This document shows, in pieces, positions 1 through 64,000 of a stretch of 64,000 bases of DNA. Below the pieces are notes generated by a model. It was not told the origin of the DNA. It made no database searches and saw nothing but the letters and a program-made list of their open reading frames with translations. The stretch's first letter is position 1. Each line of letters begins with the position of its first letter. Source of the DNA: Acidithiobacillus sp. (lineage in GTDB: Bacteria > Pseudomonadota > Gammaproteobacteria > Acidithiobacillales > Acidithiobacillaceae); the NCBI GenBank assembly GCA_028697715.1, contig JAQVDS010000010.1, positions 1 to 64,000 on the forward strand. The letters are read 5' to 3'. A program made the position numbers and the translations under genes.

Positions 1-50
1 GCAAACCGCTTGAGCTCCCGCTCGCTCATCTCTATCCGCTCCTGCGTCAT
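1..50 (-). CDS. ISNCY-like transposase, N-terminal fragment (runs off window)
   Basis: Only the first 16 codons are in the window. They read leftward from an ATG at 50 and begin MTQERIEMSERELKRF. This resembles the start of ISNCY/IS1202-type transposases, which open with a helix-turn-helix segment of the form MSEKELxRLKVL. The two direct repeats just upstream fit an IS end. The family assignment rests on very few residues and is tentative. The rest of the gene lies left of the window. Confidence 0.45.
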   Translation of the reverse strand, partial: MTQERIEMSERELKRF

Positions 51-76
51 TCGTCCTTGCCTCTCTACTCTTCCAG

Positions 77-119
77 GCGGACATTTCTAACGTGCCGAAA
101 GCGGACATTACTAATTTGC
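77..119. repeat. Two 19-bp direct repeats at the IS end
   Basis: Two copies of gcggacatt-n-ctaa-nn-tgc lie at 77-95 and 101-119, 24 bp apart. They are immediately upstream of the transposase start. Repeats of this kind are typical transposase-binding subterminal repeats. The exact IS terminus is not determined, but should lie close to 119-130. Confidence 0.5.
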
Positions 120-183
120 TGCTACACGTCCGTCGAGGTGGATTGACTCGCCGCCGCATGATCGGTATTCTTCGTCCCTCAAA

Positions 184-260
184 GCGCTCGTAGCTCAGCC
201 GGATAGAGCAACTGACTACGAATCAGTAGGTCGGGAGTTCGAATCTCTCCGAGCGCGCCA
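184..260 (+). tRNA. tRNA-Arg (ACG)
   Basis: A complete cloverleaf: acceptor stem GCGCTCG (184-190) pairs with CGAGCGC (250-256), followed by a discriminator G and encoded CCA (258-260). The anticodon loop CTACGAA gives anticodon ACG. The T-arm GGAGTTCGAATCTCC is canonical. The 3' half of the gene is duplicated at 6060-6125, so this is the integration target of the adjacent element, and the tRNA stays intact after insertion. Confidence 0.96.
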
Positions 261-279
261 AATAAAACAGGCACTTAGG
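214..279 (+). repeat. attL (66 bp, overlaps tRNA-Arg 3' end)
   Basis: This 66-bp segment recurs at 6060-6125 with two differences, at 224 (c versus t) and 233 (g versus t). It covers the anticodon arm, T-arm, acceptor, CCA and 5' arm of the following terminator. An uninterrupted match of about 46 bp runs from the T-arm to 279. Confidence 0.9.
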
Positions 280-297
280 GAGATCTCCTAGGTGCCT
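269..297 (+). terminator. Rho-independent terminator of tRNA-Arg (attL side)
   Basis: An 11-bp stem is formed by aggcacttagg (269-279) and cctaggtgcct (287-297), with a 7-nt loop and a T-rich tail (taattttt). The 5' arm belongs to the att repeat while the 3' arm is element DNA, so the element rebuilds the host terminator. Confidence 0.8.
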
Positions 298-351
298 TAA
301 TTTTTCCGGGCTAACCCAGGGCTAACCTCAGGAAGAAAAACCGGACGGATT

Positions 352-855
352 TTAGGGTGATAGCATCGCGGCATAGAGCGTCAAAGCATCATCGGCAGCG
401 TTATCCCCTGCGCCGTCAATCGTATCCTGCGCCAGCTTGGAAAGCCCACCCATAGCCTGCATGACTTCGCCGGGGTCCATTCCTACCTCTCTGACTGCCT
501 GCGAGTATGCCGACCATAACGACCTGGCGCGGGTCCGGTGGCATTGGGCAGCATCCCAGAGGATGTCCAGGGCCTCATCCTTCTGGCCTTCACTGTGCAG
601 TCTTGTTGACCAAAAACAGCGGGCGGCCCATTCGCTTGCGGTTGCCTGCTCGATGTCGCCACGCGCCAGGGCAGCCACCAGCATGGCGCGGGTGAACGGG
701 TAATAAAAATCCCCTGCAACATAAGTGCCGCTCGGTGCCGTATCAGCCAGGCGGTTGGCTTCGGTGAAGTCCTCCCGGCTCAAGTCTGCAAAGATCACGC
801 TGCATCGCTGCATGGGGTCCAGATTACCTAGCAGTCGATCGGAAACGCCTTTCAT
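352..855 (-). CDS. Hypothetical protein, last gene of the element operon
   Basis: A 167-residue protein of unknown family, probably soluble and largely helical, with no signal peptide or membrane segment. Several Trp and Cys residues sit in the middle (for example the AARCFWS and DAAQCHRTRARSLW segments). The ATG overlaps the stop of the upstream gene by four bases (ATGA), so it is translationally coupled to the DUF3987 operon. It is the gene closest to attL, a position that often holds cargo in small integrative elements. A cargo role is inference only; no function is recognised. Confidence 0.7.
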   Translation of the reverse strand: MKGVSDRLLGNLDPMQRCSVIFADLSREDFTEANRLADTAPSGTYVAGDFYYPFTRAMLVAALARGDIEQATASEWAARCFWSTRLHSEGQKDEALDILWDAAQCHRTRARSLWSAYSQAVREVGMDPGEVMQAMGGLSKLAQDTIDGAGDNAADDALTLYAAMLSP

Positions 856-1154
856 CTCCGGCCCTCCTGTTTCAAAACTCGTTCAAGGGCAGCGGTGCGC
901 TGCTCCAGATCATCAATCTGCATGATGGTGGCAAGCTGGGTCAGGATGTACGCCAGCTTGGTGGCGTCCGCGACTTCCACCCGTCCGGCGCGTGCATCTC
1001 TGTAGAGCCGGGCCATTTCCATGCGTACCTCGGCAGCCGTGCCTAGACGGGGGGAGGGGTGCCGATTTATTTCTGGCGATTCGATGACTTGCAGCGCCTT
1101 GGTTGACGCGATTGGTCGCACGTTGGTTGCTGGTGCCTCTGGCTTCGTGGTCAT
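852..1154 (-). CDS. Hypothetical 100-aa protein
   Basis: A small protein with a disordered N-terminus (about residues 1-40, rich in Pro, Thr and Ala). A predicted helical region follows: MEMARLYRDARAGRVEVADA, then TKLAYILTQLATIMQ, then a heptad-like DDLEQRTAALERVL tail. This looks like a small coiled-coil or adaptor protein such as occurs in prophages and satellites, but no family is assigned. It overlaps both neighbours by ATGA junctions, so it belongs to the same polycistronic message as the DUF3987 gene. Confidence 0.7.
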   Translation of the reverse strand: MTTKPEAPATNVRPIASTKALQVIESPEINRHPSPRLGTAAEVRMEMARLYRDARAGRVEVADATKLAYILTQLATIMQIDDLEQRTAALERVLKQEGRR

Positions 1155-1612
1155 GCGTCGTCCCTCCTCAGTAGTCGCAAGTTCATCAGTAGCCGCTCCG
1201 CGTCGGTGATCGGAGTCACGCCAGCGAAGCCAGGCACGTTGTCGATCCGGTGCAGATCGGTGAACGGTGGCGCTTCGCTTTCAGTCTGGATCGCCTTGCG
1301 CTCCTCGCCTTCCTCCCAAATATCAGTTAGCACCTGAACTATTTGATGTCTAAAGTCGTCCAGCAATGGCAATAGCCATGCCGGTGCTTGTTCGACTTGC
1401 AGCTTGCCAGCGTTGTCTACCCAGATCCCACCGCCAGCCCTGACGATTGCCAGGGCAATCCGGCCTGCAACGTGCAATGGGTTTGCTATTGCTATAGTTG
1501 CTATTTTTGCTACTGTTCCGGGTCCATTCTCGCCTTTAGTAGCAACAGTAGCAGGAATAGCAGTAGCAACCTGGGCCAGACCGCCCTTGCGGATCAGGTC
1601 GGCGATCTTCAT
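1151..1612 (-). CDS. Small element protein with TVAK low-complexity stretch and TubC-like end
   Basis: The ATG at 1612 overlaps the stop of the DUF3987 gene (ATGA), which sets the start and gives 153 aa; the open frame upstream is a shadow of the neighbour. Residues about 10-45 are low complexity (repeats of VAT, TVAK and IAIAN). A segment follows of the form IVRAGGGIWVDNAGKL with helices ending in LLPLLDDFRHQIVQVL. That tail resembles the TubC_N-type docking fold seen in proteins of mobile elements, by pattern only. The C-terminus is acidic then basic. Function unknown. Confidence 0.65.
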   Translation of the reverse strand: MKIADLIRKGGLAQVATAIPATVATKGENGPGTVAKIATIAIANPLHVAGRIALAIVRAGGGIWVDNAGKLQVEQAPAWLLPLLDDFRHQIVQVLTDIWEEGEERKAIQTESEAPPFTDLHRIDNVPGFAGVTPITDAERLLMNLRLLRRDDA

Positions 1613-3120
1613 AGCAACCGACCTTCCAGAAGCGCAGGGTTGATGTCCAAGTACAGCCTCCTGCCATCTTTCACGAGCTGTACTCGGTCCAAGTCGGCAA
1701 GCTCTGATATGGCCGAATCCAGGCGCGCCCCGTCCCGTATTGGCCCATGCTGCCGAACGTGGCTTTTCCCTACCGTGGTCGTTAGCCTGCTTTTGCAATA
1801 GTCGATTAGCCAGTTGTCCAGCCTCGCCGCGTCTGCCAGCTCAACGGGTAGCGCCAGCTCACCGAAAAATCGCCGCGATTCGTTTAGGTGCCATGCCGCG
1901 ATCCTACCTGCACTTTCAAAAGCAGGTAGACCGACTGCCGCGCCCATCCCAGACTCAAAGAACTGGAATAGCGCCGCCAGCCGCGCCGCATTGTCAGCGG
2001 ACTTTGCTGCCACGTCCCGCACGTCGCACAGATCGCCGCCGCTCCCAAGTTCTGACTCGATGGCATCGTGGAAGGTTATCCAAGCCTTTTTGGCATCCGG
2101 TGCCAGTTTCATCATTGCAGGGGTCAGGGTGCCAGTCTCATCGTCGATTGGTGCCGGTTGGTTCAGAATCTCGGCGATGCGCCTGTTGAATGCTGCCAGT
2201 GCAGGCCAGCTTGCAGGGGGGGCGGTAAAGAACCGCGTCCCCTGGGTTGACTCCGGCCAAGCGACAAGGAAACGCGCAAGGAATCCAGTACCCCGCGCCA
2301 GTGCGCCTGATTTACTGAAAAAATCGCGCAAGGTCGCCTCCTGCACCTGCAACGCCACGGTCAGCCGCGCCCCGGCCACGGTGAAGGATTCGACGGTCCT
2401 TCGATCAATGGTCAGCGGCTTTCCGTCCCAAAGCTGGTTCAGTAAGGCCAGGTTCCGCATGGCAGTGTCTTTGCCCATCGCATGACCGCCGAACACGATA
2501 CCGGCCTCAGCGGATACCACGCCGCCAGAAGGCCATTGTTTCGCTAGTCCAAAGGCTAGGGCCTCCGGGGTCGCGTCTGCATACAACAGGCGAGGAACTC
2601 TAGGCGGATCTGGTCGCTCGTGTGCCAGCTTCCGAAGGTCGGCTTCTTTGTCGCCGGTAGGTTTGTTTTCCTTGGCAAGTTGCCTGATCTTTTCCTTGAT
2701 ACCTTGCTTCTTGGCTTCCCACGCCTCGATTGCCGCTTGATGCTCGTCCAGTAGTGGCTTTGCCTGGGTCCGTTGGGCCTCTTCGTATTCCGCGATAGCC
2801 TTACCGAACAGCGAATCGACCGTGCTTTTCCTCTCGCCTGAATCAGCGATGGTCAACAAATAGAGCCCGGATGGTCCGGTAAGCCTTGCCGCTCGCTCGA
2901 TGTCGATGTGCGCTTGGCAGGCCAGAGACATCGCGCCTATTGCGGACGCTACTACCAGAGCAGCAGGCGCCTTCACAAAATCTCTAACTTCCTCCGCAGC
3001 CGCGCGGATCGTCTCTGACAAAGCGTCAAGCGGATACGGTTCCGGCTCAATTTTTGCGGTCAATGGTTGCGGATTCGGCCATGCAGCCAGCTCAGCAGCT
3101 TCGTCTAGGTCATACGTCAT
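1609..3120 (-). CDS. DUF3987 (YfjI-like) protein
   Basis: A 503-residue protein of the DUF3987 family, common in prophages and integrative elements and usually thought to act in element replication. An early hydrophobic stretch (residues about 50-70) precedes a modified P-loop-like sequence, ADSGERKST, near residue 95. A charged coiled-coil region follows (about 105-160), then the conserved YADATPEALAFGLAKQWPSG block. The start at 3120 overlaps the stop of the upstream 65-aa gene (ATGA). It is the largest gene of the element and its best candidate for a replication function. No primase or helicase motif set is clear. Confidence 0.85.
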   Translation of the reverse strand: MTYDLDEAAELAAWPNPQPLTAKIEPEPYPLDALSETIRAAAEEVRDFVKAPAALVVASAIGAMSLACQAHIDIERAARLTGPSGLYLLTIADSGERKSTVDSLFGKAIAEYEEAQRTQAKPLLDEHQAAIEAWEAKKQGIKEKIRQLAKENKPTGDKEADLRKLAHERPDPPRVPRLLYADATPEALAFGLAKQWPSGGVVSAEAGIVFGGHAMGKDTAMRNLALLNQLWDGKPLTIDRRTVESFTVAGARLTVALQVQEATLRDFFSKSGALARGTGFLARFLVAWPESTQGTRFFTAPPASWPALAAFNRRIAEILNQPAPIDDETGTLTPAMMKLAPDAKKAWITFHDAIESELGSGGDLCDVRDVAAKSADNAARLAALFQFFESGMGAAVGLPAFESAGRIAAWHLNESRRFFGELALPVELADAARLDNWLIDYCKSRLTTTVGKSHVRQHGPIRDGARLDSAISELADLDRVQLVKDGRRLYLDINPALLEGRLL

Positions 3121-3314
3121 GAGCGCACCTCCAGGCGCGCCACTTGCCGCGCGAGTTCCTCGGTGGTGTGTCGCAGCAGCAGCTCCTCCCATTCGGTGCA
3201 TCCTGAGACGCTTTGTAAGTTGCCGATAGCCGCCAACGTGTGACGCAGCGCAATGATTATGCTAGGATTTACTGGTTGATTGGTGGTCTGCTTTTCTTCG
3301 TGAGGGCGGGCCAT
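3117..3314 (-). CDS. Small hypothetical protein (65 aa)
   Basis: The ATG at 3314 was chosen because GGGGAGGT lies 5-6 bases upstream. The longer open frame lacks a ribosome site and would overlap the AlpA-like gene. The product starts MARPHEEKQ, has a polar N-terminus, and continues into a predicted helical segment with ELLLRHTTEELARQVARLEV. It starts three bases after the stop of the AlpA-like gene and ends in an ATGA overlap with the DUF3987 gene. No family recognised. Confidence 0.7.
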   Translation of the reverse strand: MARPHEEKQTTNQPVNPSIIIALRHTLAAIGNLQSVSGCTEWEELLLRHTTEELARQVARLEVRS

Positions 3315-3316
3315 TT

Positions 3317-3568
3317 TTATACCTCCCCGCCAGCACGGCGCTGGGCGATCCATTCCGCAAGATCAGAGACACGATAACGCACAAGGCGGCCAGTCTTTAC
3401 GAATGGCAGGGCATATCGCCCCGTTGATCTCCAGTTGGTTAAGGTGTTGCACTTGATCCCGAGAACTTGCGCCGCCGTTTCCGCATCCACAAATACGGGG
3501 ACTTGTTCGGGGGTATATCCAAGAGTCCGCCCGATCTCGGCGGTAATTTTATCGACTGATGTTTGCAT
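3317..3568 (-). CDS. AlpA-like excisionase/regulator (HTH_17)
   Basis: An 83-aa protein with a MerR-like winged helix-turn-helix at about residues 25-75. It shows the hallmark order of this class: V-DAETAAQVLGI (helix-turn-helix), TLTNWRSTGRYALPF (recognition) and VRYRVSDLAEWIAQR (wing and last helix). AlpA/Xis-type proteins direct excision or activate integrase and replication genes in P4-like elements. It is the first gene of the replication-side operon and is preceded by direct repeats at 3634-3669, which are candidate binding sites. The ATG at 3568 has only a weak ribosome site. Confidence 0.85.
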   Translation of the reverse strand: MQTSVDKITAEIGRTLGYTPEQVPVFVDAETAAQVLGIKCNTLTNWRSTGRYALPFVKTGRLVRYRVSDLAEWIAQRRAGGEV

Positions 3569-3616
3569 CGCTGTATCCTCACGTTGATGAATAACGTAAG
3601 GTGACGATACAGAGAG

Positions 3617-3669
3617 AAAAAAAGGCGCGTAATTTGGCTATACGCGTAGCGCCTTGGCTATACGCGTAG
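3617..3669 (-). promoter_or_regulatory. Direct-repeat operator and leader terminator before the AlpA-like gene
   Basis: Two identical 16-bp repeats, ttggctatacgcgtag, lie at 3634-3649 and 3654-3669, exactly 20 bp apart; a partial third (cgcgtaa) is at 3626-3632. Each holds the self-complementary core TACGCGTA. On the minus strand, GGCGC (3653-3649) can pair with GCGCC (3628-3624), followed by seven T (3623-3617). This is a possible terminator or attenuator overlapping the repeats. A C9T7 tract (3672-3687) flanks the array. The repeats probably bind the AlpA-like protein or a replication protein; this is inferred from position. Confidence 0.6.
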
Positions 3670-3701
3670 AGCCCCCCCCCTTTTTTTATAAGCGCAAGCA
3701 T

Positions 3702-4172
3702 CTATTTTTGCCTGCTCGGCTTCAACCAAGCTCTGATTTGCTCGCGCGCTCGATCCGTCGCTTCCATGCTGGCAAGGTTAGCGCCGAGTTCAACGGCCCA
3801 TTGCATCGCCAGCGGTGCGAGTTTCGCCGCTATCTGGTTCTTGGATATTTTGGGGTTCTTCTGCCTAAGGCTATCTGCCTCCGCCAGCACTTTCCCGCGA
3901 AGTTCGCCGGCGGGAGCGTGCCTGCTTTTTATGGCATGAGTCGCGGATACTTTTACGGCTTTTTTTGCGATCTCTGGGGCCTTGTGGCTTGCCAGGACAT
4001 CCCAAGGAAGAGACTGATTGGCTATTTCCCGCGTAAGTCGATCGACAAATGCCACCATATGAGCCGACTGACTGATAACCGGATCGGATTTCATTTCTTC
4101 CATCTTTTCCATGAATCGGGTCGCTGCTTCTAGCCACGTCAGCAGCTCTTTTGCATGTGGATCATTCGTCAT
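3702..4172 (-). CDS. Hypothetical basic protein with a C-terminal HTH-like segment
   Basis: The start at 4172 (MTNDPHAK, 156 aa) is preferred over the longer frame, because the extra N-terminus overlaps the DUF2283 gene and lacks a family-like sequence. The N-terminal half is helical and charged. The C-terminal part reads KNPKISKNQIAAKLAP, then DRAREQIRAWLK. That resembles a short helix-turn-helix seen in small proteins of integrative elements, and suggests DNA binding. It lies between the integrase-side genes and the AlpA-like operon. No function assigned. Confidence 0.65.
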   Translation of the reverse strand: MTNDPHAKELLTWLEAATRFMEKMEEMKSDPVISQSAHMVAFVDRLTREIANQSLPWDVLASHKAPEIAKKAVKVSATHAIKSRHAPAGELRGKVLAEADSLRQKNPKISKNQIAAKLAPLAMQWAVELGANLASMEATDRAREQIRAWLKPSRQK

Positions 4173-4264
4173 ACATTCGCGCTCCCTTTCGGAATAGGAC
4201 CACCAGCAGGCCGGGAAGGGTGCCCGACTTTTCCCGCCGTCGCGGTATCTGGTGGCGTAAACTG

Positions 4265-4453
4265 TCAGGCAGCGTGCTGAGGAATCGGCCACGCTCCTGA
4301 TGCTTTGGCATCCAATATGACAATCTCCACAATAGTGCCGTCCTCAGCGTATGCGACATTCAGGTTCCAATCCTGGGATACTTCCCGAGTGACTGGCTTA
4401 TCGGAAAACTGCAGTACCAGAATATCGTCAGCTGGTTCGTACTGGGCTTTCAT
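4265..4453 (-). CDS. DUF2283 protein (putative antitoxin partner)
   Basis: A 62-aa protein starting at 4453 (MKAQYEPADDILVLQFSD). It has the DUF2283 signature: a YxxxxDxLxIxF-like start, followed by V-Y-EDGTIVEIVILDA strands. DUF2283 proteins are commonly encoded beside DUF4258 proteins and have been proposed as toxin-antitoxin-like pairs. Here the start overlaps the DUF4258 stop by ATGA. The C-terminal residues after ILDA are poorly conserved. The antitoxin role is inferred from the pairing. Confidence 0.8.
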   Translation of the reverse strand: MKAQYEPADDILVLQFSDKPVTREVSQDWNLNVAYAEDGTIVEIVILDAKASGAWPIPQHAA

Positions 4454-4704
4454 GGGGAAACCTCCCAATGGGTCATGATGGTTTTAACGATCAAGGCGTC
4501 TTCGAGGAGAGCAGCCACGCACAAGAGGTTGTCTTGCCGTTCAGCAAACTCCCGGTATATCCATATCCGGCGCTCATCCTTGGCACGAACGGTGCCATGC
4601 TCGATGATCGCCAACAGCTCCGCATCGGTGACGCCACGTTCCTGCATCCTACTTCGAGCATGATGGGTCAGAATGACCGTTCGATCAAAACGCGAGCTAT
4701 GCAC
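4450..4704 (-). CDS. DUF4258 protein (putative toxin partner)
   Basis: An 84-aa protein with the DUF4258 hallmark TxHARxRMxERGVTDAEL near residues 13-30, followed by IEHGTV and strands ending in ALIVKTIMT. Some members of this RelE/BrnT-like fold act as RNase toxins; that role is an inference here. The gene overlaps the 3' end of the integrase by 8 bp and the DUF2283 gene by 4 bp. The three are therefore likely cotranscribed, tying a possible maintenance module directly to the integrase message. Confidence 0.82.
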   Translation of the reverse strand: MHSSRFDRTVILTHHARSRMQERGVTDAELLAIIEHGTVRAKDERRIWIYREFAERQDNLLCVAALLEDALIVKTIMTHWEVSP

Positions 4705-5899
4705 TGCGCTTGCCTTTCTTCATCGGCACAATCTCGGCGGTATCCTTCACACCCGCAGCAGCGAGGATGGCAGCGGCTCCCTTTTCCATTGCGTCCCGTA
4801 CGGGGTCTAGCGCCAGCCGTGCATAAACCGCGGTAGTTTGTTGGGACTGGTGCCCTAATGCCTTGCCGATCACTGCCAAGGTCGCGCCTGCATCGATCTG
4901 GAAACTCGCCAGACTGCGCCGCAGATCGTGCAAGCGAAGATCCTCGATGCCTGCCCGTTTCAGCAGCGTAGCCCATGCCCTCTTTGGCTCTACCAGGTGC
5001 CCGGTCTTGCCGGGTCCTGGGAGTACCCATCCTTGCCCACCATAGGTAGTTTTGCGACGTTGCAGGATGTCCAGAGCGGCACTGCTCAGCGGCACCTCGA
5101 TAGCTTCTCCGGCCTTGGCCTTGGCGCTTGGGATGCGCCACAGAGCGCGCTCTAGGTTAATCTCCTGCCAGTGCATCGCCAAGACGTTACTGCGCCGCGC
5201 TCCGGTCAGCAGAGAGAGCAAAACATAGTCCCGGAAGTCGGGATTCTCCGTCTCTGCCAGCGCATCAAAAAACCTTGGCAGTTCGTCGGGATGTAGACGC
5301 CGGTCCCGGCTTTCTTCTCGGTGCAATTTGATCCCGGCGGCAGGGTTTGGGATGTTCAAATCCAGTTCCTTGATGCCGAAGTTGAACACGGCACGGACCA
5401 GCGCCAGCACTCGATTTGCTTGGTAGACACCAGACGCCGCGCCGATTTTCTGGTGAAGGGTTCGGATTTGCTGGCGCGTGATGTCAGATAGCTTCTTCTT
5501 GGCGAGTCCTTGCAGGTGCAGGCGGTAGTTGTTCTGGTCGTTGCTCAGACTACGCTTGGCAGCCTTCGCCTTCACCCATTGCGCGAACAAGTCAGAGAAA
5601 GTCATTTCCGCCTTGCGGATGCGCTTCTGCTCGGCGGGGTTCTGCCCGGCGGCGATGTCGTTGATGATCTTGGCGGCGGCGGTGCGCGCGTTCTCGATGG
5701 TGACGGTCTGAGCGTCGCCAATGCGGACCCACTCCGTTCTTACGGCGACCTTGCGAACACAATAGTAGGTCTTGGCCCCAGCAGGAGTGACGCGGATGCA
5801 GAGGCCAGCTTGCCTGGTGTCGTAGACGGTGACGCGCTTCTTCGAATCCGGTTGCAGGTTCGCAATCGCCGCCTTGGTGAAGTTGATCCGCTCTGCCAT
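4697..5899 (-). CDS. int: P4-type tyrosine integrase
   Basis: A 400-aa site-specific recombinase with an N-terminal DUF4102 arm-binding domain (residues about 3-85: NFTKAAIANL, YDTRQAGLCIRVTPAG). A SAM-like core-binding domain follows (about 95-185), then the catalytic domain (about 200-375). Catalytic residues visible are Arg in LTGARRSNVLAM, His/Arg in LHDLRRSLAS, His in LGHQS and Tyr in TTAVYARL. It sits 160 bp from attR and reads inward. It should integrate the element at the 3' end of tRNA-Arg. Length and motifs are normal, so it is probably functional. Confidence 0.96.
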   Translation of the reverse strand: MAERINFTKAAIANLQPDSKKRVTVYDTRQAGLCIRVTPAGAKTYYCVRKVAVRTEWVRIGDAQTVTIENARTAAAKIINDIAAGQNPAEQKRIRKAEMTFSDLFAQWVKAKAAKRSLSNDQNNYRLHLQGLAKKKLSDITRQQIRTLHQKIGAASGVYQANRVLALVRAVFNFGIKELDLNIPNPAAGIKLHREESRDRRLHPDELPRFFDALAETENPDFRDYVLLSLLTGARRSNVLAMHWQEINLERALWRIPSAKAKAGEAIEVPLSSAALDILQRRKTTYGGQGWVLPGPGKTGHLVEPKRAWATLLKRAGIEDLRLHDLRRSLASFQIDAGATLAVIGKALGHQSQQTTAVYARLALDPVRDAMEKGAAAILAAAGVKDTAEIVPMKKGKRSA

Positions 5900-6059
5900 G
5901 ACTGCCTCCTTGTGACCCTCTGACAGGTTAGCCGGGCTAACCCTGGGCTAACCTTTTTGCGGTAATTCGGGTGATGTTGATAAAGGCAGTATCTCCGTAT
6001 CTGTTTGTTTTGTCAAAGTTCGGTGATATTCGTAAACCTCGATAAAAGCTATACCCAGA

Positions 6060-6125
6060 GACTACGAATTAGTAGGTCTGGAGTTCGAATCTCTCCGAGC
6101 GCGCCAAATAAAACAGGCACTTAGG
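6060..6125 (+). repeat. attR (66-bp copy of the tRNA-Arg 3' end)
   Basis: This copy of 214-279 differs at two positions (t at 6070, t at 6079). It is not a tRNA gene because the D-arm and 5' acceptor are missing. The perfect block runs from the T-arm to 6125. Confidence 0.9.
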
Positions 6126-6142
6126 CAACAGCTTAAGTGCCT
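6115..6142 (+). terminator. Terminator reformed at attR
   Basis: Arm aggcacttagg (6115-6125, inside att) pairs with cttaagtgcct (6132-6142), 11 pairs with one G-T, followed by ttctttta. This is presumably the original chromosomal terminator of tRNA-Arg before integration. Confidence 0.75.
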
Positions 6143-6304
6143 TTCTTTTAGCCTGCCGCCTTGGGGTCTGACAAGCAGCTGTGGCTGATGCAGAGTGGGG
6201 GTGAGGTGAGCTGACTTTCCCGAAAATGTCATCTACACTTCATACTTAGTGGAGAATTATGGTGGTAATCTAGGCTCCATTAAAAAATCGGCTCAGGAGG
6301 AGAT

Positions 6305-6544
6305 ATGAGATCGGAACACCAGGATCTGTTGTCGGAATTTCCAGAATTGATCGAGAAAATGCAAGCGCTCAGGGAAGAATCTCCACACTTCGAGAAGTTG
6401 CTGAACGAGTTTAAATCAGTCACCCTGGAGATCGAGCACATCGAACGGAGTGATGCTGCCTCAGGGAGCACCTCTTTGGAAGAGCTGAAGAAAAAGCGTT
6501 TGGCCATCAAGGATGAGGTCTATCAGATGGCGAGTTCCAAGTGA
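6305..6544 (+). CDS. DUF465 / YdcH-family protein
   Basis: A 79-aa, highly charged, coiled-coil protein of the DUF465 (YdcH/SlyX-like) family. It has the typical motif LLSEFPELIEKMQALREESPHF, then H-I-E, and ends with LEELKKKRLAIKDEVYQM. CAGGAGGA lies 5 bases before the ATG. Function is unknown in the family. It is a single gene just outside attR and has its own terminator. It belongs to the host chromosome, not to the element. Confidence 0.85.
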   Translation: MRSEHQDLLSEFPELIEKMQALREESPHFEKLLNEFKSVTLEIEHIERSDAASGSTSLEELKKKRLAIKDEVYQMASSK

Positions 6545-6566
6545 CAGAATCTTCTCTGCTTCACTA

Positions 6567-6591
6567 GATCCCTGAGCCGAGCTCAGGGATC
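6567..6591 (+). terminator. Terminator after the DUF465 gene
   Basis: A perfect 10-bp stem, gatccctgag (6567-6576) with ctcagggatc (6582-6591), 5-nt loop, then TTT. It separates this gene from the convergent Fur-family gene. Confidence 0.85.
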
Positions 6592-6637
6592 TTTCCTGGC
6601 TATCGCATGATCTGGACCACGGAAGCAAGCACTGGGC

Positions 6638-7072
6638 TTACTGCCGCAGACGCGACGCTTCTGACACCGGTTTACGCTTGCGTACGCGCAACACGATGTC
6701 GACTTCTTCCAGTTCGGTATCTTCCGGCAGCTGAGGTTGCTGCGCCAGCCGAAGGTGCTGGGCTGGGATATCCATCAGATCGCCAGTGTCGACATAATAA
6801 AAATGGTGGTGGGGTGCAACATTGGAGTCGTAGAAGACTTTCCCGGGCTCCACAATGACCTCCCGAACCAACCCGTGTTGCGCAAACAGGCCCAGGGTAT
6901 TGTAAACCGTAGCTTTGGATACGACGGCGTAATCCGCGTTCACGCGCTGCATGATTTCTTCGGCAGAGAGGTGAGCATGCTCGGCAAACAGGATGTACCC
7001 GATCTCCACCCGTTGACTGGTCGGATTCACTCCTGCATTCCGTAGGGTTTCCAAAACTTCCTGTTTGTTCAT
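6638..7072 (-). CDS. Fur-family transcriptional regulator
   Basis: A 144-aa Fur/PerR/Irr-type metalloregulator. The winged helix covers residues about 5-80 (NPTSQRVEIGYILF, LSAEEIMQRV, SKATVYNTLGLFAQHGLV). The dimerisation part has the metal-binding segment APHHHFYYVDTGDLMDI. No CxxC structural zinc pair is seen, so it resembles Irr/Mur more than classical Fur. The start at 7072 has AAGGG four bases upstream; a TTG at 7123 would give 161 aa without a ribosome site. It follows thiO on the same strand with repeated 9-mers between them (7091-7123), suggesting its own promoter and autoregulation. Confidence 0.88.
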   Translation of the reverse strand: MNKQEVLETLRNAGVNPTSQRVEIGYILFAEHAHLSAEEIMQRVNADYAVVSKATVYNTLGLFAQHGLVREVIVEPGKVFYDSNVAPHHHFYYVDTGDLMDIPAQHLRLAQQPQLPEDTELEEVDIVLRVRKRKPVSEASRLRQ

Positions 7073-7090
7073 AGGTCCCTTGCTCATGTG

Positions 7091-7123
7091 TTTGTCCAAA
7101 TACAAAATCTTTACTTTGTCCAA
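7091..7123 (-). promoter_or_regulatory. Repeated 9-mer upstream of the Fur-family gene
   Basis: The sequence tttgtccaa occurs at 7091-7099 and again at 7115-7123, 24 bp apart, between the thiO stop and the regulator start. Direct repeats here are a candidate operator for autoregulation. No known Fur box is matched. Confidence 0.4.
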
Positions 7124-7127
7124 TATA

Positions 7128-8270
7128 TTACTCTTTGCGTGTCAAGGGAAGGGCATAGGGACTCAGGTCCAGACTCGGGGTTCTATCGAGGACAAGTTCG
7201 GTCAGTAACTCGGCAGTAATCGGGGCGGTCGTCAGCCCATAACGAAAATGACCGCTGGCGATGAATAGGCCGTCCTGCCCTGGCACCTTGCTGATAAACG
7301 GAATATTGTTTGGGCTGCCAGGGCGCAAGCCTGACCACTGTTGGGTGACGGGGTAGGCCCGGCTTACGGGAAACACGCGATGCGCAAATGCCAAAAGCTC
7401 CTGCGCTGCCTCTGGCGTAAATGACTTGTCAAAGCCGACGTCCTCAGTGGTGCTGCCAACCAGGAGCTGCCCATCCTGACGCTGTACCAGATAATGCGCC
7501 CCCTCCAAAACGATCTGTGGCAACGCATTTTTCTGACCCTGTAGAAGAAGCATCTGGCCCCGCACTGGGGTGATCGGGAGCGAGATACCCTGCTGTGCCA
7601 GAATTCTGCCAGTCCAGGACCCAGCACTGACGATGATTCGATCGGCGTAGTACCGCAGATTGCCAGCCAGCACTGCCCATTGCGCGCCTTCTTTTCGAAT
7701 CTCGGTTACCTCAGTATAGTCCTGGGTATGAACTCCCAGCGCTGTCACATAGCGAAGCAACCCGGAAAGCAGACGTGGATTTCGAATTTGGGCCACTTCC
7801 GGACAGAACAGGGCGGCGTCGGCTCGTAGCATGGGCGCCAAATGCTGCATCTGCGTCGCCGTGTGCCGCTGCCAATTTCGTCCCCAGGCCGCACCCCACG
7901 CCAGTACATCTCTTGGCAGAGGGGCCTCCTCGCTATCGAGAACCCACATTCCCGACATCCGCCACTCGGGATCAATGCCAGAGGCATCCTGAATTTCGTT
8001 GGCGAAATCCTCATAGCGGCGCATGCCTTCTTCTGCCAGCCGGAGAAGGGGAGGGAGATAGCGCCAGGCGTGCAAGGGACTCAGAATCCCGCCCCCCGCC
8101 CACGAGGCTTCCCGCCCCAGAGCGCCGCGATCCAGTATGGTGACTTTCTTACCGGTCTGGGCCAAACGCAAGGCGGCGCTCAGCCCGATAACGCCGGCGC
8201 CTATGATCAGGACCTCTGCAGATCGGATGTCAGCTTTAGAAGTCGATTCGGTAAAAGATATTTGCGCCAT
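7128..8270 (-). CDS. thiO: Glycine oxidase ThiO
   Basis: An FAD-dependent amine oxidase of the DAO family, 380 aa. The N-terminal Rossmann motif is LIIGAGVIGLSAALRLAQ, and LDRG-LGREASWAGGGIL is typical of ThiO. The C-terminal QQWSGLRPGSPNNIPFI and GHFRYGLTTAP complete the FAD site. ThiO oxidises glycine to the imine used for the thiazole of thiamine; no other thi gene is nearby. The ATG at 8270 overlaps the end of tamB by 35 bp, since no start codon exists between tamB's stop and the FAD motif. A GTG at 8282 is possible. It is probably cotranscribed with tamB. Confidence 0.9.
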   Translation of the reverse strand: MAQISFTESTSKADIRSAEVLIIGAGVIGLSAALRLAQTGKKVTILDRGALGREASWAGGGILSPLHAWRYLPPLLRLAEEGMRRYEDFANEIQDASGIDPEWRMSGMWVLDSEEAPLPRDVLAWGAAWGRNWQRHTATQMQHLAPMLRADAALFCPEVAQIRNPRLLSGLLRYVTALGVHTQDYTEVTEIRKEGAQWAVLAGNLRYYADRIIVSAGSWTGRILAQQGISLPITPVRGQMLLLQGQKNALPQIVLEGAHYLVQRQDGQLLVGSTTEDVGFDKSFTPEAAQELLAFAHRVFPVSRAYPVTQQWSGLRPGSPNNIPFISKVPGQDGLFIASGHFRYGLTTAPITAELLTELVLDRTPSLDLSPYALPLTRKE

Positions 8271-11200
8271 CCTGCGTGCCACTTTCCGTTTGAATTTCTA
8301 TATTGCGGGAAATTCGATATCGTAGACGTGCGACCGTGCCATCACCCAAGACAGACTGGCCCACGCTGAAATATAAATTTGGAGTGATATAGTGTCCCAG
8401 GGTAACCATATCGGCGGCCAGTCCACTGCCGGAGCCACTGGAGCTTACGCCAAAATCGAAGCCGGTGCTACTGAGACTGTTACCGAATACTGCCGCGCGC
8501 CCCGCAGAAAATAGTTGTCCTGCTGCGGCAGAAAGAACGGCGTCCTGGCTTTGTAGACCAGTACTCGGTGTACCTAACACGAGGTAAGAAAGGATATCGT
8601 TTTGCGCCATGCTTGGTTTGGAATATAAATTGACCACCGGATGACTAAGATTCCCAGTAACCCGGACACCGGCAAGAATCGTTTCGTTAGCCACAGCAAA
8701 ACTGTCGCTGTTCTTGATGCGACGCACCGCAAGTACGTCGAGGCTTGCCGCCTGTGGCGGACCATTGAAAAGAATTTTTCCTATTTCAAATGTCAGCGAG
8801 TTGCCATAGATCTCATATTTTCCATCGACCATTTGTAGACTACCCTGCAACAATGGTGTGGTGGAGGGAGGCACCATGCGCAAATGCAAATCTCCTTGCA
8901 GATCAGCATGCAGACCGCCAATCAACACTCGGGCATTTTCCCCGAGTCCGATATGCACGTCCACAGCCAGGTCAGAAGGCGTAGTGCTCTTTTTCGCTTC
9001 ATGGACAAAAACGACATCACTTGACGGCTTCGGTCCACCAAAATCGGTCCCCAAAATCCGCAAACGTGAGGTTTCCACTTTTCCGGTTATCGCCAATGTT
9101 CCTTGCTGGTGATGAATGTTGATGTTAGGATCGATGGCCGCTTGTACCTGTGGCAAATTGAGCGCGAGGAAGTTGTTTCCGGTAATATTGATCTGGTAGG
9201 GGATGCCCTTAGCTAACGCTATACCACCGCTACCGTGCAGAGTGCCAGAGCCAGAGTGCACGACCAGACTTTTCAGGAGCAAATGATCTCCGCTACCAGT
9301 GAGCTGGGCCGCAATATCCTGCAGATGCAGTCCTGCCTCGGGAATGTAACAGCCTAGGCCGGAAGCGTTTGCCTGGCCCTGCCAAAGCGGTTTTCCCCAG
9401 GTTCCGCCTGCGTGAAGGTTGATCGTGATATCCCCTTTGGGGTCGACGTCAATATTTCCAGTTGGCAACTGCGAGAGCAAAACGCCCGGAATATTTCCTG
9501 CAACAGTAGCATTGATCGGCTGCTGCGTGGGCATCTTCCAGGGGAGTCGCAGCACAGCCGGACTATTTGCATCCAGTTGAAATATTCCCAACTGATCTGC
9601 CAAATGCAGATTACTCTGCAGGTGCAGCCCATCCCTCTGCCAATGCAGATCTCCAGAAAATTGTGTTATCGCAATTTGGTGACTGGTATCCCCGGCCGAC
9701 CAATGCAAAGCCGTGTCTTTCACCTGCCAGTCAGCCTTCAGTTGGCATATCCCATCGCAGCGACCATGCAGTTGTGCATTCCATCGACCACGAATTCCGG
9801 TGCCCAGAGTTTTATCCCAAAAATCTAGCGGCAAGGCTGAAGCTTCCGCATCCAATTTCCCTTGAGACGATCCGGTGGTATAGTTGCCAGCAACGCGTAC
9901 GCTGGCTCCGTTTGCGCCTTCGATGCGCAGCGTGCCAACGCTTATAGTGCCCTGATTCCATTGTAGGGTGGCCGGCTGAACCAAAGACCATTGCCCAAAT
10001 CTGGGATCTTGAAACCGTAATTGCGCCAGATGGAGTTTCCAAGCGGTAGCGTGCTGCAGAGTGCCGCCAAGAACCAGGTTCCGTTGATCATCCTGCAGCG
10101 AAAGCTGAACATCTGCCTGTTGCAAAGAGCCAGAGATCTTGCTGCGCAGGTCAAGCTTCTGTCCATCCAGGGCCAGACCAGCGGCGAGAAGCGTCGCCTG
10201 GAGTTTGCCCCCCTTGCCCAGAGAACCGTCCAGATCGAGCCGTGCTAGCGCATACTTTTTGTACTGCAATTGTGTTCCTTGCAGATGCAGCTCCCCCTGC
10301 CATTCCTGCCCATGCTGAGCGACCCATCCATGTAATTTGCTTTTACCACTGGCTGTTGGCAATACGCCAGACCAGCGGTCCACTTGAGCATTGATGCTGA
10401 GGCGCTGAGCAAGACTGCCCTGTGCCTGTAATTGCAGTCCGGGGCCGGTCAGAACCGCTTGCTTCAGGTCCCAGGTTTTGTCAGAAAATTGCAGCTCTCC
10501 CGAACCTCGTAGCGTTTTCTGATAGATTTGACTTGGCAGAAGATTCCAACGGATATTTCCGGTCCAACCGGACGATGATGCAGCTGCATGAAGATCTATA
10601 TCTGCAGAAAGCTTGCCAGGAACCTGCTTAACAATAGCCTGCAGAGGCATCTGTCGGAATACCAGACTGCCACGCACCGACTCTGCATTTCCGAACGTAG
10701 CATCTACCTTGGAAGGCAGAAGCTGGCCGTCCAAGAAATTACCGCTCAGTAGGAGTGTCACAGATTTCTGCAAGCCTGACAAGTTGGCGTTCAGCCTGCT
10801 TTTTCCGGATTCCAGGGTCAAGGTGCCCTGATAGCGGGATTCCGTTCCCGATGCGTGCCAGTTTGCGCGAATACCACTTTTCCCTAACGCTTCTGGCATC
10901 CCGACCCAAGCAATATCCGACAATTTGCCTGCCGTCACATAGTTGCCATGTAGGATTTTGGGTAAATGCATAGAAATGGCAAGCTGCATCGGCTTGGCCA
11001 GCTTCTCGCTATTGAACTTTGCATGCGTCAGCTCAATCGCATAGGGGGCTATCGTCGCAGTTCCCTGAAGTTTTCCGCTGATGCTCGCCTGACGCAGGGT
11101 GAGCGCGATGGGACCTCCGTAGCGTCCTCCAGACAAACCATGCCAATCCACCTGCACGTTTACCGCGCTACGTTTCGATTTTGCCGATTGCCAGTCGGCA

Positions 11201-11796
11201 ACTAGTCTGATGTTCCGTTGCTTGATCTCGGCGTTACCCGTAAGCTGCAATTTTCCGAAAGGTCCCTGGCCTTGCAGATTCTGTATCTCTATGCGTCCTC
11301 TGTCCCAGGCGACCTTTTTGCATTCCGCCTGCTGCAGAAAAAATGCTTCCTTGTTATTTTGGTAGATTCTGAGTCTATCAATCGCTAGAGGAGAGACTGA
11401 TACACTGAAAATGTTTGCCCAGTGCGGTAATTCTGGCGGTGCCAGCGTCAGTGCAGTGGCGCTTGGTTTAGCTGGAGGCAATCGAATATTTGCATTGCTG
11501 ATAGTTAACGTCGAAAATTTGATCTCCCCCCATAATAGTGCGGTTGGATAAAACTTCCAGGATAATTCCTGCGCGTCGATGTTTGTATTGCGATTCACAT
11601 AGGATACGTCCTGCAGACGCAAGCCATGTGCCAGGTTTCCTTGCAGACTCTGGTAGTGCAGGCCGGGCACCAAGGATAACGTCCAATTTGCACCAGCGCT
11701 GGTCAGGAAAACCCAGGTAAAAAGCACAAAAATGCTAATTATAGGCAACAATAAGCCGGATAAAAATGCGCGAAACAGGATCTTATGCCAACGCAT
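8236..11796 (-). CDS. tamB: Translocation/assembly module protein TamB
   Basis: A 1186-aa protein of the TamB/AsmA-like superfamily. It has one N-terminal membrane anchor (residues about 8-32) and a very long beta-rich body for lipid transfer across the periplasm. It ends in the conserved TamB domain (DUF490; about 830-1186) with ILSYLVLGTPS, YISxNIEIQTESG-like strands and a terminal Phe. Together with TamA it supports outer-membrane biogenesis. Its ATG overlaps the tamA stop by a single base at 11796. Length and order match tamA-tamB operons of proteobacteria. Confidence 0.95.
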   Translation of the reverse strand: MRWHKILFRAFLSGLLLPIISIFVLFTWVFLTSAGANWTLSLVPGLHYQSLQGNLAHGLRLQDVSYVNRNTNIDAQELSWKFYPTALLWGEIKFSTLTISNANIRLPPAKPSATALTLAPPELPHWANIFSVSVSPLAIDRLRIYQNNKEAFFLQQAECKKVAWDRGRIEIQNLQGQGPFGKLQLTGNAEIKQRNIRLVADWQSAKSKRSAVNVQVDWHGLSGGRYGGPIALTLRQASISGKLQGTATIAPYAIELTHAKFNSEKLAKPMQLAISMHLPKILHGNYVTAGKLSDIAWVGMPEALGKSGIRANWHASGTESRYQGTLTLESGKSRLNANLSGLQKSVTLLLSGNFLDGQLLPSKVDATFGNAESVRGSLVFRQMPLQAIVKQVPGKLSADIDLHAAASSSGWTGNIRWNLLPSQIYQKTLRGSGELQFSDKTWDLKQAVLTGPGLQLQAQGSLAQRLSINAQVDRWSGVLPTASGKSKLHGWVAQHGQEWQGELHLQGTQLQYKKYALARLDLDGSLGKGGKLQATLLAAGLALDGQKLDLRSKISGSLQQADVQLSLQDDQRNLVLGGTLQHATAWKLHLAQLRFQDPRFGQWSLVQPATLQWNQGTISVGTLRIEGANGASVRVAGNYTTGSSQGKLDAEASALPLDFWDKTLGTGIRGRWNAQLHGRCDGICQLKADWQVKDTALHWSAGDTSHQIAITQFSGDLHWQRDGLHLQSNLHLADQLGIFQLDANSPAVLRLPWKMPTQQPINATVAGNIPGVLLSQLPTGNIDVDPKGDITINLHAGGTWGKPLWQGQANASGLGCYIPEAGLHLQDIAAQLTGSGDHLLLKSLVVHSGSGTLHGSGGIALAKGIPYQINITGNNFLALNLPQVQAAIDPNINIHHQQGTLAITGKVETSRLRILGTDFGGPKPSSDVVFVHEAKKSTTPSDLAVDVHIGLGENARVLIGGLHADLQGDLHLRMVPPSTTPLLQGSLQMVDGKYEIYGNSLTFEIGKILFNGPPQAASLDVLAVRRIKNSDSFAVANETILAGVRVTGNLSHPVVNLYSKPSMAQNDILSYLVLGTPSTGLQSQDAVLSAAAGQLFSAGRAAVFGNSLSSTGFDFGVSSSGSGSGLAADMVTLGHYITPNLYFSVGQSVLGDGTVARLRYRISRNIEIQTESGTQDGANIFYRIDF

Positions 11797-13592
11797 CAGA
11801 AGTTGAACCCAACGGAGAGTGCCACGCGGACGGCTGGGGCGCGCGGCGCGATGAGTGGGTGCGCAAAATCAAGAATTATGGGCCCAACGGGAGAATACCA
11901 ACGCGTCCCGATACCGATATCCTGCAAGACGTGAAAGGAAGAAAAGCTATCAAAGGCGTTGCCGGCATCATAAAATACGCCAACTGCCCAGTCGTGCGTA
12001 ATGAAACGGTCGATGTGGATCCCGGCTACCGCCAGAAGGCGGCCACCGACTACGGCTCCCTGGGCATCTGTCGGTCCCTGCGATTCGTACGCATAACCGG
12101 GAAGGCTGTTTTGTCCACCACCAAAAAAGCGCAGATTGGGCGGCAAATTGCGAATGGATCCGTGCAGCCAGAGTGCTCCCAAGCTTGCTCGCGCACCGAT
12201 CCCCCAGTCGGAGGAAAGCATCTGATCCCATCCTCCCCGCACCCGCACCCGCAAGAAATTGCTGGTGCTCCCCCAGACCTTGCTCGCTCCTTCGGCGGTT
12301 GCCTGCACATAGAAGCCAGAGACCGGTCGCAGGATATTATGATAATTCTGCACACGATAGGTCACCGAGGGATAAAGATAAAATGAACTATCACTGATGC
12401 CCGAAACGGTATACGAAGCCTGCTCCAGATTGAACATCGCCTGTATGGTAGCGTTGACATTTTTCCTGGCATTGTCGGCAAGTGCCCAGCGGCGACCGAT
12501 CGCCGCGCTGAGCTCATTGGCCGACCAGATCTGGTAGGTCTCATTTTGAAAAGAGGTGGTAGCAACATATTCCGATCCCAGGGTGGAACCAATTGGCCAG
12601 GTATAAGTTGCGCCAATGTTACGCGTCCTCTGTGCGGCCTGCACTGCTACATGCAAATGCTGCGCACGTTGAAACATATTGTAGTTGTCGTAATAGAGTA
12701 TACCATTCAGGCCAATATTGGTGCTGTAGCCAACGCCCACTTTCAAATGCTGTTCCGGCAGGCTGGCAAGCTTGACCGTTACCGGCACAGTGGTATCGAC
12801 AGGATGTGCAGTATCCCCAAGTACCTGCACGTTCTCGAAACGATTGGCATCGTGCAGGTTGCTCTCGGTCACAGACAGCGCGTCAGGTGAATACCAGTCT
12901 CCGGTTTTGAAGGTAAGATAGCGTTCGATAAACCAGCGTGGATAGCGCTCTGCACCAACAATAGAAATGCTGCCTACCTGAAAGCGTTCGCCGCTATTGA
13001 GCCAAAGATAGATGTCAGCCCAATCATTTTTCTTGTCGATGAGAAGTTCGTGACGTTGGTAATAAGCCCTGATATACCCTCTGGACCGGAGAAATGAAAG
13101 GCTTTGATCTTTCCAGCTTTCATAGCTGACCTGATCGAGAATGTTTCCGTTGCTGAGAGGAAAAGGCTTTATCCTTTGCCGCAGGCTGGGAACCTCAGCA
13201 ATCGCGCCAAGGATACGTATATCCGTCTTTCTGACTCGAATGGGTTGGCCAAGCACAATGTCATACTGGACGACGGCATCCCCGTTTTTCAGCGATAGCG
13301 TTTTACTATGCCAGGTGGCGTGATAGTAGCCGTATGCCTGCAGCGCATCGCGCAAACGTAAATTGGAAGAAAGGATGAGTTCATGCAGCCGGCTTTCTTT
13401 GCCATCATAGGGAAGACTTGGCATCGCATTCTGCAACTGCACCGTAAGATCCGCGGGCACCCCCTCGATCTGGAAAGAAATCAGGTTTTTGGCAAAGGCT
13501 GCCGTCGGCAAAACGCAGAGCAAGGGGACAAGAACCCATGCGGCGCGGATGCCGCGCCGCAGTTGCGTGCGCCTGTGCGGAAGTTGTCTCAC
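11796..13592 (-). CDS. tamA: Translocation/assembly module protein TamA (Omp85 family)
   Basis: An outer-membrane barrel protein with POTRA domains at about residues 35-250 and an Omp85 barrel ending in VALSVGFNF. The barrel carries the lid motif near FFGGGQNSLPGYAYES. The GTG start at 13592 is preferred, as it follows GGGGAGAGG and gives a normal signal peptide (RRGIRAAWVLVPLLCVLPTA then AFA). The open frame extends to a TTG at 13646. It works with TamB in insertion and lipid transport at the outer membrane and is the first gene of tamA-tamB-thiO. Confidence 0.92.
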   Translation of the reverse strand: MRQLPHRRTQLRRGIRAAWVLVPLLCVLPTAAFAKNLISFQIEGVPADLTVQLQNAMPSLPYDGKESRLHELILSSNLRLRDALQAYGYYHATWHSKTLSLKNGDAVVQYDIVLGQPIRVRKTDIRILGAIAEVPSLRQRIKPFPLSNGNILDQVSYESWKDQSLSFLRSRGYIRAYYQRHELLIDKKNDWADIYLWLNSGERFQVGSISIVGAERYPRWFIERYLTFKTGDWYSPDALSVTESNLHDANRFENVQVLGDTAHPVDTTVPVTVKLASLPEQHLKVGVGYSTNIGLNGILYYDNYNMFQRAQHLHVAVQAAQRTRNIGATYTWPIGSTLGSEYVATTSFQNETYQIWSANELSAAIGRRWALADNARKNVNATIQAMFNLEQASYTVSGISDSSFYLYPSVTYRVQNYHNILRPVSGFYVQATAEGASKVWGSTSNFLRVRVRGGWDQMLSSDWGIGARASLGALWLHGSIRNLPPNLRFFGGGQNSLPGYAYESQGPTDAQGAVVGGRLLAVAGIHIDRFITHDWAVGVFYDAGNAFDSFSSFHVLQDIGIGTRWYSPVGPIILDFAHPLIAPRAPAVRVALSVGFNF

Positions 13593-13744
13593 CCTCTCCC
13601 CATTTCCCTCCACCTGTGCGTTCGAGTGTAGCACAGGATCGGCCAAACCCCGTCACTCGCCCCAGCGGATGGCGGGGGTAGGGCACTGTGTACTGCTTGA
13701 TTTTCCCCGCCGAATCCCCTATTCTTTCCAGCTCTTGAAGAGTT

Positions 13745-13819
13745 GGGCGGTTAGCTCAGCGGTAGAGCACTGCCTTCACACGGCAGGGGTCACAAGTTCG
13801 AACCTTGTACCGCCCACCA
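13745..13819 (+). tRNA. tRNA-Val (CAC)
   Basis: Acceptor GGGCGGT (13745-13751) pairs with ACCGCCC (13809-13815), then A and an encoded CCA. The anticodon loop TTCACAC between ctgcc and ggcag gives anticodon CAC. The T-arm contains GTTCGAA. Its 3' end overlaps the reading frame of a decayed integrase, marking it as an old integration site. Confidence 0.95.
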
Positions 13820-13970
13820 ACAAAAACAACGGGTGAGATTGTATCCTTCCGATTTCTTCCATAGGGCAAAGGCCGATTCGAGGGCTTTGCTTTGTGCCTC
13901 GATTCGCAGGTGCATATAGCGTTCTGTCATTCGCATGGTGCTATCTCCGAGAATGTGGCTGAAAAATCGG
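13790..13970 (-). pseudogene. Tyrosine integrase C-terminal relic at tRNA-Val
   Basis: The minus strand encodes HILGDSTMRMTERYMHLRIE followed by AQSKALESAFALWKKSEG, with a stop inside the tRNA-Val at 13790-13792. The (L)G-STMRMTERYMHL block contains the catalytic Tyr of phage-type integrases. No N-terminal or core domain can be read upstream. The gene is therefore a 3' remnant whose coding end runs through the tRNA 3' half, the usual geometry of an integrase at attL. The upstream limit near 13970 is approximate. Confidence 0.8.
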
Positions 13971-14028
13971 CTAATGCGTGATTGTTATCGCGCCGGCATG
14001 AGCGTGACGTAGCCTTCTAAGAGAGTTT

Positions 14029-14193
14029 TTACCGGAAATCCATGCTGATGGCCTGAAGATTGTGGGCGTTTAGACAGCGCGGCAGCACCTTCAGCTGCGT
14101 GCGCCGGCGGTTGAGGAACACGAAGAGCTGGCCGCTGGTCTCCTGTTCATCGATCAATCTTTGCCAGTCGCTCTGGCTGCGTCGCGGGTTCAT
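14029..14193 (-). pseudogene. IS66 relic: TnpA start fused to TnpB segment
   Basis: A 54-codon frame starts MNPRRSQSDWQRLIDEQETS, like the N-terminus of IS66 TnpA-type proteins (RSxSEWQxLIxEQ-SG). It then switches to LFVFLNRRRTQLKVL, a hallmark of IS66 TnpB (LFVFxNRRRxxLKVL). The C-terminus does not continue the TnpB motif. This is a collapsed remnant with internal deletions, not a functional transposase. Confidence 0.7.
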
Positions 14194-14199
14194 ACGTGC

Positions 14200-15083
14200 T
14201 TCTGCTCAGTGAATGCAGGAGCAGGATAGGCTGCACAACTCAGGCCGAGAAGTACAGTGCGCTTTGAGCGATTACTCCGGAAGAAATATAGACTACCGGA
14301 CGCCCAGATTCCGATACGATTCCAGATCCAGGATGCCGCTCGCAGGAGCGGTAATGACTCCACGAATCTCCTCAACAGCCTGATGTGCATCGATTCCTTT
14401 GTACTGCTGTCGCATCCTAGCAAACTATCCGGTGAAATCCCGCCAGTTCGCCTCCCGACCCATCTCCCAGGTTTCTAGATAGTTCCGAATGTACGCGGGT
14501 AATAGCGTTTGATCATGAACAGATCATAACCAATTATTTCTTAATCTCTGATACCAAACCCCTCGAAAATATAGTTTGATTATGGTGCCCATTAGCATCG
14601 TCGCCGCGTCCCGCAACGAGGTAATAAAGTTTGGTCACAGCAAGGCCTTGCGGTGAAGGCCCGCAAGTCGAAGTATCCCGTTCGCTCTGCGAGTGGTGGT
14701 ACAATGCCTTCACACACCTGTCGGAGAGGAGCGGCCACCGCCATTCTCCATTTCGTCGACCAGATAGCGAGTTTCTAGAATGACGATATAGCGCCCGGCC
14801 CTAATAAAGCGCTATTCAGCGTCGGGACCAGCACCATTTCCGGAGTGGATCAGATTCTCGGCCTGAAATTGGTACTTCAGATGGTGCCATGATCAACCAG
14901 GTTCACAGCGTAATGACATGACACGCCCCCAACGTTCATGACGTGTAACTGAGCCCAAGTTGGAGCGTTGGGTATCCGCATGAAGCCTTTCCGCGGAATC
15001 TGTGCCTGTTTCCTGCTTTGCCTAATAGTGTCTGCATCAAGATTCATGTGCGCACAATATGACGGATTTCCAGCGCCTTTGGC
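14200..15083. other. Gene-free decayed region
   Basis: No convincing gene was found on either strand. Short frames lack ribosome sites and family-like sequence. An AT-rich stretch lies at about 14510-14600. An inverted cccaacg/cgttggg pair lies near 14928-14973. The stretch follows the integrase and IS66 relics, so it probably is the residue of a decayed integrated element. Confidence 0.5.
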
Positions 15084-16094
15084 CTAATCAAGGGATCGGA
15101 TTGCATCCGACAGTATTTTAAGCTGTTGTAAAAAGGCTTCGCGGGCGGACCTCAGCTTTACCTCGAAAGATTCCATAGCCATGGTATCCCCGCGGTGTGC
15201 TGCCTCCAGTATAGCAACGGATAGTTCATGAATCTCCCGATGCGGCTTCTCCAGGGGCGCAAATTCGGTCAGGTGTCCAAAATTTTGCCGTCCGGCGCCA
15301 TCATACCATTTGCCCAGTCGGCATTGATGATAGTCTATGGGCAGGGGCAGCTCTTGCGCTGCTATCGCAGCACTGCCTTTCTCAGACTCGATTAACGCTA
15401 CATCAACAAAGTGGCCATGGGTCTCAGCCGTGGCGTCGAATTGCATGAGGGTGGTCATGATCCGCATGCTGTGGGCCTTCCCTTGCAAGGATTCCACAAA
15501 ACTCAGTACATTACTCGCATGGTCCTGCAGCTCCTGATTATGTTTGGCTATTTCCTGTCCCTGTTCCTGTAGGGCAGAAATCCCAGCGTCAATATCCTCG
15601 GTAGATGCGCGAACCCGGTTCGACAGGTTCCGGACCTCATCTGCAACCACAGCGAAACCCCGCCCATGTTCTCCAGCTCGTGCGGCTTCGATTGCTGCGT
15701 TCAGGGCCAGCAAATTGGTTTGATAGGAAATCTGTTGTATCTCTTGCAGGATGGCTCCAATAGACTGCAATTTCTGGTGCAAGGCCAAAACAATTCGTTC
15801 ATTGTTATGAATCACGGTAGCGGTGTTTTTGGAAGCGATTGACATACCCTGGGCGACCGATTCGATTTCTTCAGCAGAATGATCTACCTGGACGGTGACA
15901 TTGCGCAACGACTCCGTAGCCTTGTATGCCTTGTCTTCCGTCGCTTGCATAACTTGGATACGTTGCACTACAGGATCCAGGATCGCTTGTAGCGTGAAAG
16001 GAAGTTCTTCTTCACGGGTGAGATCAACTTTCGCTGTACTTCCCATAATCCCGAGAAGATAGGCTGTGATTTGTGTGGCCAAAGTTTCCTGCAC
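15084..16094 (-). CDS. Soluble methyl-accepting chemotaxis-type receptor with CZB domain
   Basis: A 336-aa cytoplasmic receptor without transmembrane segments. The signalling hairpin (residues about 75-235) contains the conserved tip [22 protein letters not shown] and then [15 protein letters not shown]. The C-terminal CZB domain (about 245-315) shows the zinc-ligand pattern: H-FVDVAL, then [18 protein letters not shown], and [11 protein letters not shown] domains bind zinc and sense zinc or oxidants such as HOCl. The GTG at 16094 follows TAGGAG; the longer frame overlaps the GDCCVxC gene and is not coding. It lies at the end of the sulfur-stress gene set, so reactive sulfur or metal sensing is a reasonable inference. 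Confidence 0.88.
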
Positions 16095-16194
16095 GAGTAA
16101 CAGTCTCCTATCGATATTTATGCAACAATACTCATGAATCTGCGCGATTATTCTCAGCGTTACAACACGGATGCTCAGAGGATCGGGCAATGTT

Positions 16195-16383
16195 CTACTT
16201 TGGGGGGCACGGTACGGTGCCATAGGAACAGAACACACCACAATTGCTAGAGTTAGGCGTAGGCAGGGCACCGCGACCCTGGCATTCGTAGAAATACAGG
16301 CAGGCGTCCACGAGCATGGTTTCCGTCTCACTAGGTCCGCAAACTGGGCAAGTGATGATCGATTGCAAAGTGACCGCGCTCAT
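16195..16383 (-). CDS. GDCCVxC-domain mini-protein with altered core motif
   Basis: A 62-aa protein beginning [20 protein letters not shown], with [19 protein letters not shown] and [11 protein letters not shown]. This is the layout of the GDCCVxC family: a CPxCG knuckle, an ACQYFYEC block, and GDCCVxCSYG. Here the eponymous motif reads SNCGVFC, so the first two positions and one Cys are changed. The second knuckle is GRG instead of GCG. The start overlaps the upstream P460-like stop (ATGA). The family is linked to metal or mercury-type loci and its role is not settled. Confidence 0.82.
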
Positions 16384-16835
16384 TTGACCACCACCTCGGG
16401 ATGTTTCTGAATGAGAGCCGCATAGGCCGGGGTCATCTCCTGCTTGGGGAAATAGGCCGCCATCACCCAGTTTCGATCCCCTGCATCGTACCCGGAAAGC
16501 TTCAGCATCGCTGTCACGCCGGTTACCTGCTTGTCCATCCCGTAATTCTCTTTGACCAGAAGACTATGATCTGCATATCGGGAGACGTGGATGATGCTAC
16601 CCGCCTGGGCAATGGATTGCACTGCGGCGGCATTGGCGAGATCAGTGGTAAAGGCATCTACTGTGCGGGAACCCACTTGGTATGGTCGGCTTTCTGGTAT
16701 GATGACGTGGTTTTGCTGAAGAATCTGAATCTCTTGCCAGAGGGCTTGCGCCGTCAGCACGCTCTCCGTGCCGGCCAGCGCACTACCCAATCCCAACATC
16801 CCGACCACCGTTAGCAATACTATGATGCTCTTCAT
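16380..16835 (-). CDS. Exported cytochrome P460-like protein lacking the heme motif
   Basis: A 151-aa protein with a signal peptide (MKSIIVLLTVVGMLGLGSAL, then AG). The mature part resembles the cytochrome P460 fold: VKENYG, VTAMLKLSGYDAGDRNWVMA and Y-P. No CxxCH heme-binding motif is present and the chain ends at HPEVVVK, whereas P460 proteins carry CxxCH at the end. The start at 16835 follows GGAGGAA. It overlaps the GDCCVxC gene by ATGA. It may be a heme-free relative; the assignment is by pattern. Confidence 0.65.
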   Translation of the reverse strand: MKSIIVLLTVVGMLGLGSALAGTESVLTAQALWQEIQILQQNHVIIPESRPYQVGSRTVDAFTTDLANAAAVQSIAQAGSIIHVSRYADHSLLVKENYGMDKQVTGVTAMLKLSGYDAGDRNWVMAAYFPKQEMTPAYAALIQKHPEVVVK

Positions 16836-16948
16836 GGATATTCCTCCTTTGCATGCCTTCGCAACCACACCCGACGCCCACTCTTTGCCGCCTTGAACGA
16901 TTCAGAGTTGGGAAGGATGAAATCCCCCCGCAAGCGCTCGCAGGCAGG

Positions 16949-17290
16949 CTAGAAATATGCCAACTCATCGGCCGCACTAATCCACGCCGACAAGCTTTTC
17001 ATGGAGCCAGACTGCACGCCTGAGGGCAATACGGATATGCCGTGCCTCTTGAGCGAGCTTCCACAACATTGCACTTCCAGCCCCAAGTCCAGCAACTCCC
17101 GAAAAAGCCCTAGCGTAGGGACCCCTCCACCAACGTTGTCGGTGCCCAGTAATGTTACTCCATCGCCGACTAGAAACAGGCGTACAGCCTTATCCTCCGC
17201 CAACATGGCCCCGGCGAGGCGAATGGCCGTGTCTGCCCGCGGATTTTCTTCGGCGATACTGCTGTGTAGTACGATAAGTGCGGTAATCAT
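16949..17290 (-). CDS. DsrE-family sulfur-carrier-like protein
   Basis: A 113-aa protein of the DsrE/DsrF-like fold. It starts MITALIVLHSSIAEENPRAD and contains RLAGAMLAEDKAVRLFLVGD and the cysteine segment LEVQCCGSSLKRHGI, where the family's sulfane-sulfur-binding Cys lies. The start at 17290 overlaps the MFS stop by ATGA. In sulfur oxidisers such proteins shuttle sulfane sulfur. Cotranscription with persulfide dioxygenase and a transporter supports a role in reactive sulfur handling. Confidence 0.88.
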   Translation of the reverse strand: MITALIVLHSSIAEENPRADTAIRLAGAMLAEDKAVRLFLVGDGVTLLGTDNVGGGVPTLGLFRELLDLGLEVQCCGSSLKRHGISVLPSGVQSGSMKSLSAWISAADELAYF

Positions 17291-18588
17291 TCTCCAGCTC
17301 CTTGACGACAGGAAATGGGATGCGTTTCCTCCACCGCTAGGGCGATCCAGATTGCGGAAACAGCGGTGACGCCCGCCGTCAGCCAGATCGTCGGTAAGGC
17401 AGCATCGGCCCACTGTGCTGCGCCACCCAAAAGCAGTCCACCGATGGCGTATCCCGTATCCCGCCAATAGCGATAGATCCCCAACGTCTTGCCCCGCACT
17501 GCCGCGGGTGCTACATCCGCCATGGCCGCAATCAGGTTGGGATAGAGTAATGCCATACCCAGCCCCATGACGGCGGCGGCAAGCATCCAGGCGGCAAAGT
17601 GATGGACCAAGGCAATCCCCACGAGCCCCAAGGTCAAAAGAAAGAACCCAGACAATATGGGCACTTTGCGTCCCACACGATCGGCAAGATGCCCCGTCCA
17701 AAACTGGCATAGGCCCCAAACCATGGCGTAGCTACCCGTAATCCACCCAATCTGGACAACCCCCTCCCCATGAAAGCGAAAGTACACCGGCAGCATCACC
17801 CAGACCAGAGTGTCTGCCACCTTGTTGGCCACCCCACCCTGGCAGAGCGCGCGATAGGTATGATCACGAAACGAGACCCGGACAAAGCTCTGCCATCGGC
17901 TTTCCAGCTGGGTTCTGGCCGAATCAGGATGGAGTGGACCGGAGCCGTTCTGTTCCTGATGTTCGGCCTGGGCCCAGGGCAGGGTATCACGCACCCAAAT
18001 CAGCGCCAGCAAAGCCAAGGCAATCACCAGCAATGCAAAGCCGAGAATCGCCCAGCGGGGGCCATAGAGTACCGCCAGATAACCGGTGCCCAAACCGGCA
18101 AGGCCTACGGCGATATACCCCATGGCTTCGTTGATGCCCACCGCCAACCCGCGTTGGCGGCTGCCGGCCAAGTCGATCTGGCTGGTCACCGTCATCGTCC
18201 AGGTAAGGGCTTGATTAACACCTAAAAAAACATTGGCGGCAATGATCCACCACCAGTTCGGGGCAAAGAAAATCAGCAGAGGAATGGGTATACCGGCCAG
18301 CCAACCCCAAAACAATACCCGTTTTCGGCCCATCCGATCGGAGAGATCGCCGGCAACAAAATTGAGGATGCCTTTCACCAAGCCGAAGGAGACCACAAAA
18401 CTGGCGAGAAAGAGAAAGGCGTGACTGCTGAGTCCAAAATCCTCCCGCATGGTCGGCAAGACATTGCGTTCCATGCCAATGAGGAGGCCGACGAAAAACA
18501 CCTGCGCCGTCTGCAGGGCGAATTGTTGCGAGTTCTGCGCGATACCCTGCGGATACCGCGCTTTGGCCACAGGTGGCATGGCGCTCAT
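17287..18588 (-). CDS. MFS transporter of the sulfur-stress operon
   Basis: A 433-aa permease with about 12 hydrophobic segments and two copies of the MFS loop 2-3 signature (GDLSDRMGRKRVLFWG near residue 80; GHLADRVGRKVPILSG near residue 290). The start at 18588 is fixed by the ATGA overlap with the arsR-type gene. The substrate is unknown. Linked genes make export of a sulfur compound, such as sulfite or thiosulfate, a possibility; this is inference. Confidence 0.9.
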   Translation of the reverse strand: MSAMPPVAKARYPQGIAQNSQQFALQTAQVFFVGLLIGMERNVLPTMREDFGLSSHAFLFLASFVVSFGLVKGILNFVAGDLSDRMGRKRVLFWGWLAGIPIPLLIFFAPNWWWIIAANVFLGVNQALTWTMTVTSQIDLAGSRQRGLAVGINEAMGYIAVGLAGLGTGYLAVLYGPRWAILGFALLVIALALLALIWVRDTLPWAQAEHQEQNGSGPLHPDSARTQLESRWQSFVRVSFRDHTYRALCQGGVANKVADTLVWVMLPVYFRFHGEGVVQIGWITGSYAMVWGLCQFWTGHLADRVGRKVPILSGFFLLTLGLVGIALVHHFAAWMLAAAVMGLGMALLYPNLIAAMADVAPAAVRGKTLGIYRYWRDTGYAIGGLLLGGAAQWADAALPTIWLTAGVTAVSAIWIALAVEETHPISCRQGAGE

Positions 18589-18935
18589 GCAGAATCTTTT
18601 TGCGGGAGCTGCACCAGTTCCGCGCGTTGCTGCGTGGTGAGTTCCATTTGTTCCAGAATCAAGCCGCGCACGATCTGACAAGTCTCCAGCACCTTGGGAC
18701 TCGTCAAACGGTAATGACAGAAGGTGCCGCATTTTTCACAGTGGACCAGACCCCGCGCCTTGAGGACATTGAGGTGCTGGGAGAGGTTCGCCTTGGCGAG
18801 GCCGGTTCGTTCTGCCAACTCTCCGGCACTATATTGTTTCATTCCCAAAAGGTGGATGATTTCCAGGCGCTTGGGATGCGCAAGGGCGGCGAATACCTCG
18901 GCAAAGAGGGCAAAACGCACGGTTCCTGTACTCAT
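18585..18935 (-). CDS. ArsR-family regulator (possible SqrR/BigR-like sulfur sensor)
   Basis: A 116-aa winged-helix repressor: FAALAHPKRLEIIHLL, then AGELAERTGLAKANLSQHLN and LKARGLVHCEKCGTFCHYRL. The recognition helix is AKANLSQHL. Cysteines are present in HCEKCGTFC and ETCQIV, which could form a thiol switch as in SqrR/BigR persulfide sensors, though positions are not proven equivalent. It overlaps both the persulfide dioxygenase gene and the MFS gene by 4 bp, consistent with control of its own operon. Confidence 0.9.
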   Translation of the reverse strand: MSTGTVRFALFAEVFAALAHPKRLEIIHLLGMKQYSAGELAERTGLAKANLSQHLNVLKARGLVHCEKCGTFCHYRLTSPKVLETCQIVRGLILEQMELTTQQRAELVQLPQKDSA

Positions 18936-19669
18936 GCCGCACGCCCGAGATTAGCCGCCACGATCTGCTCCATCTGGGCGGGCCGTGGCGGGACGGTGGC
19001 CACGAGCTCGCGCACAAAGTTTGCGCGATCCATCTGCAAATAGGGGTCCCAGCGCTTCTCGAAGGCCAGGGTAGAGCTGGCCTTGCCCGACAACCCCGCA
19101 CCACAGACACTCCCTGCCGCGTGTCCGGGATAGATTTCGATGGTGTCCGCCAAGGGAAGGATTTTATTCTGCAGGCTCTCATAGAGCAGGGCCGCCATTT
19201 CTTCCGGCGTCCCGCCTAGGTCTGGACGTCCAACCGCACCGACGAAAAGAGTGTCTCCCGTCAACAAAAACCAGGGCTCGGGGCCGCGCCGCTGGTCGGT
19301 CACCAACAGACAGATACTGTCCCGCGTGTGCCCCGGAGTGTGCAGAATTTTGGTCTGGACATTCCCGGTTTCCAACACTTCACCATCGTGTAGAGCGCGG
19401 ATCGGAAAGTTAGCCAGATCCTGATCGCTCTCGTGCAGACAGTAAGGCGCCCCGACTTCCTGTGCCAACTGCCGCCCGCCGGAGAGATGGTCGGCATGGA
19501 GATGGGTGTCGATGACATAGGAGATGCGCACCCCTTTTTGCTCTGCCTGTTGCAGAAACCAATCCTCGTCGCCAGCGACGACATCGACCGCCACTGCAAA
19601 TCCCTTACCGCCACAACCATAGAAATACGACTGCGTGCCATCGGCACCACCGCGCTGTTGAAAAAACAT
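18932..19669 (-). CDS. Persulfide dioxygenase-like metallo-beta-lactamase (ETHE1 family)
   Basis: A 245-aa protein opening MFFQQRGGADGTQSYFYGCG. It carries the MBL metal motif DTHLHADHLSGG, a PGHTRDS block, TGDTLFVGAVGRPD and YPGHAAGSVCGAGLSGK. These are hallmarks of ETHE1-type persulfide dioxygenases, which oxidise glutathione persulfide to sulfite using iron. The gene is first in an operon with ArsR, MFS and DsrE-like genes, all joined by 4-bp overlaps. A promoter with TTGACA lies about 55 bp upstream. It should protect against hydrogen sulfide and persulfide load from sulfur oxidation. Confidence 0.93.
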   Translation of the reverse strand: MFFQQRGGADGTQSYFYGCGGKGFAVAVDVVAGDEDWFLQQAEQKGVRISYVIDTHLHADHLSGGRQLAQEVGAPYCLHESDQDLANFPIRALHDGEVLETGNVQTKILHTPGHTRDSICLLVTDQRRGPEPWFLLTGDTLFVGAVGRPDLGGTPEEMAALLYESLQNKILPLADTIEIYPGHAAGSVCGAGLSGKASSTLAFEKRWDPYLQMDRANFVRELVATVPPRPAQMEQIVAANLGRAA

Positions 19670-19688
19670 GGAGCACCTGTTTCGTTAC

Positions 19689-19731
19689 TTTCGAAATTAT
19701 TAAACTATTGCTTGGACTCGTCCGTTGTCAA
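19689..19731 (-). promoter_or_regulatory. Candidate promoter/operator of the persulfide dioxygenase operon
   Basis: On the minus strand, TTGACA (19731-19726) is followed after 17-18 bp by ATAGTT/TAGTTT as -10. Downstream lies a perfect TTTCGAAA palindrome (19689-19696), between promoter and start codon, suitable for ArsR-type repression. The operator is inferred. Confidence 0.5.
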
Positions 19732-19824
19732 GCCCAACCTCTGACAGGGCTGTGCCTGCGGTCGTGCCAAAACGACCGAAAGGGGCTGGTCTGGGGCTCT
19801 TCCTGCCCGCTCTACCAATTTCTT

Positions 19825-20232
19825 TCACAGTAATTCCCGAGGATAAAAAAAGTCTCCCACCCAATGGCCCTTCCGATAGTCCAAGGTCACAGCACGAGGA
19901 ATGAAGGGCGTCACGCGGCGGATAGGAAAAGTCAGCAGATCCGCCACATCGGCATCGCCAATGGCGCAAACCTTGGTACCTACTGGATAGAAATACAGGA
20001 TCAGGCGTGGGTCCGTTCCGGGCACCGGAATGGCTTCAGCATGGGGGGTATCGGGAAAGCGCACGCGCTTACGGATCAGGCAGCTAAAAAGTAACTCCAG
20101 TTCTACCAGCAGTGGGGTGGGATGCATCGTCAAGGCACGCTCCGCAGCGGCCGTCAACTGCACTTGAATGGGGCGGCGTCTGCCCCTAGGCTGATTTGCG
20201 GCGCCTTTCACATCCTCAAAAGATGAACCCAT
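19825..20232 (-). CDS. Conserved hypothetical protein
   Basis: A 135-aa soluble protein; the start at 20232 has GGAGGAAAG upstream. The N-terminus is basic (NQPRGRRRPIQVQLTAAAER). A central region reads ELELLFSCLIRKRVRF, then RLILYFYPVGTKVC and FPIRRVTPFIPRAVTLDYRK. No family is recognised. It lies 57 bp downstream of gst on the same strand and ahead of the persulfide dioxygenase promoter. Confidence 0.7.
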   Translation of the reverse strand: MGSSFEDVKGAANQPRGRRRPIQVQLTAAAERALTMHPTPLLVELELLFSCLIRKRVRFPDTPHAEAIPVPGTDPRLILYFYPVGTKVCAIGDADVADLLTFPIRRVTPFIPRAVTLDYRKGHWVGDFFYPRELL

Positions 20233-20288
20233 ATTCTTTCCTCCGAGCATCGGGAAGCATTGGGAAATTCAAACGGGACCATACGATC

Positions 20289-20903
20289 TCAGGAATCCCG
20301 AAGAAGTCCTTCCGCCTGCAGGGCCGATTGTACAGCTGGCCGCATGAATACCCGCTCCTGATAGGCCTTGAGTAGCGGCCATTGTTCCAGTTCAATGCCC
20401 ACATGCCGACACCAACCCAATACCGTAAAGAGATAGGCGTCAGCCACTGTAAAGTCCTCGCCCAACAACCAATCCTTGCCCTCCAGTTGCCTGCTGACGG
20501 TGTTCAGGCGCCGCCCGAGTTGGGCAGCGACCACCGCCTTCCATTCCTCGGGCACCTGCGGGTTGAATAAGGGAGAAAACCCCTTGTGCAGTTCCGTAGA
20601 GATAAAATTGAGCCATTGCATGAGCCGATAGCGCTCCAGCGTGTTCGGAGGCGGAACCAGATTCTTTTCGGGCACGCGATCAGCAAGGTATTGAATAATG
20701 GCCGGCCCCTCGGTGAGCACTTGACCGTCGTCGAGCAGCAGGGCAGGCACGTAGCCGTCGGAATTGATGGCGGTATAGTCAGCGCCGGTTTCCGTTTTCT
20801 TGGTGGCGAGGTCCACCCGTTCCTTGTCGAAGCGGAATCCCCCTTCGTTGAGAATGATATGGGGAGAAAGGGAACATGCGCCGGGGCTGTAATACAATTT
20901 CAT
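20289..20903 (-). CDS. gst: Glutathione S-transferase
   Basis: A 204-aa GST of the bacterial beta class: MKLYYSPGACSLSPHIIL (with the beta-class Cys in GACS), DGYVPALLLDDGQVLTEGPAI (glutathione site) and the C-terminal helical domain with DWLLGEDFTVADAYLFTVL. AGGAGGTGG precedes the ATG at 20903. It probably conjugates or reduces toxic electrophiles with glutathione. The linked wrbA, yceI and persulfide dioxygenase genes suggest a detoxification neighbourhood. Confidence 0.92.
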   Translation of the reverse strand: MKLYYSPGACSLSPHIILNEGGFRFDKERVDLATKKTETGADYTAINSDGYVPALLLDDGQVLTEGPAIIQYLADRVPEKNLVPPPNTLERYRLMQWLNFISTELHKGFSPLFNPQVPEEWKAVVAAQLGRRLNTVSRQLEGKDWLLGEDFTVADAYLFTVLGWCRHVGIELEQWPLLKAYQERVFMRPAVQSALQAEGLLRDS

Positions 20904-20949
20904 GGCAATCCACCTCCTAGCTTGGCGATTGGCAGCGAAGTGCTGGGGT

Positions 20950-21175
20950 TGTCGTGCATGGCTTCCGACTCCCAACGTGCTACCAAGGCAGCATCCTGAT
21001 CCTGCTGCCAAGCACGGTAGGCCGGCTTCTGCACACTGAATCCCAAGCTTCGCAGGAACTTTTCCGGACGGTCATCAGGGACACGTCCCGGCCGAAACGG
21101 TGGGTGATCAGATCCCGCACCATGGCCAGTATCCACAGGGCAAAAGGAAATTCGCATTGCTCTAGGTTCTTGTCC
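20950..21175 (-). pseudogene. IS630-family transposase relic (N-terminal part, frameshifted)
   Basis: The minus strand reads FALWILAMVRDLITHRFGRD-VSLMTVRK and then, after a one-base shift, KFLRSLGFSVQKPAYRAW followed by ALVARWES. This is the DNA-binding half of IS630-type transposases. It is cut off before the DDE catalytic residues and lies between gst and yceI. Confidence 0.8.
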
Positions 21176-21200
21176 GCAGCGCCTTCTGGACCCTGCGCGG

Positions 21201-21833
21201 TTACTTCTTTTTGACGCCCTCGACCTCGACTTTGACGGCTATCGCGTTGGATAGTCCCTCAGGCAGGTAGGCATCCATCCCAAAGTCGGAGCGATGAATG
21301 ACGGTGGTGGCGACGAATCCCGAAAGGTATCCACCCCAAGGTTTGGGAAGGTAGGGAACGTTGCCTGCCCCAATCTCCTGGACCTGGAAGACTACTGGCT
21401 TCGTTACCCCATGCAGGGTCAAATTGCCGTATAGCTCCCCCTTTTTGGGGCCGTTCGGGACGTATTTGCTGCTGACAAAGGTGATGTTGGGATAGCGTTT
21501 GACATCGAAGAACTCCTTGCTGCGCAAATGTTGATCGCGCAAGGCGAAGTCGGTGTTGATGCTCGCGGCAGGGATGGTGATATCTACCTTGTCCTGGGCA
21601 GGATTTTGGGCGTTAAAGGTGTAGGTGCCACTGATGTTGTCAAAGCGACCAGTGAACTGACCAATGCCGACGTGACCAATGGTGAAAAAGACATTGGTAT
21701 GCTGCGGATCGATGCGATAGGTCCCACTCGGGTTTCCAGAGAGGGGGGTATAGGTCATAGTAGCGGCAAATACCGGACCGGCAAGACATAGTCCGGCGGC
21801 AAGCAGGACGCTTTGTGGGATTCTGTTACGCAT
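21201..21833 (-). CDS. YceI-family periplasmic protein
   Basis: A 210-aa exported protein with a signal peptide ending at PVFA. It has the YceI lipocalin-like domain: GTYRIDPQHTNVFFTIGHVG, the NTDFALRDQHLRSKEFFDV-like block, TLHGVTKPVVF and HRSDFGM. YceI proteins bind isoprenoid lipids and are often induced by acid or alkaline stress. It starts 9 bp downstream of wrbA, so the two are probably one operon. Confidence 0.93.
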   Translation of the reverse strand: MRNRIPQSVLLAAGLCLAGPVFAATMTYTPLSGNPSGTYRIDPQHTNVFFTIGHVGIGQFTGRFDNISGTYTFNAQNPAQDKVDITIPAASINTDFALRDQHLRSKEFFDVKRYPNITFVSSKYVPNGPKKGELYGNLTLHGVTKPVVFQVQEIGAGNVPYLPKPWGGYLSGFVATTVIHRSDFGMDAYLPEGLSNAIAVKVEVEGVKKK

Positions 21834-21842
21834 GAGAAGCTC

Positions 21843-22451
21843 CTAGTTTCCAGTAATGAGTTTTTGGGTAATTTCTGCCACGTGCTTACCTTGAAAGCGA
21901 GCAATGGCAAGTTCATTGGCAGAGGGCATCCGACTGCCGTCACCGTTGGCCAGAGTGCTGGCACCATAGGGCGTGCCGCCACTGATTTCGTCCATGTTGA
22001 CGAGCCCTTGGCAGCTGTAGGGCACGCCAACTACGATCATTCCCTGATGAAACAAAAAGGTGTGGAAAGACGTGATGGTGGTCTCCTGGCCGCCATGCTG
22101 CGTTGCGGTGCTCACGAACACGCTGCCGACCTTACCGACCAAGGCACCTTTTTGCCAAAGATTGCCGGTGCGGTCGAGAAAATTGCGCATCTGGCCGCTC
22201 ATGTTGCCGAAACGGGTGGGGGTGCCAAAGATGATGGCGTCGTACTCCGCAAGCTCGTCGGGATGAGCCTCCGGGGCTGTCTGCTGGGTCTTGGCGTGGA
22301 TTTGAGCCAGGATTTCCGGCGACATACTCTCCGGTACCCGCTTGATATCCACGGTAGTACCGGCTACGGAACGTGCTCCTTCCGCTTCCGCTCTGGCCAT
22401 CTCTTCTATATGACCCCACACGCTATGGTACAGAACCAGTATCTTGCTCAT
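21843..22451 (-). CDS. wrbA: NAD(P)H:quinone oxidoreductase WrbA
   Basis: A 202-aa flavodoxin-like protein. The FMN loop is [20 protein letters not shown], with [19 protein letters not shown] and [12 protein letters not shown] typical of WrbA. It reduces quinones by two electrons, limiting radical formation. It is divergent from an HxlR-type regulator with about 90 bp between starts, the usual arrangement for regulator and target. Confidence 0.94.
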
Positions 22452-22541
22452 TCGGGAAACTCCTTGTGGGCGAACTTGATCGACATCGGTATTAGAATAG
22501 GGGTAATCTTCTTTTGTAAAGTAGGTACTAACGAGTAACCA

Positions 22542-22867
22542 ATGAGCCAACGTTCCCCCGAAACATCCTGTCCCATGGATCGACTCCTCCGACTCATCAT
22601 GGGTCCCTGGACTACCTATCTCCTCTGGGTTCTGGAAAGCCAGGGGGTAATGCGCTTTGGGGCTCTGAAAAAGTCAATTCCTGGCATTTCTTCGCGCGTC
22701 CTCACAGAGCGCCTGCGCAGTCTGGAAAGCGCTGGAATCATCTTTCGCGAGTATCGCGCTACCATCCCGCCCGAGGTAAGCTATGGGCTCACCGAAAAGG
22801 CAGGGAGTTGGGTTTGGTTCTGAAGGGCCTTAATCAACTTGCCCAGCGCTGGTATCAGGAAACATGA
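22542..22867 (+). pseudogene. HxlR-family regulator with a 3' frameshift
   Basis: The winged helix is intact: [20 protein letters not shown], then [20 protein letters not shown] and LESAGIIFREY. The frame breaks in SYGLTEKAGSWVWF. Shifting one base after the aaaagg run restores RELGLVLKGLNQLAQRWYQE and a stop at 22867, which is the normal family ending. So one base is missing, giving a 93-aa product with an abnormal tail. It is either a recent mutation or a sequencing error. It probably regulated wrbA-yceI. Confidence 0.82.
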
Positions 22868-23430
22868 GTAAAACCCACATATTCACTCCAATAGTTCTGA
22901 GAACCTCCCACACCCGAGCCTGAAACAGGCTGAGTGCCTGAACGTAACGTCGGACTGGATTTGTTATCAACATTGGACGTTCTGTCCAGTGCGTTGTCTC
23001 TTTGGCAAATTTGTGGTGTTGGTAGTGGTCGTCTCAGAATTCGGAGCGCAGAGTACGCTAAGGAGTCTGCACATCTTCTGGGAAGGCCCACCATGGCAGT
23101 GTTGCCTTGATTGTCACAGTTTGATCCAAAAACTTCCTTTGCTTGCCTTAGAAAAAATGATGGGGCACGAGACACTTTTTGGCGGATGGAGCTTCTCTGT
23201 TTCTACTGTCACCCAACCGTTCGGTTGGGTGACCAGTAAACATGCCTGCGCAAGCTCAGTCGGTGCCGACTCGCAGCATGCTCCGCCTAAGTAGTACCGT
23301 AGGGCGGGTCCAGGGACATATGACTCCATTTTGCAGCACCCGTCGCCATTGGACAGGGAGTGCATCACCTTGGGGCGACTGCTTGTTATGGCGCAGTAAC
23401 ACGGTGCGGTAACGCCAATCGCAGATGAGG
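22868..23430. other. Non-coding debris between hxlR and the mercury island
   Basis: No supported gene is seen on either strand. The stretch contains a strong 24-bp palindrome at 23209-23232 and is followed by a truncated hydrolase frame. It most likely formed by insertion and deletion at the edge of the mercury island. Confidence 0.5.
23209..23232. promoter_or_regulatory. 24-bp palindrome resembling a TetR-family operator
   Basis: Arms tcacccaaccg (23209-23219) and cggttgggtga (23222-23232) are perfect complements around a TT centre. The AACCG-NN-CGGTT core is common in TetR/AcrR-type operators. No TetR gene or intact target is adjacent. There is no T-run, so it is not a good terminator. Confidence 0.5.
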
Positions 23431-23652
23431 ACATTTCCCGGAGTCCGCTACCCACGACCCCGTGGATCAGAATGACGGGTGGCTGATCGTCGACGGTTCC
23501 GGTATGCGTATGGAGCCGCTTCAGGTCGGGTGCTTTCACAGCGGCGCAACCGGCTGTAAGCAGGACTGCGCGCGGCAACGCGGTCCATACGGCCCATCGA
23601 TATTCGGCGACGCTGTTCACGTAATTGCCCACTGCGGATACTGAGCTGACAA

Positions 23653-23656
<4 letters not shown>
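23431..23656 (-). pseudogene. Truncated alpha/beta-hydrolase lipoprotein
   Basis: The frame reads AEYRWAVWTALPRAVLLTAG then CAAVKAPDLKRLHT and TVDDQPPVILIHGVVGSGLRE. This is a signal/lipobox region followed by the first strand and oxyanion loop of LCAT-like hydrolases (PPVILIPGVxGSxL). The similarity stops at about 23431 and the nucleophile elbow GxSxG is missing. The upstream end abuts the merR stop. It is a fragment of a host or island gene cut by rearrangement. Confidence 0.6.
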
Positions 23657-25879
<2,223 letters not shown>

Positions 25880-25884
25880 TAACT

Positions 25885-26188
25885 TTATAAAAAGTAAAGC
25901 CATAATCTGATGGCGTAACGACAGGTTGGATGGCGGAAGAATCCGGCAACGATGTATGGCAGCTTTCGCAGGCGACGGAGCGCGGACAAGACCAGGAACT
26001 TGAGGTCGTTCTGACTCTGGAGGATCTGCCTGCTGACCTGTTTCTTCACATGGCCCCAGACCAGCTCATCCGGGTTGGGGTGGGGTGCATACGGGGGCAA
26101 GTAGAAGAGCTGCAATCGACCCTCCTGGATAGCGACGAAGTCACCGACCAGTTTGGACTTGTGGATGACGTGGCCGTCTACGCTCGAG
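25885..26188 (-). pseudogene. IS630-family transposase relic (C-terminal part)
   Basis: The minus strand encodes DGHVIHKSKLVGDFVAIQEG and then LQLFYLPPYAPHPNPDELVW with GHVKKQVSRQ. This is the end of the DDE domain of IS630 transposases, including the last catalytic acid region. The N-terminal half is missing. It begins only five bases after merA. It differs from the N-terminal relic at 20950-21175, and their order excludes a single interrupted copy. Confidence 0.85.
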
Positions 26189-26193
26189 TGGCG

Positions 26194-26487
26194 TCATTCC
26201 TTGCTCTTAGCTAAGAGCCTGGCCACGGTGAACGGATGGACATTGAACAGGCGCGCGGCATCTGTTGCAGTCTTCTGTCCTGAGCTAACCATCGACACGA
26301 CCTGCTGCCGCTGTAGGGGGGTGAGCTTTGGACGGCGACCACCAACACGACCAGCCTCGCGTGCCGCATCGATCCCAGCGCGCATGCGCTTCCGCAGCAT
26401 GGCTCGCTCGAACTCGGCGAAAGACCCAACGAGTTGCGTCATCATGCGCCCTGCCGGCGTCGTCGTGTCGATGGTTTCATAGAGATG
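26194..26487 (-). pseudogene. Serine resolvase C-terminal fragment
   Basis: The frame reads HLYETIDTTTPAGRMMTQLV, then FAEFERAMLRKRMRAGIDAA and GGRRPKLTPLQRQQVVSMVS with a terminal helix-turn-helix. This is the end of the catalytic domain, the E helix and the DNA-binding domain of TnpR/Hin-type recombinases. The N-terminus with the catalytic Ser is lost. A Tn3-family transposon is the usual source for a mer-linked resolvase. Confidence 0.85.
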
Positions 26488-26636
26488 TCCGGTTCTCCTG
26501 GGTATTGGTTACTTTCAAGGGAAATCTGTGGTGGGATAGCGATGCCAGGGATGGTCGGCAGCAGGTCGGTATTTTTCTGAACAACGTCGGGAAGTCAGGA
26601 TCGCATCGACGCGAGCGTTGAGGTTTTTGTCATCGA

Positions 26637-26991
26637 CAGGATGGGGATTTCCCGGGCCTGGATAACGTCTTCGTCGAGCGGCTATGGCGGAGCGTCAAAT
26701 ACGAAGATGTGTACCTGAAGGCCTATGATGGTGTGCCGGAACTGCTGATAGGGCCCACGGAATATTTCGAGTTCTACAACAGCCGCCGTCCCCATCAATC
26801 CCTGGGGTACGCTACCCCCGACCAAATCTATCGATCCGATATGGGTGGCGGAGCCTGTATCGTGGATAAGTATCCGAAGCCGGATCAACAGTCCGGTGAG
26901 GAAAACCTGGGACAGCGCCAATCCACTGCGACTGAAAAGGCCAGTACTAGCTTAAACTAGACAAAATTTTGTCTTGACAGTGGGGTCCACC
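26637..26991 (+). pseudogene. IS3-family transposase C-terminal relic with IS end
   Basis: The frame reads GLDNVFVERLWRSVKYEDVY, LKAYDGVPELLIGP, and YNSRRPHQSLGYATPDQIYR. This is the end of the DDE domain of IS3-type OrfB; its stop is at 26958-26960. The sequence gtcttgacagtggggtccac (26971-26990) matches the usual IS3 terminal repeat reading TGGACCCC inward. The left part of the element is missing. Confidence 0.82.
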
Positions 26992-27026
26992 ACAGAAGAG
27001 TTCTGACAAATTCTTTATTTTTCAAG

Positions 27027-27111
27027 TGGTGCCCAAGGCCGGACTCGAACCGGCACGGCATAAGCCGAGGGATTTTAAGTCCCTTGCGTCTACCGATTTC
27101 GCCACTTGGGC
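27027..27111 (-). tRNA. tRNA-Leu (UAA)
   Basis: On the minus strand, GCCCAAG (27111-27105) pairs with CTTGGGC (27037-27031), with encoded CCA at 27029-27027. The anticodon loop CTTAAAA between GGGA and TCCC gives anticodon TAA. A long variable arm (CTCGGCTTATGCCG) is typical of tRNA-Leu. It lies about 35 bp beyond the right end of the mercury-island debris. Confidence 0.95.
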
Positions 27112-27180
27112 AGAGTAAGTGAGTATAGCAGTGCGTCGAGCGTTTGTCCTTGCTCTTGCCGCCGCTTGCGGGAGCTGCGT

Positions 27181-27573
27181 CTATGCTGCCTGATCGAGTA
27201 ATAGACGCGCTTGTTCAGCAACCGCTCGATCGCCGTCCTGCGCCGCTTTTTGCCACCAGTAAATCGCTTGATCCATGTTTTTCTGGACACCCCAACCATG
27301 CGCGTACGCGGTTCCAAGCTGCAACTGCGCGGCAGCGTCGAGATTTTCTGCCGCTTTCCGCCACCAGAAAACAGCGAGCTGCAAATTTTGCGGCACCCCG
27401 TCGCCCGCAGCGTAAGCCAGACCTAGCTCATACTGGGCTGGTCCGTATCCAAGTTGTGCTGAGCGTTGCAGCTGCTCGATTTTTGCAGCACTCAAAGAGG
27501 TACCTGCAGCAAGGCTACCAAGTGGAGCAATGGTGACAAGGGCTGCGGTCAAAAGTAGGACTTTGTATTTCAT
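27181..27573 (-). CDS. Exported Sel1-repeat protein
   Basis: A 130-aa protein with a signal peptide (MKYKVLLLTAALVTIAPLGS, then LAA). It has two Sel1-like repeats, at about residues 40-75 (AQYELGLAYAAGDGVPQNLQ) and 76-112 (LQLGTAYAHGWGVQKNMDQA). Sel1 repeats form helical scaffolds for protein binding. The start at 27573 gives the signal peptide; the longer frame does not. Function unknown. Confidence 0.85.
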   Translation of the reverse strand: MKYKVLLLTAALVTIAPLGSLAAGTSLSAAKIEQLQRSAQLGYGPAQYELGLAYAAGDGVPQNLQLAVFWWRKAAENLDAAAQLQLGTAYAHGWGVQKNMDQAIYWWQKAAQDGDRAVAEQARLLLDQAA

Positions 27574-27643
27574 GGCTACCTGATATCTGCGGCTTGCTAT
27601 GGCGTAAGAGTACCACAGCGCAGCGGAGTTCCAGATATGCGAA

Positions 27644-27661
27644 GGGGGCCGATTGGCCCCC
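27644..27661 (-). terminator. Hairpin downstream of the acid-shock-like gene
   Basis: A perfect 7-bp GC stem, gggggcc (27644-27650) with ggccccc (27655-27661), 4-nt loop. It lies 30 bp past the stop of the leftward gene; the T-tail is poor (TTCGC), so termination is only probable. Confidence 0.5.
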
Positions 27662-27693
27662 ATGCATGCTTCTTTAACTTTACTGCGCGGAGA

Positions 27694-27963
27694 TTAGCCC
27701 GCCTTGGCTTCGGCCTTCTTGGCTTCTACCTTCTTGGCGGGTGCCTTCTTTGCCTCTACCTTGTGCTCAGGAGCCTTCTTCATGGCTTTCTTCATTGGGG
27801 CCTTATGCTCGGCTTTCTTCATTTCCTTCTTCACGGGAGCCTTGTGAGCTTCCATCTTGGCAGCCGGCTTCTCGGGAGCGGCGGGGGTGGTGGCAGCAAA
27901 TGCGCTGGAGACGGCAAACAAAGAGGCCAAAGCAACGACGATAGCGGAAGTTTTTACAGACAT
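27694..27963 (-). CDS. Lys/Ala-rich exported protein, acid-shock (Asr)-like composition
   Basis: An 89-aa protein with a signal peptide (MSVKTSAIVVALASLFAVSS, then AFA). The mature part is almost only K, A, E, P, M and H in tandem variants such as KKAEHKAPMKKA and EAKKAPAKKVEA. This matches the character of Asr-type acid-shock proteins, which are basic, periplasmic and rich in Lys and Ala, but homology cannot be judged from such a composition. GGAGAAG precedes the ATG. A periplasmic buffering or acid-tolerance role is plausible in an acidophile. Confidence 0.75.
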   Translation of the reverse strand: MSVKTSAIVVALASLFAVSSAFAATTPAAPEKPAAKMEAHKAPVKKEMKKAEHKAPMKKAMKKAPEHKVEAKKAPAKKVEAKKAEAKAG

Positions 27964-28161
27964 GATACTTCTCCTTAAAAGGTTAGGTTGAACTGCGATG
28001 TTTTCTTAGCAATCAGCATGCCAATTTTTTATACCTATAAAAAACATAGAGATACGGTATTATCCCGATAAACGATGGCTTGGTTCTTGTTGGGACGTCC
28101 CGACGGATTCTTCGTGTGCCGTGCTAACATTTTGAAAAGATTGTGTAATCTTGTTGTCAGA

Positions 28162-29964
28162 TCACGACGTGGCGATTTTGGGCTGTGGGTGTTCATCCAG
28201 GGATTGCAGGCTGGCGAAATGGCGATACACGGTAGAGTTGTGTAGCAGATTTGCGTGGTCGCCAATCGCCGTGATGCGCCCGGCTTCCAGCACTACGATA
28301 CGGTCGGCATCACGAATGGTTGCCAGACGATGCGCGGCAACCAGGGTGGTGCGACCGCGAATCAGTTCGGCCAAAGCTTCCTGTATCAGACGCTCATTTT
28401 CAGCATCGAGGGCGCTGGTGGCCTCGTCCAGAATCAGAATGCGCGGATTGCGGAGCAGGGCACGAGCAATGGCAATGCGTTGCCGTTGTCCGCCCGACAG
28501 CGTGATTCCCTTCTCGCCGACATGGGTGTGCATGCCCTCGGGCAAACGTTCGACAAACTCGTCGACGCGTGCAGCCCGCATGGCGGCCTGCAAGGCAGAA
28601 GCCGGGGCGCCAGGTTGGGCGAGTCGGATATTATCAGCGACGCTGAGCGAGAAAATGGCCGGGTGTTGGGGAACGATCGCAATTTGCTGGCGCAGATCGT
28701 GTACGCGCATTTGGCTGATATCTTGGCCATCGAGTAGTATCTGTCCTTGCGTTGGCGCGTAATGGCGCAGTAATAGGTCGAAAAACGTGCTTTTACCGGC
28801 CCCGGAGGCGCCAACCAGCGCCAGATGTTCGCCTGCCTCGATGATCAGGTCGATATTTTCAAGGGTGGCGATATCACTGCGGCTGGGATAAGAAAAATAT
28901 ACTTGGGCAAAACGCAGGCTGGCAGCCGAGGGCGATGCCGTCACAGGACTTTCTGTCGCCCTTTGCGCTGGCGACTCCTCCGGTTCCTGCTCCAGGAGTG
29001 CGAGCAGGCGCTCGATGGCACCGAGTAGCCGTCCCAATTGTCCCCACAAGCTGCCTAGGGAAGACAGGGCGGAGGTGGCAAACATGGCGTAGATCAGGAA
29101 GGCGGTGAGCCCACCGATACTGCCGCGATGATGCAGAATTCGCCAGCCGCCCAGATAGAGCATGCCCGCCAAAAGGAGAAAAATGAGAAACCCACTCAGC
29201 AAGGATGCTCCCGCCTGTACCTTGATACGAGCACGTACCTGTTGCAAAACGCCTTGAATACCTGCCCGATAGGTATCCTTGGCGGCATTTTCGCGCGTCA
29301 ATGCCTGCACTGTGCGGATGGCATTGATGCTTTCCTCGGTGTGAGACGAGAGATCCGCAAGGTAGTCCTGCTCCAGGCGACTATATTTGCGTTGCAAGCG
29401 TCCAGAACGCAGATTGACCCAGACGAGTGGCGGCACCACGATGACCACCGGCAGGACGAGGATGGGGGCGGTAACCAACATCATGATCAAAGAGCCGATC
29501 AACGTCAGCCCGTGCTGTAAAGCCCCGCCCAGTACCCCGGCCAGGCCAAAGCGCAGGATGGTGACGTCACTGCTCAGCCGCGAAATCACCTCGCCGGTGC
29601 GGAACTTCTCGTAAAACAGGGCGGGCAGATGCACCGCATGGGCAAAAACCCGTTCCCGCAGATCGGCAACCACCTTTTGCCCGATCCAGGTTGCCAGCGC
29701 CTCGCGTGCGGCACGGGCGGCAGTGGTGAAGATGCCGAGCAGCAACAGGGCCAGGCTGGCCAGGAGCAAAACCCGGGCGTTGTCAAAGCCGTGATCGAGA
29801 AGGTATCGTGCCCCCTGGGGCAGAACAAGGGTACCTGCCGCACTCAACAACAAGGCGATGGCGTAGAGAATCAATAACCAGACTCGTGGACGCAGGAAAG
29901 GCAGTAGCGCAAAGAGTGCATGCCAGTTTTTGCTAGTTGGGCGCTGCCACGGATTGCCGGCCAT
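28162..29964 (-). CDS. MsbA-type ABC exporter (fused membrane and ATPase domains)
   Basis: A 600-aa half-transporter. Six membrane helices lie at residues about 20-305 and the ATPase domain at about 345-590. The ATPase has Walker A GASGAGKST, Q-loop region VPQHPAIFS, signature LSGGQRQRIAIARALL, Walker B ILILDEATSALD and the switch His in AAHRLAT. The ATG at 29964 follows AGGAG with a 6-base spacer; the longer frame lacks a ribosome site. It probably exports a lipid, peptide or drug as a homodimer. A tandem partner gene is absent. Confidence 0.92.
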   Translation of the reverse strand: MAGNPWQRPTSKNWHALFALLPFLRPRVWLLILYAIALLLSAAGTLVLPQGARYLLDHGFDNARVLLLASLALLLLGIFTTAARAAREALATWIGQKVVADLRERVFAHAVHLPALFYEKFRTGEVISRLSSDVTILRFGLAGVLGGALQHGLTLIGSLIMMLVTAPILVLPVVIVVPPLVWVNLRSGRLQRKYSRLEQDYLADLSSHTEESINAIRTVQALTRENAAKDTYRAGIQGVLQQVRARIKVQAGASLLSGFLIFLLLAGMLYLGGWRILHHRGSIGGLTAFLIYAMFATSALSSLGSLWGQLGRLLGAIERLLALLEQEPEESPAQRATESPVTASPSAASLRFAQVYFSYPSRSDIATLENIDLIIEAGEHLALVGASGAGKSTFFDLLLRHYAPTQGQILLDGQDISQMRVHDLRQQIAIVPQHPAIFSLSVADNIRLAQPGAPASALQAAMRAARVDEFVERLPEGMHTHVGEKGITLSGGQRQRIAIARALLRNPRILILDEATSALDAENERLIQEALAELIRGRTTLVAAHRLATIRDADRIVVLEAGRITAIGDHANLLHNSTVYRHFASLQSLDEHPQPKIATS

Positions 29965-30086
29965 TCTTGCTCCTGCAGGTAATGGAATGGGCATGATAGC
30001 CAATTTGCCAGGTCCTTGCCGCCTTGTGGAACCGCTGGGCTTGGTTACGGTCAAAGCCGTAGGTTTTGTGAGAGTGGAGGTTTTTC

Positions 30087-30650
30087 ATGCAGAAACATAC
30101 TTCAAGGGCCATCAAGGCCGCACTCGCTGTGGGTTTGGCCGGTACTTTGTTGGCAAGTGGCCTGGCCGTTGCCGCACCCTACATGCTGGTGGATGGTAAA
30201 ACGGTTCCGGTGCATGTAGAACAAAAAACCATGCACGTTCCCGGCGGCGTCATTCATATTGAAAGCATCAGCTATGGCAGCGGACCGCAGGCGCAGGTAG
30301 CCTTTCACTCCCTGAATGCCGCCCAGGCAGAAGCGTTGATGCAGCAGAATGCCTTGCAGATGCGGCAAATACAGGTCGCCATGGAGCAACAGATGGCGAT
30401 GATGAACCAAATGATGCGGGCCGCCTTTGCCATGCCCGGGCTGCCAATGGTGCAAGCGCCTGTACCAGTGCTTTTCCCGTTGCTCGGTATCCCGTCGGCT
30501 CCGACAGGGGTGGCGCCGGCGCCGTCTCCCAAAGCCCAGCAGGTACAGCCGTCTGGCGTTGCGCCGTGGCAGCAGGGCATGTACCAGGTTCATTGGCAAA
30601 CACTTTCGACGGAGCAGGGCAAAAGCAGCAATCCCAAGATTCCGCTCTGA
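30087..30650 (+). CDS. Exported Met/Gln-rich protein of unknown function
   Basis: A 187-aa protein with a signal peptide (IKAALAVGLAGTLLASGLAV then AA). A small beta-like N-terminal part (MLVDGKTVPVHVEQKTMHVP) is followed by a Met- and Gln-dense helix (residues about 80-115, with MEQQMAMMNQMMRAAF) and a Pro-rich C-terminus. Met-rich exported proteins can bind copper(I) or silver, but this is only a composition-based idea. The gene stands alone between the divergent ABC exporter and a terminator. Confidence 0.75.
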   Translation: MQKHTSRAIKAALAVGLAGTLLASGLAVAAPYMLVDGKTVPVHVEQKTMHVPGGVIHIESISYGSGPQAQVAFHSLNAAQAEALMQQNALQMRQIQVAMEQQMAMMNQMMRAAFAMPGLPMVQAPVPVLFPLLGIPSAPTGVAPAPSPKAQQVQPSGVAPWQQGMYQVHWQTLSTEQGKSSNPKIPL

Positions 30651-30680
30651 CCTGCATTTAGCGATCTGTGTTGATTGCAA

Positions 30681-30703
30681 AACGGCGCCCGTAAGGCGCC
30701 GTT
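30681..30703. terminator. Bidirectional terminator
   Basis: A perfect 9-bp stem aacggcgcc (30681-30689) with ggcgccgtt (30695-30703), loop cgtaa, flanked by A-run and T-run. It serves the exported-protein gene and the convergent SDR gene. Confidence 0.9.
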
Positions 30704-30723
30704 TTTGCTTGCGTGGTTGCTGA

Positions 30724-31464
30724 CTAGTGGCGAACCACCTTGTCTACGCGGGCCTGATCCCGAGGTTTGATGACCAGACGATCGATGTTCACATGCTCGG
30801 GCAGAGACACTACCCAACGAATGGCCTCAGCAATGTCTTCCGCCACCAGCGGGGTCATGCCTTCGTATACGGCCTTGGCCGCTTTCGCGTCGCCAGCAAA
30901 GCGCACCAGGGAAAATTCCGTCTCTACCAGTCCAGGATCAATCTCGGTGACGCGAATTGGCTGTCCCAACCATTCCAGGCGCATGGTTTCGCTGATGGCC
31001 CGTACCGCATGTTTGCAAGCGGTGTACCCGGCACCTCCCGCATAGGTTTCCTCGCCAGCCACCGAGCCGATGTTGATGACCGTGGCAGCAGGGGACTGCT
31101 GTAGCCGTGGCCAGAGAGCGCGAGTAACCCGAGCCAGCCCAAGAACATTGCTCTGATACATCTGCAGCCAATGTTCCTCGTCGAACTCCACCAGCGTTTC
31201 CTTTCCGAGGGCGCCACCGGCATTGTTCACCAGTACATCGACCGGGATATCGATCTGCGCGGCAAAAGCAGCGACAGACGCGCTGGAGGTGACATCCAGC
31301 TCCAGAGGCATTCCACCATATTCGCGGGCGATTTTTTCCAGGCGCTCGCGCCGCCGCGCCGCCAGAATCACGTGATAGCCAGCTGCACTGAGCACTTGAA
31401 CAGTGGCAGCGCCAATGCCGGAGGAGGCGCCGGTCACTACAGCGGTCTTTTGTCGTTCGTTCAT
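30724..31464 (-). CDS. Short-chain dehydrogenase/reductase
   Basis: A 246-aa classical SDR. The NAD(P) motif is TGASSGIG (residues 11-18), with Arg residues after strand 2 (AARRRERL) suggesting NADP(H). It also has NNAGGALG, a catalytic Ser in NIGSVAGEE, and YTACK for the Tyr-Lys pair. The sequence resembles the YdfG group (3-hydroxy acid or serine dehydrogenase). The precise substrate is unknown. Confidence 0.9.
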   Translation of the reverse strand: MNERQKTAVVTGASSGIGAATVQVLSAAGYHVILAARRRERLEKIAREYGGMPLELDVTSSASVAAFAAQIDIPVDVLVNNAGGALGKETLVEFDEEHWLQMYQSNVLGLARVTRALWPRLQQSPAATVINIGSVAGEETYAGGAGYTACKHAVRAISETMRLEWLGQPIRVTEIDPGLVETEFSLVRFAGDAKAAKAVYEGMTPLVAEDIAEAIRWVVSLPEHVNIDRLVIKPRDQARVDKVVRH

Positions 31465-31651
31465 GGATACTCCTTATAGATTTTCGGTGGGTCGGTGGCG
31501 GCCCCGGCAACAAAGTGGGGCCCTGACTCAACGCTAATTAGTGTAGCACAGGACAGAGAGCGGTTCTTTGCGTCGTAGTTTAGGATCTGCAGATTTTTCT
31601 GCCAGGCCTGGAATGGGCTACCATGCGCGCTTTCGTTTTGAAGCCTCTGCC

Positions 31652-32263
31652 ATGCATTTTTCCTTGTTTTTGGACATCTTCAATTTCATCGGCATTTTCG
31701 TCTTTGCCGTGAGTGGCGCTATGCGCGGCGTTCGCGCCGGTCTGGATATTTTTGGGATTGTGGTATTGGCCGTGGTTACGGCGGTGTCCGGAGGAATCGT
31801 GCGGGATGTCCTGATCGGCGCGATTCCGCCGCAATCTATCCGTGACTGGCACGGCATCGCCTTGGCGGTAGTGGCGGGCTTGTTGGTGTTTTTCTTTCAT
31901 CGGCTGTTTGAACGCATGCAATATCCGGTCTTGCTGTTTGATGCCGCGGGTCTGGGGTTGTTTGCCGTTACTGGAACGCAAAAGGCGCTGGACTATGGGT
32001 TGGCGCCGGAGATGGCGGCCGTACTGGGCATGATCAGCGGCATCGGCGGTGGCATGGTGCGCGACGTGCTGACGGCACAAGTCCCCGTCGTCTTGCGCGG
32101 TGATATCTATGCGTCGGCCGCACTGCTCGGTGCCATCCTGCTGCTCGGCGGTGACTGGCTGCAGCTTCCGGCGTGGCTCAGTCTTCTGCTTGGGGCTTCC
32201 TGTACCTTTGTTCTGCGTACGCTCAGCATCTATCGCCACTGGACCCTGCCACATCCTCGCTAG
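31652..32263 (+). CDS. UPF0126/TRIC-type membrane protein
   Basis: A 203-aa, seven-helix membrane protein with two similar halves. Each carries the glycine motif GGxxRDVL: SGGIVRDVLIGAIPP near residue 45 and GGGMVRDVLTAQVP near residue 130. These define the UPF0126 family, prokaryotic relatives of TRIC cation channels. The start at 31652 (MHFSLFLDIFNFIG) matches family length; an upstream Met at 31613 is possible. Confidence 0.9.
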   Translation: MHFSLFLDIFNFIGIFVFAVSGAMRGVRAGLDIFGIVVLAVVTAVSGGIVRDVLIGAIPPQSIRDWHGIALAVVAGLLVFFFHRLFERMQYPVLLFDAAGLGLFAVTGTQKALDYGLAPEMAAVLGMISGIGGGMVRDVLTAQVPVVLRGDIYASAALLGAILLLGGDWLQLPAWLSLLLGASCTFVLRTLSIYRHWTLPHPR

Positions 32264-32297
32264 ATTTTTGCCAGAGCGCTTGCATTCCTCGTGAATA

Positions 32298-32313
32298 CTG
32301 TATAAAAATACAG
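32298..32313 (+). promoter_or_regulatory. SOS box (LexA operator)
   Basis: The sequence CTGTATAAAAATACAG fits the gammaproteobacterial SOS consensus CTGT-N8-ACAG perfectly in its arms. It lies 38 bp before the lexA start and should make the lexA-imuA-imuB-dnaE2 operon autoregulated. Confidence 0.95.
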
Positions 32314-32335
32314 TTACTGGTTACGGAGGATGCTT

Positions 32336-32944
32336 GTGGAAGCTCTGACACATCGGCAACAGCAAATTTTGCAATGGATTCAAGAGCAAATTGCCAAGCA
32401 TGGCCTGCCCCCTACACGGGCCGAGCTACAGGAGGCCTTTCACTTCCGTTCCCCCAACGCTGCTGAAAGTCATGTGCGTACCTTGGCCCGCAAGGGATAT
32501 TTGGTCTTGCAGGAGGGCCGGGCGCGCGGCATTCGTCTGGTCAGCGAGCTGATCGAAGAAAGCGGCTTGCCCCTCATTGGCCGGGTACCCGCAGGTGCCC
32601 CGATTCTGGCCGAGGGCCAGCAGGAAGGGCGTTTGCCTATCGATCCACAACTCTTTCCGGGCGCGGACTATCTTCTGCGCGTACAAGGAATGAGTATGCG
32701 CGATGCGGGCATCCTTGATGGCGATATTCTTGCTGTGCAGCAATGCAGTGAAGCACACAATGGGCAAGTGGTGGTGGCTCGTGTGGATGGTGAAGTTACC
32801 GTCAAGCGCTGGCGTAAGGATGGACACCAGGTATTTTTATTGCCGGAAAATCCGGATTTTTCTCCCATAGAAGTCGATTTGCGTAAGCAGGATCTCCGCC
32901 TGGAAGGATTGGTGGTGGGATTGCTTCGTTTAGGAGGTCTGTGA
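32336..32944 (+). CDS. lexA: SOS repressor LexA
   Basis: A 202-aa repressor, the same length as E. coli LexA. The winged helix has PPTRAELQEAFHFRSPNAAE. The autocleavage site is Ala-Gly in RVPAGAPI (about residues 86-87), with Ser120 in GMSMRDAG and a Lys in EVTVKRW as the catalytic dyad. The GTG at 32336 aligns with the E. coli start and has GGAGG six bases upstream; an ATG at 32330 lacks spacing. It is the first gene of an SOS mutagenesis operon. Confidence 0.97.
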   Translation: MEALTHRQQQILQWIQEQIAKHGLPPTRAELQEAFHFRSPNAAESHVRTLARKGYLVLQEGRARGIRLVSELIEESGLPLIGRVPAGAPILAEGQQEGRLPIDPQLFPGADYLLRVQGMSMRDAGILDGDILAVQQCSEAHNGQVVVARVDGEVTVKRWRKDGHQVFLLPENPDFSPIEVDLRKQDLRLEGLVVGLLRLGGL

Positions 32945-33573
32945 TGAAAACTGCTGTCGAAGAACTGTTAGCCCGTCATCCACAGCGTTTGTGGCGCGCC
33001 GAAGCCGGAAAGCCTGGGCGTCAGAAGCATCTGCAAGATCCCGGGCACAGCGAAGTGCGCGATTTGCTGGGTGGCTGGCCTCGCAGGGCCATTACCGAAA
33101 TCCATAGTCAGGTAGAAGGTATCGGTGAACTCCGCCTGCTTCTGCCCACCATCGCTGCCTTGAGCCAGCAAGAAAAACGTTGGGTACTCTGGTGTCTACC
33201 GCCGTATATTCCGTACGCGCCAGCCCTGGCGGCGGCAGGCGTACACTTGGAGCGAATGCTGGTAATCCATCCACGCCAGCGTCAGGATCAGCTATGGACG
33301 CTGGAGTCGGCTCTGCGATCGGGTACCTGCAGCGCTGTACTGGCTTGGCCACCGGCGTTGGAGGAAGCAGCCCAACGGCGTCTGCAACTCGCTGCGGAGA
33401 CCGGCAACAGCATGGGTTTTTTCTTTTATCGGGATGTCGTGAGCCAGCGTAGTCCGGCTGCCTTGCGCCTGCGACTGCAGCCCGCTGGTGAGCACACGCG
33501 GGTACAGGTGGAAAAGCGTCGCGGTGCTACGGTACCAGCAGTGGCCAATCTGGAATTGCCTCTGGCGATCTAA
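32944..33573 (+). CDS. imuA: Translesion-associated protein ImuA
   Basis: A 209-aa RecA/SulA-like protein. Typical segments are RAITEIHSQVEGIGELRLLL (degenerate P-loop region), LWCLPPYIPYAPALAAAGV, and SAVLAWPPALEEAAQRRLQL. The ATG overlaps the lexA stop (TGATG) and has AGGAGG upstream. ImuA accompanies ImuB and DnaE2 in induced mutagenesis, probably as an adaptor. Position and neighbours confirm the identity. Confidence 0.93.
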   Translation: MKTAVEELLARHPQRLWRAEAGKPGRQKHLQDPGHSEVRDLLGGWPRRAITEIHSQVEGIGELRLLLPTIAALSQQEKRWVLWCLPPYIPYAPALAAAGVHLERMLVIHPRQRQDQLWTLESALRSGTCSAVLAWPPALEEAAQRRLQLAAETGNSMGFFFYRDVVSQRSPAALRLRLQPAGEHTRVQVEKRRGATVPAVANLELPLAI

Positions 33574-33584
33574 GAGGATGCCTC

Positions 33585-34994
33585 ATGGCAGAGCAATGGC
33601 TCGCGGTGATTTTTCCCGCCCTGGCTGCGGAGTTGTGGAATCTTGACGGTACTCTGCCTGGTGTCTGGATCGCCGAGACCCGGCAGCGGGTATGGCAGAT
33701 GGATGCTGGGGCGGCAAACCAGGGTATTCAGATCGGCATGAGCGCTGCCCAGGCGCGTGCTCTGGCGCCGCAACTGCAGGTTATGCAGCGGGATGCAGAG
33801 CGCGAGTTCAATCTTCTCGACCGTTGCGCGCAACTGCTGTATGCCTGGGGACCGCAGGTGGTAGCCCTGCAGGAATGGCCGCACGCATTGGCCGTCGAGC
33901 TGCAAGGCAACTCGCGTTGGCGGGCAAGGCCCCAATCGCTGCTCCAGGCTATTCGTGAATTTGCTGGAGAACGGTTGCGGGTTCGTTTGGGCCTAGCACC
34001 CACGTCCCTGGCAGCGGCATTGTTGGCTTGGCAGGGAGAGGATGGGGAATTGTGTCACTGGCCCGCAGACCGCTCTTTTACAGAGTGCTGGCAGGAGATC
34101 CCCTTGAAACTTCTCCCCGCAAACAACATGCTGCACGTCCGCTGGGAAAGTCTGGGTCTTTATAGTTGCGGCGATTGGCTGCGCCTCGATCGGCGGGAGC
34201 GGGCGCTGCGTTTTGGGCCGGAATGGGAGAGCTTTTTGGACCGCCTGCGCGGAATAAGAGCAGACCCGCGTAGCCCTTGGCCCCTGCAGGAAGAGTTTGC
34301 GGTCGCCTTTCCTCTGCTGCAGGAAGTCTCTGATTGGCAAGGCTTACGCTTTCCCCTGCGGCGTGCCTTTCAAGAATTGCGTCTACGCTTGCGTCATCGG
34401 GCCAGCACGCGCTGGGAGCTTCTCTTGCAGGGGAGGGATGTACAATATCGTCAGTTGTTGCACAGTCGTGATCCTCTGACCAGTGCGGAGCTCTTTCTGC
34501 AGCTTTGGCGGGAGCGTCTGCAACGACATCCTTGGGGTTTTGCTGCTCGGCACCTGCAGCTGCGTGCCATGGATACGGAGAACTGGGCAGGAGAGCAGGG
34601 CGCGTTCTGGGAGCAGAATCTGCTGCGGGAGCAAGGGCAATTGCTGGATCGTTTGCGCGCCCGCCTGGGGGTGGATAGCATTTATCGTGTACGGCCCCGT
34701 GCGGATCATCGTCCGGAATACGCGTGGCATTCCGTCGTGCCGGAAGATTCAGAGACGAACACTGCTCTTCCCGATCTTCGCCCGCGCCCTCTGTGGTTGT
34801 TACCTGAGCCCATCCCGGTTTCTGTGCTGCATGAGCCAGAAACTACCGAACTGGAGCGGATCGAGGGTGGTTGGTGGGATGGTCACGACGTCAGTCGGGA
34901 TTATTTCCGTTGGCGACGGAGCGATGGGGCGGAGTGCTGGGTTTTCCGCGATCGCCGCTCTGCTAGATATTTTCTGCATGGATACTTTGCCTGA
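33585..34994 (+). CDS. imuB: Y-family-like translesion factor ImuB
   Basis: A 469-aa member of the Y-family polymerase fold that lacks the catalytic acidic residues (the N-terminus reads QWLAVIFPALAAELW rather than a DxD-type strand). It has GMSAAQARALAP, RVRLGLAPTSLAAALLAW and RFGPEWESFLDRLRGIRADP, typical of ImuB. It acts as a scaffold between the clamp, ImuA and DnaE2 rather than as a polymerase. It lies 11 bp after imuA and overlaps dnaE2 by 17 bp. Confidence 0.93.
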   Translation: MAEQWLAVIFPALAAELWNLDGTLPGVWIAETRQRVWQMDAGAANQGIQIGMSAAQARALAPQLQVMQRDAEREFNLLDRCAQLLYAWGPQVVALQEWPHALAVELQGNSRWRARPQSLLQAIREFAGERLRVRLGLAPTSLAAALLAWQGEDGELCHWPADRSFTECWQEIPLKLLPANNMLHVRWESLGLYSCGDWLRLDRRERALRFGPEWESFLDRLRGIRADPRSPWPLQEEFAVAFPLLQEVSDWQGLRFPLRRAFQELRLRLRHRASTRWELLLQGRDVQYRQLLHSRDPLTSAELFLQLWRERLQRHPWGFAARHLQLRAMDTENWAGEQGAFWEQNLLREQGQLLDRLRARLGVDSIYRVRPRADHRPEYAWHSVVPEDSETNTALPDLRPRPLWLLPEPIPVSVLHEPETTELERIEGGWWDGHDVSRDYFRWRRSDGAECWVFRDRRSARYFLHGYFA

Positions 34995-37900
34995 TCCTGC
35001 CTACGCTGAGCTCTATTGCCTAAGTAATCTGAGTTTTCTGCAGGCAACGGCAAATATCGAAGATCTGCTCGATCGCGCAAAGGCACTGGGCTATGCGGCA
35101 CTCGCCATTACCGAAGAATGCTCTCTGTATAGCGCGCCGCGCGCCCATGTTCATGCCCAGACAATCGCCTTTCCTTTGCTGATTGGTTGTACCCTGCAAC
35201 TGGAAGAGGGATTGCGTCTCGTCTTGCTGGTAGAGGACCGGGTAGGATATGCGGCGCTGGCGCAGTTGATCAGCCTTGCCCGCAGCCGGGCGGAGAAGGG
35301 GGGATACCGCATCTTCCTTGCCGATCTGCTACCTTTGTCTGGACTCTTGGCGATTCTCCTGCCGGAGTATCGCAACGCGCCCGCAGAAGACCACTTGGTA
35401 ACGGAGCTACGTGCTACCTGGGGTGGCGCGCGGCTGTGCTTTGGACTTTCGTTACGCTATAGCGGCGATCAACAACGGCAGCTGACGGCTCTGCGCCACT
35501 GGCAGCAGCACTTCCAGCTTCCCGCGGTCGCCTGTACCGGCGCGCGCATGGCGCGGCGTTCCGAGCGCTTTTTATTGGATGTCCTTACGGCCATCCGTTT
35601 GCGCAAGCCGATCTCTGCGGTAGGCTGGGATCTGCCCAGAAATGGCGAGCAGCACTTGCGCACACGCCAGCAACTGGCGCAGCTCTATCCAGCAGAACTG
35701 CTGGCAGAAAGCGTCCATATTGCACAGCGCTGTCGATTTTCTCTGCAGGAACTGCGCTACCACTATCCGCAAGGATCCTGCCCGGCTTCACAAAGCTCAC
35801 AGAAATATCTGCAACAAGAAGCAGAAAAAGGTCTGCTGCGACGCTATCCTCATGGCGCGCCAGAGGCGGTCCGGCAGCAATTGCGGGAAGAATTGCGCAT
35901 TGTCGCCGAGCTGGGCTACGCCAATTACTTTCTGACGGTATACGAGATTGTCAGTTTTGCCAGGGAGCGCGACATTCTCTGCCAAGGACGTGGATCGGCA
36001 GCCAATTCCGTACTTTGTTATGCCCTGGGCATCACCGAGGTGGATCCGGCACGTGCGCATCTGCTCTTTTCCCGGTTTTTATCCCGCGAACGGGGAGAGC
36101 CACCGGATATCGATATCGACTTTGAACACGAGCGGCGGGAGGAGGTCATCCAATACGTCTTTCGTCGCTACGGTCGCCGGCACGCCGCCTTGACTGCCAG
36201 TATCATCCATTATCGCCCGCGCAGCGCCATGCGGGATGCGGCTCGTGCCCTCGCTTTCTCCGCCAGCGAGCAGGATCAACTTTGTCAGCAATTGGCGTGG
36301 TGGGATGGTCGCCGGGTGCTTCCCGAACGTCTGCAAGAGGCCGGCTTCGATCCGCAACATCCCGCCGTGCAACGCCTCATTATTGTAGTCAATGCCTTGG
36401 TAGGGATGCCGCGCCATCTTTCGCAGCATGTGGGGGGGGTGGTCCTTTCCGAGACGCCGCTCGATGCCCTGGTCCCTATCGAGCCTGCCCGGATGCCGGA
36501 ACGTACGGTGTTGCAGTGGGATAAAAACGATCTGGATCTGCTCGGCATATTGAAGGTGGATCTGCTTGCTTTGGGAATGCTGAGTGTGTTGCGTCGCGCC
36601 TTGGCGGATTTGCACATGCGGCTCGCCGACCTTCCCGCAGAAGATCCACAAGTCTATGCCATGCTGCAGCGCGGCGAGAGCCTGGGGGTCTTTCAGGTAG
36701 AATCGCGAGCGCAGATGGGGATGCTACCCCGATTGAAGCCCCACTGCTTTTACGATCTGGTGATTGAAGTCGCCATCATCCGTCCCGGTCCCATTCAGGG
36801 AGGGATGGTACATCCCTATCTGCGTCGTCGGGCGGGTCAGGAGGCAGTATCGTATCCCGGCCCCGAGGTCCAGAAGGTTCTGGAGCGCACCTTGGGGGTA
36901 CCGATCTTTCAAGAGCAGGTGATGCAGATCGCCATGGAAGCGGCCGGCTTTGATGGCGATGCGGCCGACGGTCTGCGCCGCGCCATGGCTGCCTGGCGGC
37001 GCAAGGGGAATCTAGGACCATATCAGCAACGTCTCTTGGAGGGTCTGGCGGCCCGCGGCTATGCAGAAGATTTTGCCCAGCAGCTCTGTGAGCAGATTCG
37101 TGGCTTTGCCGAATATGGCTTTCCCGAATCCCATGCCGCAAGCTTTGCGCTACTGGTTTATGCCTCGGCATGGATCAAATGCCATCATCCGGCGGTATTC
37201 ACTGCTGCTCTGCTTAACAGCCAGCCGATGGGTTTTTATGCGCCAGCACAGATCATCGAAGAAGCAAAGCGTCAGGGCGTGCAGGTATTGCCTGTGGATA
37301 TCCGTCGCAGTCATTGGGAAAGCCGGGCCCGCGGCCGGCGTGTGCGTCTGGGGTTGCATCAAGTCAAGGGACTGCTGCGTAGCGATGTCGAGCGCTGCCT
37401 TGTCTGGCGTGAGGCAGATGGCAATCTCGATCCTGGGACCTTATTTCAAGACGCCGGAGTTGGACGGCAAAGCTTGGAAAAGCTGGCACGTGCTGGCGCC
37501 TTCGATGCCTTGCTCGGACATCGGCGTGAGGCACTGTGGCAAATCCTGGCGCTATGCAAGAATACGGCGCTAGCGCTACCCGTAGCTTCCAAACAACCTT
37601 CTACGCTGCCGCCACCATCTGCGCAAAGTCTTTGTCGCGACGATTATCAACAGTTGGGCTTGAGCCTGGGTCCCCATCCGTTGTCTTTTTTACGGCCACA
37701 GTTGGAACGGGAAGGTTACCGTAGCATTGTGCAGTCTCTGCGCCGGCCTTCGGGTACAAAGGTGCGCGTCGCCGGCTTGGTGACCCATCGCCAGCGCCCC
37801 AGCACTGCGCACGGTACGGTGTTCCTGACCATTGTCGATGAGTCGGGCAGTGCCAACCTCATCGTCTGGCCACAGCGGGTGGAGGAGTGGCGGCGTCCGG

Positions 37901-38040
37901 TGTTGCACGGCAGGCTCCTGGCAGTGCGGGGGCGTCTCGAAAAGAACGGCCCCTATGTTCATAACATCATTGTCGAAGAAATACAGGATTATTCTACGCG
38001 CCTTTCTGATCTGCGTGCGGCCTCACGGGATTTTCAGTAA
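34978..38040 (+). CDS. dnaE2: Error-prone DNA polymerase DnaE2 (ImuC)
   Basis: A 1020-aa C-family polymerase. It starts with a PHP domain (AELYCLSNLSFLQATANIED, LAITEECSLY). Catalytic aspartates are in PDIDIDFEHERREEVIQY (about residue 375) and KVDLLALGML (about 526). A helix-hairpin-helix and an OB fold follow at the C-terminus (VRVAGLVTHRQRPSTAHGT). The ATG at 34978 is inside the imuB end. Under LexA control it should carry out mutagenic lesion bypass with ImuA and ImuB. Confidence 0.96.
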   Translation: MDTLPDPAYAELYCLSNLSFLQATANIEDLLDRAKALGYAALAITEECSLYSAPRAHVHAQTIAFPLLIGCTLQLEEGLRLVLLVEDRVGYAALAQLISLARSRAEKGGYRIFLADLLPLSGLLAILLPEYRNAPAEDHLVTELRATWGGARLCFGLSLRYSGDQQRQLTALRHWQQHFQLPAVACTGARMARRSERFLLDVLTAIRLRKPISAVGWDLPRNGEQHLRTRQQLAQLYPAELLAESVHIAQRCRFSLQELRYHYPQGSCPASQSSQKYLQQEAEKGLLRRYPHGAPEAVRQQLREELRIVAELGYANYFLTVYEIVSFARERDILCQGRGSAANSVLCYALGITEVDPARAHLLFSRFLSRERGEPPDIDIDFEHERREEVIQYVFRRYGRRHAALTASIIHYRPRSAMRDAARALAFSASEQDQLCQQLAWWDGRRVLPERLQEAGFDPQHPAVQRLIIVVNALVGMPRHLSQHVGGVVLSETPLDALVPIEPARMPERTVLQWDKNDLDLLGILKVDLLALGMLSVLRRALADLHMRLADLPAEDPQVYAMLQRGESLGVFQVESRAQMGMLPRLKPHCFYDLVIEVAIIRPGPIQGGMVHPYLRRRAGQEAVSYPGPEVQKVLERTLGVPIFQEQVMQIAMEAAGFDGDAADGLRRAMAAWRRKGNLGPYQQRLLEGLAARGYAEDFAQQLCEQIRGFAEYGFPESHAASFALLVYASAWIKCHHPAVFTAALLNSQPMGFYAPAQIIEEAKRQGVQVLPVDIRRSHWESRARGRRVRLGLHQVKGLLRSDVERCLVWREADGNLDPGTLFQDAGVGRQSLEKLARAGAFDALLGHRREALWQILALCKNTALALPVASKQPSTLPPPSAQSLCRDDYQQLGLSLGPHPLSFLRPQLEREGYRSIVQSLRRPSGTKVRVAGLVTHRQRPSTAHGTVFLTIVDESGSANLIVWPQRVEEWRRPVLHGRLLAVRGRLEKNGPYVHNIIVEEIQDYSTRLSDLRAASRDFQ

Positions 38041-38102
38041 AGGGGCAACATCGGCGCTGACCTACTCCGTATACCGGGAACAAGTCAAAGTACTCAGTCT
38101 TG

Positions 38103-41100
38103 TCACCACCTTGACTGGCTGAGCAGACTTGCATTTCCTCCCGCTGCTGCCGTGTTGATGCTGATGCTTTTTTCTTGACACAAACGAGCCAGGAAGTGTG
38201 GTCCTCCCGCTTTCGGTCCGGTACCGGAAAGTCCTGCGCCACCAAAGGGTTGTACGCCGACGACGGCACCCGTCATGCCACGATTGATGTAGATATTTCC
38301 GACGCGGGCGAGGCGGCTGATGCGCTCTGCGCGACTGTCAATTCGCGTCTGGATGCCCAAGGTCAGACCGTAGCCAAAGGCATTGATCTGTTCTACGACG
38401 TCCTCCCAGGAACCCGACCAACGGACCATCTGCAGGACCGGTCCAAAGATTTCTTCGGCCAGAATCTGCTCTGGCGTGACGGCATACAGACTGGGCGCAA
38501 TAAAACGCAGTTCTCGTCCCAGACTGTCCCGCATGATGGCGGCGCTACCATTGTCGGTGATGTTTGCCGCGGAGGGCCAGGGACTACGCGCCAGTAACTT
38601 TCCCCCCTGTAATTCCAATCTTTGGATTTGCGCAAGGATTCGTTTTTGGGCAGTGACGTCGATGACGGGACCCACATCGCTGGCAAAATCCTCGGGTGCC
38701 CCAATCTGTAAGAGTGCCATTGCACCGCTCAACATTTCCGTCAGAGCATCGGCGGTATCATCTTGCACAAAAAGCAGACGCAGGGCAGAACAACGCTGTC
38801 CGGCACTGCGAAAGGCGCTCAGCAGCACATGATCCACTACCTGTTCCGGGAGGGCGGTGGAATCCACGATCATGGCGTTGAGCCCACCAGTTTCAGCAAC
38901 CAAGGGCACAATCGGACCGTCGCTTGCGGCCAGATTTCTCTGAATCTGCTTTGCCACACCGGTGGAGCCGGTGAAGAGGACACCAGCTACTCCCGCCGCG
39001 CGCACCAATTCGGCGCCAAGGCTGCGTCCCGGACCATGAAACAGATCGACCACGCCAACCGGGATGCCGGCGTGCTGCAGCACGGTGACGAAGGCCTCCG
39101 CAATCGCCGGCGTCTGCTCTGCCGGTTTGACCGCCACGCTGTTACCGCAAACGATGGCAGCGAGCAGTTGTCCGGCGAAGATGGCGAGAGGAAAGTTCCA
39201 GGGACTGATGCATACCATGCTGCCACGACCTTCCATGCGCAGAACATTGGACTCGCCAGTGGGTCCCGGCAGACGACGATCAGCCAATTGCTCCTGCGCC
39301 AACAGACCGTAATAGCGGCAATAGTCGATGGTCTCGCGTACCTCGGCGATGGCATCGACCCAGCTTTTGTGCCCTTCCCAGACCACCAGAGCGGTGAAGG
39401 AATCACGCTGTGCCTCCAGCAAATCCGCTGCGCGCAACAGGCAGGCGCAACGCTCCGCAAGGGGCAAGGAATTCCATCGTTGCTGCGCCTCTTGCAGTTT
39501 GCGCATACGCTCGGGAATGCTATCGCATGGATCTTCCTTGCGCGTTTTTTGCGGTGGCAGCTCGTGCCAGGCCTGCATCAGGGCCGAGCGCTGGCTTTTC
39601 TCTGACACGTCTGCCCCTATGGGATTGGGACGCTGCGCGCCGGCGATCTCACCATATATTTCCACCGGTAAGGGGAGGGGGGAGTCACTGTCCCCCATAA
39701 AGGGGTTGGCGAGAAGCGCTGAAAGAGGAACACGCTTTTGTGCCAATTGGTGCACGAAAGAACTGTTGGCACCGTTTTCCAAAAGCCGTCGGACCAGATA
39801 GGCAAGCAGATCGCGATGTATGCCCACTGGCGCATAGACCCGCACGGGAAGAGATTCTGATGCCAGCACTTCTGCATAGATGGCATCTCCCATCCCGTGT
39901 AATTTCTGCAGCTCAAAAGTGTCTTGTGGCAATCCTTCCGCCATGAGAAGAATCGCGGAAATTGTCGTCGCATTGTGCGTGGCAAACTGTGCGAAAATAT
40001 GTCCTTCAGAAGCCGCCGCCAACATTTTCCGCGCGCAGGCGAGGTAGGATAAATCCGTATGACGTTTGCGGGTGTACACTGGATACCCTGGCAAGCCTAG
40101 TTCTTGCGCCCGCTTGATTTCGCTATCCCAGTAGGCCCCCTTTACCAAGCGCAGCATCAGTGGACGCTGAAATTGTTGTGCTAGGGAAAGCGCTGTATCG
40201 ACGGTTTCCAAAGCACGTGTCTGATAGGCCTGGATCGCAATGCCTAGTCCCGCCCACCCCGCGCAGTCGGCATCATCCGCAATTGCTGCAAGGAGTGCTT
40301 CCAGGATCTGCAGGGTCAGCTCCAGGCGCTCGCATTCCTCCGCATCAATAGTCAGACCTACCCTCGCCTCTGCTGCCATTTTCGCCAGGTGCACTAACTT
40401 AGGGAGCAAGCGGGGGAGGAGGATCTCAGATTGCACCGCTTCGAGGCGTGGCTCGAGGGCGGAGAGCTTGATAGAGAGACCATCTCGCTCTATAGGCCCT
40501 CCTTTCTGTTCTTGCAGCCGCAACTGGGTAAGAACTTTTTGGTAGGCTTGGTAGTATCGTTCGGCGTCCTCCTGACAGCGCGCACTCTCCCCCAGCATGT
40601 CAAAGGAAAAGCGCCAGTTGTCAGACAAGCGACGCTGACTTGCAGCTCGTTTCTGCGCCTGCTCTATGCTCTCTCCCAAGATGAACTGATGGCCGATGAA
40701 GCGAACCGCCTGGGTAGCCGCATGCAGGACGCTGCGGGCGCGCAGGGTCTGCTTTGGCGAAGAGCTCTGTGTTGGGTCTGGAAGCCATTGGGCTGCCATG
40801 CGTAGCATCGGTGTAATGAGGGAGCCAGTGTTGTCCTGGCGCCAGTCTGGCTCGGAGAATCCGCGCCGCAGCTGGTCTGCGGCGAGAACACTTGCGGTAG
40901 CGCGGTCCGGGACGCGCAGCAAGGCCTCGGACAGTCGCATGAGAGCAAGTCCGCTCGCGCTATCCAGTGGATATTCTGCCAACAGGGCTTCCATGCCCAG
41001 GAAATTGTGGCGTTGTGACTCGCGTGCGCCCTGGATCCAAGGTGCAGAGCGCTCTACGACGGCATCCCAGGAGAGATCTTCGAGATAGCGCTGCACGGCC

Positions 41101-41213
41101 GTAACGCAGTCTTGTTCTGGACGCACTGCCAAGGGCAAGGAGATCTTTCGCGCGACGCTCTGGCAATTGAGATCTTCATTTGGCGCAATTCTATTGTTCG
41201 AGCGGTCAAGCAT
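38103..41213 (-). CDS. putA: Bifunctional proline dehydrogenase / P5C dehydrogenase PutA
   Basis: A 1036-aa PutA of the short class without an N-terminal DNA-binding RHH domain. Proline dehydrogenase covers about 150-470 (KGAYWDSEIKRAQELGLPGY, YAPVGIHRDLLAYLVRRLLE, then NGANSSFV). The aldehyde dehydrogenase covers about 540-1010 (ISPWNFPLAIFAGQ, FTGSTGVAKQI, catalytic Cys in SAGQRCSALR). It oxidises proline to glutamate. It is divergent from a permease across 293 bp with several small dyads. Lacking the RHH domain, it cannot repress itself as E. coli PutA does. Confidence 0.96.
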   Translation of the reverse strand: MLDRSNNRIAPNEDLNCQSVARKISLPLAVRPEQDCVTAVQRYLEDLSWDAVVERSAPWIQGARESQRHNFLGMEALLAEYPLDSASGLALMRLSEALLRVPDRATASVLAADQLRRGFSEPDWRQDNTGSLITPMLRMAAQWLPDPTQSSSPKQTLRARSVLHAATQAVRFIGHQFILGESIEQAQKRAASQRRLSDNWRFSFDMLGESARCQEDAERYYQAYQKVLTQLRLQEQKGGPIERDGLSIKLSALEPRLEAVQSEILLPRLLPKLVHLAKMAAEARVGLTIDAEECERLELTLQILEALLAAIADDADCAGWAGLGIAIQAYQTRALETVDTALSLAQQFQRPLMLRLVKGAYWDSEIKRAQELGLPGYPVYTRKRHTDLSYLACARKMLAAASEGHIFAQFATHNATTISAILLMAEGLPQDTFELQKLHGMGDAIYAEVLASESLPVRVYAPVGIHRDLLAYLVRRLLENGANSSFVHQLAQKRVPLSALLANPFMGDSDSPLPLPVEIYGEIAGAQRPNPIGADVSEKSQRSALMQAWHELPPQKTRKEDPCDSIPERMRKLQEAQQRWNSLPLAERCACLLRAADLLEAQRDSFTALVVWEGHKSWVDAIAEVRETIDYCRYYGLLAQEQLADRRLPGPTGESNVLRMEGRGSMVCISPWNFPLAIFAGQLLAAIVCGNSVAVKPAEQTPAIAEAFVTVLQHAGIPVGVVDLFHGPGRSLGAELVRAAGVAGVLFTGSTGVAKQIQRNLAASDGPIVPLVAETGGLNAMIVDSTALPEQVVDHVLLSAFRSAGQRCSALRLLFVQDDTADALTEMLSGAMALLQIGAPEDFASDVGPVIDVTAQKRILAQIQRLELQGGKLLARSPWPSAANITDNGSAAIMRDSLGRELRFIAPSLYAVTPEQILAEEIFGPVLQMVRWSGSWEDVVEQINAFGYGLTLGIQTRIDSRAERISRLARVGNIYINRGMTGAVVGVQPFGGAGLSGTGPKAGGPHFLARLCQEKSISINTAAAGGNASLLSQSRW

Positions 41214-41429
41214 TGGCGTTCCTTATCAGTCACTACAGCGGCATACATTTCATTAAGCAAAAGTTGTACCTGGATGTCCGAAGGGAAAATGAGGATTCGC
41301 TAGAAGAGTCAGTACCATCACACAATTGATATCTCATGTTATGCAGATGATCGCAAAATCCAAATTCACCACGTACAATATAGTAGCTATCCTGATTTCT
41401 TGTTGCAAAATAAGAAAAACTTCGTAATA

Positions 41430-41485
41430 TGATTATCATGATTTGACACACATTTATTTTTATGGCAAGGTAAGATAACATTATC
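41430..41485 (+). promoter_or_regulatory. Dyads and TTGACA upstream of the permease
   Basis: ATGAT-T-ATCAT (41430-41440) is followed by TTGACA (41444-41449) and GATAA-CA-TTATC (41474-41485). No -10 with good spacing is seen, so the promoter call is weak; the dyads are candidate operators in the putA-permease intergenic region. Confidence 0.35.
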
Positions 41486-41506
41486 ATCAGAAAAAGGAGA
41501 ATCATT

Positions 41507-43126
41507 TTGAAAGATCAACCACTACGAGATGATAAGAAGGGTTTACGGCGGGAAGGAAAATTGCAGGGCCTAATCCTTGCCTGCGTTGGTGCTTCAATTG
41601 GTTCCGGCTGGCTATTTGGTCCGCTATATACGGCCCAGATGGCTGGCCCTTATGCGATAGGTTCGTGGGTGATCGGCATGATTGCCATTCTTTTGCTTGC
41701 TGTGGTTTTCGCCGAACTTGCACCGCTGATTCCCAAAGCCGGTGCGGTGGTTCATCTGGCGAACATTGGCAATGGTCCTATCGTCGGTAACATGTGGACG
41801 TGGATTTTGTTTTTGTCATACGCGACGATTGCTCCTATCGAAGTGACGGCGTTGCTTACCTACGGAAATAATTATTTTCCCCATTTTTTGCAGCCCAATA
41901 GTAGCTTGCTGAGTAGTCATGGATATTTCTACGCGCTTTTCGCTTTGGCGTTTTTCGTGGCACTGAACTTTCTTTCGGTACGCTGGATTTTTCGGATCAA
42001 TAACGGTGCCACCTGGTGGAAAATAGCAATTCCAGCGCTCACTGGAATTGCGTTTATTGTTCTCGGCTGGCATTCGGGAAATTTTCACAGCGCTGCGGGA
42101 AATGCTTCCAGTAATATTCAAGGAATGTTTGTTGCCGTGGCAACCGGCGGCGTCATTTTCTCTCTGTTGGGCTTTCGCCACGCCATCGATCTGGCGGGTG
42201 AAAGTAAAAATCCCAAACGTGATCTGCCTTTAGCGACCATTCTTTCGGTGCTGATCGCAGGCAGTATCTATATCCTTGTCCAGGTCGCCTTCATCGCTGC
42301 GGTGCGACCAGAAGATCTGGCCAATGGTGGCTGGGAACATTTGCACTTTCCCGGCATCAATGGGCCATTTGCGGCGCTCGCCGCCAGTATTGGAATTTCC
42401 TGGCTCGCTGTCCTTCTGTACGTGGATGCCTTTGTATCGCCAGCCGGGACAGCATTGATATACACTGCTACTTCCGCCCGTGTCACCCTGGCAACGGCAG
42501 AAAGTGGGGCGTTCCCTAAGATTCTGGGTAAGATCAACGGGCATGGCGTGCCCTGGACCAGTCTGATTTTGCTCTACATTGTGGGAGCCATTTTCTTCCT
42601 GCCTTTTCCGTCCTGGCAGAAAATGGTTGGGTATATCGCTTCCATGACCGTATTGTCGTATGTCATCGGCCCCATTGCGTTGATGCAGCTACGCAAGGCG
42701 ATGCCAAACCTGGAGCGTCCCTTCACCCTTCCTGGAGCAAAGGTGATCGCGCCGATTTCTTTTGTTGTTGGAACCTGGATCGTCTACTGGTCCGGATTGC
42801 ATACCCTCAATTTTATTTTTGGAACACTATTTGTACTGCTTACGCTCTATGCTATTTGGGGTGTTTTCCGCAAAGAACCCCTGCGCGAAATGGGTTGGCA
42901 ATACATGTGGTGGATTATTCCTTATTTCCTTGGTATATGGGGAGTGTCTTGGATTAGCCCCAAATCGTTGGGAGGGATTGGGATGCTCGGGTTCTACGAG
43001 GGAATGGCCATCATCGCTGCATTCAGCCTTGCGATTTTTTACTGGGCAGTGCATAGTGCTGTCTCTGATCACGAGATTCGGGTCTACATGCGAAGTTTGG
43101 GTAGGCGTGGGGTTGGTGCACCGTGA
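41507..43126 (+). CDS. APC-superfamily amino acid permease
   Basis: A 539-aa permease with about 12-14 membrane segments. The first helix has the APC signature GASIGSGWLFGPLY, followed by GPYAIGSWVIGM. A conserved FSLLGFRHAIDLAGESKNPK-RDLP block closes helix 6. The start is TTG at 41507, seven bases after AGGAG. It is divergent from putA and overlaps proB by GTGA. Proline or glutamate are likely substrates from context only. Confidence 0.88.
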   Translation: MKDQPLRDDKKGLRREGKLQGLILACVGASIGSGWLFGPLYTAQMAGPYAIGSWVIGMIAILLLAVVFAELAPLIPKAGAVVHLANIGNGPIVGNMWTWILFLSYATIAPIEVTALLTYGNNYFPHFLQPNSSLLSSHGYFYALFALAFFVALNFLSVRWIFRINNGATWWKIAIPALTGIAFIVLGWHSGNFHSAAGNASSNIQGMFVAVATGGVIFSLLGFRHAIDLAGESKNPKRDLPLATILSVLIAGSIYILVQVAFIAAVRPEDLANGGWEHLHFPGINGPFAALAASIGISWLAVLLYVDAFVSPAGTALIYTATSARVTLATAESGAFPKILGKINGHGVPWTSLILLYIVGAIFFLPFPSWQKMVGYIASMTVLSYVIGPIALMQLRKAMPNLERPFTLPGAKVIAPISFVVGTWIVYWSGLHTLNFIFGTLFVLLTLYAIWGVFRKEPLREMGWQYMWWIIPYFLGIWGVSWISPKSLGGIGMLGFYEGMAIIAAFSLAIFYWAVHSAVSDHEIRVYMRSLGRRGVGAP

Positions 43127-44268
43127 GTGAAAACCAGCGGGAGCGTCCTTCCGCAGGAAGAAAATGGGTGGTCAAAATCGGCAGCAGCCTACTCATGAAT
43201 GGCATGGGAAGGCTTGCAGAAGATCGGGTTTCCGACTGGCTATCGCAGATGCAGGCGCTGATCCAGGATGGGCATCAGATCGTACTGGTGTCTTCTGGAG
43301 CGGTTGGAGTTGGAGCTCGGCGTATGGGCTGGGAAAGCCGACCGACGCGGCTCGCCGATCGGCAAGCCGCTGCCAGCGTCGGCCAGTCTATTCTCATGCA
43401 TGGCTACGAGAAAATCTTGCACCAGATTCAGCGGGAAAACCACCCTGCCTTGCACTGTGGCCAAGTCCTGCTCACGCATGAGGAGCTGCGCAATCGCTCG
43501 CGTTACCTGAATGCCCGCGAAACCTTGCGCACCTTGATCGATCACGGCGTATTACCCATCGTCAATGAAAACGACGCCATCTCGCATCGTGCCATACAGC
43601 TGGGCGACAACGATACTCTGGGGGCGTTGGTAGCTAATTTATGGGATGCAGACCTGCTTGTTTTGCTGACGGATCAGTCCGGTCTGTTTGATGCGGATCC
43701 GCGCACGCATCCAGAAGCAAAGTTAATCCATCATGCCAAGGCAGGTGAGGCGCGCCTGGAACGTTTGGCTGGTTCCGGTGGATCCTCGGTAGGTACGGGT
43801 GGGATGTTGGCAAAGGTGAAGGCAGCGGCACGGGCGGCGCGTTCAGGAACCTCCACAATCATCGCTGGCGGTCTCGAGGCACGGGTGTTGCTCCGTATTG
43901 CAGCAGGAGAGTCAGTTGGTACCCTGCTCGAAGCCAGAAAACCTGTTCTGACAGCGCGTAAGCGCTGGCTCTCTGACCACTTACGTGTGCATGGTAAGTT
44001 ATATCTTGACGCTGGGGCATCCGAGGCTGTTCGAGCGGAGGGTGCGAGTCTCCTGGTTTTCGGTATCAAAGGACAGGAAGGTGAATTTCGGCGGGGAGAT
44101 CTCGTCAGTTGTCTCGATCCAAGTGGACGCGAGATTGCTCGCGGTCTGATCAATCTGGATTTTCATCTGCTCCAACACTGTCGTCTGCAATTGGCCGAAG
44201 AGGGCGATGTTTCTGATGATTTTCGCGTTGCAATTCACCGCGATAATCTGGTACGCAGTCAGACCTGA
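43123..44268 (+). CDS. proB: Glutamate 5-kinase ProB
   Basis: A 381-aa protein with an amino-acid-kinase domain (residues about 10-265): WVVKIGSSLLMNG, LVSSGAVGVGARRMG, NENDAI and GTGGMLAKVKAA. A C-terminal PUA domain follows (about 285-370). It phosphorylates glutamate, the first step of proline synthesis. The GTG overlaps the permease stop (GTGA), coupling translation. proA and proC are not in the window. Confidence 0.95.
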   Translation: MSENQRERPSAGRKWVVKIGSSLLMNGMGRLAEDRVSDWLSQMQALIQDGHQIVLVSSGAVGVGARRMGWESRPTRLADRQAAASVGQSILMHGYEKILHQIQRENHPALHCGQVLLTHEELRNRSRYLNARETLRTLIDHGVLPIVNENDAISHRAIQLGDNDTLGALVANLWDADLLVLLTDQSGLFDADPRTHPEAKLIHHAKAGEARLERLAGSGGSSVGTGGMLAKVKAAARAARSGTSTIIAGGLEARVLLRIAAGESVGTLLEARKPVLTARKRWLSDHLRVHGKLYLDAGASEAVRAEGASLLVFGIKGQEGEFRRGDLVSCLDPSGREIARGLINLDFHLLQHCRLQLAEEGDVSDDFRVAIHRDNLVRSQT

Positions 44269-46517
44269 GCCGAGCCATTGCACTCGGCGGCGGGAGCACG
44301 CTCCGGGAAATAAAGATCCTGCTGCTGGTGCGCGAGGCGTATGCCGCGGCGATATAACGCCTCAACCGCTCGGGCACGCAGTTCTGTCTGAATGGTAAAG
44401 CTGTTGTTGCAGTCACCGATGTACACGCGTAGATAAAACACTAGAGAGTTTTCGGTTACATCCAGCAGTAACGCCGTGGGTGGAATACCGCGCGGATCAT
44501 CCTGTAAAACATCAGGATGATTTTGACCAACTTCTTCCAGAATTTCGCGCACTTCGTCAATGTCCGAGTCATGCCGTACCCGTAATGGAATCATGAGTCG
44601 CAGTACGTTATTGCTGTACGTCCAATTGGTGACCTGACCGGATATGAGCTCGGAATTCGGCACAAAAACTTCCGTGCGGTCGAAGGTCAGGATCAGCGTC
44701 GAGCGTATGCTGAGCCGCTGTACATAACCTTCCGTCGTTCCCACCCTGACCCAGTCACCAACGCGAATGGGACGTTCCAGCAGTAGAATGATTCCAGAAA
44801 CGAAGTTGTTGACGATATTCTGCAAACCAAAACCAATTCCGACGGACAGCGCACCGGCAATGATGGCGAGATTGTGCAAGGCCACTCCCGCCGTCGATAG
44901 CGATAGAAGAATGGCAATGATAAAGCCGACATAGCGAAAAATAGCGAGGATGGAATGACGGGAACCAATGTCAAAATGGCGAAAAATGCCGCGTGCACTG
45001 GCTAGACGACTCTGTATCCATTGATTGACATTAAATAGAAAAATCAACAAGAAGATTGCGATCAACCAGCGAAACGGCTGAATATGAAAGTTCCCGACGG
45101 TGAAACCTTGAATGAAATATTGCCAAAAGTAGTGGAAGCTACTATGTGTTAGGCCCCAGGCAAGCAAACTGATGGCTAATACCAGCACCCAGAGGGAGGC
45201 GTGGATGAGAATTCGCAGCCAGGACAACCACGAACTGCCTTGCGTGGAGAATCCCAGGTGTTGCCGAAGGAGACGCGGCAGGGCACCGTTGTCTTCATCC
45301 CCTTCCCCCCAGATGTCGTCTATGAACCAGGCCACGACTCGGGCAACGATGACGGCTACCAAAGTGGTGACGAAACCATCGGTGAGATAATTGGCAAGCT
45401 GAGAGAAGCCAATGAAATTGAGCAGGATGAGAACCGTGGCCAGGCCAAAAAGAAGGGCTTGCAGCCATCGCCAGTTCTTGAGAAAGGTGAAGCGTCGGGC
45501 GCGCCAAAGTACCCAGATAATGCTGGAGAGAATTGCTGTATGGATTATCGTCAACAGGGCCGTGTATTCGGCGATGATGCTGCTTCCCTGCGGATCAAGG
45601 GACTGGTACATCAGCACAAAGACGCCAAAGGTGATGATGAAGCGCAACGGACGCCACAATACCCGCAATAACACGGCTTCTCGCTGCGCACGAGTGGGTA
45701 TGTCGGCCAGGTGGCGCAGCATGGAGCGGGCGAGCCAGGTGCTGAGGATATACGCGGACAAAGTCGTTAGCACCAGCTCGCTGATCGGCAGTAAAACACC
45801 GAGCAGAACACTTGCCAGTAGCCAGGCGACGATAGCGAGCAGCGGATATAACTCACGAATTGCAGATCTGGAGTTACGGCGCAGAATCATCGCTAGTAGG
45901 TAAACAGCGATGCCGATTCCCCAGGCACCCTGAAAATCAGGGTCGTTGAATATCGCGATAGCATTCCAACGAATCCAAAAATCTCTTTCTTGTTCCCATG
46001 TTTTTTTGGGGGTGCTGGCAATCTGCGAAATTTGCTGGATAAAATCGGGGCCGCACTGTAACAGTTCCTGGGTATGGATACGGGCTTCCCTAGCGTGCAG
46101 TTCGCCGAGGACGGTGTTCCCACCGACATATAGTACCTTGCAGGCAGCGAGTTGCCCGTTGACCTGTTTCTGCTGGGATTCGAGCTTCTGTCGTAATTGA
46201 CCGAGCTCAGCCGGCTCGCCTGCGACTGGAGGACCCAGAATATGCAGAGATTTTTCGATGGTGTTGAGTGATGCCTGCTGCCTCTGGGTACAGGCGTTGG
46301 CGGAGGCAACCATGGCCTGCGTCTGCCTTTGCCATTGACGCAGTTGCTGGAGGCTGACCGAGCCGTTCAACGAATCATGAATGTGGTGCAGTACACTAGC
46401 ATCACCGGCGAAGGCGCTCGTTGGGCTAGCTGACGCCAGGGAGGAAAGCAGTCCGCATGCCAACAGCAAGCCGAGGCAGGCCCGCAACAGCGATTGCGAC
46501 AGCTTCCCTGAGGTCAT
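44259..46517 (-). CDS. Large MscS-family mechanosensitive channel
   Basis: A 752-aa inner-membrane protein with a signal peptide, a periplasmic coiled-coil domain (residues about 30-180), roughly ten membrane helices, and a C-terminal MscS core. The pore helix reads LAIIAGALSVGIGFGLQNIV then NNFVSGIILLLERPIRVGDW. The beta domain follows with DRTEVFVPNSELISGQVTNW. It resembles the MscK/YbdG/YjeP-type large channels that relieve hypo-osmotic shock. Its 3' end overlaps the convergent proB by 10 bp. Confidence 0.92.
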   Translation of the reverse strand: MTSGKLSQSLLRACLGLLLACGLLSSLASASPTSAFAGDASVLHHIHDSLNGSVSLQQLRQWQRQTQAMVASANACTQRQQASLNTIEKSLHILGPPVAGEPAELGQLRQKLESQQKQVNGQLAACKVLYVGGNTVLGELHAREARIHTQELLQCGPDFIQQISQIASTPKKTWEQERDFWIRWNAIAIFNDPDFQGAWGIGIAVYLLAMILRRNSRSAIRELYPLLAIVAWLLASVLLGVLLPISELVLTTLSAYILSTWLARSMLRHLADIPTRAQREAVLLRVLWRPLRFIITFGVFVLMYQSLDPQGSSIIAEYTALLTIIHTAILSSIIWVLWRARRFTFLKNWRWLQALLFGLATVLILLNFIGFSQLANYLTDGFVTTLVAVIVARVVAWFIDDIWGEGDEDNGALPRLLRQHLGFSTQGSSWLSWLRILIHASLWVLVLAISLLAWGLTHSSFHYFWQYFIQGFTVGNFHIQPFRWLIAIFLLIFLFNVNQWIQSRLASARGIFRHFDIGSRHSILAIFRYVGFIIAILLSLSTAGVALHNLAIIAGALSVGIGFGLQNIVNNFVSGIILLLERPIRVGDWVRVGTTEGYVQRLSIRSTLILTFDRTEVFVPNSELISGQVTNWTYSNNVLRLMIPLRVRHDSDIDEVREILEEVGQNHPDVLQDDPRGIPPTALLLDVTENSLVFYLRVYIGDCNNSFTIQTELRARAVEALYRRGIRLAHQQQDLYFPERAPAAECNGSAQV

Positions 46518-46527
46518 GCTAGACGGC

Positions 46528-47379
46528 TCAGGTAATTGCGCGCCGGGCTCCGCGCATGAGCAAGGGAAGGAGCAGGCGTTGTAGCATCGGTGGCAGGGCA
46601 ACCGGCTTCATCAACATCTTGATTGCCATCTCAAAGGGATAGTGACGGCGAATCCAGACGCTCAGACGTTTGCGGAAGGCGCGAAAGTCGTTTGGGGTAA
46701 AAGCCTGCCCTGGATTGCGCAGTTCAAACGCGCAACGAATGGCCAAAAAGCTGTCCTCGAGGTCTGCCTCGGCGGCACGATGCCACAACCCGCGCAGAAT
46801 ACGCCAGCGAGAAATTCTTTCCCGCGTTTGGTACTCCCGGAAGAAGCGATAAAAGTACTTATAGTGTTGTACCTCGTCGGCGCGGATACGAGCCGCAAGC
46901 TCACGTAATACGGGTTCCGGGCTTGCCTGTTGAATCATCGTATAAAAACTGGCGGTGCCGGTCTCGACCACGCAACGCGCCGCCATCTCCAGTGCCGGGG
47001 TGGGTCCCAGATTTTCGGTCTGGCAGAGAGGGCCGTATTCCGCCACGAATCGTGCGTAAGCGGCCTCCCAATCGAAATCTGGCCAAACCGCCAAAACGTA
47101 GGCGCGCAGGGCGTGGCCGTGCTGGACCTCTTCTTGTTCCCACTGCTCCCGGAGCCACGACTGCGCCTCCGAATCGCTCCCATAATACTCCGCCAGATTG
47201 CGAGCGTAGAGGTCCGATAAGGTCTCGACGAAAGAAGCGCCAGCCAAAAGATAAAACCAGTCACTTTCGTCAGCGAGGGCGGCGCACTCTATGCGGTCAA
47301 AGGGAATATCTTGCAGAGACCAGCGAGGATGGCGGAGGTTGTTGGCCATTCGAGGGAGCTCTCCTGTTCTGTCAATCAT
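46528..47379 (-). CDS. Ferritin-like (di-iron) protein
   Basis: A 283-aa, all-helical protein. Two ExxH motifs, EEVQHGHALRAY (about residue 85) and RADEVQHYKYFYRFF (about 165), with additional Glu residues in the partner helices, fit a di-iron carboxylate site. The C-terminus is basic and hydrophobic. The ATG at 47379 overlaps the upstream QueC-like stop (ATGA); a Met at 47349 is an alternative. Enzymatic role unknown; hydroxylase, desaturase-like or iron storage are all possible. Confidence 0.8.
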   Translation of the reverse strand: MIDRTGELPRMANNLRHPRWSLQDIPFDRIECAALADESDWFYLLAGASFVETLSDLYARNLAEYYGSDSEAQSWLREQWEQEEVQHGHALRAYVLAVWPDFDWEAAYARFVAEYGPLCQTENLGPTPALEMAARCVVETGTASFYTMIQQASPEPVLRELAARIRADEVQHYKYFYRFFREYQTRERISRWRILRGLWHRAAEADLEDSFLAIRCAFELRNPGQAFTPNDFRAFRKRLSVWIRRHYPFEMAIKMLMKPVALPPMLQRLLLPLLMRGARRAIT

Positions 47380-48035
47380 TCATTGCGGGCGTACTGGACG
47401 TCTACGGACCGCAGGCCAGCGCGACGGAATGCTTCCCGTCGCTTCAGGCACTGCGGGCAAACGCCACAATGCTGCGCCCTCCCAAGCAGACAACTGTACG
47501 ATAAATTCCACTCGACGCCCAAGTCCTGACCCAATGCCACGACTTCCGCCTTGGTCAATTCTGACAGCGGCAGCAACAGAGTACGTCCCAGCGCTGCCAG
47601 ACTGTTCCGCAGCGGGGCCAATGTTTCCGCACGCGATCCGCTGTCCACAGCGGCGTCATCAGCAGTAATACCTATGCAGATGTGTGGAATTCCCAAAGCG
47701 CCCGCGGCGCTAGCCGCCACGCTGATGGCAATCAGGTTGCGATAGAGCACGGGCACATGGAAGCGGTGCGGTCGAAGTTCGCCAAGCGCCTCGCCCAATT
47801 CTCCCATAGGTATGCGCCGGGCAGCGATCCCCAGTTGTCCGCACTGCGCCAGCACCGATCGCCACTCCTGCGTCGCAGCGCGCTGCGCGTAATCCAGAAA
47901 AAACGGTTCCGGTGCATGGCCTGCGCGCTGCAGAAGGCGCAATAGTGTACTGCTCTCGACTCCGCCACTCATCAGCAGGAGTATGCGGCTGCCTCCCGCT
48001 AGAGCTGGCAGCAACTGTTGTACTTGGTCTATCAT
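47376..48035 (-). CDS. QueC/ExsB-family protein
   Basis: A 219-aa N-type ATP pyrophosphatase. The P-loop-like motif is LLMSGGVESSTLLRLL, an S/E variant of the usual SGGxDST. The zinc site has CLLGRAQHCGVCPQCLKRRE, matching the QueC pattern C-x(n)-CGxCxxC. QueC makes preQ0, the precursor of queuosine. No queD, queE or queF is adjacent, and the altered SGG motif leaves room for another adenylating role. It is nearly back to back with the YciO-type gene. Confidence 0.8.
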   Translation of the reverse strand: MIDQVQQLLPALAGGSRILLLMSGGVESSTLLRLLQRAGHAPEPFFLDYAQRAATQEWRSVLAQCGQLGIAARRIPMGELGEALGELRPHRFHVPVLYRNLIAISVAASAAGALGIPHICIGITADDAAVDSGSRAETLAPLRNSLAALGRTLLLPLSELTKAEVVALGQDLGVEWNLSYSCLLGRAQHCGVCPQCLKRREAFRRAGLRSVDVQYARNE

Positions 48036-48068
48036 GCCGCAGTTTTCTCCTTGCCTATCGAGAACTCT

Positions 48069-48731
48069 TTGACCCTGATACTGGATGTCCATCCGCAAAA
48101 CCCGCAAGCGCGTCTTCTCCGGCAGGCGGCAGAGCAGGCCCGCGCCGGTGGGCTTCTGGTGTATCCCACCGACACCTGCTATGCGCTGGGATGCTGCATG
48201 AGCGCCAAGGCGGCGCAGGAGCGCCTGCGGCAGATCCGTCAGCTCGACGTCCATCACGACCTGTCCTTGCTATTTTCCAGTATTTCGCAGCTAACGGAAT
48301 ACGCCAAGCTCGATGATCGCAGCTTTGCCATCCTGAAGCGGGTCTTACCTGGTCCGTTCACCTTTATTTTGCCCGCAACCCACGACGTCCCGCGGCGCCT
48401 AGCGGAGCCGCGACGGCGCAGCATCGGGGTACGTGTGCCGGATGCCCCGGTGGTACAGGGGCTCCTTGCCGAGCTGGGAGAACCGCTGATGAGCTCCACT
48501 CTGCAGCTTCCTGGTGATTCTCTGCCGTTACACGAAGTGTATGAAATCACGGATCGGATCGGTAATCGCGTGGATGTACTTCTCCGCGCCGAGGACGGCG
48601 GAACCCAGTGCTCTACGGTGATTGATCTGGGTGAGTGGCCGCCACGTCTTCTTCGCCGCGGCCTGGGTGACCCGGACTCTTTGGGAATCGAACTTGCCGA
48701 TACCGGAAATCCGATCACAGAAGAGGTATAG
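48069..48731 (+). CDS. Sua5/YciO/YrdC-family protein
   Basis: About 220 aa with the YrdC fold: RAGGLLVYPTDTCYALGCCM, the KR-like block RQIRQLDVHHDLSLLFSSIS, RVLPGPFTFILPAT and SIGVRVPDAPVVQGLL. Length and ending fit YciO more than Sua5, so a tRNA t6A role is uncertain. No ATG suits the start; TTG at 48069 (LTLILDVHPQNPQAR) matches the family N-terminus. It precedes the M50 protease by 7 bp. Confidence 0.85.
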   Translation: MTLILDVHPQNPQARLLRQAAEQARAGGLLVYPTDTCYALGCCMSAKAAQERLRQIRQLDVHHDLSLLFSSISQLTEYAKLDDRSFAILKRVLPGPFTFILPATHDVPRRLAEPRRRSIGVRVPDAPVVQGLLAELGEPLMSSTLQLPGDSLPLHEVYEITDRIGNRVDVLLRAEDGGTQCSTVIDLGEWPPRLLRRGLGDPDSLGIELADTGNPITEEV

Positions 48732-48738
48732 TCGGCGC

Positions 48739-49401
48739 ATGAACGATATCGAGAATATTATCCGGCAGATCAGTATCTGGGCGATTCCGGTGCTCTTCGC
48801 GATCACCGTGCACGAGGTCGCTCATGGCTGGATGGCCTGGAAACGCGGCGATCCCACGGCCATGCTGATGGGTCGCCTGACCCTGAATCCGCTCAAGCAC
48901 ATCGATCCCTTTGGCACGATCCTGCTGCCCGCCATGTTGCTGCTGTTCCATTCACCCTTCCTGTTCGGCTACGCCAAACCGGTGCCGGTCAATTTCGCAG
49001 GCCTGCGCGATCCCAAGCGCGACATGGTGTTGGTTGCCATCGCCGGACCTGCCGCCAATCTGATCATGGCGATCTTCTGGACGATGATCCTCTGGCTGGG
49101 GGTGCAGTTGGCAGGTACTGCGCCGTATTTTGCCGAGCCGATGCAGTTGATGGGACAGGCGGGCATCCTGATCAATGGGGTACTGATTCTGTTCAATCTC
49201 ATTCCTATTCCGCCTCTTGATGGCGGGCGGGTAGCGGTGGGTCTATTGCCCCGTGACGCGTCCAACGCCCTCAGTCGGGTCGAGCCTTATGGCTTCATCA
49301 TTCTGATTGTCCTGCTCTTTACCGGGATCCTATGGACGGTGCTGGGCCCCGCCTTTACATGGTTTCAGGGATTCTTTTTTCGGCTAGGAGGGCTGGCATG
49401 A
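48739..49401 (+). CDS. M50-family (site-2 protease-like) metalloprotease
   Basis: A 220-aa membrane protein. The zinc motif HEVAHGWMAW lies in the first helix (about residue 25) and the third ligand Asp in IPIPPLDGGRVAV (about 160). A GP-A-N motif (AIAGPAANLIMA) is present. This is the short, PDZ-less bacterial M50B group often found upstream of trpS and scpA. The stop overlaps the trpS start (ATGA). Its substrate is unknown. Confidence 0.92.
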   Translation: MNDIENIIRQISIWAIPVLFAITVHEVAHGWMAWKRGDPTAMLMGRLTLNPLKHIDPFGTILLPAMLLLFHSPFLFGYAKPVPVNFAGLRDPKRDMVLVAIAGPAANLIMAIFWTMILWLGVQLAGTAPYFAEPMQLMGQAGILINGVLILFNLIPIPPLDGGRVAVGLLPRDASNALSRVEPYGFIILIVLLFTGILWTVLGPAFTWFQGFFFRLGGLA

Positions 49402-50597
49402 GCGCAACGGTCGTCTCTGGCATGCGTCCCACGGGACGCCTGCACCTCGGCCATTACCATGGAGTCTTGAAAAACTGGCTGCGTTTGCAGGAGCAACAGG
49501 AGAGCTTTTTCTTTGTGGCCGATCTGCATGCCCTCACCACGCACTACGAGCATCCAGAGGGGATTCGCCAGTCGACCTGGGATCTGCTGATCGAATGGCT
49601 GGCGGTAGGGCTCGATCCGGAAAAGGCAACGCTTTTCGTGCAGAGTTGGGTACCCCAGCATGCCGAGTTGGCCCTCCTGCTCGGCATGCTGACGCCGTTG
49701 TCCTGGTTGGAGCGGGTGCCCACCTTCAAAGATCAGCAGGAGCAGTTGCGCGACCGCGATCTGGCAACCTTCGGGTTTTTGGGCTACCCGGCCTTGATGA
49801 GCGCCGATATCCTGCTCTATGACGCTGCCTGGGTGCCGGTCGGTGCCGATCAGGTGGCGCACCTGGAAATCTGTCGCGAACTGGCGCGTCGTTTCAACAG
49901 CCTCTATGGCCGCAGCCAGGCGGATAGCGAGGCACTCACGGCAGGCCTGCGCGCCCTGGGCAAAAAAGGCAAGCAGCAATATCAGCGCCTGCTGGAGCGT
50001 TTTCAACAGGATGGCGACGGCAGTGCGGTCGCGCAGGCACGCGAACTCCTCGACAGCGCTGCCAGTATCAACGAGGCAACTCGCATCCTGCTGCTTGCCA
50101 ATCTCGAAGGCAAGGGACGGACGATTCTCATCGAACCGCAACCGCTACTGACGGAAGCCGCAAAAATGCCGGGGTTGGACGGGCGTAAAATGAGCAAATC
50201 CTATGGCAACGCCATCGCCCTGCGAGAGGAGCCGGAAATAGTGCGCAAAAAGCTGCTCACCATGCCGACGGACCCGGCGCGGGTGGGGCGGCACGATCCC
50301 GGTGACCCGGAGCGCTGCCCGGTCTGGCCGTTGCACCAGATTTATTCCAATGAGACCACCCGTGCCTGGGTGCAAGAAGGCTGTCGGAGTGCTGGCATTG
50401 GCTGCGTGGAGTGCAAGAGCGTACTGGTGGACAAGGTGTTGGAGGAGCAGGAGCCCATCCGTGCACGCGCCGAGGACTGGGCGGCACGGCCGCAACGGCT
50501 TCGGGAAATTGCTGCGCATGGGGCCGAGAAGGCACGATCCCGCGCCGAGCAGACCCTGATTCGCGTCCGTGAGGTCATGGGCCTGAATGCCGGCTGA
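49398..50597 (+). CDS. trpS: Tryptophanyl-tRNA synthetase
   Basis: A 399-aa class I synthetase with HLGH (GRLHLGHYHGVLKNW, HIGH motif) and KMSKS (LDGRKMSKSYGN). It is longer than the usual 330-340 aa, with a polar insert of about 50 residues before KMSKS (around KKGKQQYQRLLERFQQDGDG). Such long forms occur in several proteobacteria. It charges tRNA-Trp. It overlaps scpA by 11 bp. Confidence 0.95.
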   Translation: MSATVVSGMRPTGRLHLGHYHGVLKNWLRLQEQQESFFFVADLHALTTHYEHPEGIRQSTWDLLIEWLAVGLDPEKATLFVQSWVPQHAELALLLGMLTPLSWLERVPTFKDQQEQLRDRDLATFGFLGYPALMSADILLYDAAWVPVGADQVAHLEICRELARRFNSLYGRSQADSEALTAGLRALGKKGKQQYQRLLERFQQDGDGSAVAQARELLDSAASINEATRILLLANLEGKGRTILIEPQPLLTEAAKMPGLDGRKMSKSYGNAIALREEPEIVRKKLLTMPTDPARVGRHDPGDPERCPVWPLHQIYSNETTRAWVQEGCRSAGIGCVECKSVLVDKVLEEQEPIRARAEDWAARPQRLREIAAHGAEKARSRAEQTLIRVREVMGLNAG

Positions 50598-51369
50598 TCA
50601 GGGAGTTGCGTCCGGGGAGGCCATGCCCATCCCCGAGGGGCTGTATATTCCGCCCGATGCCCTGGAGGTCATTCTCGATCAGTTTTCCGGGCCGCTGGAT
50701 CTGCTTTTATGGCTCATTCGCCGTAATCGGATGGATATTCGCGACGTTCCTGTCGCGGAAGTCACCCGCCAGTATCTTAGCTACCTGGAGGAGGCACGGC
50801 GGCGACGGCTGGAATTGGCGGCAGATTACCTGTTGATGGCAGCCTGGCTGGCAGAGATCAAGGCACGCATGCTCTTACCCCTGCCGCCCAGTGAGGAGGC
50901 GGAGGCTGAGGATCCGCGCGCCGAGCTCACGCTGCGCCTGGCCAAGCTCGCTCAGGTACAGGCGGAAGCCGAGGCGTTGGCGACCCTACCGCGGGCCGGC
51001 CTGGATTTTCTGCTTCCCGCCACCCTTGCCCATGAACCGGTGCCGCTCGTACCGCCGGTGCTTGCCGTATCCCGACTGCCAGAGCTGTTGCGACAGATCG
51101 AGCAGCGTCGCCGACACAGACAGGCGCGCGCACCAGCGCCACGCTTCGCCTTCGACCTGCGGCAACGCATTCTCGAGGTGTTGCAATGCTGTCGTAGTGC
51201 CATCCGCCCACTGCATTTTCATGAAATCCTGCCGCGGCAACGAGATCGCTTACAAGTGGGACTGAATCTACTGGCCATTCTTGAGCTCTTGCGGCAACAG
51301 GCATTGTATCTGCTCTGGCAAGATGAGGTATGGTTGCTGAGTGCCGTCGCCGGGGACGAGAATGTCTGA
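50587..51369 (+). CDS. scpA: Segregation and condensation protein ScpA
   Basis: A 260-aa kleisin. The N-terminal domain FSGPLDLLLWLIRRNRMDIR contacts the SMC neck, followed by LAADYLLMAAWLAEIKARML. The C-terminal winged helix has HFHEILPRQRDRLQVGLNLL for SMC head binding. It acts with ScpB and SMC in chromosome organisation. The start could also be the Met at 50623. It overlaps scpB by 8 bp. Confidence 0.94.
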   Translation: MPADQGVASGEAMPIPEGLYIPPDALEVILDQFSGPLDLLLWLIRRNRMDIRDVPVAEVTRQYLSYLEEARRRRLELAADYLLMAAWLAEIKARMLLPLPPSEEAEAEDPRAELTLRLAKLAQVQAEAEALATLPRAGLDFLLPATLAHEPVPLVPPVLAVSRLPELLRQIEQRRRHRQARAPAPRFAFDLRQRILEVLQCCRSAIRPLHFHEILPRQRDRLQVGLNLLAILELLRQQALYLLWQDEVWLLSAVAGDENV

Positions 51370-51883
51370 AGATCCCCTGCGCGACCTCCTCCTGGCGATT
51401 TTGCTCTTGCGTACAGACGGTATAAGCGAGGAGGACTTGGATGCTTTGCTCGCCAACGACCATCCACAGTGGCGGATAAAGCTGGCCGAGCTTGTGGAGA
51501 CCGGTTTCGGGCCTTTGCAGGTGATTGCGCAGGGAGGACAGGTGCAGGCGCGCCTGCGTCCGCGGTATCTGTATCTTCTCCAAGAGCTGCAGCTGGAAAA
51601 GCCGCGCCCGTTGCGCAAGGCCCTTTTGGAAACTCTGGCCATTATCGCCTACCATCAGCCGGTCACGCGGCCCGAAATCGAAGATTGGCGGGGGGTTGCT
51701 CTGGGCAGTGGAATTCTGCAGCAACTACAGGACTTTGACTGGATAGAAATCAAGGGGCATCGCGATGCCCCAGGACGACCGGCGCTGTGGGGGACAACGA
51801 CGGAATTCTTGCGTCATTTTGGCCTATCCTCCTTGGCCGAATTACCCGCGGCGAATCTGGAAAATGCGCTACCAGAATCATAA
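51362..51883 (+). CDS. scpB: Segregation and condensation protein ScpB
   Basis: A 173-aa protein with two winged helices: ALLETLAIIAYHQPVTRPEI, followed by GRPALWGTTTEFLRHFGLSS, which is the ScpB hallmark. The Met at 51362 (MSEDPLRDLLLAILL) is chosen. It dimerises and binds ScpA in the SMC complex. It is the last gene of the run from the YciO-type gene to scpB. Confidence 0.93.
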   Translation: MSEDPLRDLLLAILLLRTDGISEEDLDALLANDHPQWRIKLAELVETGFGPLQVIAQGGQVQARLRPRYLYLLQELQLEKPRPLRKALLETLAIIAYHQPVTRPEIEDWRGVALGSGILQQLQDFDWIEIKGHRDAPGRPALWGTTTEFLRHFGLSSLAELPAANLENALPES

Positions 51884-51916
51884 GGAAATATGATGAAAAG
51901 ATTAGAAACTGCTGAT

Positions 51917-51945
51917 TTGACTGTGGCCCCGCGCTGATTGATAGT
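51917..51945 (+). promoter_or_regulatory. Candidate sigma-70 promoter of sqr
   Basis: TTGACT (51917-51922) and GATAGT (51940-51945) are separated by 17 bp, about 80 bp before the sqr start. The leader also holds a GAGGAG ribosome site at 52011-52016. Confidence 0.6.
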
Positions 51946-51960
51946 TTCACACGGAGCTGA

Positions 51961-53334
<1,374 letters not shown>

Positions 53335-53356
53335 GGCACGCTGACGTCTCCAGTAT

Positions 53357-53381
53357 CGGCCCCACCAGCTTGGTGGGGCCG
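53357..53381 (+). terminator. Terminator of sqr
   Basis: A perfect 11-bp stem, cggccccacca (53357-53367) with tggtggggccg (53371-53381), 3-nt loop, followed by TTTTGTT. Confidence 0.95.
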
Positions 53382-53407
53382 TTTTGTTACTGCCGGGAGG
53401 CAGCCAA

Positions 53408-54226
53408 ATGGATGAGAAGTTGCAAAAGGTGCTGGCGCGCTACGGCCTGGGCTCGCGTCGGGCCTTGGAGGAGTGGATTGCCGCCGGTCGCATCAGCGTC
53501 AATGGGCAGGTTGCCAAACTGGGCGATCGCGTAAACGCAAACGCGGAAATCCTGGTGGATGGCAAGCCCCTGCAGATTCCCGCCTGGACGCAGGGACGGC
53601 TGCGGATTTTGCGCTACCACAAACCGGCTGGGGAGATCTGCAGTCGTCGTGACCCCGAGGGCCGGCCTTCGGTCTTCGACCGCTTGCCGCGCCTGCGCGC
53701 CAGCCGCTGGGTCTCGATCGGTAGGCTGGATCTGAATTCCGAGGGTCTGCTCCTCCTCAGCAATGATGGAGATCTGGCCAATCGGCTGATGCATCCGCGC
53801 TATGGGCTGCATCGGGAATATGCGGTGCGTGTGCTCGGTCGGCTATCGGATCAGCAGATAAACCAACTGCTCAGCGGCGTGGAGCTGGAAGACGGTCCCG
53901 CCAAATTTCTGCAGATCGAAGATGCCGGCGGGGAAGGGGCAAATCACTGGTATCATGTCACCCTGGAGGAGGGCCGCAATCGCGAGGTGCGGCGTATGTT
54001 CAGTGCCCTGAACCTGGCGGTGAGCCGTCTGATCCGCGTACGCTATGGTCCTATCGAAATGCCCAGGCATTTGAAGAGTGGGTACTTCGAGGAGTTACCG
54101 GAGGAGGAGCGTGCGGCGCTTTTTGCAGAGATCGATTGGCAGGAAAAAGACGACCTACCCGCAAAACGCGCGCCGGGAAACCCTTCTGGTACGGCACGCG
54201 GTCGGCGGATGCCACCCCGGCGATGA
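53408..54226 (+). CDS. rluB: 23S rRNA pseudouridine synthase (RluB/RsuA family)
   Basis: A 272-aa protein with an N-terminal S4 RNA-binding domain (residues 3-60: KLQKVLARYGLGSRRALEEW). The catalytic domain has the active-site Asp in GRLDLNSEGLLLLSNDGDLA and the ending EGRNREVRRMF. It makes a pseudouridine in 23S rRNA, probably at the RluB site. A basic low-complexity tail follows residue 245. It is coupled to the next gene by an ATGA overlap. Confidence 0.92.
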   Translation: MDEKLQKVLARYGLGSRRALEEWIAAGRISVNGQVAKLGDRVNANAEILVDGKPLQIPAWTQGRLRILRYHKPAGEICSRRDPEGRPSVFDRLPRLRASRWVSIGRLDLNSEGLLLLSNDGDLANRLMHPRYGLHREYAVRVLGRLSDQQINQLLSGVELEDGPAKFLQIEDAGGEGANHWYHVTLEEGRNREVRRMFSALNLAVSRLIRVRYGPIEMPRHLKSGYFEELPEEERAALFAEIDWQEKDDLPAKRAPGNPSGTARGRRMPPRR

Positions 54227-54915
54227 GGGCTTCGGTAAACGATTGGCAATGGTTGTACCGCCAATTGCTGGATCGTTGGGGAGTGCAACACTGGTGGCCC
54301 GCCAAAACACCCTTCGAGGTAATGGTCGGTGCCATCCTTACGCAGAATACTGCCTGGTCGAATGTGGAGAAGGCGATTGCACGCCTGGAGGCTGCCGACC
54401 TAATGCGCGTCGAGAAGATTCTCACCAGCAATGATGCGAATCTGGAGTCCTGTCTGCATCCCTCCGGCTATTATCGGGTGAAGGCCCGTCGCCTGCGTGC
54501 CCTGTGTGCCTTTTTGCAGGAAGAGGGCTGTGCCGAGCTGCCGGAGTCCTTGCGTGAGCGGCGGAGTCTGCCCAACCTGCGCGGGAAGTTGCTGCAGGTG
54601 CATGGGGTTGGGGAGGAAACCGCCGACTCCATTCTGCTCTACGCGCTCCATCTGCCGGTCATGGTTGTCGATGCCTATACCAAGCGCATCGCCAGCCGTC
54701 TTGGCTGGTGCACAGAGCGGGTGACTTACGCGGAGCTACAGCGTGACATCGAGTCGGCTCTGGTACCTGGCGATGTCGTAATGCGCAATGAATTACACGC
54801 CTTGCTTGTGGAACTGGGCAAAAATATTTGCCGACCGCGCCGCCCATTTTGCGGTCAATGTCCGTTACGCAGGCGTTGTGCCTATGGAGCCAGTCAGGAG
54901 CGGCCGGGTAACTGA
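54223..54915 (+). CDS. COG2231-type HhH-GPD DNA glycosylase (endonuclease III-related)
   Basis: A 230-aa helix-hairpin-helix glycosylase. It has PFEVMVGAILTQNTAWSNVE, the hairpin LQVHGVGEETADSILLYA, the catalytic Asp in VVDAYTKRI, and a 4Fe-4S loop CRPRRPFCGQCPLRRRC (Cys spacing 6-2-5). The Lys that gives endonuclease III its lyase activity is Glu here (GVGEETAD). This group (COG2231) includes MagIII-like 3-methyladenine glycosylases, so removal of alkylated bases is more likely than AP-lyase repair. The start overlaps rluB. Confidence 0.88.
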   Translation: MRASVNDWQWLYRQLLDRWGVQHWWPAKTPFEVMVGAILTQNTAWSNVEKAIARLEAADLMRVEKILTSNDANLESCLHPSGYYRVKARRLRALCAFLQEEGCAELPESLRERRSLPNLRGKLLQVHGVGEETADSILLYALHLPVMVVDAYTKRIASRLGWCTERVTYAELQRDIESALVPGDVVMRNELHALLVELGKNICRPRRPFCGQCPLRRRCAYGASQERPGN

Positions 54916-55556
54916 CGCAGGTAGTCGCGGCTGCACTCGCAGAGTTTTCCCCGTTCGAGCAGCGTGCTCCAAATCCTGCCTCCCGCTTGGCGCCACAGCA
55001 CGCCGGCACGGATTCCCCCGAGGAGGAGGGTGCGAATACGGGCAGTATCCTCGTCGCGGGTGAGAAAACGGCTTTCCCCAGACACGATGATGCGCGGCGA
55101 GAGTGTACCGATACCCTCGGCATAGGTGTCGGCCAGACCTGCCAGGACACTGGGATGCAGCAGCTCGCCAAAATGATCGACTTGGCGCCGCGCCTGCTCT
55201 ATGCCCCGTTGCACGCGATCCAGGGCCTTTGGCTGCGCCAGAAGGCGGCCGCTCAACTTGGCCAGCGAGAGGGTATAGCGCAAGATTTCTGCTTCCTCCG
55301 CCTGTGCCGGGCCCCTATGCAGCAATGGGCAGAGGGCCTGCAAGCCACGCTGCAATCCCTCGAGGCCCGCCAGGGCAGCAATGCTGTCCTGCGCGTTGAT
55401 CGCCAGAATGCTCTGCACGCTAAGTAGCAATAGGTGATTGTCGCTACGCCCGCGCCGCGCTGCTTCCTGCACCTCGAGCGCGGCACGGAGCATTCCTGCC
55501 AGGGCGAGGCAGCGATCAGGCAGACGTTGTGCTGCGGGTAGAAACTGGGAGATCAA
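54894..55556 (-). CDS. hflD: HflD-family protein
   Basis: A 220-aa helical protein matching HflD, the lysogenisation regulator family. It has LGRLLAQPKALDRV-like and GTLSPRIIVSGESRFLTRDE segments, then RIRTLLLGGIRAGVLWRQAG. It binds the inner-membrane face in E. coli and interacts with phage lambda CII; its host role is unclear. Its start overlaps the glnD stop (ATGA), and its 3' end overlaps the convergent glycosylase gene by 22 bp. Confidence 0.87.
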   Translation of the reverse strand: MISQFLPAAQRLPDRCLALAGMLRAALEVQEAARRGRSDNHLLLLSVQSILAINAQDSIAALAGLEGLQRGLQALCPLLHRGPAQAEEAEILRYTLSLAKLSGRLLAQPKALDRVQRGIEQARRQVDHFGELLHPSVLAGLADTYAEGIGTLSPRIIVSGESRFLTRDEDTARIRTLLLGGIRAGVLWRQAGGRIWSTLLERGKLCECSRDYLRQLPGRS

Positions 55557-58066
55557 TGAACTTTCGCCCTTTCCGAGGGAAATTTGTCGTTCAGTCGTTG
55601 TTCCAAGGCTGCCAGCAAGAGTCGACGCTCCCGGCGGCGCAATTTTTCCCCCTGCCCATTACGGATAAAAAAGGTATCTTCCACACGCTCGCCAAAGGTG
55701 GAGACCTTTGCGGCAACGACGCTGAATCCGAGACCCGCAATCACCGCACCAACGGTATAGAGCAATCCCATCTGGTCACAGGCCTGTACTTCCAGCAAGG
55801 TATCGTCCGGAAGTGCATCGTTATCCAGATGCAGTTGCAGCGGAATGCTGGCGAAAAAACGATGGCGCGCATCGCGGTGGCGCAGCCCGAAGTGGGGTTG
55901 GCTGGTTATCCTCAGATGCAGCATGTTGCGGAGCTCCGTCGCCAACTCATCATGGGCCGCCGCCGACCGTTGAAAGGCGCGTGTTTCGTCGAGTACGTGA
56001 AAGGTATCCAGAGCGAGACCATTGTCGCTGGTATCGATCCGCGCATCCAGAACCGCCAGGGAATGACGATCGAGGAGCGCGGCAATATCCTGAAACAAAC
56101 CTGGCCGATCGGGACCGAAAAGAAAAATTTGCTCTCCCTGATGGCGATGGCGCCGGATGGCGACGCGATACTCTTCGTCTCTTTGCAGGATCTGTCGTGC
56201 CTGCCAAAGCAGCTCCTCGCTATCGTAGCGGAGAAAGTACCCTACCGGCAGTGCGCGCCACAACCGCTCTAGTCGTTCGCGCTGCATAGAGGGAAAATCT
56301 CGACCCAGCATTTCGATGCGCTGGCGCGCAGTTTCCAAGCGATCATCCGGGGCGGTATCGGAGGCGAGAAAAGCGTCGGCGCGCTCATAAAGCTTGTAGA
56401 GAAGGCTGGCTTTCCAGTCATTCCAGAGCTCTGGATTGGTGGCCCGCATATCCGCTACGGTCAATAGAAACAGGTGCGCCAGACGCTTGCGGGTACCCGC
56501 CCAGAGGGCAAACTGGCGAATGATTTCCGGATCGTCGAGGTCGCGTCGCTGCGAGATGGAGGACATCTGCAGGTGCTCTTCCACGAGCCAGGCGACCAGA
56601 GCGCGCTCGCTTTCCGGGAGCTGTAGCCGTCGTGCGAAGCTGCGCCATTCCCGTGCCCCGATACGCGAATGATCCCCACCGCGACCTTTGCCTACGTCGT
56701 GAAAGAGTCCGGCCAGGACCAGGTAGGCCGGTTGATCGATTTCGCGCCGGGCTCTGCGTATGCTGCCGGTCTCCTCGTCGCGCCAGAGCTCCGCAAGTTG
56801 ATCGATCAAGAAGAGGGTGTGCTGATCGACGGTGTAGGCATGAAACAGATCATGCTGAATTAGTCCGCTGACCCGCTGGAATGCGGGGAGGATGCGCCCA
56901 AGTAAGTCGGCACGATGCAACCAGTTCAGCATTCGGCTTGCGCGCACAGGCTCGACGATGGCCCGCAAAAATGCCACACGAAAGGCTGGATCGGAAAACA
57001 GTTGTGGTTTCCAATTTCTTTTTTGGCGCCGAGCGGCGCGCAGCATCTGGGCGGGCAAATCCGCCGCGACACTCGCTCGTTGTCCCCAATGGCGTAGCAG
57101 CGCACTCGGACTCTCCTCGGCATCGACGGAGCTGTCGAGGGATTCTCCCGTGGCCAGGTAGTGCGCAATCGCCTCCTCAACAATGGCCGCCAAACTCTGG
57201 ATTTCGGCAAAGGACTGGTAGAGACGTTGCATCAGACGCTCCGCCGCACTTCTGCCGCGTTTTGCCGAGAAACCAAGATCCTTCGCAATGGCTTCCTGTA
57301 ACTCCAGGCGCAGCCGATCCTCGGCACGTCCGCTACGCAGATGCATGGCTACCCGCACTTGGGCGATGAAACGCTCGGCCGCGCGCAACTGGCGCAAGTC
57401 CGCCGCATCCAGGATATCGACTCGCTTGAACATCGCCAGCTCTGGCCGTTGCCAAACGCGCCCTGCAAACCAGAGCAGCTGGTGCACATCGCGCAAGCCC
57501 CCCGGGCCATCCTTGATCTGCGGTTCCAGGTGATAGGCGGTGTCACGGAAACGACGATGGCGTGTCTCCTGTTCGGCCACCTTGGCGGCAAAAAAGGCAT
57601 TGATGGACCAGGGGGGATTGTTCCGCAGTCGTGTTTGCAGGTCATGCCAGAGTTCTGCATCGCCGGCAAGAAAGCGGCATTCCAGCAAAGTGGTTGCGAC
57701 AGTCAAGTCGTCCCGCGCCGCCTCGAGGGATTCGTCTATTGTGCGCAAAGAGGCACCAACCTGCCGCCCCTGATCCCAGAGAGATGTCAGAAATTGTCTG
57801 ACAAAGTCTTCCGCTACGCAGTCGGGCGCGCGCAACAGCAGCAGATCGAGATCCGAGAAGGGAAAGAGGACGCCGCGCCCATAACCGCCAACAGCAATCA
57901 GGCTAAGCCCAGCAGGCGGCTCGAACTGGTGCCAGAGGGTCTGCAACAGGGAATCGGTTTCCCGCGCAAAACCCCGCAGCCGCTGAGTGATGCCGCCCGT
58001 AGCGGGAAAAGGCGGCGGCAACGCCACATCGGCGGGGTGAAGCACCGACTCGCTGTCAGAGGCCAA
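55553..58066 (-). CDS. glnD: Bifunctional uridylyltransferase/uridylyl-removing enzyme GlnD
   Basis: An 837-aa PII-modifying enzyme. The nucleotidyltransferase has GGYGRGVLFPFSDLDLLLL (residues about 57-75). An HD domain has LAGLFHDVGKGRGGDHSRIG (about 445-465). Two C-terminal ACT domains follow (FGPDRPGLFQDIAALLD and DQMGLLYTVGAVIAGLGFSV). It adds or removes UMP on PII according to glutamine. A TTG at 58066, 12 bp after the map stop, is the likely start. Confidence 0.95.
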   Translation of the reverse strand: MASDSESVLHPADVALPPPFPATGGITQRLRGFARETDSLLQTLWHQFEPPAGLSLIAVGGYGRGVLFPFSDLDLLLLRAPDCVAEDFVRQFLTSLWDQGRQVGASLRTIDESLEAARDDLTVATTLLECRFLAGDAELWHDLQTRLRNNPPWSINAFFAAKVAEQETRHRRFRDTAYHLEPQIKDGPGGLRDVHQLLWFAGRVWQRPELAMFKRVDILDAADLRQLRAAERFIAQVRVAMHLRSGRAEDRLRLELQEAIAKDLGFSAKRGRSAAERLMQRLYQSFAEIQSLAAIVEEAIAHYLATGESLDSSVDAEESPSALLRHWGQRASVAADLPAQMLRAARRQKRNWKPQLFSDPAFRVAFLRAIVEPVRASRMLNWLHRADLLGRILPAFQRVSGLIQHDLFHAYTVDQHTLFLIDQLAELWRDEETGSIRRARREIDQPAYLVLAGLFHDVGKGRGGDHSRIGAREWRSFARRLQLPESERALVAWLVEEHLQMSSISQRRDLDDPEIIRQFALWAGTRKRLAHLFLLTVADMRATNPELWNDWKASLLYKLYERADAFLASDTAPDDRLETARQRIEMLGRDFPSMQRERLERLWRALPVGYFLRYDSEELLWQARQILQRDEEYRVAIRRHRHQGEQIFLFGPDRPGLFQDIAALLDRHSLAVLDARIDTSDNGLALDTFHVLDETRAFQRSAAAHDELATELRNMLHLRITSQPHFGLRHRDARHRFFASIPLQLHLDNDALPDDTLLEVQACDQMGLLYTVGAVIAGLGFSVVAAKVSTFGERVEDTFFIRNGQGEKLRRRERRLLLAALEQRLNDKFPSERAKVH

Positions 58067-58077
58067 GGCCGCTGCTC

Positions 58078-58887
58078 TCAGAGGGGATCTCCCGGTAACT
58101 GGGTGAGTACCTCATAGCCGGTCTCCGTTACCAGAACCGTGTGTTCCCACTGCGCCGAGGGGCTGTGATCTTTAGTGACGATGGTCCAGCCGTCGGGCAG
58201 GGCCTTGATATGCCGCTTGCCAGCATTGATCATGGGCTCGATGGTGAAGGTTTGCCCGACCTGCAAGGCCAGTCCCTTGCCAGGCTCGCCGTAATGCAAG
58301 ATCTGTGGTTCGTCATGAAATTTGCGGCCAATACCGTGACCACAAAATTCGCGTACGACCGAGCAATGCTGCGCTTCGGCATAACTCTGAATGGCGTGCC
58401 CGATATCTCCCAGAGTTGCCCCGGGCCGCACGACTTCGATGCCACGCACCATGCATTCGTGCGCCACTTCGACGACGCGCCGCGCCTTCAAGGGGACGTT
58501 ACCCACCAGGAACATCTTGCTACTGTCACCATGAAAGCCATCTTTGATAACGGTGACATCGATATTGAGAATATCGCCGTCTTTGAGAATGCGGTCACCA
58601 GGAATACCGTGGCAGATAACGTGATTGACCGAGATGCACACGGACTTGGGAAAGGGCGGATACTCCGGGCTGGGCTGGTAGTTGAGGGGGGCCGGGATCC
58701 CCTGCAGATCGTTGACGATATAGTCGTGACAGATCTTATCGAGTTCGCCCGTGCTGATGCCGGGACGCACATGCTCGGCAATCATTTTCAAGACCATGGC
58801 GGTCAGTTGCCCGGCAACGCGCATTTTTTCGATTTCTTCGGCGTTGTGAACAACTACCGGGGGACGGGCTTGGGCTCGGCGTAACAT
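58078..58887 (-). CDS. map: Methionine aminopeptidase type I
   Basis: A 269-aa metalloprotease of the pita-bread fold. Metal ligands are visible in DILNIDVTVIKDGFHGDSSK (two Asp), FCGHGIGRKFHDEP (His), FTIEPMI (Glu) and QWEHTVLV (Glu). AAGGAG lies before the ATG at 58887. It removes N-terminal Met from nascent proteins. The partner glnD follows immediately. Confidence 0.95.
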   Translation of the reverse strand: MLRRAQARPPVVVHNAEEIEKMRVAGQLTAMVLKMIAEHVRPGISTGELDKICHDYIVNDLQGIPAPLNYQPSPEYPPFPKSVCISVNHVICHGIPGDRILKDGDILNIDVTVIKDGFHGDSSKMFLVGNVPLKARRVVEVAHECMVRGIEVVRPGATLGDIGHAIQSYAEAQHCSVVREFCGHGIGRKFHDEPQILHYGEPGKGLALQVGQTFTIEPMINAGKRHIKALPDGWTIVTKDHSPSAQWEHTVLVTETGYEVLTQLPGDPL

Positions 58888-58910
58888 GTAGGCTCCTTCG
58901 CGCGGTCCAC

Positions 58911-59609
58911 TCAAAATAGCAGATGCTCCGCGTCACAAAGCTCTATACTATCAGGCCTGACTCGGCTTCGGTAGGCAAGCACCTCGACACCCCGCTCGCG
59001 GGCTTGGCGCAGTGCGGCGCCATACTTGGGGTCGATCGCGTCGGCGGGTGCAAAACCGTGACCATCCTCGCGTCCCAGCAAAAACAGCATGACGGCACGG
59101 TGCCCGCGTGATTGTTCTCCTTCCAGTGCCTGCAGATGCCGCAGAGCTCGACTGCTGTGTGCGTCCGGGAAGCGCAGCACGCCTTCATCGTCCAGTAGAG
59201 TGCAGGACTTCACCTCGACGAAGACCTCGCCGCGCTCGGGATCGCCCAGCCAAAAATCCACTCGTTCACGCTCGCCGTAGGCAACTTCGCGGCGTAGCTC
59301 GCGGTACCCGGCGAGCTCCACGATCCGCTGCTCGCGCAACGCTTCGGCCACCACGGCATTGGGTCTTTGGGTGTTGATCGTTACCCAACTCGCACCACTC
59401 CAGTAGAGTTCCCAAGTCCAGTGGAGCTTGCGTTTTTTATCCGCATGCCAGGACAACAAGACGGGCTGGCCTGCTTCGGCGCAACTGCGCATGCTGCCGG
59501 GATTGGGACAATGCACCTGCACCACCTCTCCGTTTTCGAGCTCACAGTCGGCAAGAAAGCGCTGATAACGCCGCAATAGCTTTGCCGGGGTAAGGGGAGG
59601 TAGTTTCAA
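58911..59609 (-). CDS. sfsA: SfsA family protein
   Basis: A 232-aa protein with the SfsA hallmarks CELENGEVVQVHCPNPGSMR, then SWVTINTQRPN, and FVEVKSCTLLDDEGVLRFPD. The PD-(D/E)xK-like core has D-FVEVKSC. It is known as a sugar-fermentation stimulation protein in E. coli and is likely a nucleic-acid-binding nuclease-like fold. The start overlaps the LysR gene's stop (ATGA). Confidence 0.92.
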   Translation of the reverse strand: MKLPPLTPAKLLRRYQRFLADCELENGEVVQVHCPNPGSMRSCAEAGQPVLLSWHADKKRKLHWTWELYWSGASWVTINTQRPNAVVAEALREQRIVELAGYRELRREVAYGERERVDFWLGDPERGEVFVEVKSCTLLDDEGVLRFPDAHSSRALRHLQALEGEQSRGHRAVMLFLLGREDGHGFAPADAIDPKYGAALRQARERGVEVLAYRSRVRPDSIELCDAEHLLF

Positions 59610-60502
59610 GCGTCGGCACCTCGCAGATGCGAGCGCAAGCTTTGCAGCAGGGTATGGGTGGCCGGATTGGCATCTTCTCGGAACAGGACCGCGAGACGAT
59701 GCGGGATAGGTGGATGGAAGTGCAACAGACGCAGATCATCCGGTAGATTGCTCCGATAAAAAGAAGAAAATCCAAACCCCAAGCCACTGCGAACGCCTTC
59801 GCGGATGGCCGCGTGGCCACTGAACTCATAGCGAATGGCCAAGTCGATGTCGAGGCGCCGGGCAGCCTGCTGCACTGCCTCGCGAATGCCGGAGCCCGGT
59901 TCCCGCCAGATCAGATCCTTGCCCGCCAGGACTTGCAAGGGAATCGCCGAGCCTTCCTGTGCCCATGGATGTTGCATGGGTAGGATCAGGCCGATCTCGG
60001 TTTTGACGAGGATTTCCAAGCGCCAGTTCCCTTGCTCTCCCGGTTGCAATTCGTCTTCTACAAAGACCAGATCATATTCGTCCTTGTTTTGTCGCGCTTG
60101 CCGGCTATTGAGCGCGCAAACCTGCAAGTGGATCCCAGGATAGTCGCGGTGAAACTCCGCCAGCAGGCGGGGCAATAGCACTTCGGCGTTACTCTGACTG
60201 GCAGCCATGTGCACGGTACCGGTCAGCAGGCTTTGACTGTCTGCGCACAGGGAATCGGCTTCTGCCAACGCGGCTTCGATGCGCTCACCAATACGCCACA
60301 GAGCAATGCCCATAGGAGTAGGGCTGATACCACGATGGGTGCGACGATAGAGAGGCTCCCCCACACGCTCCTGCAACTGTTTGAGACGATGGGAAATGGC
60401 CGGTTGGGTAAGAAACAGGCGTTCGGCTGCCTGATGCAGGTTTCCGGCACGTGCGGCTTGTGCCCAAATCAAAAGCAGGCTGGGATCGATGCGTCGCTCC
60501 AT
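59606..60502 (-). CDS. LysR-family regulator (divergent from TDT exporter)
   Basis: A 298-aa LysR regulator. The N-terminal helix-turn-helix is NLHQAAERLFLTQPAISHRL (residues about 20-40). A substrate-binding domain follows (about 90-290), with VHMAASQSNAEVLLPRLLAE, IWREPGSGIREAVQ and GLGFGFSS. It is divergent from the TDT exporter with a 21-bp inverted repeat between them, so it probably controls that gene in response to the exported anion. It resembles the CbbR/YeiE type; the effector is unknown. Confidence 0.92.
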   Translation of the reverse strand: MERRIDPSLLLIWAQAARAGNLHQAAERLFLTQPAISHRLKQLQERVGEPLYRRTHRGISPTPMGIALWRIGERIEAALAEADSLCADSQSLLTGTVHMAASQSNAEVLLPRLLAEFHRDYPGIHLQVCALNSRQARQNKDEYDLVFVEDELQPGEQGNWRLEILVKTEIGLILPMQHPWAQEGSAIPLQVLAGKDLIWREPGSGIREAVQQAARRLDIDLAIRYEFSGHAAIREGVRSGLGFGFSSFYRSNLPDDLRLLHFHPPIPHRLAVLFREDANPATHTLLQSLRSHLRGADA

Positions 60503-60520
60503 GCGGCCCTCTCCATAAAA

Positions 60521-60541
60521 TTAGATTTTGTAATCATCTAA
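60521..60541. promoter_or_regulatory. LysR-type operator
   Basis: A perfect inverted repeat TTAGAT-N9-ATCTAA lies between the divergent lysR-type and TDT genes. The arm spacing fits a LysR recognition site. Confidence 0.75.
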
Positions 60542-60617
60542 ATTAATTTAATGCATTGGATTTGATATTCTAGCGCGCATAACATGTCATAGTCCAATCT
60601 GTAAGGAGTGCTCAGCC

Positions 60618-61793
60618 ATGGGTTTTCTCTCACATGTACCAAACGGTGACATCCGGCAGGTGATTCGTCACTTTACCCCCAACTGGTTCACCGCCAATAT
60701 GGGAACGGGCATCCTGGCTCTGATGCTGGCCCTCTTTCCGTACGGCCACTGGGGGCAAGCGGAGATTGCCAAGGCTCTGTGGTGCATCAACAGCTTTTTC
60801 TTTGCGCTATTCAGTATCCTGTTCCTCAGTCGGGCGATATTTTACTTTCGGGATTTTCAGAAACTCTTCGACCATCCCGTGCAGTCTCTTTTCATCGGTG
60901 CCATTCCCATGGGATTCGCCACCATCGTCAATGGTTTTTTCATCATCTGGCCCTTGAGTCCCGAAAGCCTGGCCGTCGCAACAGCCTTCTGGTGGATGGA
61001 TGTAATTCTCGCTTTCACTTCTGTACTGCTGGTGCCCTATTTTATGTTCACCAGCCAAGGCCACAGTATGGAGCGGATGACCGCAGCCTGGCTGCTCCCC
61101 ATAGTGCCACCGGAGGTTACCGCGGCCAGTGGCGGTTTGGTGGCTCCTCATCTGGCCTCCGCCGCAGCCGAGAACGTGATCTACATGAGCTATGTGCTGT
61201 GGGCCATTTCGGTTTTGCTGGCCATGGGGATCCTCGCCATCCTGCTACTGCGTCTGACCTTGCACAAGCTGCCGCATCAGGACATGGCTGTATCAAGCTG
61301 GTTGACCCTGGGCCCCCTCGGTACCGGTGCGATGGCCATGATTACCCTCGGTAATGCCGATTTCGCCAGTTTTCATGGTGTCCTAGCAGAAATGGCACAT
61401 TTCGCACAGATGGCAGGTCTCATGATCGCCTTGCTGTTGTGGGGCTTCGGCCTGTGGTGGATGTGCATGGCGATCTTCTTCACCCTGCGCTATTTGCGGG
61501 AGGGGTTGCCTTTCAATATGGGTTGGTGGGGATTCACCTTCCCTTTGGGGGTGTTCAACGCGGCTACGTACCTGCTGGCCGACAAAACCGGCTTCTGGGT
61601 CTTCCAACCCCTGGGAGCAGTCTTTACCATCCTGCTGGCGTTTTTCTGGGTGATCGTAACACGCAAGAGCTTTCTTGGCATGTGGACGGGAAGGCTGTTT
61701 CGGGCTCCCTGCCTATCGGAGGAGACCGGCCTGCCGATGGCCTGTGAGGGCCCGCAAAAGGCATCACAGAACGCGAGTACCCTTGTCTCGTAG
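60618..61793 (+). CDS. TDT-family exporter (SLAC1/TehA, sulfite-export type)
   Basis: A 391-aa membrane protein with ten helices of the TDT/SLAC1 family. It starts RHFTPNWFTANMGTGILALM and contains AIPMGFATIVNGFFI, PPEVTAASGGLVAPHLAS and FNMGWWGFTFPLGVF, which recur in the sulfite exporter Ssu1 and TehA relatives. Linked to a LysR regulator in a sulfur oxidiser, sulfite export is the best inference; tellurite or C4-dicarboxylate transport are alternatives. AAGGAG precedes the ATG. Confidence 0.9.
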   Translation: MGFLSHVPNGDIRQVIRHFTPNWFTANMGTGILALMLALFPYGHWGQAEIAKALWCINSFFFALFSILFLSRAIFYFRDFQKLFDHPVQSLFIGAIPMGFATIVNGFFIIWPLSPESLAVATAFWWMDVILAFTSVLLVPYFMFTSQGHSMERMTAAWLLPIVPPEVTAASGGLVAPHLASAAAENVIYMSYVLWAISVLLAMGILAILLLRLTLHKLPHQDMAVSSWLTLGPLGTGAMAMITLGNADFASFHGVLAEMAHFAQMAGLMIALLLWGFGLWWMCMAIFFTLRYLREGLPFNMGWWGFTFPLGVFNAATYLLADKTGFWVFQPLGAVFTILLAFFWVIVTRKSFLGMWTGRLFRAPCLSEETGLPMACEGPQKASQNASTLVS

Positions 61794-61804
61794 CGTAAGA
61801 TTCC

Positions 61805-62602
61805 TCAGGCGAGTCCCTGATACGCGTCTGCTACTAATGCCCGCCCATACTTGCGTTCCAGCTTGCGGACGAGGAAATGGCCGGTCGCCATGTCCTGAAA
61901 ATACGTAATGAAAATGCTGTTGATCGTGGCGCCGCCAATGGCGCCCAGGGCAGGCACAAGCTGCGCCAGGGCCTTGTCGGTCACCGCTACACCAAAGCGT
62001 TCAGCCACCTTGCGCAGTAAGGCCAATAGGGCGGCGCTGGCGGATGATCCGGCGCCACTGGCACCGGCCCGACCAACTTCGCTGACCAGGCCACTCAAGG
62101 CCATGCGCGCAGCGTAGTAGCCGGTTTCTGCGGCATCATCTGTGCCCTGCCTGGTGCTCCCGAGGGCGAAGACCTCCAGACAAGCGGCTTTGGTCGCAGG
62201 GCTGCTGATGGATTCTCCCTGACTGCGGGCGATATCGATGATGGAACGCAACATGATCGTGGTCGAGATGGGTAGCTCCACAGCAAGGGCGGAAAGACCA
62301 AAAAATCCCCCCACTGCGCCAGAGGCCGCAACGGCTGCCTGGTGCCAACGCAGAGATGGCGTACGGAAGGGTGCGTCATCCAGGGTGAAAAGCGCCGCGT
62401 CGGCAGCCTTATTCAGCGCCGTCTCGCTGATTCGGCCAATCTCGCGGTGCCACTTTTGCGGCAGTCGTTGCAGACCTTGTTCGATAGGGGCCCCCAGCTG
62501 ATCCACAAGACGTGCTGCCAAGCCGGGGTTTTCCAGAAGGTCGCGGGCTCTACGCAATTCGGCAGCATCTTCCTCGGTCAGCAGTCGTTGTATCTCCGCC
62601 AT
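61805..62602 (-). CDS. EcsC-family protein
   Basis: A 265-aa protein with the EcsC domain: IAELNKAADAALF-like start, ASGAVGGFFGLSALAVELPI then STTIMLRSIIDIARSQGE, and LGAIGGATINSIFITYFQDM. It has Gly-rich amphipathic helices that probably associate with membranes. The founding Bacillus EcsC accompanies an ABC transporter; its biochemical role is unknown. It converges on the TDT gene with 11 bp between stops. Confidence 0.9.
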   Translation of the reverse strand: MAEIQRLLTEEDAAELRRARDLLENPGLAARLVDQLGAPIEQGLQRLPQKWHREIGRISETALNKAADAALFTLDDAPFRTPSLRWHQAAVAASGAVGGFFGLSALAVELPISTTIMLRSIIDIARSQGESISSPATKAACLEVFALGSTRQGTDDAAETGYYAARMALSGLVSEVGRAGASGAGSSASAALLALLRKVAERFGVAVTDKALAQLVPALGAIGGATINSIFITYFQDMATGHFLVRKLERKYGRALVADAYQGLA

Positions 62603-62661
62603 TGCATCTCCGTTACCTGCGTCAAAGCCTGCCGGAGGTAGCCCCCCCGGGTAGCTGCGAA

Positions 62662-63117
62662 TCAGTCCTGCGCCATTTGCCGCTCACGCTTTTCTTCCAA
62701 CGTCTTGCAGTCGATGCAGAGGGTGGCGGTGGGACGGGCTTCCAGGCGCCGCAGGCCGATTTCCACGCCGCAAGCCTCGCAGTACCCATACTCACCGGCA
62801 TTGATCCGTGCCAGGGTCTGATTGATCTTGCGAATCAACTTTCGCTCCCGGTCGCGGGCGCGCAGTTCGAGGCCCATGTCGGTCTCCAGGCTGGCACGGT
62901 CATTGGGATCGGAGTAGTTGACATTCTCGATCTGCAGGTTCTGGACCGTCCGATCGACTTCCGCCATCAGTTCGGTTCGCCAGTCTTCCAGTATCTTGCG
63001 AAAGTGGGCGATCTGGCCGGGGCTCATGTACTCTTCGTCAGCCGCCGGCTGGTACGGGGTGAAAGCCTGAAGCTCTTGCGGGTTGCTAGTTTTGATGGCC
63101 GCAGCGCTATCCGTCAT
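62662..63117 (-). CDS. dksA: RNA polymerase-binding transcription factor DksA
   Basis: A 151-aa DksA. The coiled coil bears the tip acids in YSDPNDRASLETD, followed by LELRARDRERKLIRKI. A four-Cys zinc finger reads CEACGVEIGLRRLEARPTAT then LCIDC. The start at 63117 matches E. coli DksA length. With ppGpp it adjusts transcription of rRNA and biosynthetic genes. Confidence 0.96.
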   Translation of the reverse strand: MTDSAAAIKTSNPQELQAFTPYQPAADEEYMSPGQIAHFRKILEDWRTELMAEVDRTVQNLQIENVNYSDPNDRASLETDMGLELRARDRERKLIRKINQTLARINAGEYGYCEACGVEIGLRRLEARPTATLCIDCKTLEEKRERQMAQD

Positions 63118-63272
63118 GGTCTGTCTTCCTATCTTGATGTGGAGAAAATCGGGCATGGTGTAGCAGAGATTTTCGCCTTTGGCAAACGCTGCGCTTTTCG
63201 GTATATCCTAGGCGTCCCATCCGTCCCACTTCGCAGCCAGCCAGAATATTCGATCCTCAGGAGATAGTAGCC

Positions 63273-64000
63273 ATGACCCGCCTACGCGCCCTCATTTTTG
63301 ATGTCGATGGAACTTTGGCTGATACCGAACGCGATGCCCATCGCGTCGCCTTCAATCGCGCATTTTCCGAGTTTGGTCTTCCTTTCGAGTGGGATGTGCC
63401 GACCTATGGCAAATACCTCAAGATTACTGGTGGCAAGGAGCGTCTGCGTGGCTTTTTGCAGGATCATCCCCAATACCCGCAACTGCGTGACAGCGAGATC
63501 CGCGAGATTCACAGGCGCAAGACCGCCCTCTACGGAGAAATCATTGCCGAGGGTATCGCTCCTTTGCGCCCTGGGGTGAAACGCCTGCTGGAGTCCGCAC
63601 GCGCGGCGGGGCTGCGCTTGGCCATTGCCACCACCACAACCCCCGATAATGTCGCGGCGTTGTTGCAAAGCAATTTGGGGGAGGGCGGCTGGAATCGTTT
63701 TGACTACATCGGTGCCGGCGATATCGTCCCGCAGAAAAAACCGGCGCCAGACATTTATCAGCATGTCTTGCAGCGCCTGGACCTGATGGCCGCTGATTGT
63801 CTGGCCTTGGAGGACTCCGAGAATGGTTTACGCTCGGCGCTCGGTGCCAGGCTGCCGGTGTTGATCACGCAAACGGAATACACCCAAGGACAAGACTTTA
63901 CCGGGGCATTACGGGTTCTCGATCAGCTCGGAGAGCCGGAGCATCCAGGAAGGATCCTGCAGGGAAGGGACACTGGCGCATCTGTCGTCGTCGATCTGGA
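63273..64000 (+). CDS. cbbY: CbbY-like HAD phosphatase (runs off window)
   Basis: An open frame of more than 242 codons starting at 63273 (CAGGAGA upstream). HAD motif I is ALIFDVDGTLADTERDAHRV, motif II Thr is in LAIATTTTPDNV, the Lys in VPQKKPAPDIY, and motif IV in LALEDSENGLRSAL. This is the CbbY/phosphoglycolate-phosphatase-like group that hydrolyses sugar phosphates such as xylulose bisphosphate. CbbY fits an autotroph using the Calvin cycle. The frame has no stop before 64000. Confidence 0.9.
   Translation, partial: MTRLRALIFDVDGTLADTERDAHRVAFNRAFSEFGLPFEWDVPTYGKYLKITGGKERLRGFLQDHPQYPQLRDSEIREIHRRKTALYGEIIAEGIAPLRPGVKRLLESARAAGLRLAIATTTTPDNVAALLQSNLGEGGWNRFDYIGAGDIVPQKKPAPDIYQHVLQRLDLMAADCLALEDSENGLRSALGARLPVLITQTEYTQGQDFTGALRVLDQLGEPEHPGRILQGRDTGASVVVDL

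Follow-up and report, generated by a model that had tools for sequence, protein, structure and literature searches.

A repeat array behind the gene preceding alpA is probably an operator in a phage-satellite-like integrative element of Acidithiobacillus

The window analysed here, a stretch of 64,000 nucleotides from an Acidithiobacillus sp. contig (JAQVDS010000010.1), carries a 5,846-bp (~5.8-kb) element that lies in tRNA-Arg and is bounded by 66-bp attachment repeats (Table 1). On the minus strand the integrase gene is followed by genes for DUF4258 and DUF2283 proteins, by the gene for a protein termed p156, by an AlpA-like gene, a 78-aa ORF, a DUF3987 gene and smaller ORFs. The DUF4258 and DUF2283 genes are adjacent (4265–4704, minus strand) and possibly form a toxin–antitoxin-like pair; the DUF4258 frame shares 8 nt with the integrase gene. 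Between the end of p156 at 3702 and the ATG of the AlpA-like gene at 3568 lies an array of short repeats, and the array segment, p156 and the AlpA-like gene each have a single match in their own genome. An int-alpA RNA (RF02996) is present in the element as the leader of p156, but is located ~510 bp from the repeats on the opposite side of p156, and the repeats are not part of RF02996.

Table 1. Positions in the window of the element's ends, of its main genes and of the features around the repeat array
Feature	Position	Strand	Remarks
Attachment repeat at tRNA-Arg	214–279	.	64/66 identical to other copy
DUF3987 helicase/primase-type gene	1609–3120	-	Pfam E 3.3e-96; phrog_2373 DNA helicase
AlpA-like gene (HTH_17)	3317–3568	-	Pfam HTH_17 E 2.8e-9; phrog_66 excisionase and regulator
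alpA leader hairpin, Shine-Dalgarno in 3' arm	3573–3610	-	Directly downstream of array
T7 run of proposed terminator, not conserved	3617–3623	-	A7 on + strand
Conserved half-copy AATTACGC, GGCGC behind	3624–3635	-	Same position in L172, L183, L188
Repeat unit adjoining alpA, gene strand GGCGCTACGCGTATAGCCAA	3634–3653	-	
Repeat unit adjoining p156, 18-bp core GGCTCTACGCGTATAGCC	3654–3673	-	
p156, proposed array-reading regulator	3702–4172	-	Comparison of homologues
int-alpA RNA (RF02996), p156 leader	4185–4255	-	56.3 bits vs gathering score 35.8
Integrase	4697–5899	-	Pfam Phage_integrase E 2e-24
Attachment repeat, other end	6060–6125	.	Closes 5,846-bp element

The array consists of two 20-bp units that are 95% identical to each other, each of which forms an imperfect 18-bp palindrome, a feature absent from the first-pass annotation of this DNA. 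That annotation had listed two exact 16-bp repeats at 20-bp spacing, and TTGGCTATACGCGTAG is indeed present without mismatch at 3634–3649 and 3654–3669; the repeats extend to 3673, 4 bp past the end that had been assigned to them (3669). It is the sole 16-mer in the 64-kb window that is repeated at a start-to-start distance of 8–60 bp, and a search with the 18-mer, allowing up to three mismatches, returned four matches in the window, namely each of the two units in either orientation, where shuffled sequence predicts 0.11. On these results and the tandem-palindrome scan described below, a chance origin of the repeats is rejected. The third, partial copy that had also been listed is real, and its core is conserved at the loci L172, L183 and L188, reading AATTACGC in the window and in L183, AATTATGC in L172 and AATTACAGC in L188. 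An A+T-richer AATTA stands behind the units. Directly before the first unit on the gene strand there is a G run with A7 in front of it, the resulting A7G9 (3674–3688) being a possible slippage site; the G run is also found in L172 and L183, and not in L188.

L172, L183 and L188 are the places of the p156 homologues, three loci in two other genomes among the 29 family genomes searched (its own included), with 33–38% identity. Each homologue has three units, repeated every 20 bp, that begin near its stop codon or follow it, the first unit in L188 overlapping the end of the ORF, so that 4/4 p156 genes have palindromic units of this period at the stop codon. The first-pass annotation had counted a lack of conservation in related elements against its reading, and in these three loci the repeats are conserved. 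The core of the unit varies (TACGCGTA in the window, TGCNNGCA in most other units), and the outer GGC...AGCC and the trailing AATTA are largely retained. A scan of 1,347,362 bases for tandem palindromes (two 18-mers 20 bp apart, at least 13/18 identical and each at least 6/9 palindromic), with a cut above the level of the L188 array, matched only the window and two of the three homologue loci (as L003, L004 and loci overlapping them).

Beyond these loci, exact unit patterns were found in none of the viral contigs, and a stricter unit pattern from a relative in none of 369 genomes; a loose 14-base pattern occurs in at least 120 stretches of viral contigs, and a tandem scan of the loci fetched from among them detected no array. 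Searching plasmids and phages by blastn with the L183/L004 array gave weak partial matches only (E of at least 0.5). The DUF3987 relatives outside the family (L189–L200, L006) have no such array; a weak 20-bp pair precedes the alpA gene in L199 (6686–6723, GGCAATTGCCA / GGCACTTGCCA), while L171 and L198 show weak pairs spaced 18 and 22 bp apart. The upstream neighbours of the L199 alpA gene, on the other strand, resemble umuD and umuC by eye. Pfam, PHROGs and NCBIfam assign the p156 protein to no family, and no DNA-binding domain is recognised in it by searches of these and of the PDB, where nothing useful was retrieved, and its single-sequence structure model is poor (pLDDT 52). No match to p156 was found in phages and plasmids, no relative was confirmed in viral contigs, and the 369 class genomes contain one marginal match beyond the window (E 0.004).

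Comparison of relatives points to the gene with which the array travels. An AlpA-like gene is present at 20 places in 14 of the 29 family genomes, and only three of these places (window, L172, L183) have p156 and the array. The AlpA proteins of L182 and L183 are 94% identical, and p156 with its array is found in L183 alone; those of the three array-bearing loci have a mutual identity of 59–65%. Clustering separates the helicase-type genes found at the p156 loci (C15 in the window, C12 in L172 and C3 in L188, the L183 contig ending before this gene), and the gene after the array in L188 is of no recognised family. When 15 loci were compared in pairs with different regulator class (classes being taken from clustering and reading of C-termini, with L180 assigned to C6b by eye), a DNA alignment across the alpA start was obtained in 39/90 pairs and none in the remaining 51/90. 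The 5' ends of these 39 alignments range from -97 to 0 (median -41), which for most of them means a position past the repeats but ahead of the alpA leader hairpin, or else the ATG itself; the L178/L180 alignment starts at -96/-97, and one repeat type is common to both loci. Same-class pairs are mixed, in that L171/L176 and L175/L177 align through the repeats and several others lose homology before them. On the other side, homology ends 6–15 nt past the regulator start codon in three of five inspected pairs (L182/L183, L169/L173 and L177/L178), spanning the int-alpA leader and stopping just beyond that codon, whereas it ends just before the place of the int-alpA leader in L170/L173 and much earlier in L175/L180. 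The sequence behind the int-alpA RNA is conserved up to the start codons of regulators of different families. The simplest account would be that regulator gene and repeats are exchanged as one cassette, with the caveat that only four p156 genes are known and that physical linkage alone could carry the repeats along with the gene. The regulator of L178 consists of two overlapping frames of 139 and 185 aa (oriented 6031–6886), possibly a frameshift.

Both borders of the putative cassette are marked by RNA features. In 10/21 loci (window, L169, L173, L175, L177, L178, L180, L182, L183 and L185) the int-alpA RNA, scored at the gathering cut-off, immediately precedes the start codon of the gene that lies before alpA; this position suggests that the RNA, typed as sRNA in Rfam, is a leader acting in cis on that gene. 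At the other border, the alpA leader is predicted to fold into a hairpin with z<=-2 in 21/30 and z<=-1.5 in 24/30 alpA-type leaders, close relatives among these 30 not being independent, compared with 4/83 and 7/83 leaders of other genes; the leaders that fail the second cut are those of L179, L186 (-1.50), L187, L203, L204 and L209. The two sets are separated less well than by z when one asks whether 3 nt or more of the Shine-Dalgarno region lie in a 3' arm (27/30 alpA-type leaders vs 47/83 others). The arm sequences differ between groups of loci, an alignment of 21 leaders with MAFFT leaves two hairpin types that are not in register, and for the hairpin in the window there is no Rfam family at E<=1. 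The hairpin may protect alpA against translation of read-through mRNA, a role for which the leaders of transposons are the comparison.

A second family of regulators, C6, carries repeats of its own at the stop codon (AAACGGC-type or AATT-centred in C6a, GGCATTT-type in C6b), and members in distant Proteobacteria likewise have such repeats, in most cases ahead of alpA. With profiles of the C6a C-terminus, 369 class genomes and 398 phylum genomes each gave five matching places, of which one is common to both sets, and two of these ten matches (L198 and the G177 place) arise by construction, as their sequences were in the profiles. L204, L208, L209 and L210 have CCTAATTAGG or CCGAATTCGG twice, 20–21 bp apart and directly behind the stop codon, with one imperfect copy in L209, and L202 and L203 show a weaker form. 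The next gene passes the Pfam AlpA or HTH_17 cut-off in 7/9 distant C6a loci (not in L205 and L207), and an integrase gene directly precedes the regulator in 5/8 fetched distant regions. In 105-nt stretches around the stop codon, direct repeats were detected at p<=0.017 for 16/21 regulators (p156, C6a and C6b; 300 shuffles) and at p<=0.01 for 13/21, the misses at p<=0.017 being L185, L198, L203, L205 and L207; the figures for control ORFs, which include overlapping or opposite-strand ORFs, are 14/166 at p<=0.02 and 8/166 at p<=0.01 (200 shuffles). Five regulators left out of this set were tested separately, and significance was reached by L175 and not by L177 (p 0.083), nor by L169, L181 and L182, which are outside the p156 and C6 families. 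The C6a C-terminus weakly matches the DNA-binding domain of the Sleeping Beauty transposase (E 0.0017), and a comparison of p156 with the C6a profile gave no similarity. L202–L204 and L208–L210 (regions L211–L213 and L216–L218), in distant phylum genomes, have in common a C-terminal domain without a Pfam family behind differing N-termini; AATT-centred repeats come next, and then an AlpA-type gene.

The array could in principle act as DNA or as RNA. In the consensus of the 11 p156 units, GGCGCTGCNNGCATAGCC, both partners vary in pairs 1/18 and 7/12, and the inner pairs 4/15 and 5/14 are Watson-Crick in only 3/11 units, most others keeping the same mismatch. A DNA site read by a dimer would fit this pattern better than a base-paired RNA. 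A working RNA would be a terminator or attenuator at the end of the p156 transcript, insulating alpA from integrase-side transcription, and in all four loci the array as RNA is predicted to form one long imperfect hairpin (z -3.05 in the window, -1.03 in L172, -1.51 in L183 and -2.44 in L188), followed in the window by T7. The leader terminator of the first-pass annotation is present in its parts, with GGCGC at 3624–3628, GCGCC at 3649–3653 and A7 at 3617–3623 on the plus strand. However, the fold favours the single hairpin of two units, a T run is absent from the same place in the three p156 relatives, and a simple terminator scan (loops <=8) lists nothing at the array, so that the combination of a GC-rich stem and a directly following conserved T run is not found. 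With a T run in the window alone, a terminator or attenuator is rejected as the general function. The repeats of the C6 regulators, moreover, are mostly direct and not hairpin-like, and we regard a function as RNA as quite improbable.

As to proteins that might bind the DNA, the units were also suggested to be iterons of the element's replication origin, which would be bound by a replication-side initiator or by p156 acting as initiator. The 20-bp tandem units, the A+T-richer AATTA behind them and the nearby helicase-type gene would suit an origin, and iterons are reported for Gram-negative phage-inducible chromosomal islands (PICIs) in the accessible text of PMC6092414. Nevertheless, the array is retained next to replication genes of different clusters, swaps together with the gene that precedes alpA, and is lacking in the DUF3987 relatives outside the family. 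Because its distribution follows that preceding gene rather than the replication genes, the origin idea is weaker than the operator reading and appears unlikely. The annotation had further suggested that a protein bound to the repeats could act between integrase-side and replication-side genes, and the array does have the features of a protein-binding site and lies at that junction; the AlpA-like protein and p156 had been named as possible binders. The array adjoins alpA, and AlpA activates its own expression in EcCICFT073 (accessible text of PMC6092414), so that autoactivation through the array is conceivable. By contrast, AlpA proteins of 94% identity occur with and without the array, and array-bearing ones are only 59–65% identical; AlpA was rejected as the reader on this ground, and a site for it is very improbable. 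The comparison of relatives argues for p156 as the likely reader.

We therefore favour, as the probable reading, that the repeats are an operator array for p156 which controls the alpA–DUF3987 side of a phage-satellite-like integrative element. An oligomer of p156, a dimer or higher, would bind the two palindromic units (three in the relatives), which are two helical turns apart. The units end 65 bp before the AlpA-like start codon and, once bound, would set the output of the alpA–helicase promoter, which is assumed to lie between p156 and alpA, as a sigma-70 consensus scan listed none there. Repression is the more likely sign of this control, given that AlpA by itself is enough to activate satellites of this kind: expression of alpA is sufficient for excision of PICMI115 (accessible text of PMC10803314), and AlpA of EcCICFT073 is an activator (accessible text of PMC6092414). 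Activation by p156 is possible instead, since PICMI115 cannot excise without iolg, the gene at the equivalent position (PMC10803314, same text). The p156 gene and its array would form an exchangeable cassette between the int-alpA RNA leader and the hairpin in which the Shine-Dalgarno sequence of alpA is paired, and their exchange may set what wakes the element up.

More tentatively, and with considerable doubt, alpA-type satellites of Proteobacteria may share a control locus, in which swappable cassettes, placed between a leader (often the int-alpA RNA) and an alpA hairpin blocking translation of read-through mRNA, would be the so far unrecognised master regulators of Gram-negative satellites that choose the helper phage to which the element responds and give mutual immunity to elements with the same cassette. 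Whether Gram-negative islands have a global repressor is described as unclear in the accessible text of PMC6092414, and p156 is a candidate for it. The locus offers a candidate protein together with its likely site, as well as relatives in which cassettes appear to have been swapped naturally, and attaches a likely target to gene families without annotation.

Among described elements, Gram-negative PICIs with iterons resemble this one in their short tandem units and helicase/primase-type gene, but there two sets flank an AT-rich region, whereas here a single set was found between p156 and alpA, adjoining alpA and following the upstream gene (accessible text of PMC6092414). The likeness to PICMI of Vibrionaceae (int-iolg-alpA-up1-prim), as far as the accessible text of PMC10803314 describes it, comprises a size of ~6 kb, an integrase, an AlpA-like protein and a DUF3987-type primase in the same order, with int and alpA separated by a gene that belongs to no known family; the p156 homologue of L188 overlaps int by 4 nt, as iolg does, whereas p156 in the window has no such overlap and the DUF4258 gene overlaps instead. 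The combination of integrase, AlpA and DUF3987/DUF5906 primase of the PICMI model is present, and integration is not behind fis, as in the dedicated model, but at attachment repeats in tRNA-Arg, so that the element is PICMI-like and not classed as a PICMI (PMC10803314). In the same partial text, alpA, up1 and prim of PICMI115 make up an early regulon induced by phage, how it is activated is described as an open question, and no repeats are described behind iolg (PMC10803314). In the accessible parts of the open-licence literature neither an alpA leader hairpin nor repeats following the gene that precedes alpA were seen described, and an earlier description elsewhere is possible. In lambdoid phages and with the Stl repressors of SaPIs, regulator gene and sites are exchanged as a unit among related elements. 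Unlike in those immunity cassettes, the proteins here are unrelated as far as compared and the sites are at the 3' end of the regulator gene. The likeness, drawn here from sequence, with binding and immunity putative, is that gene and sites are swapped as one unit, which is complete on both sides in three of the five inspected pairs.
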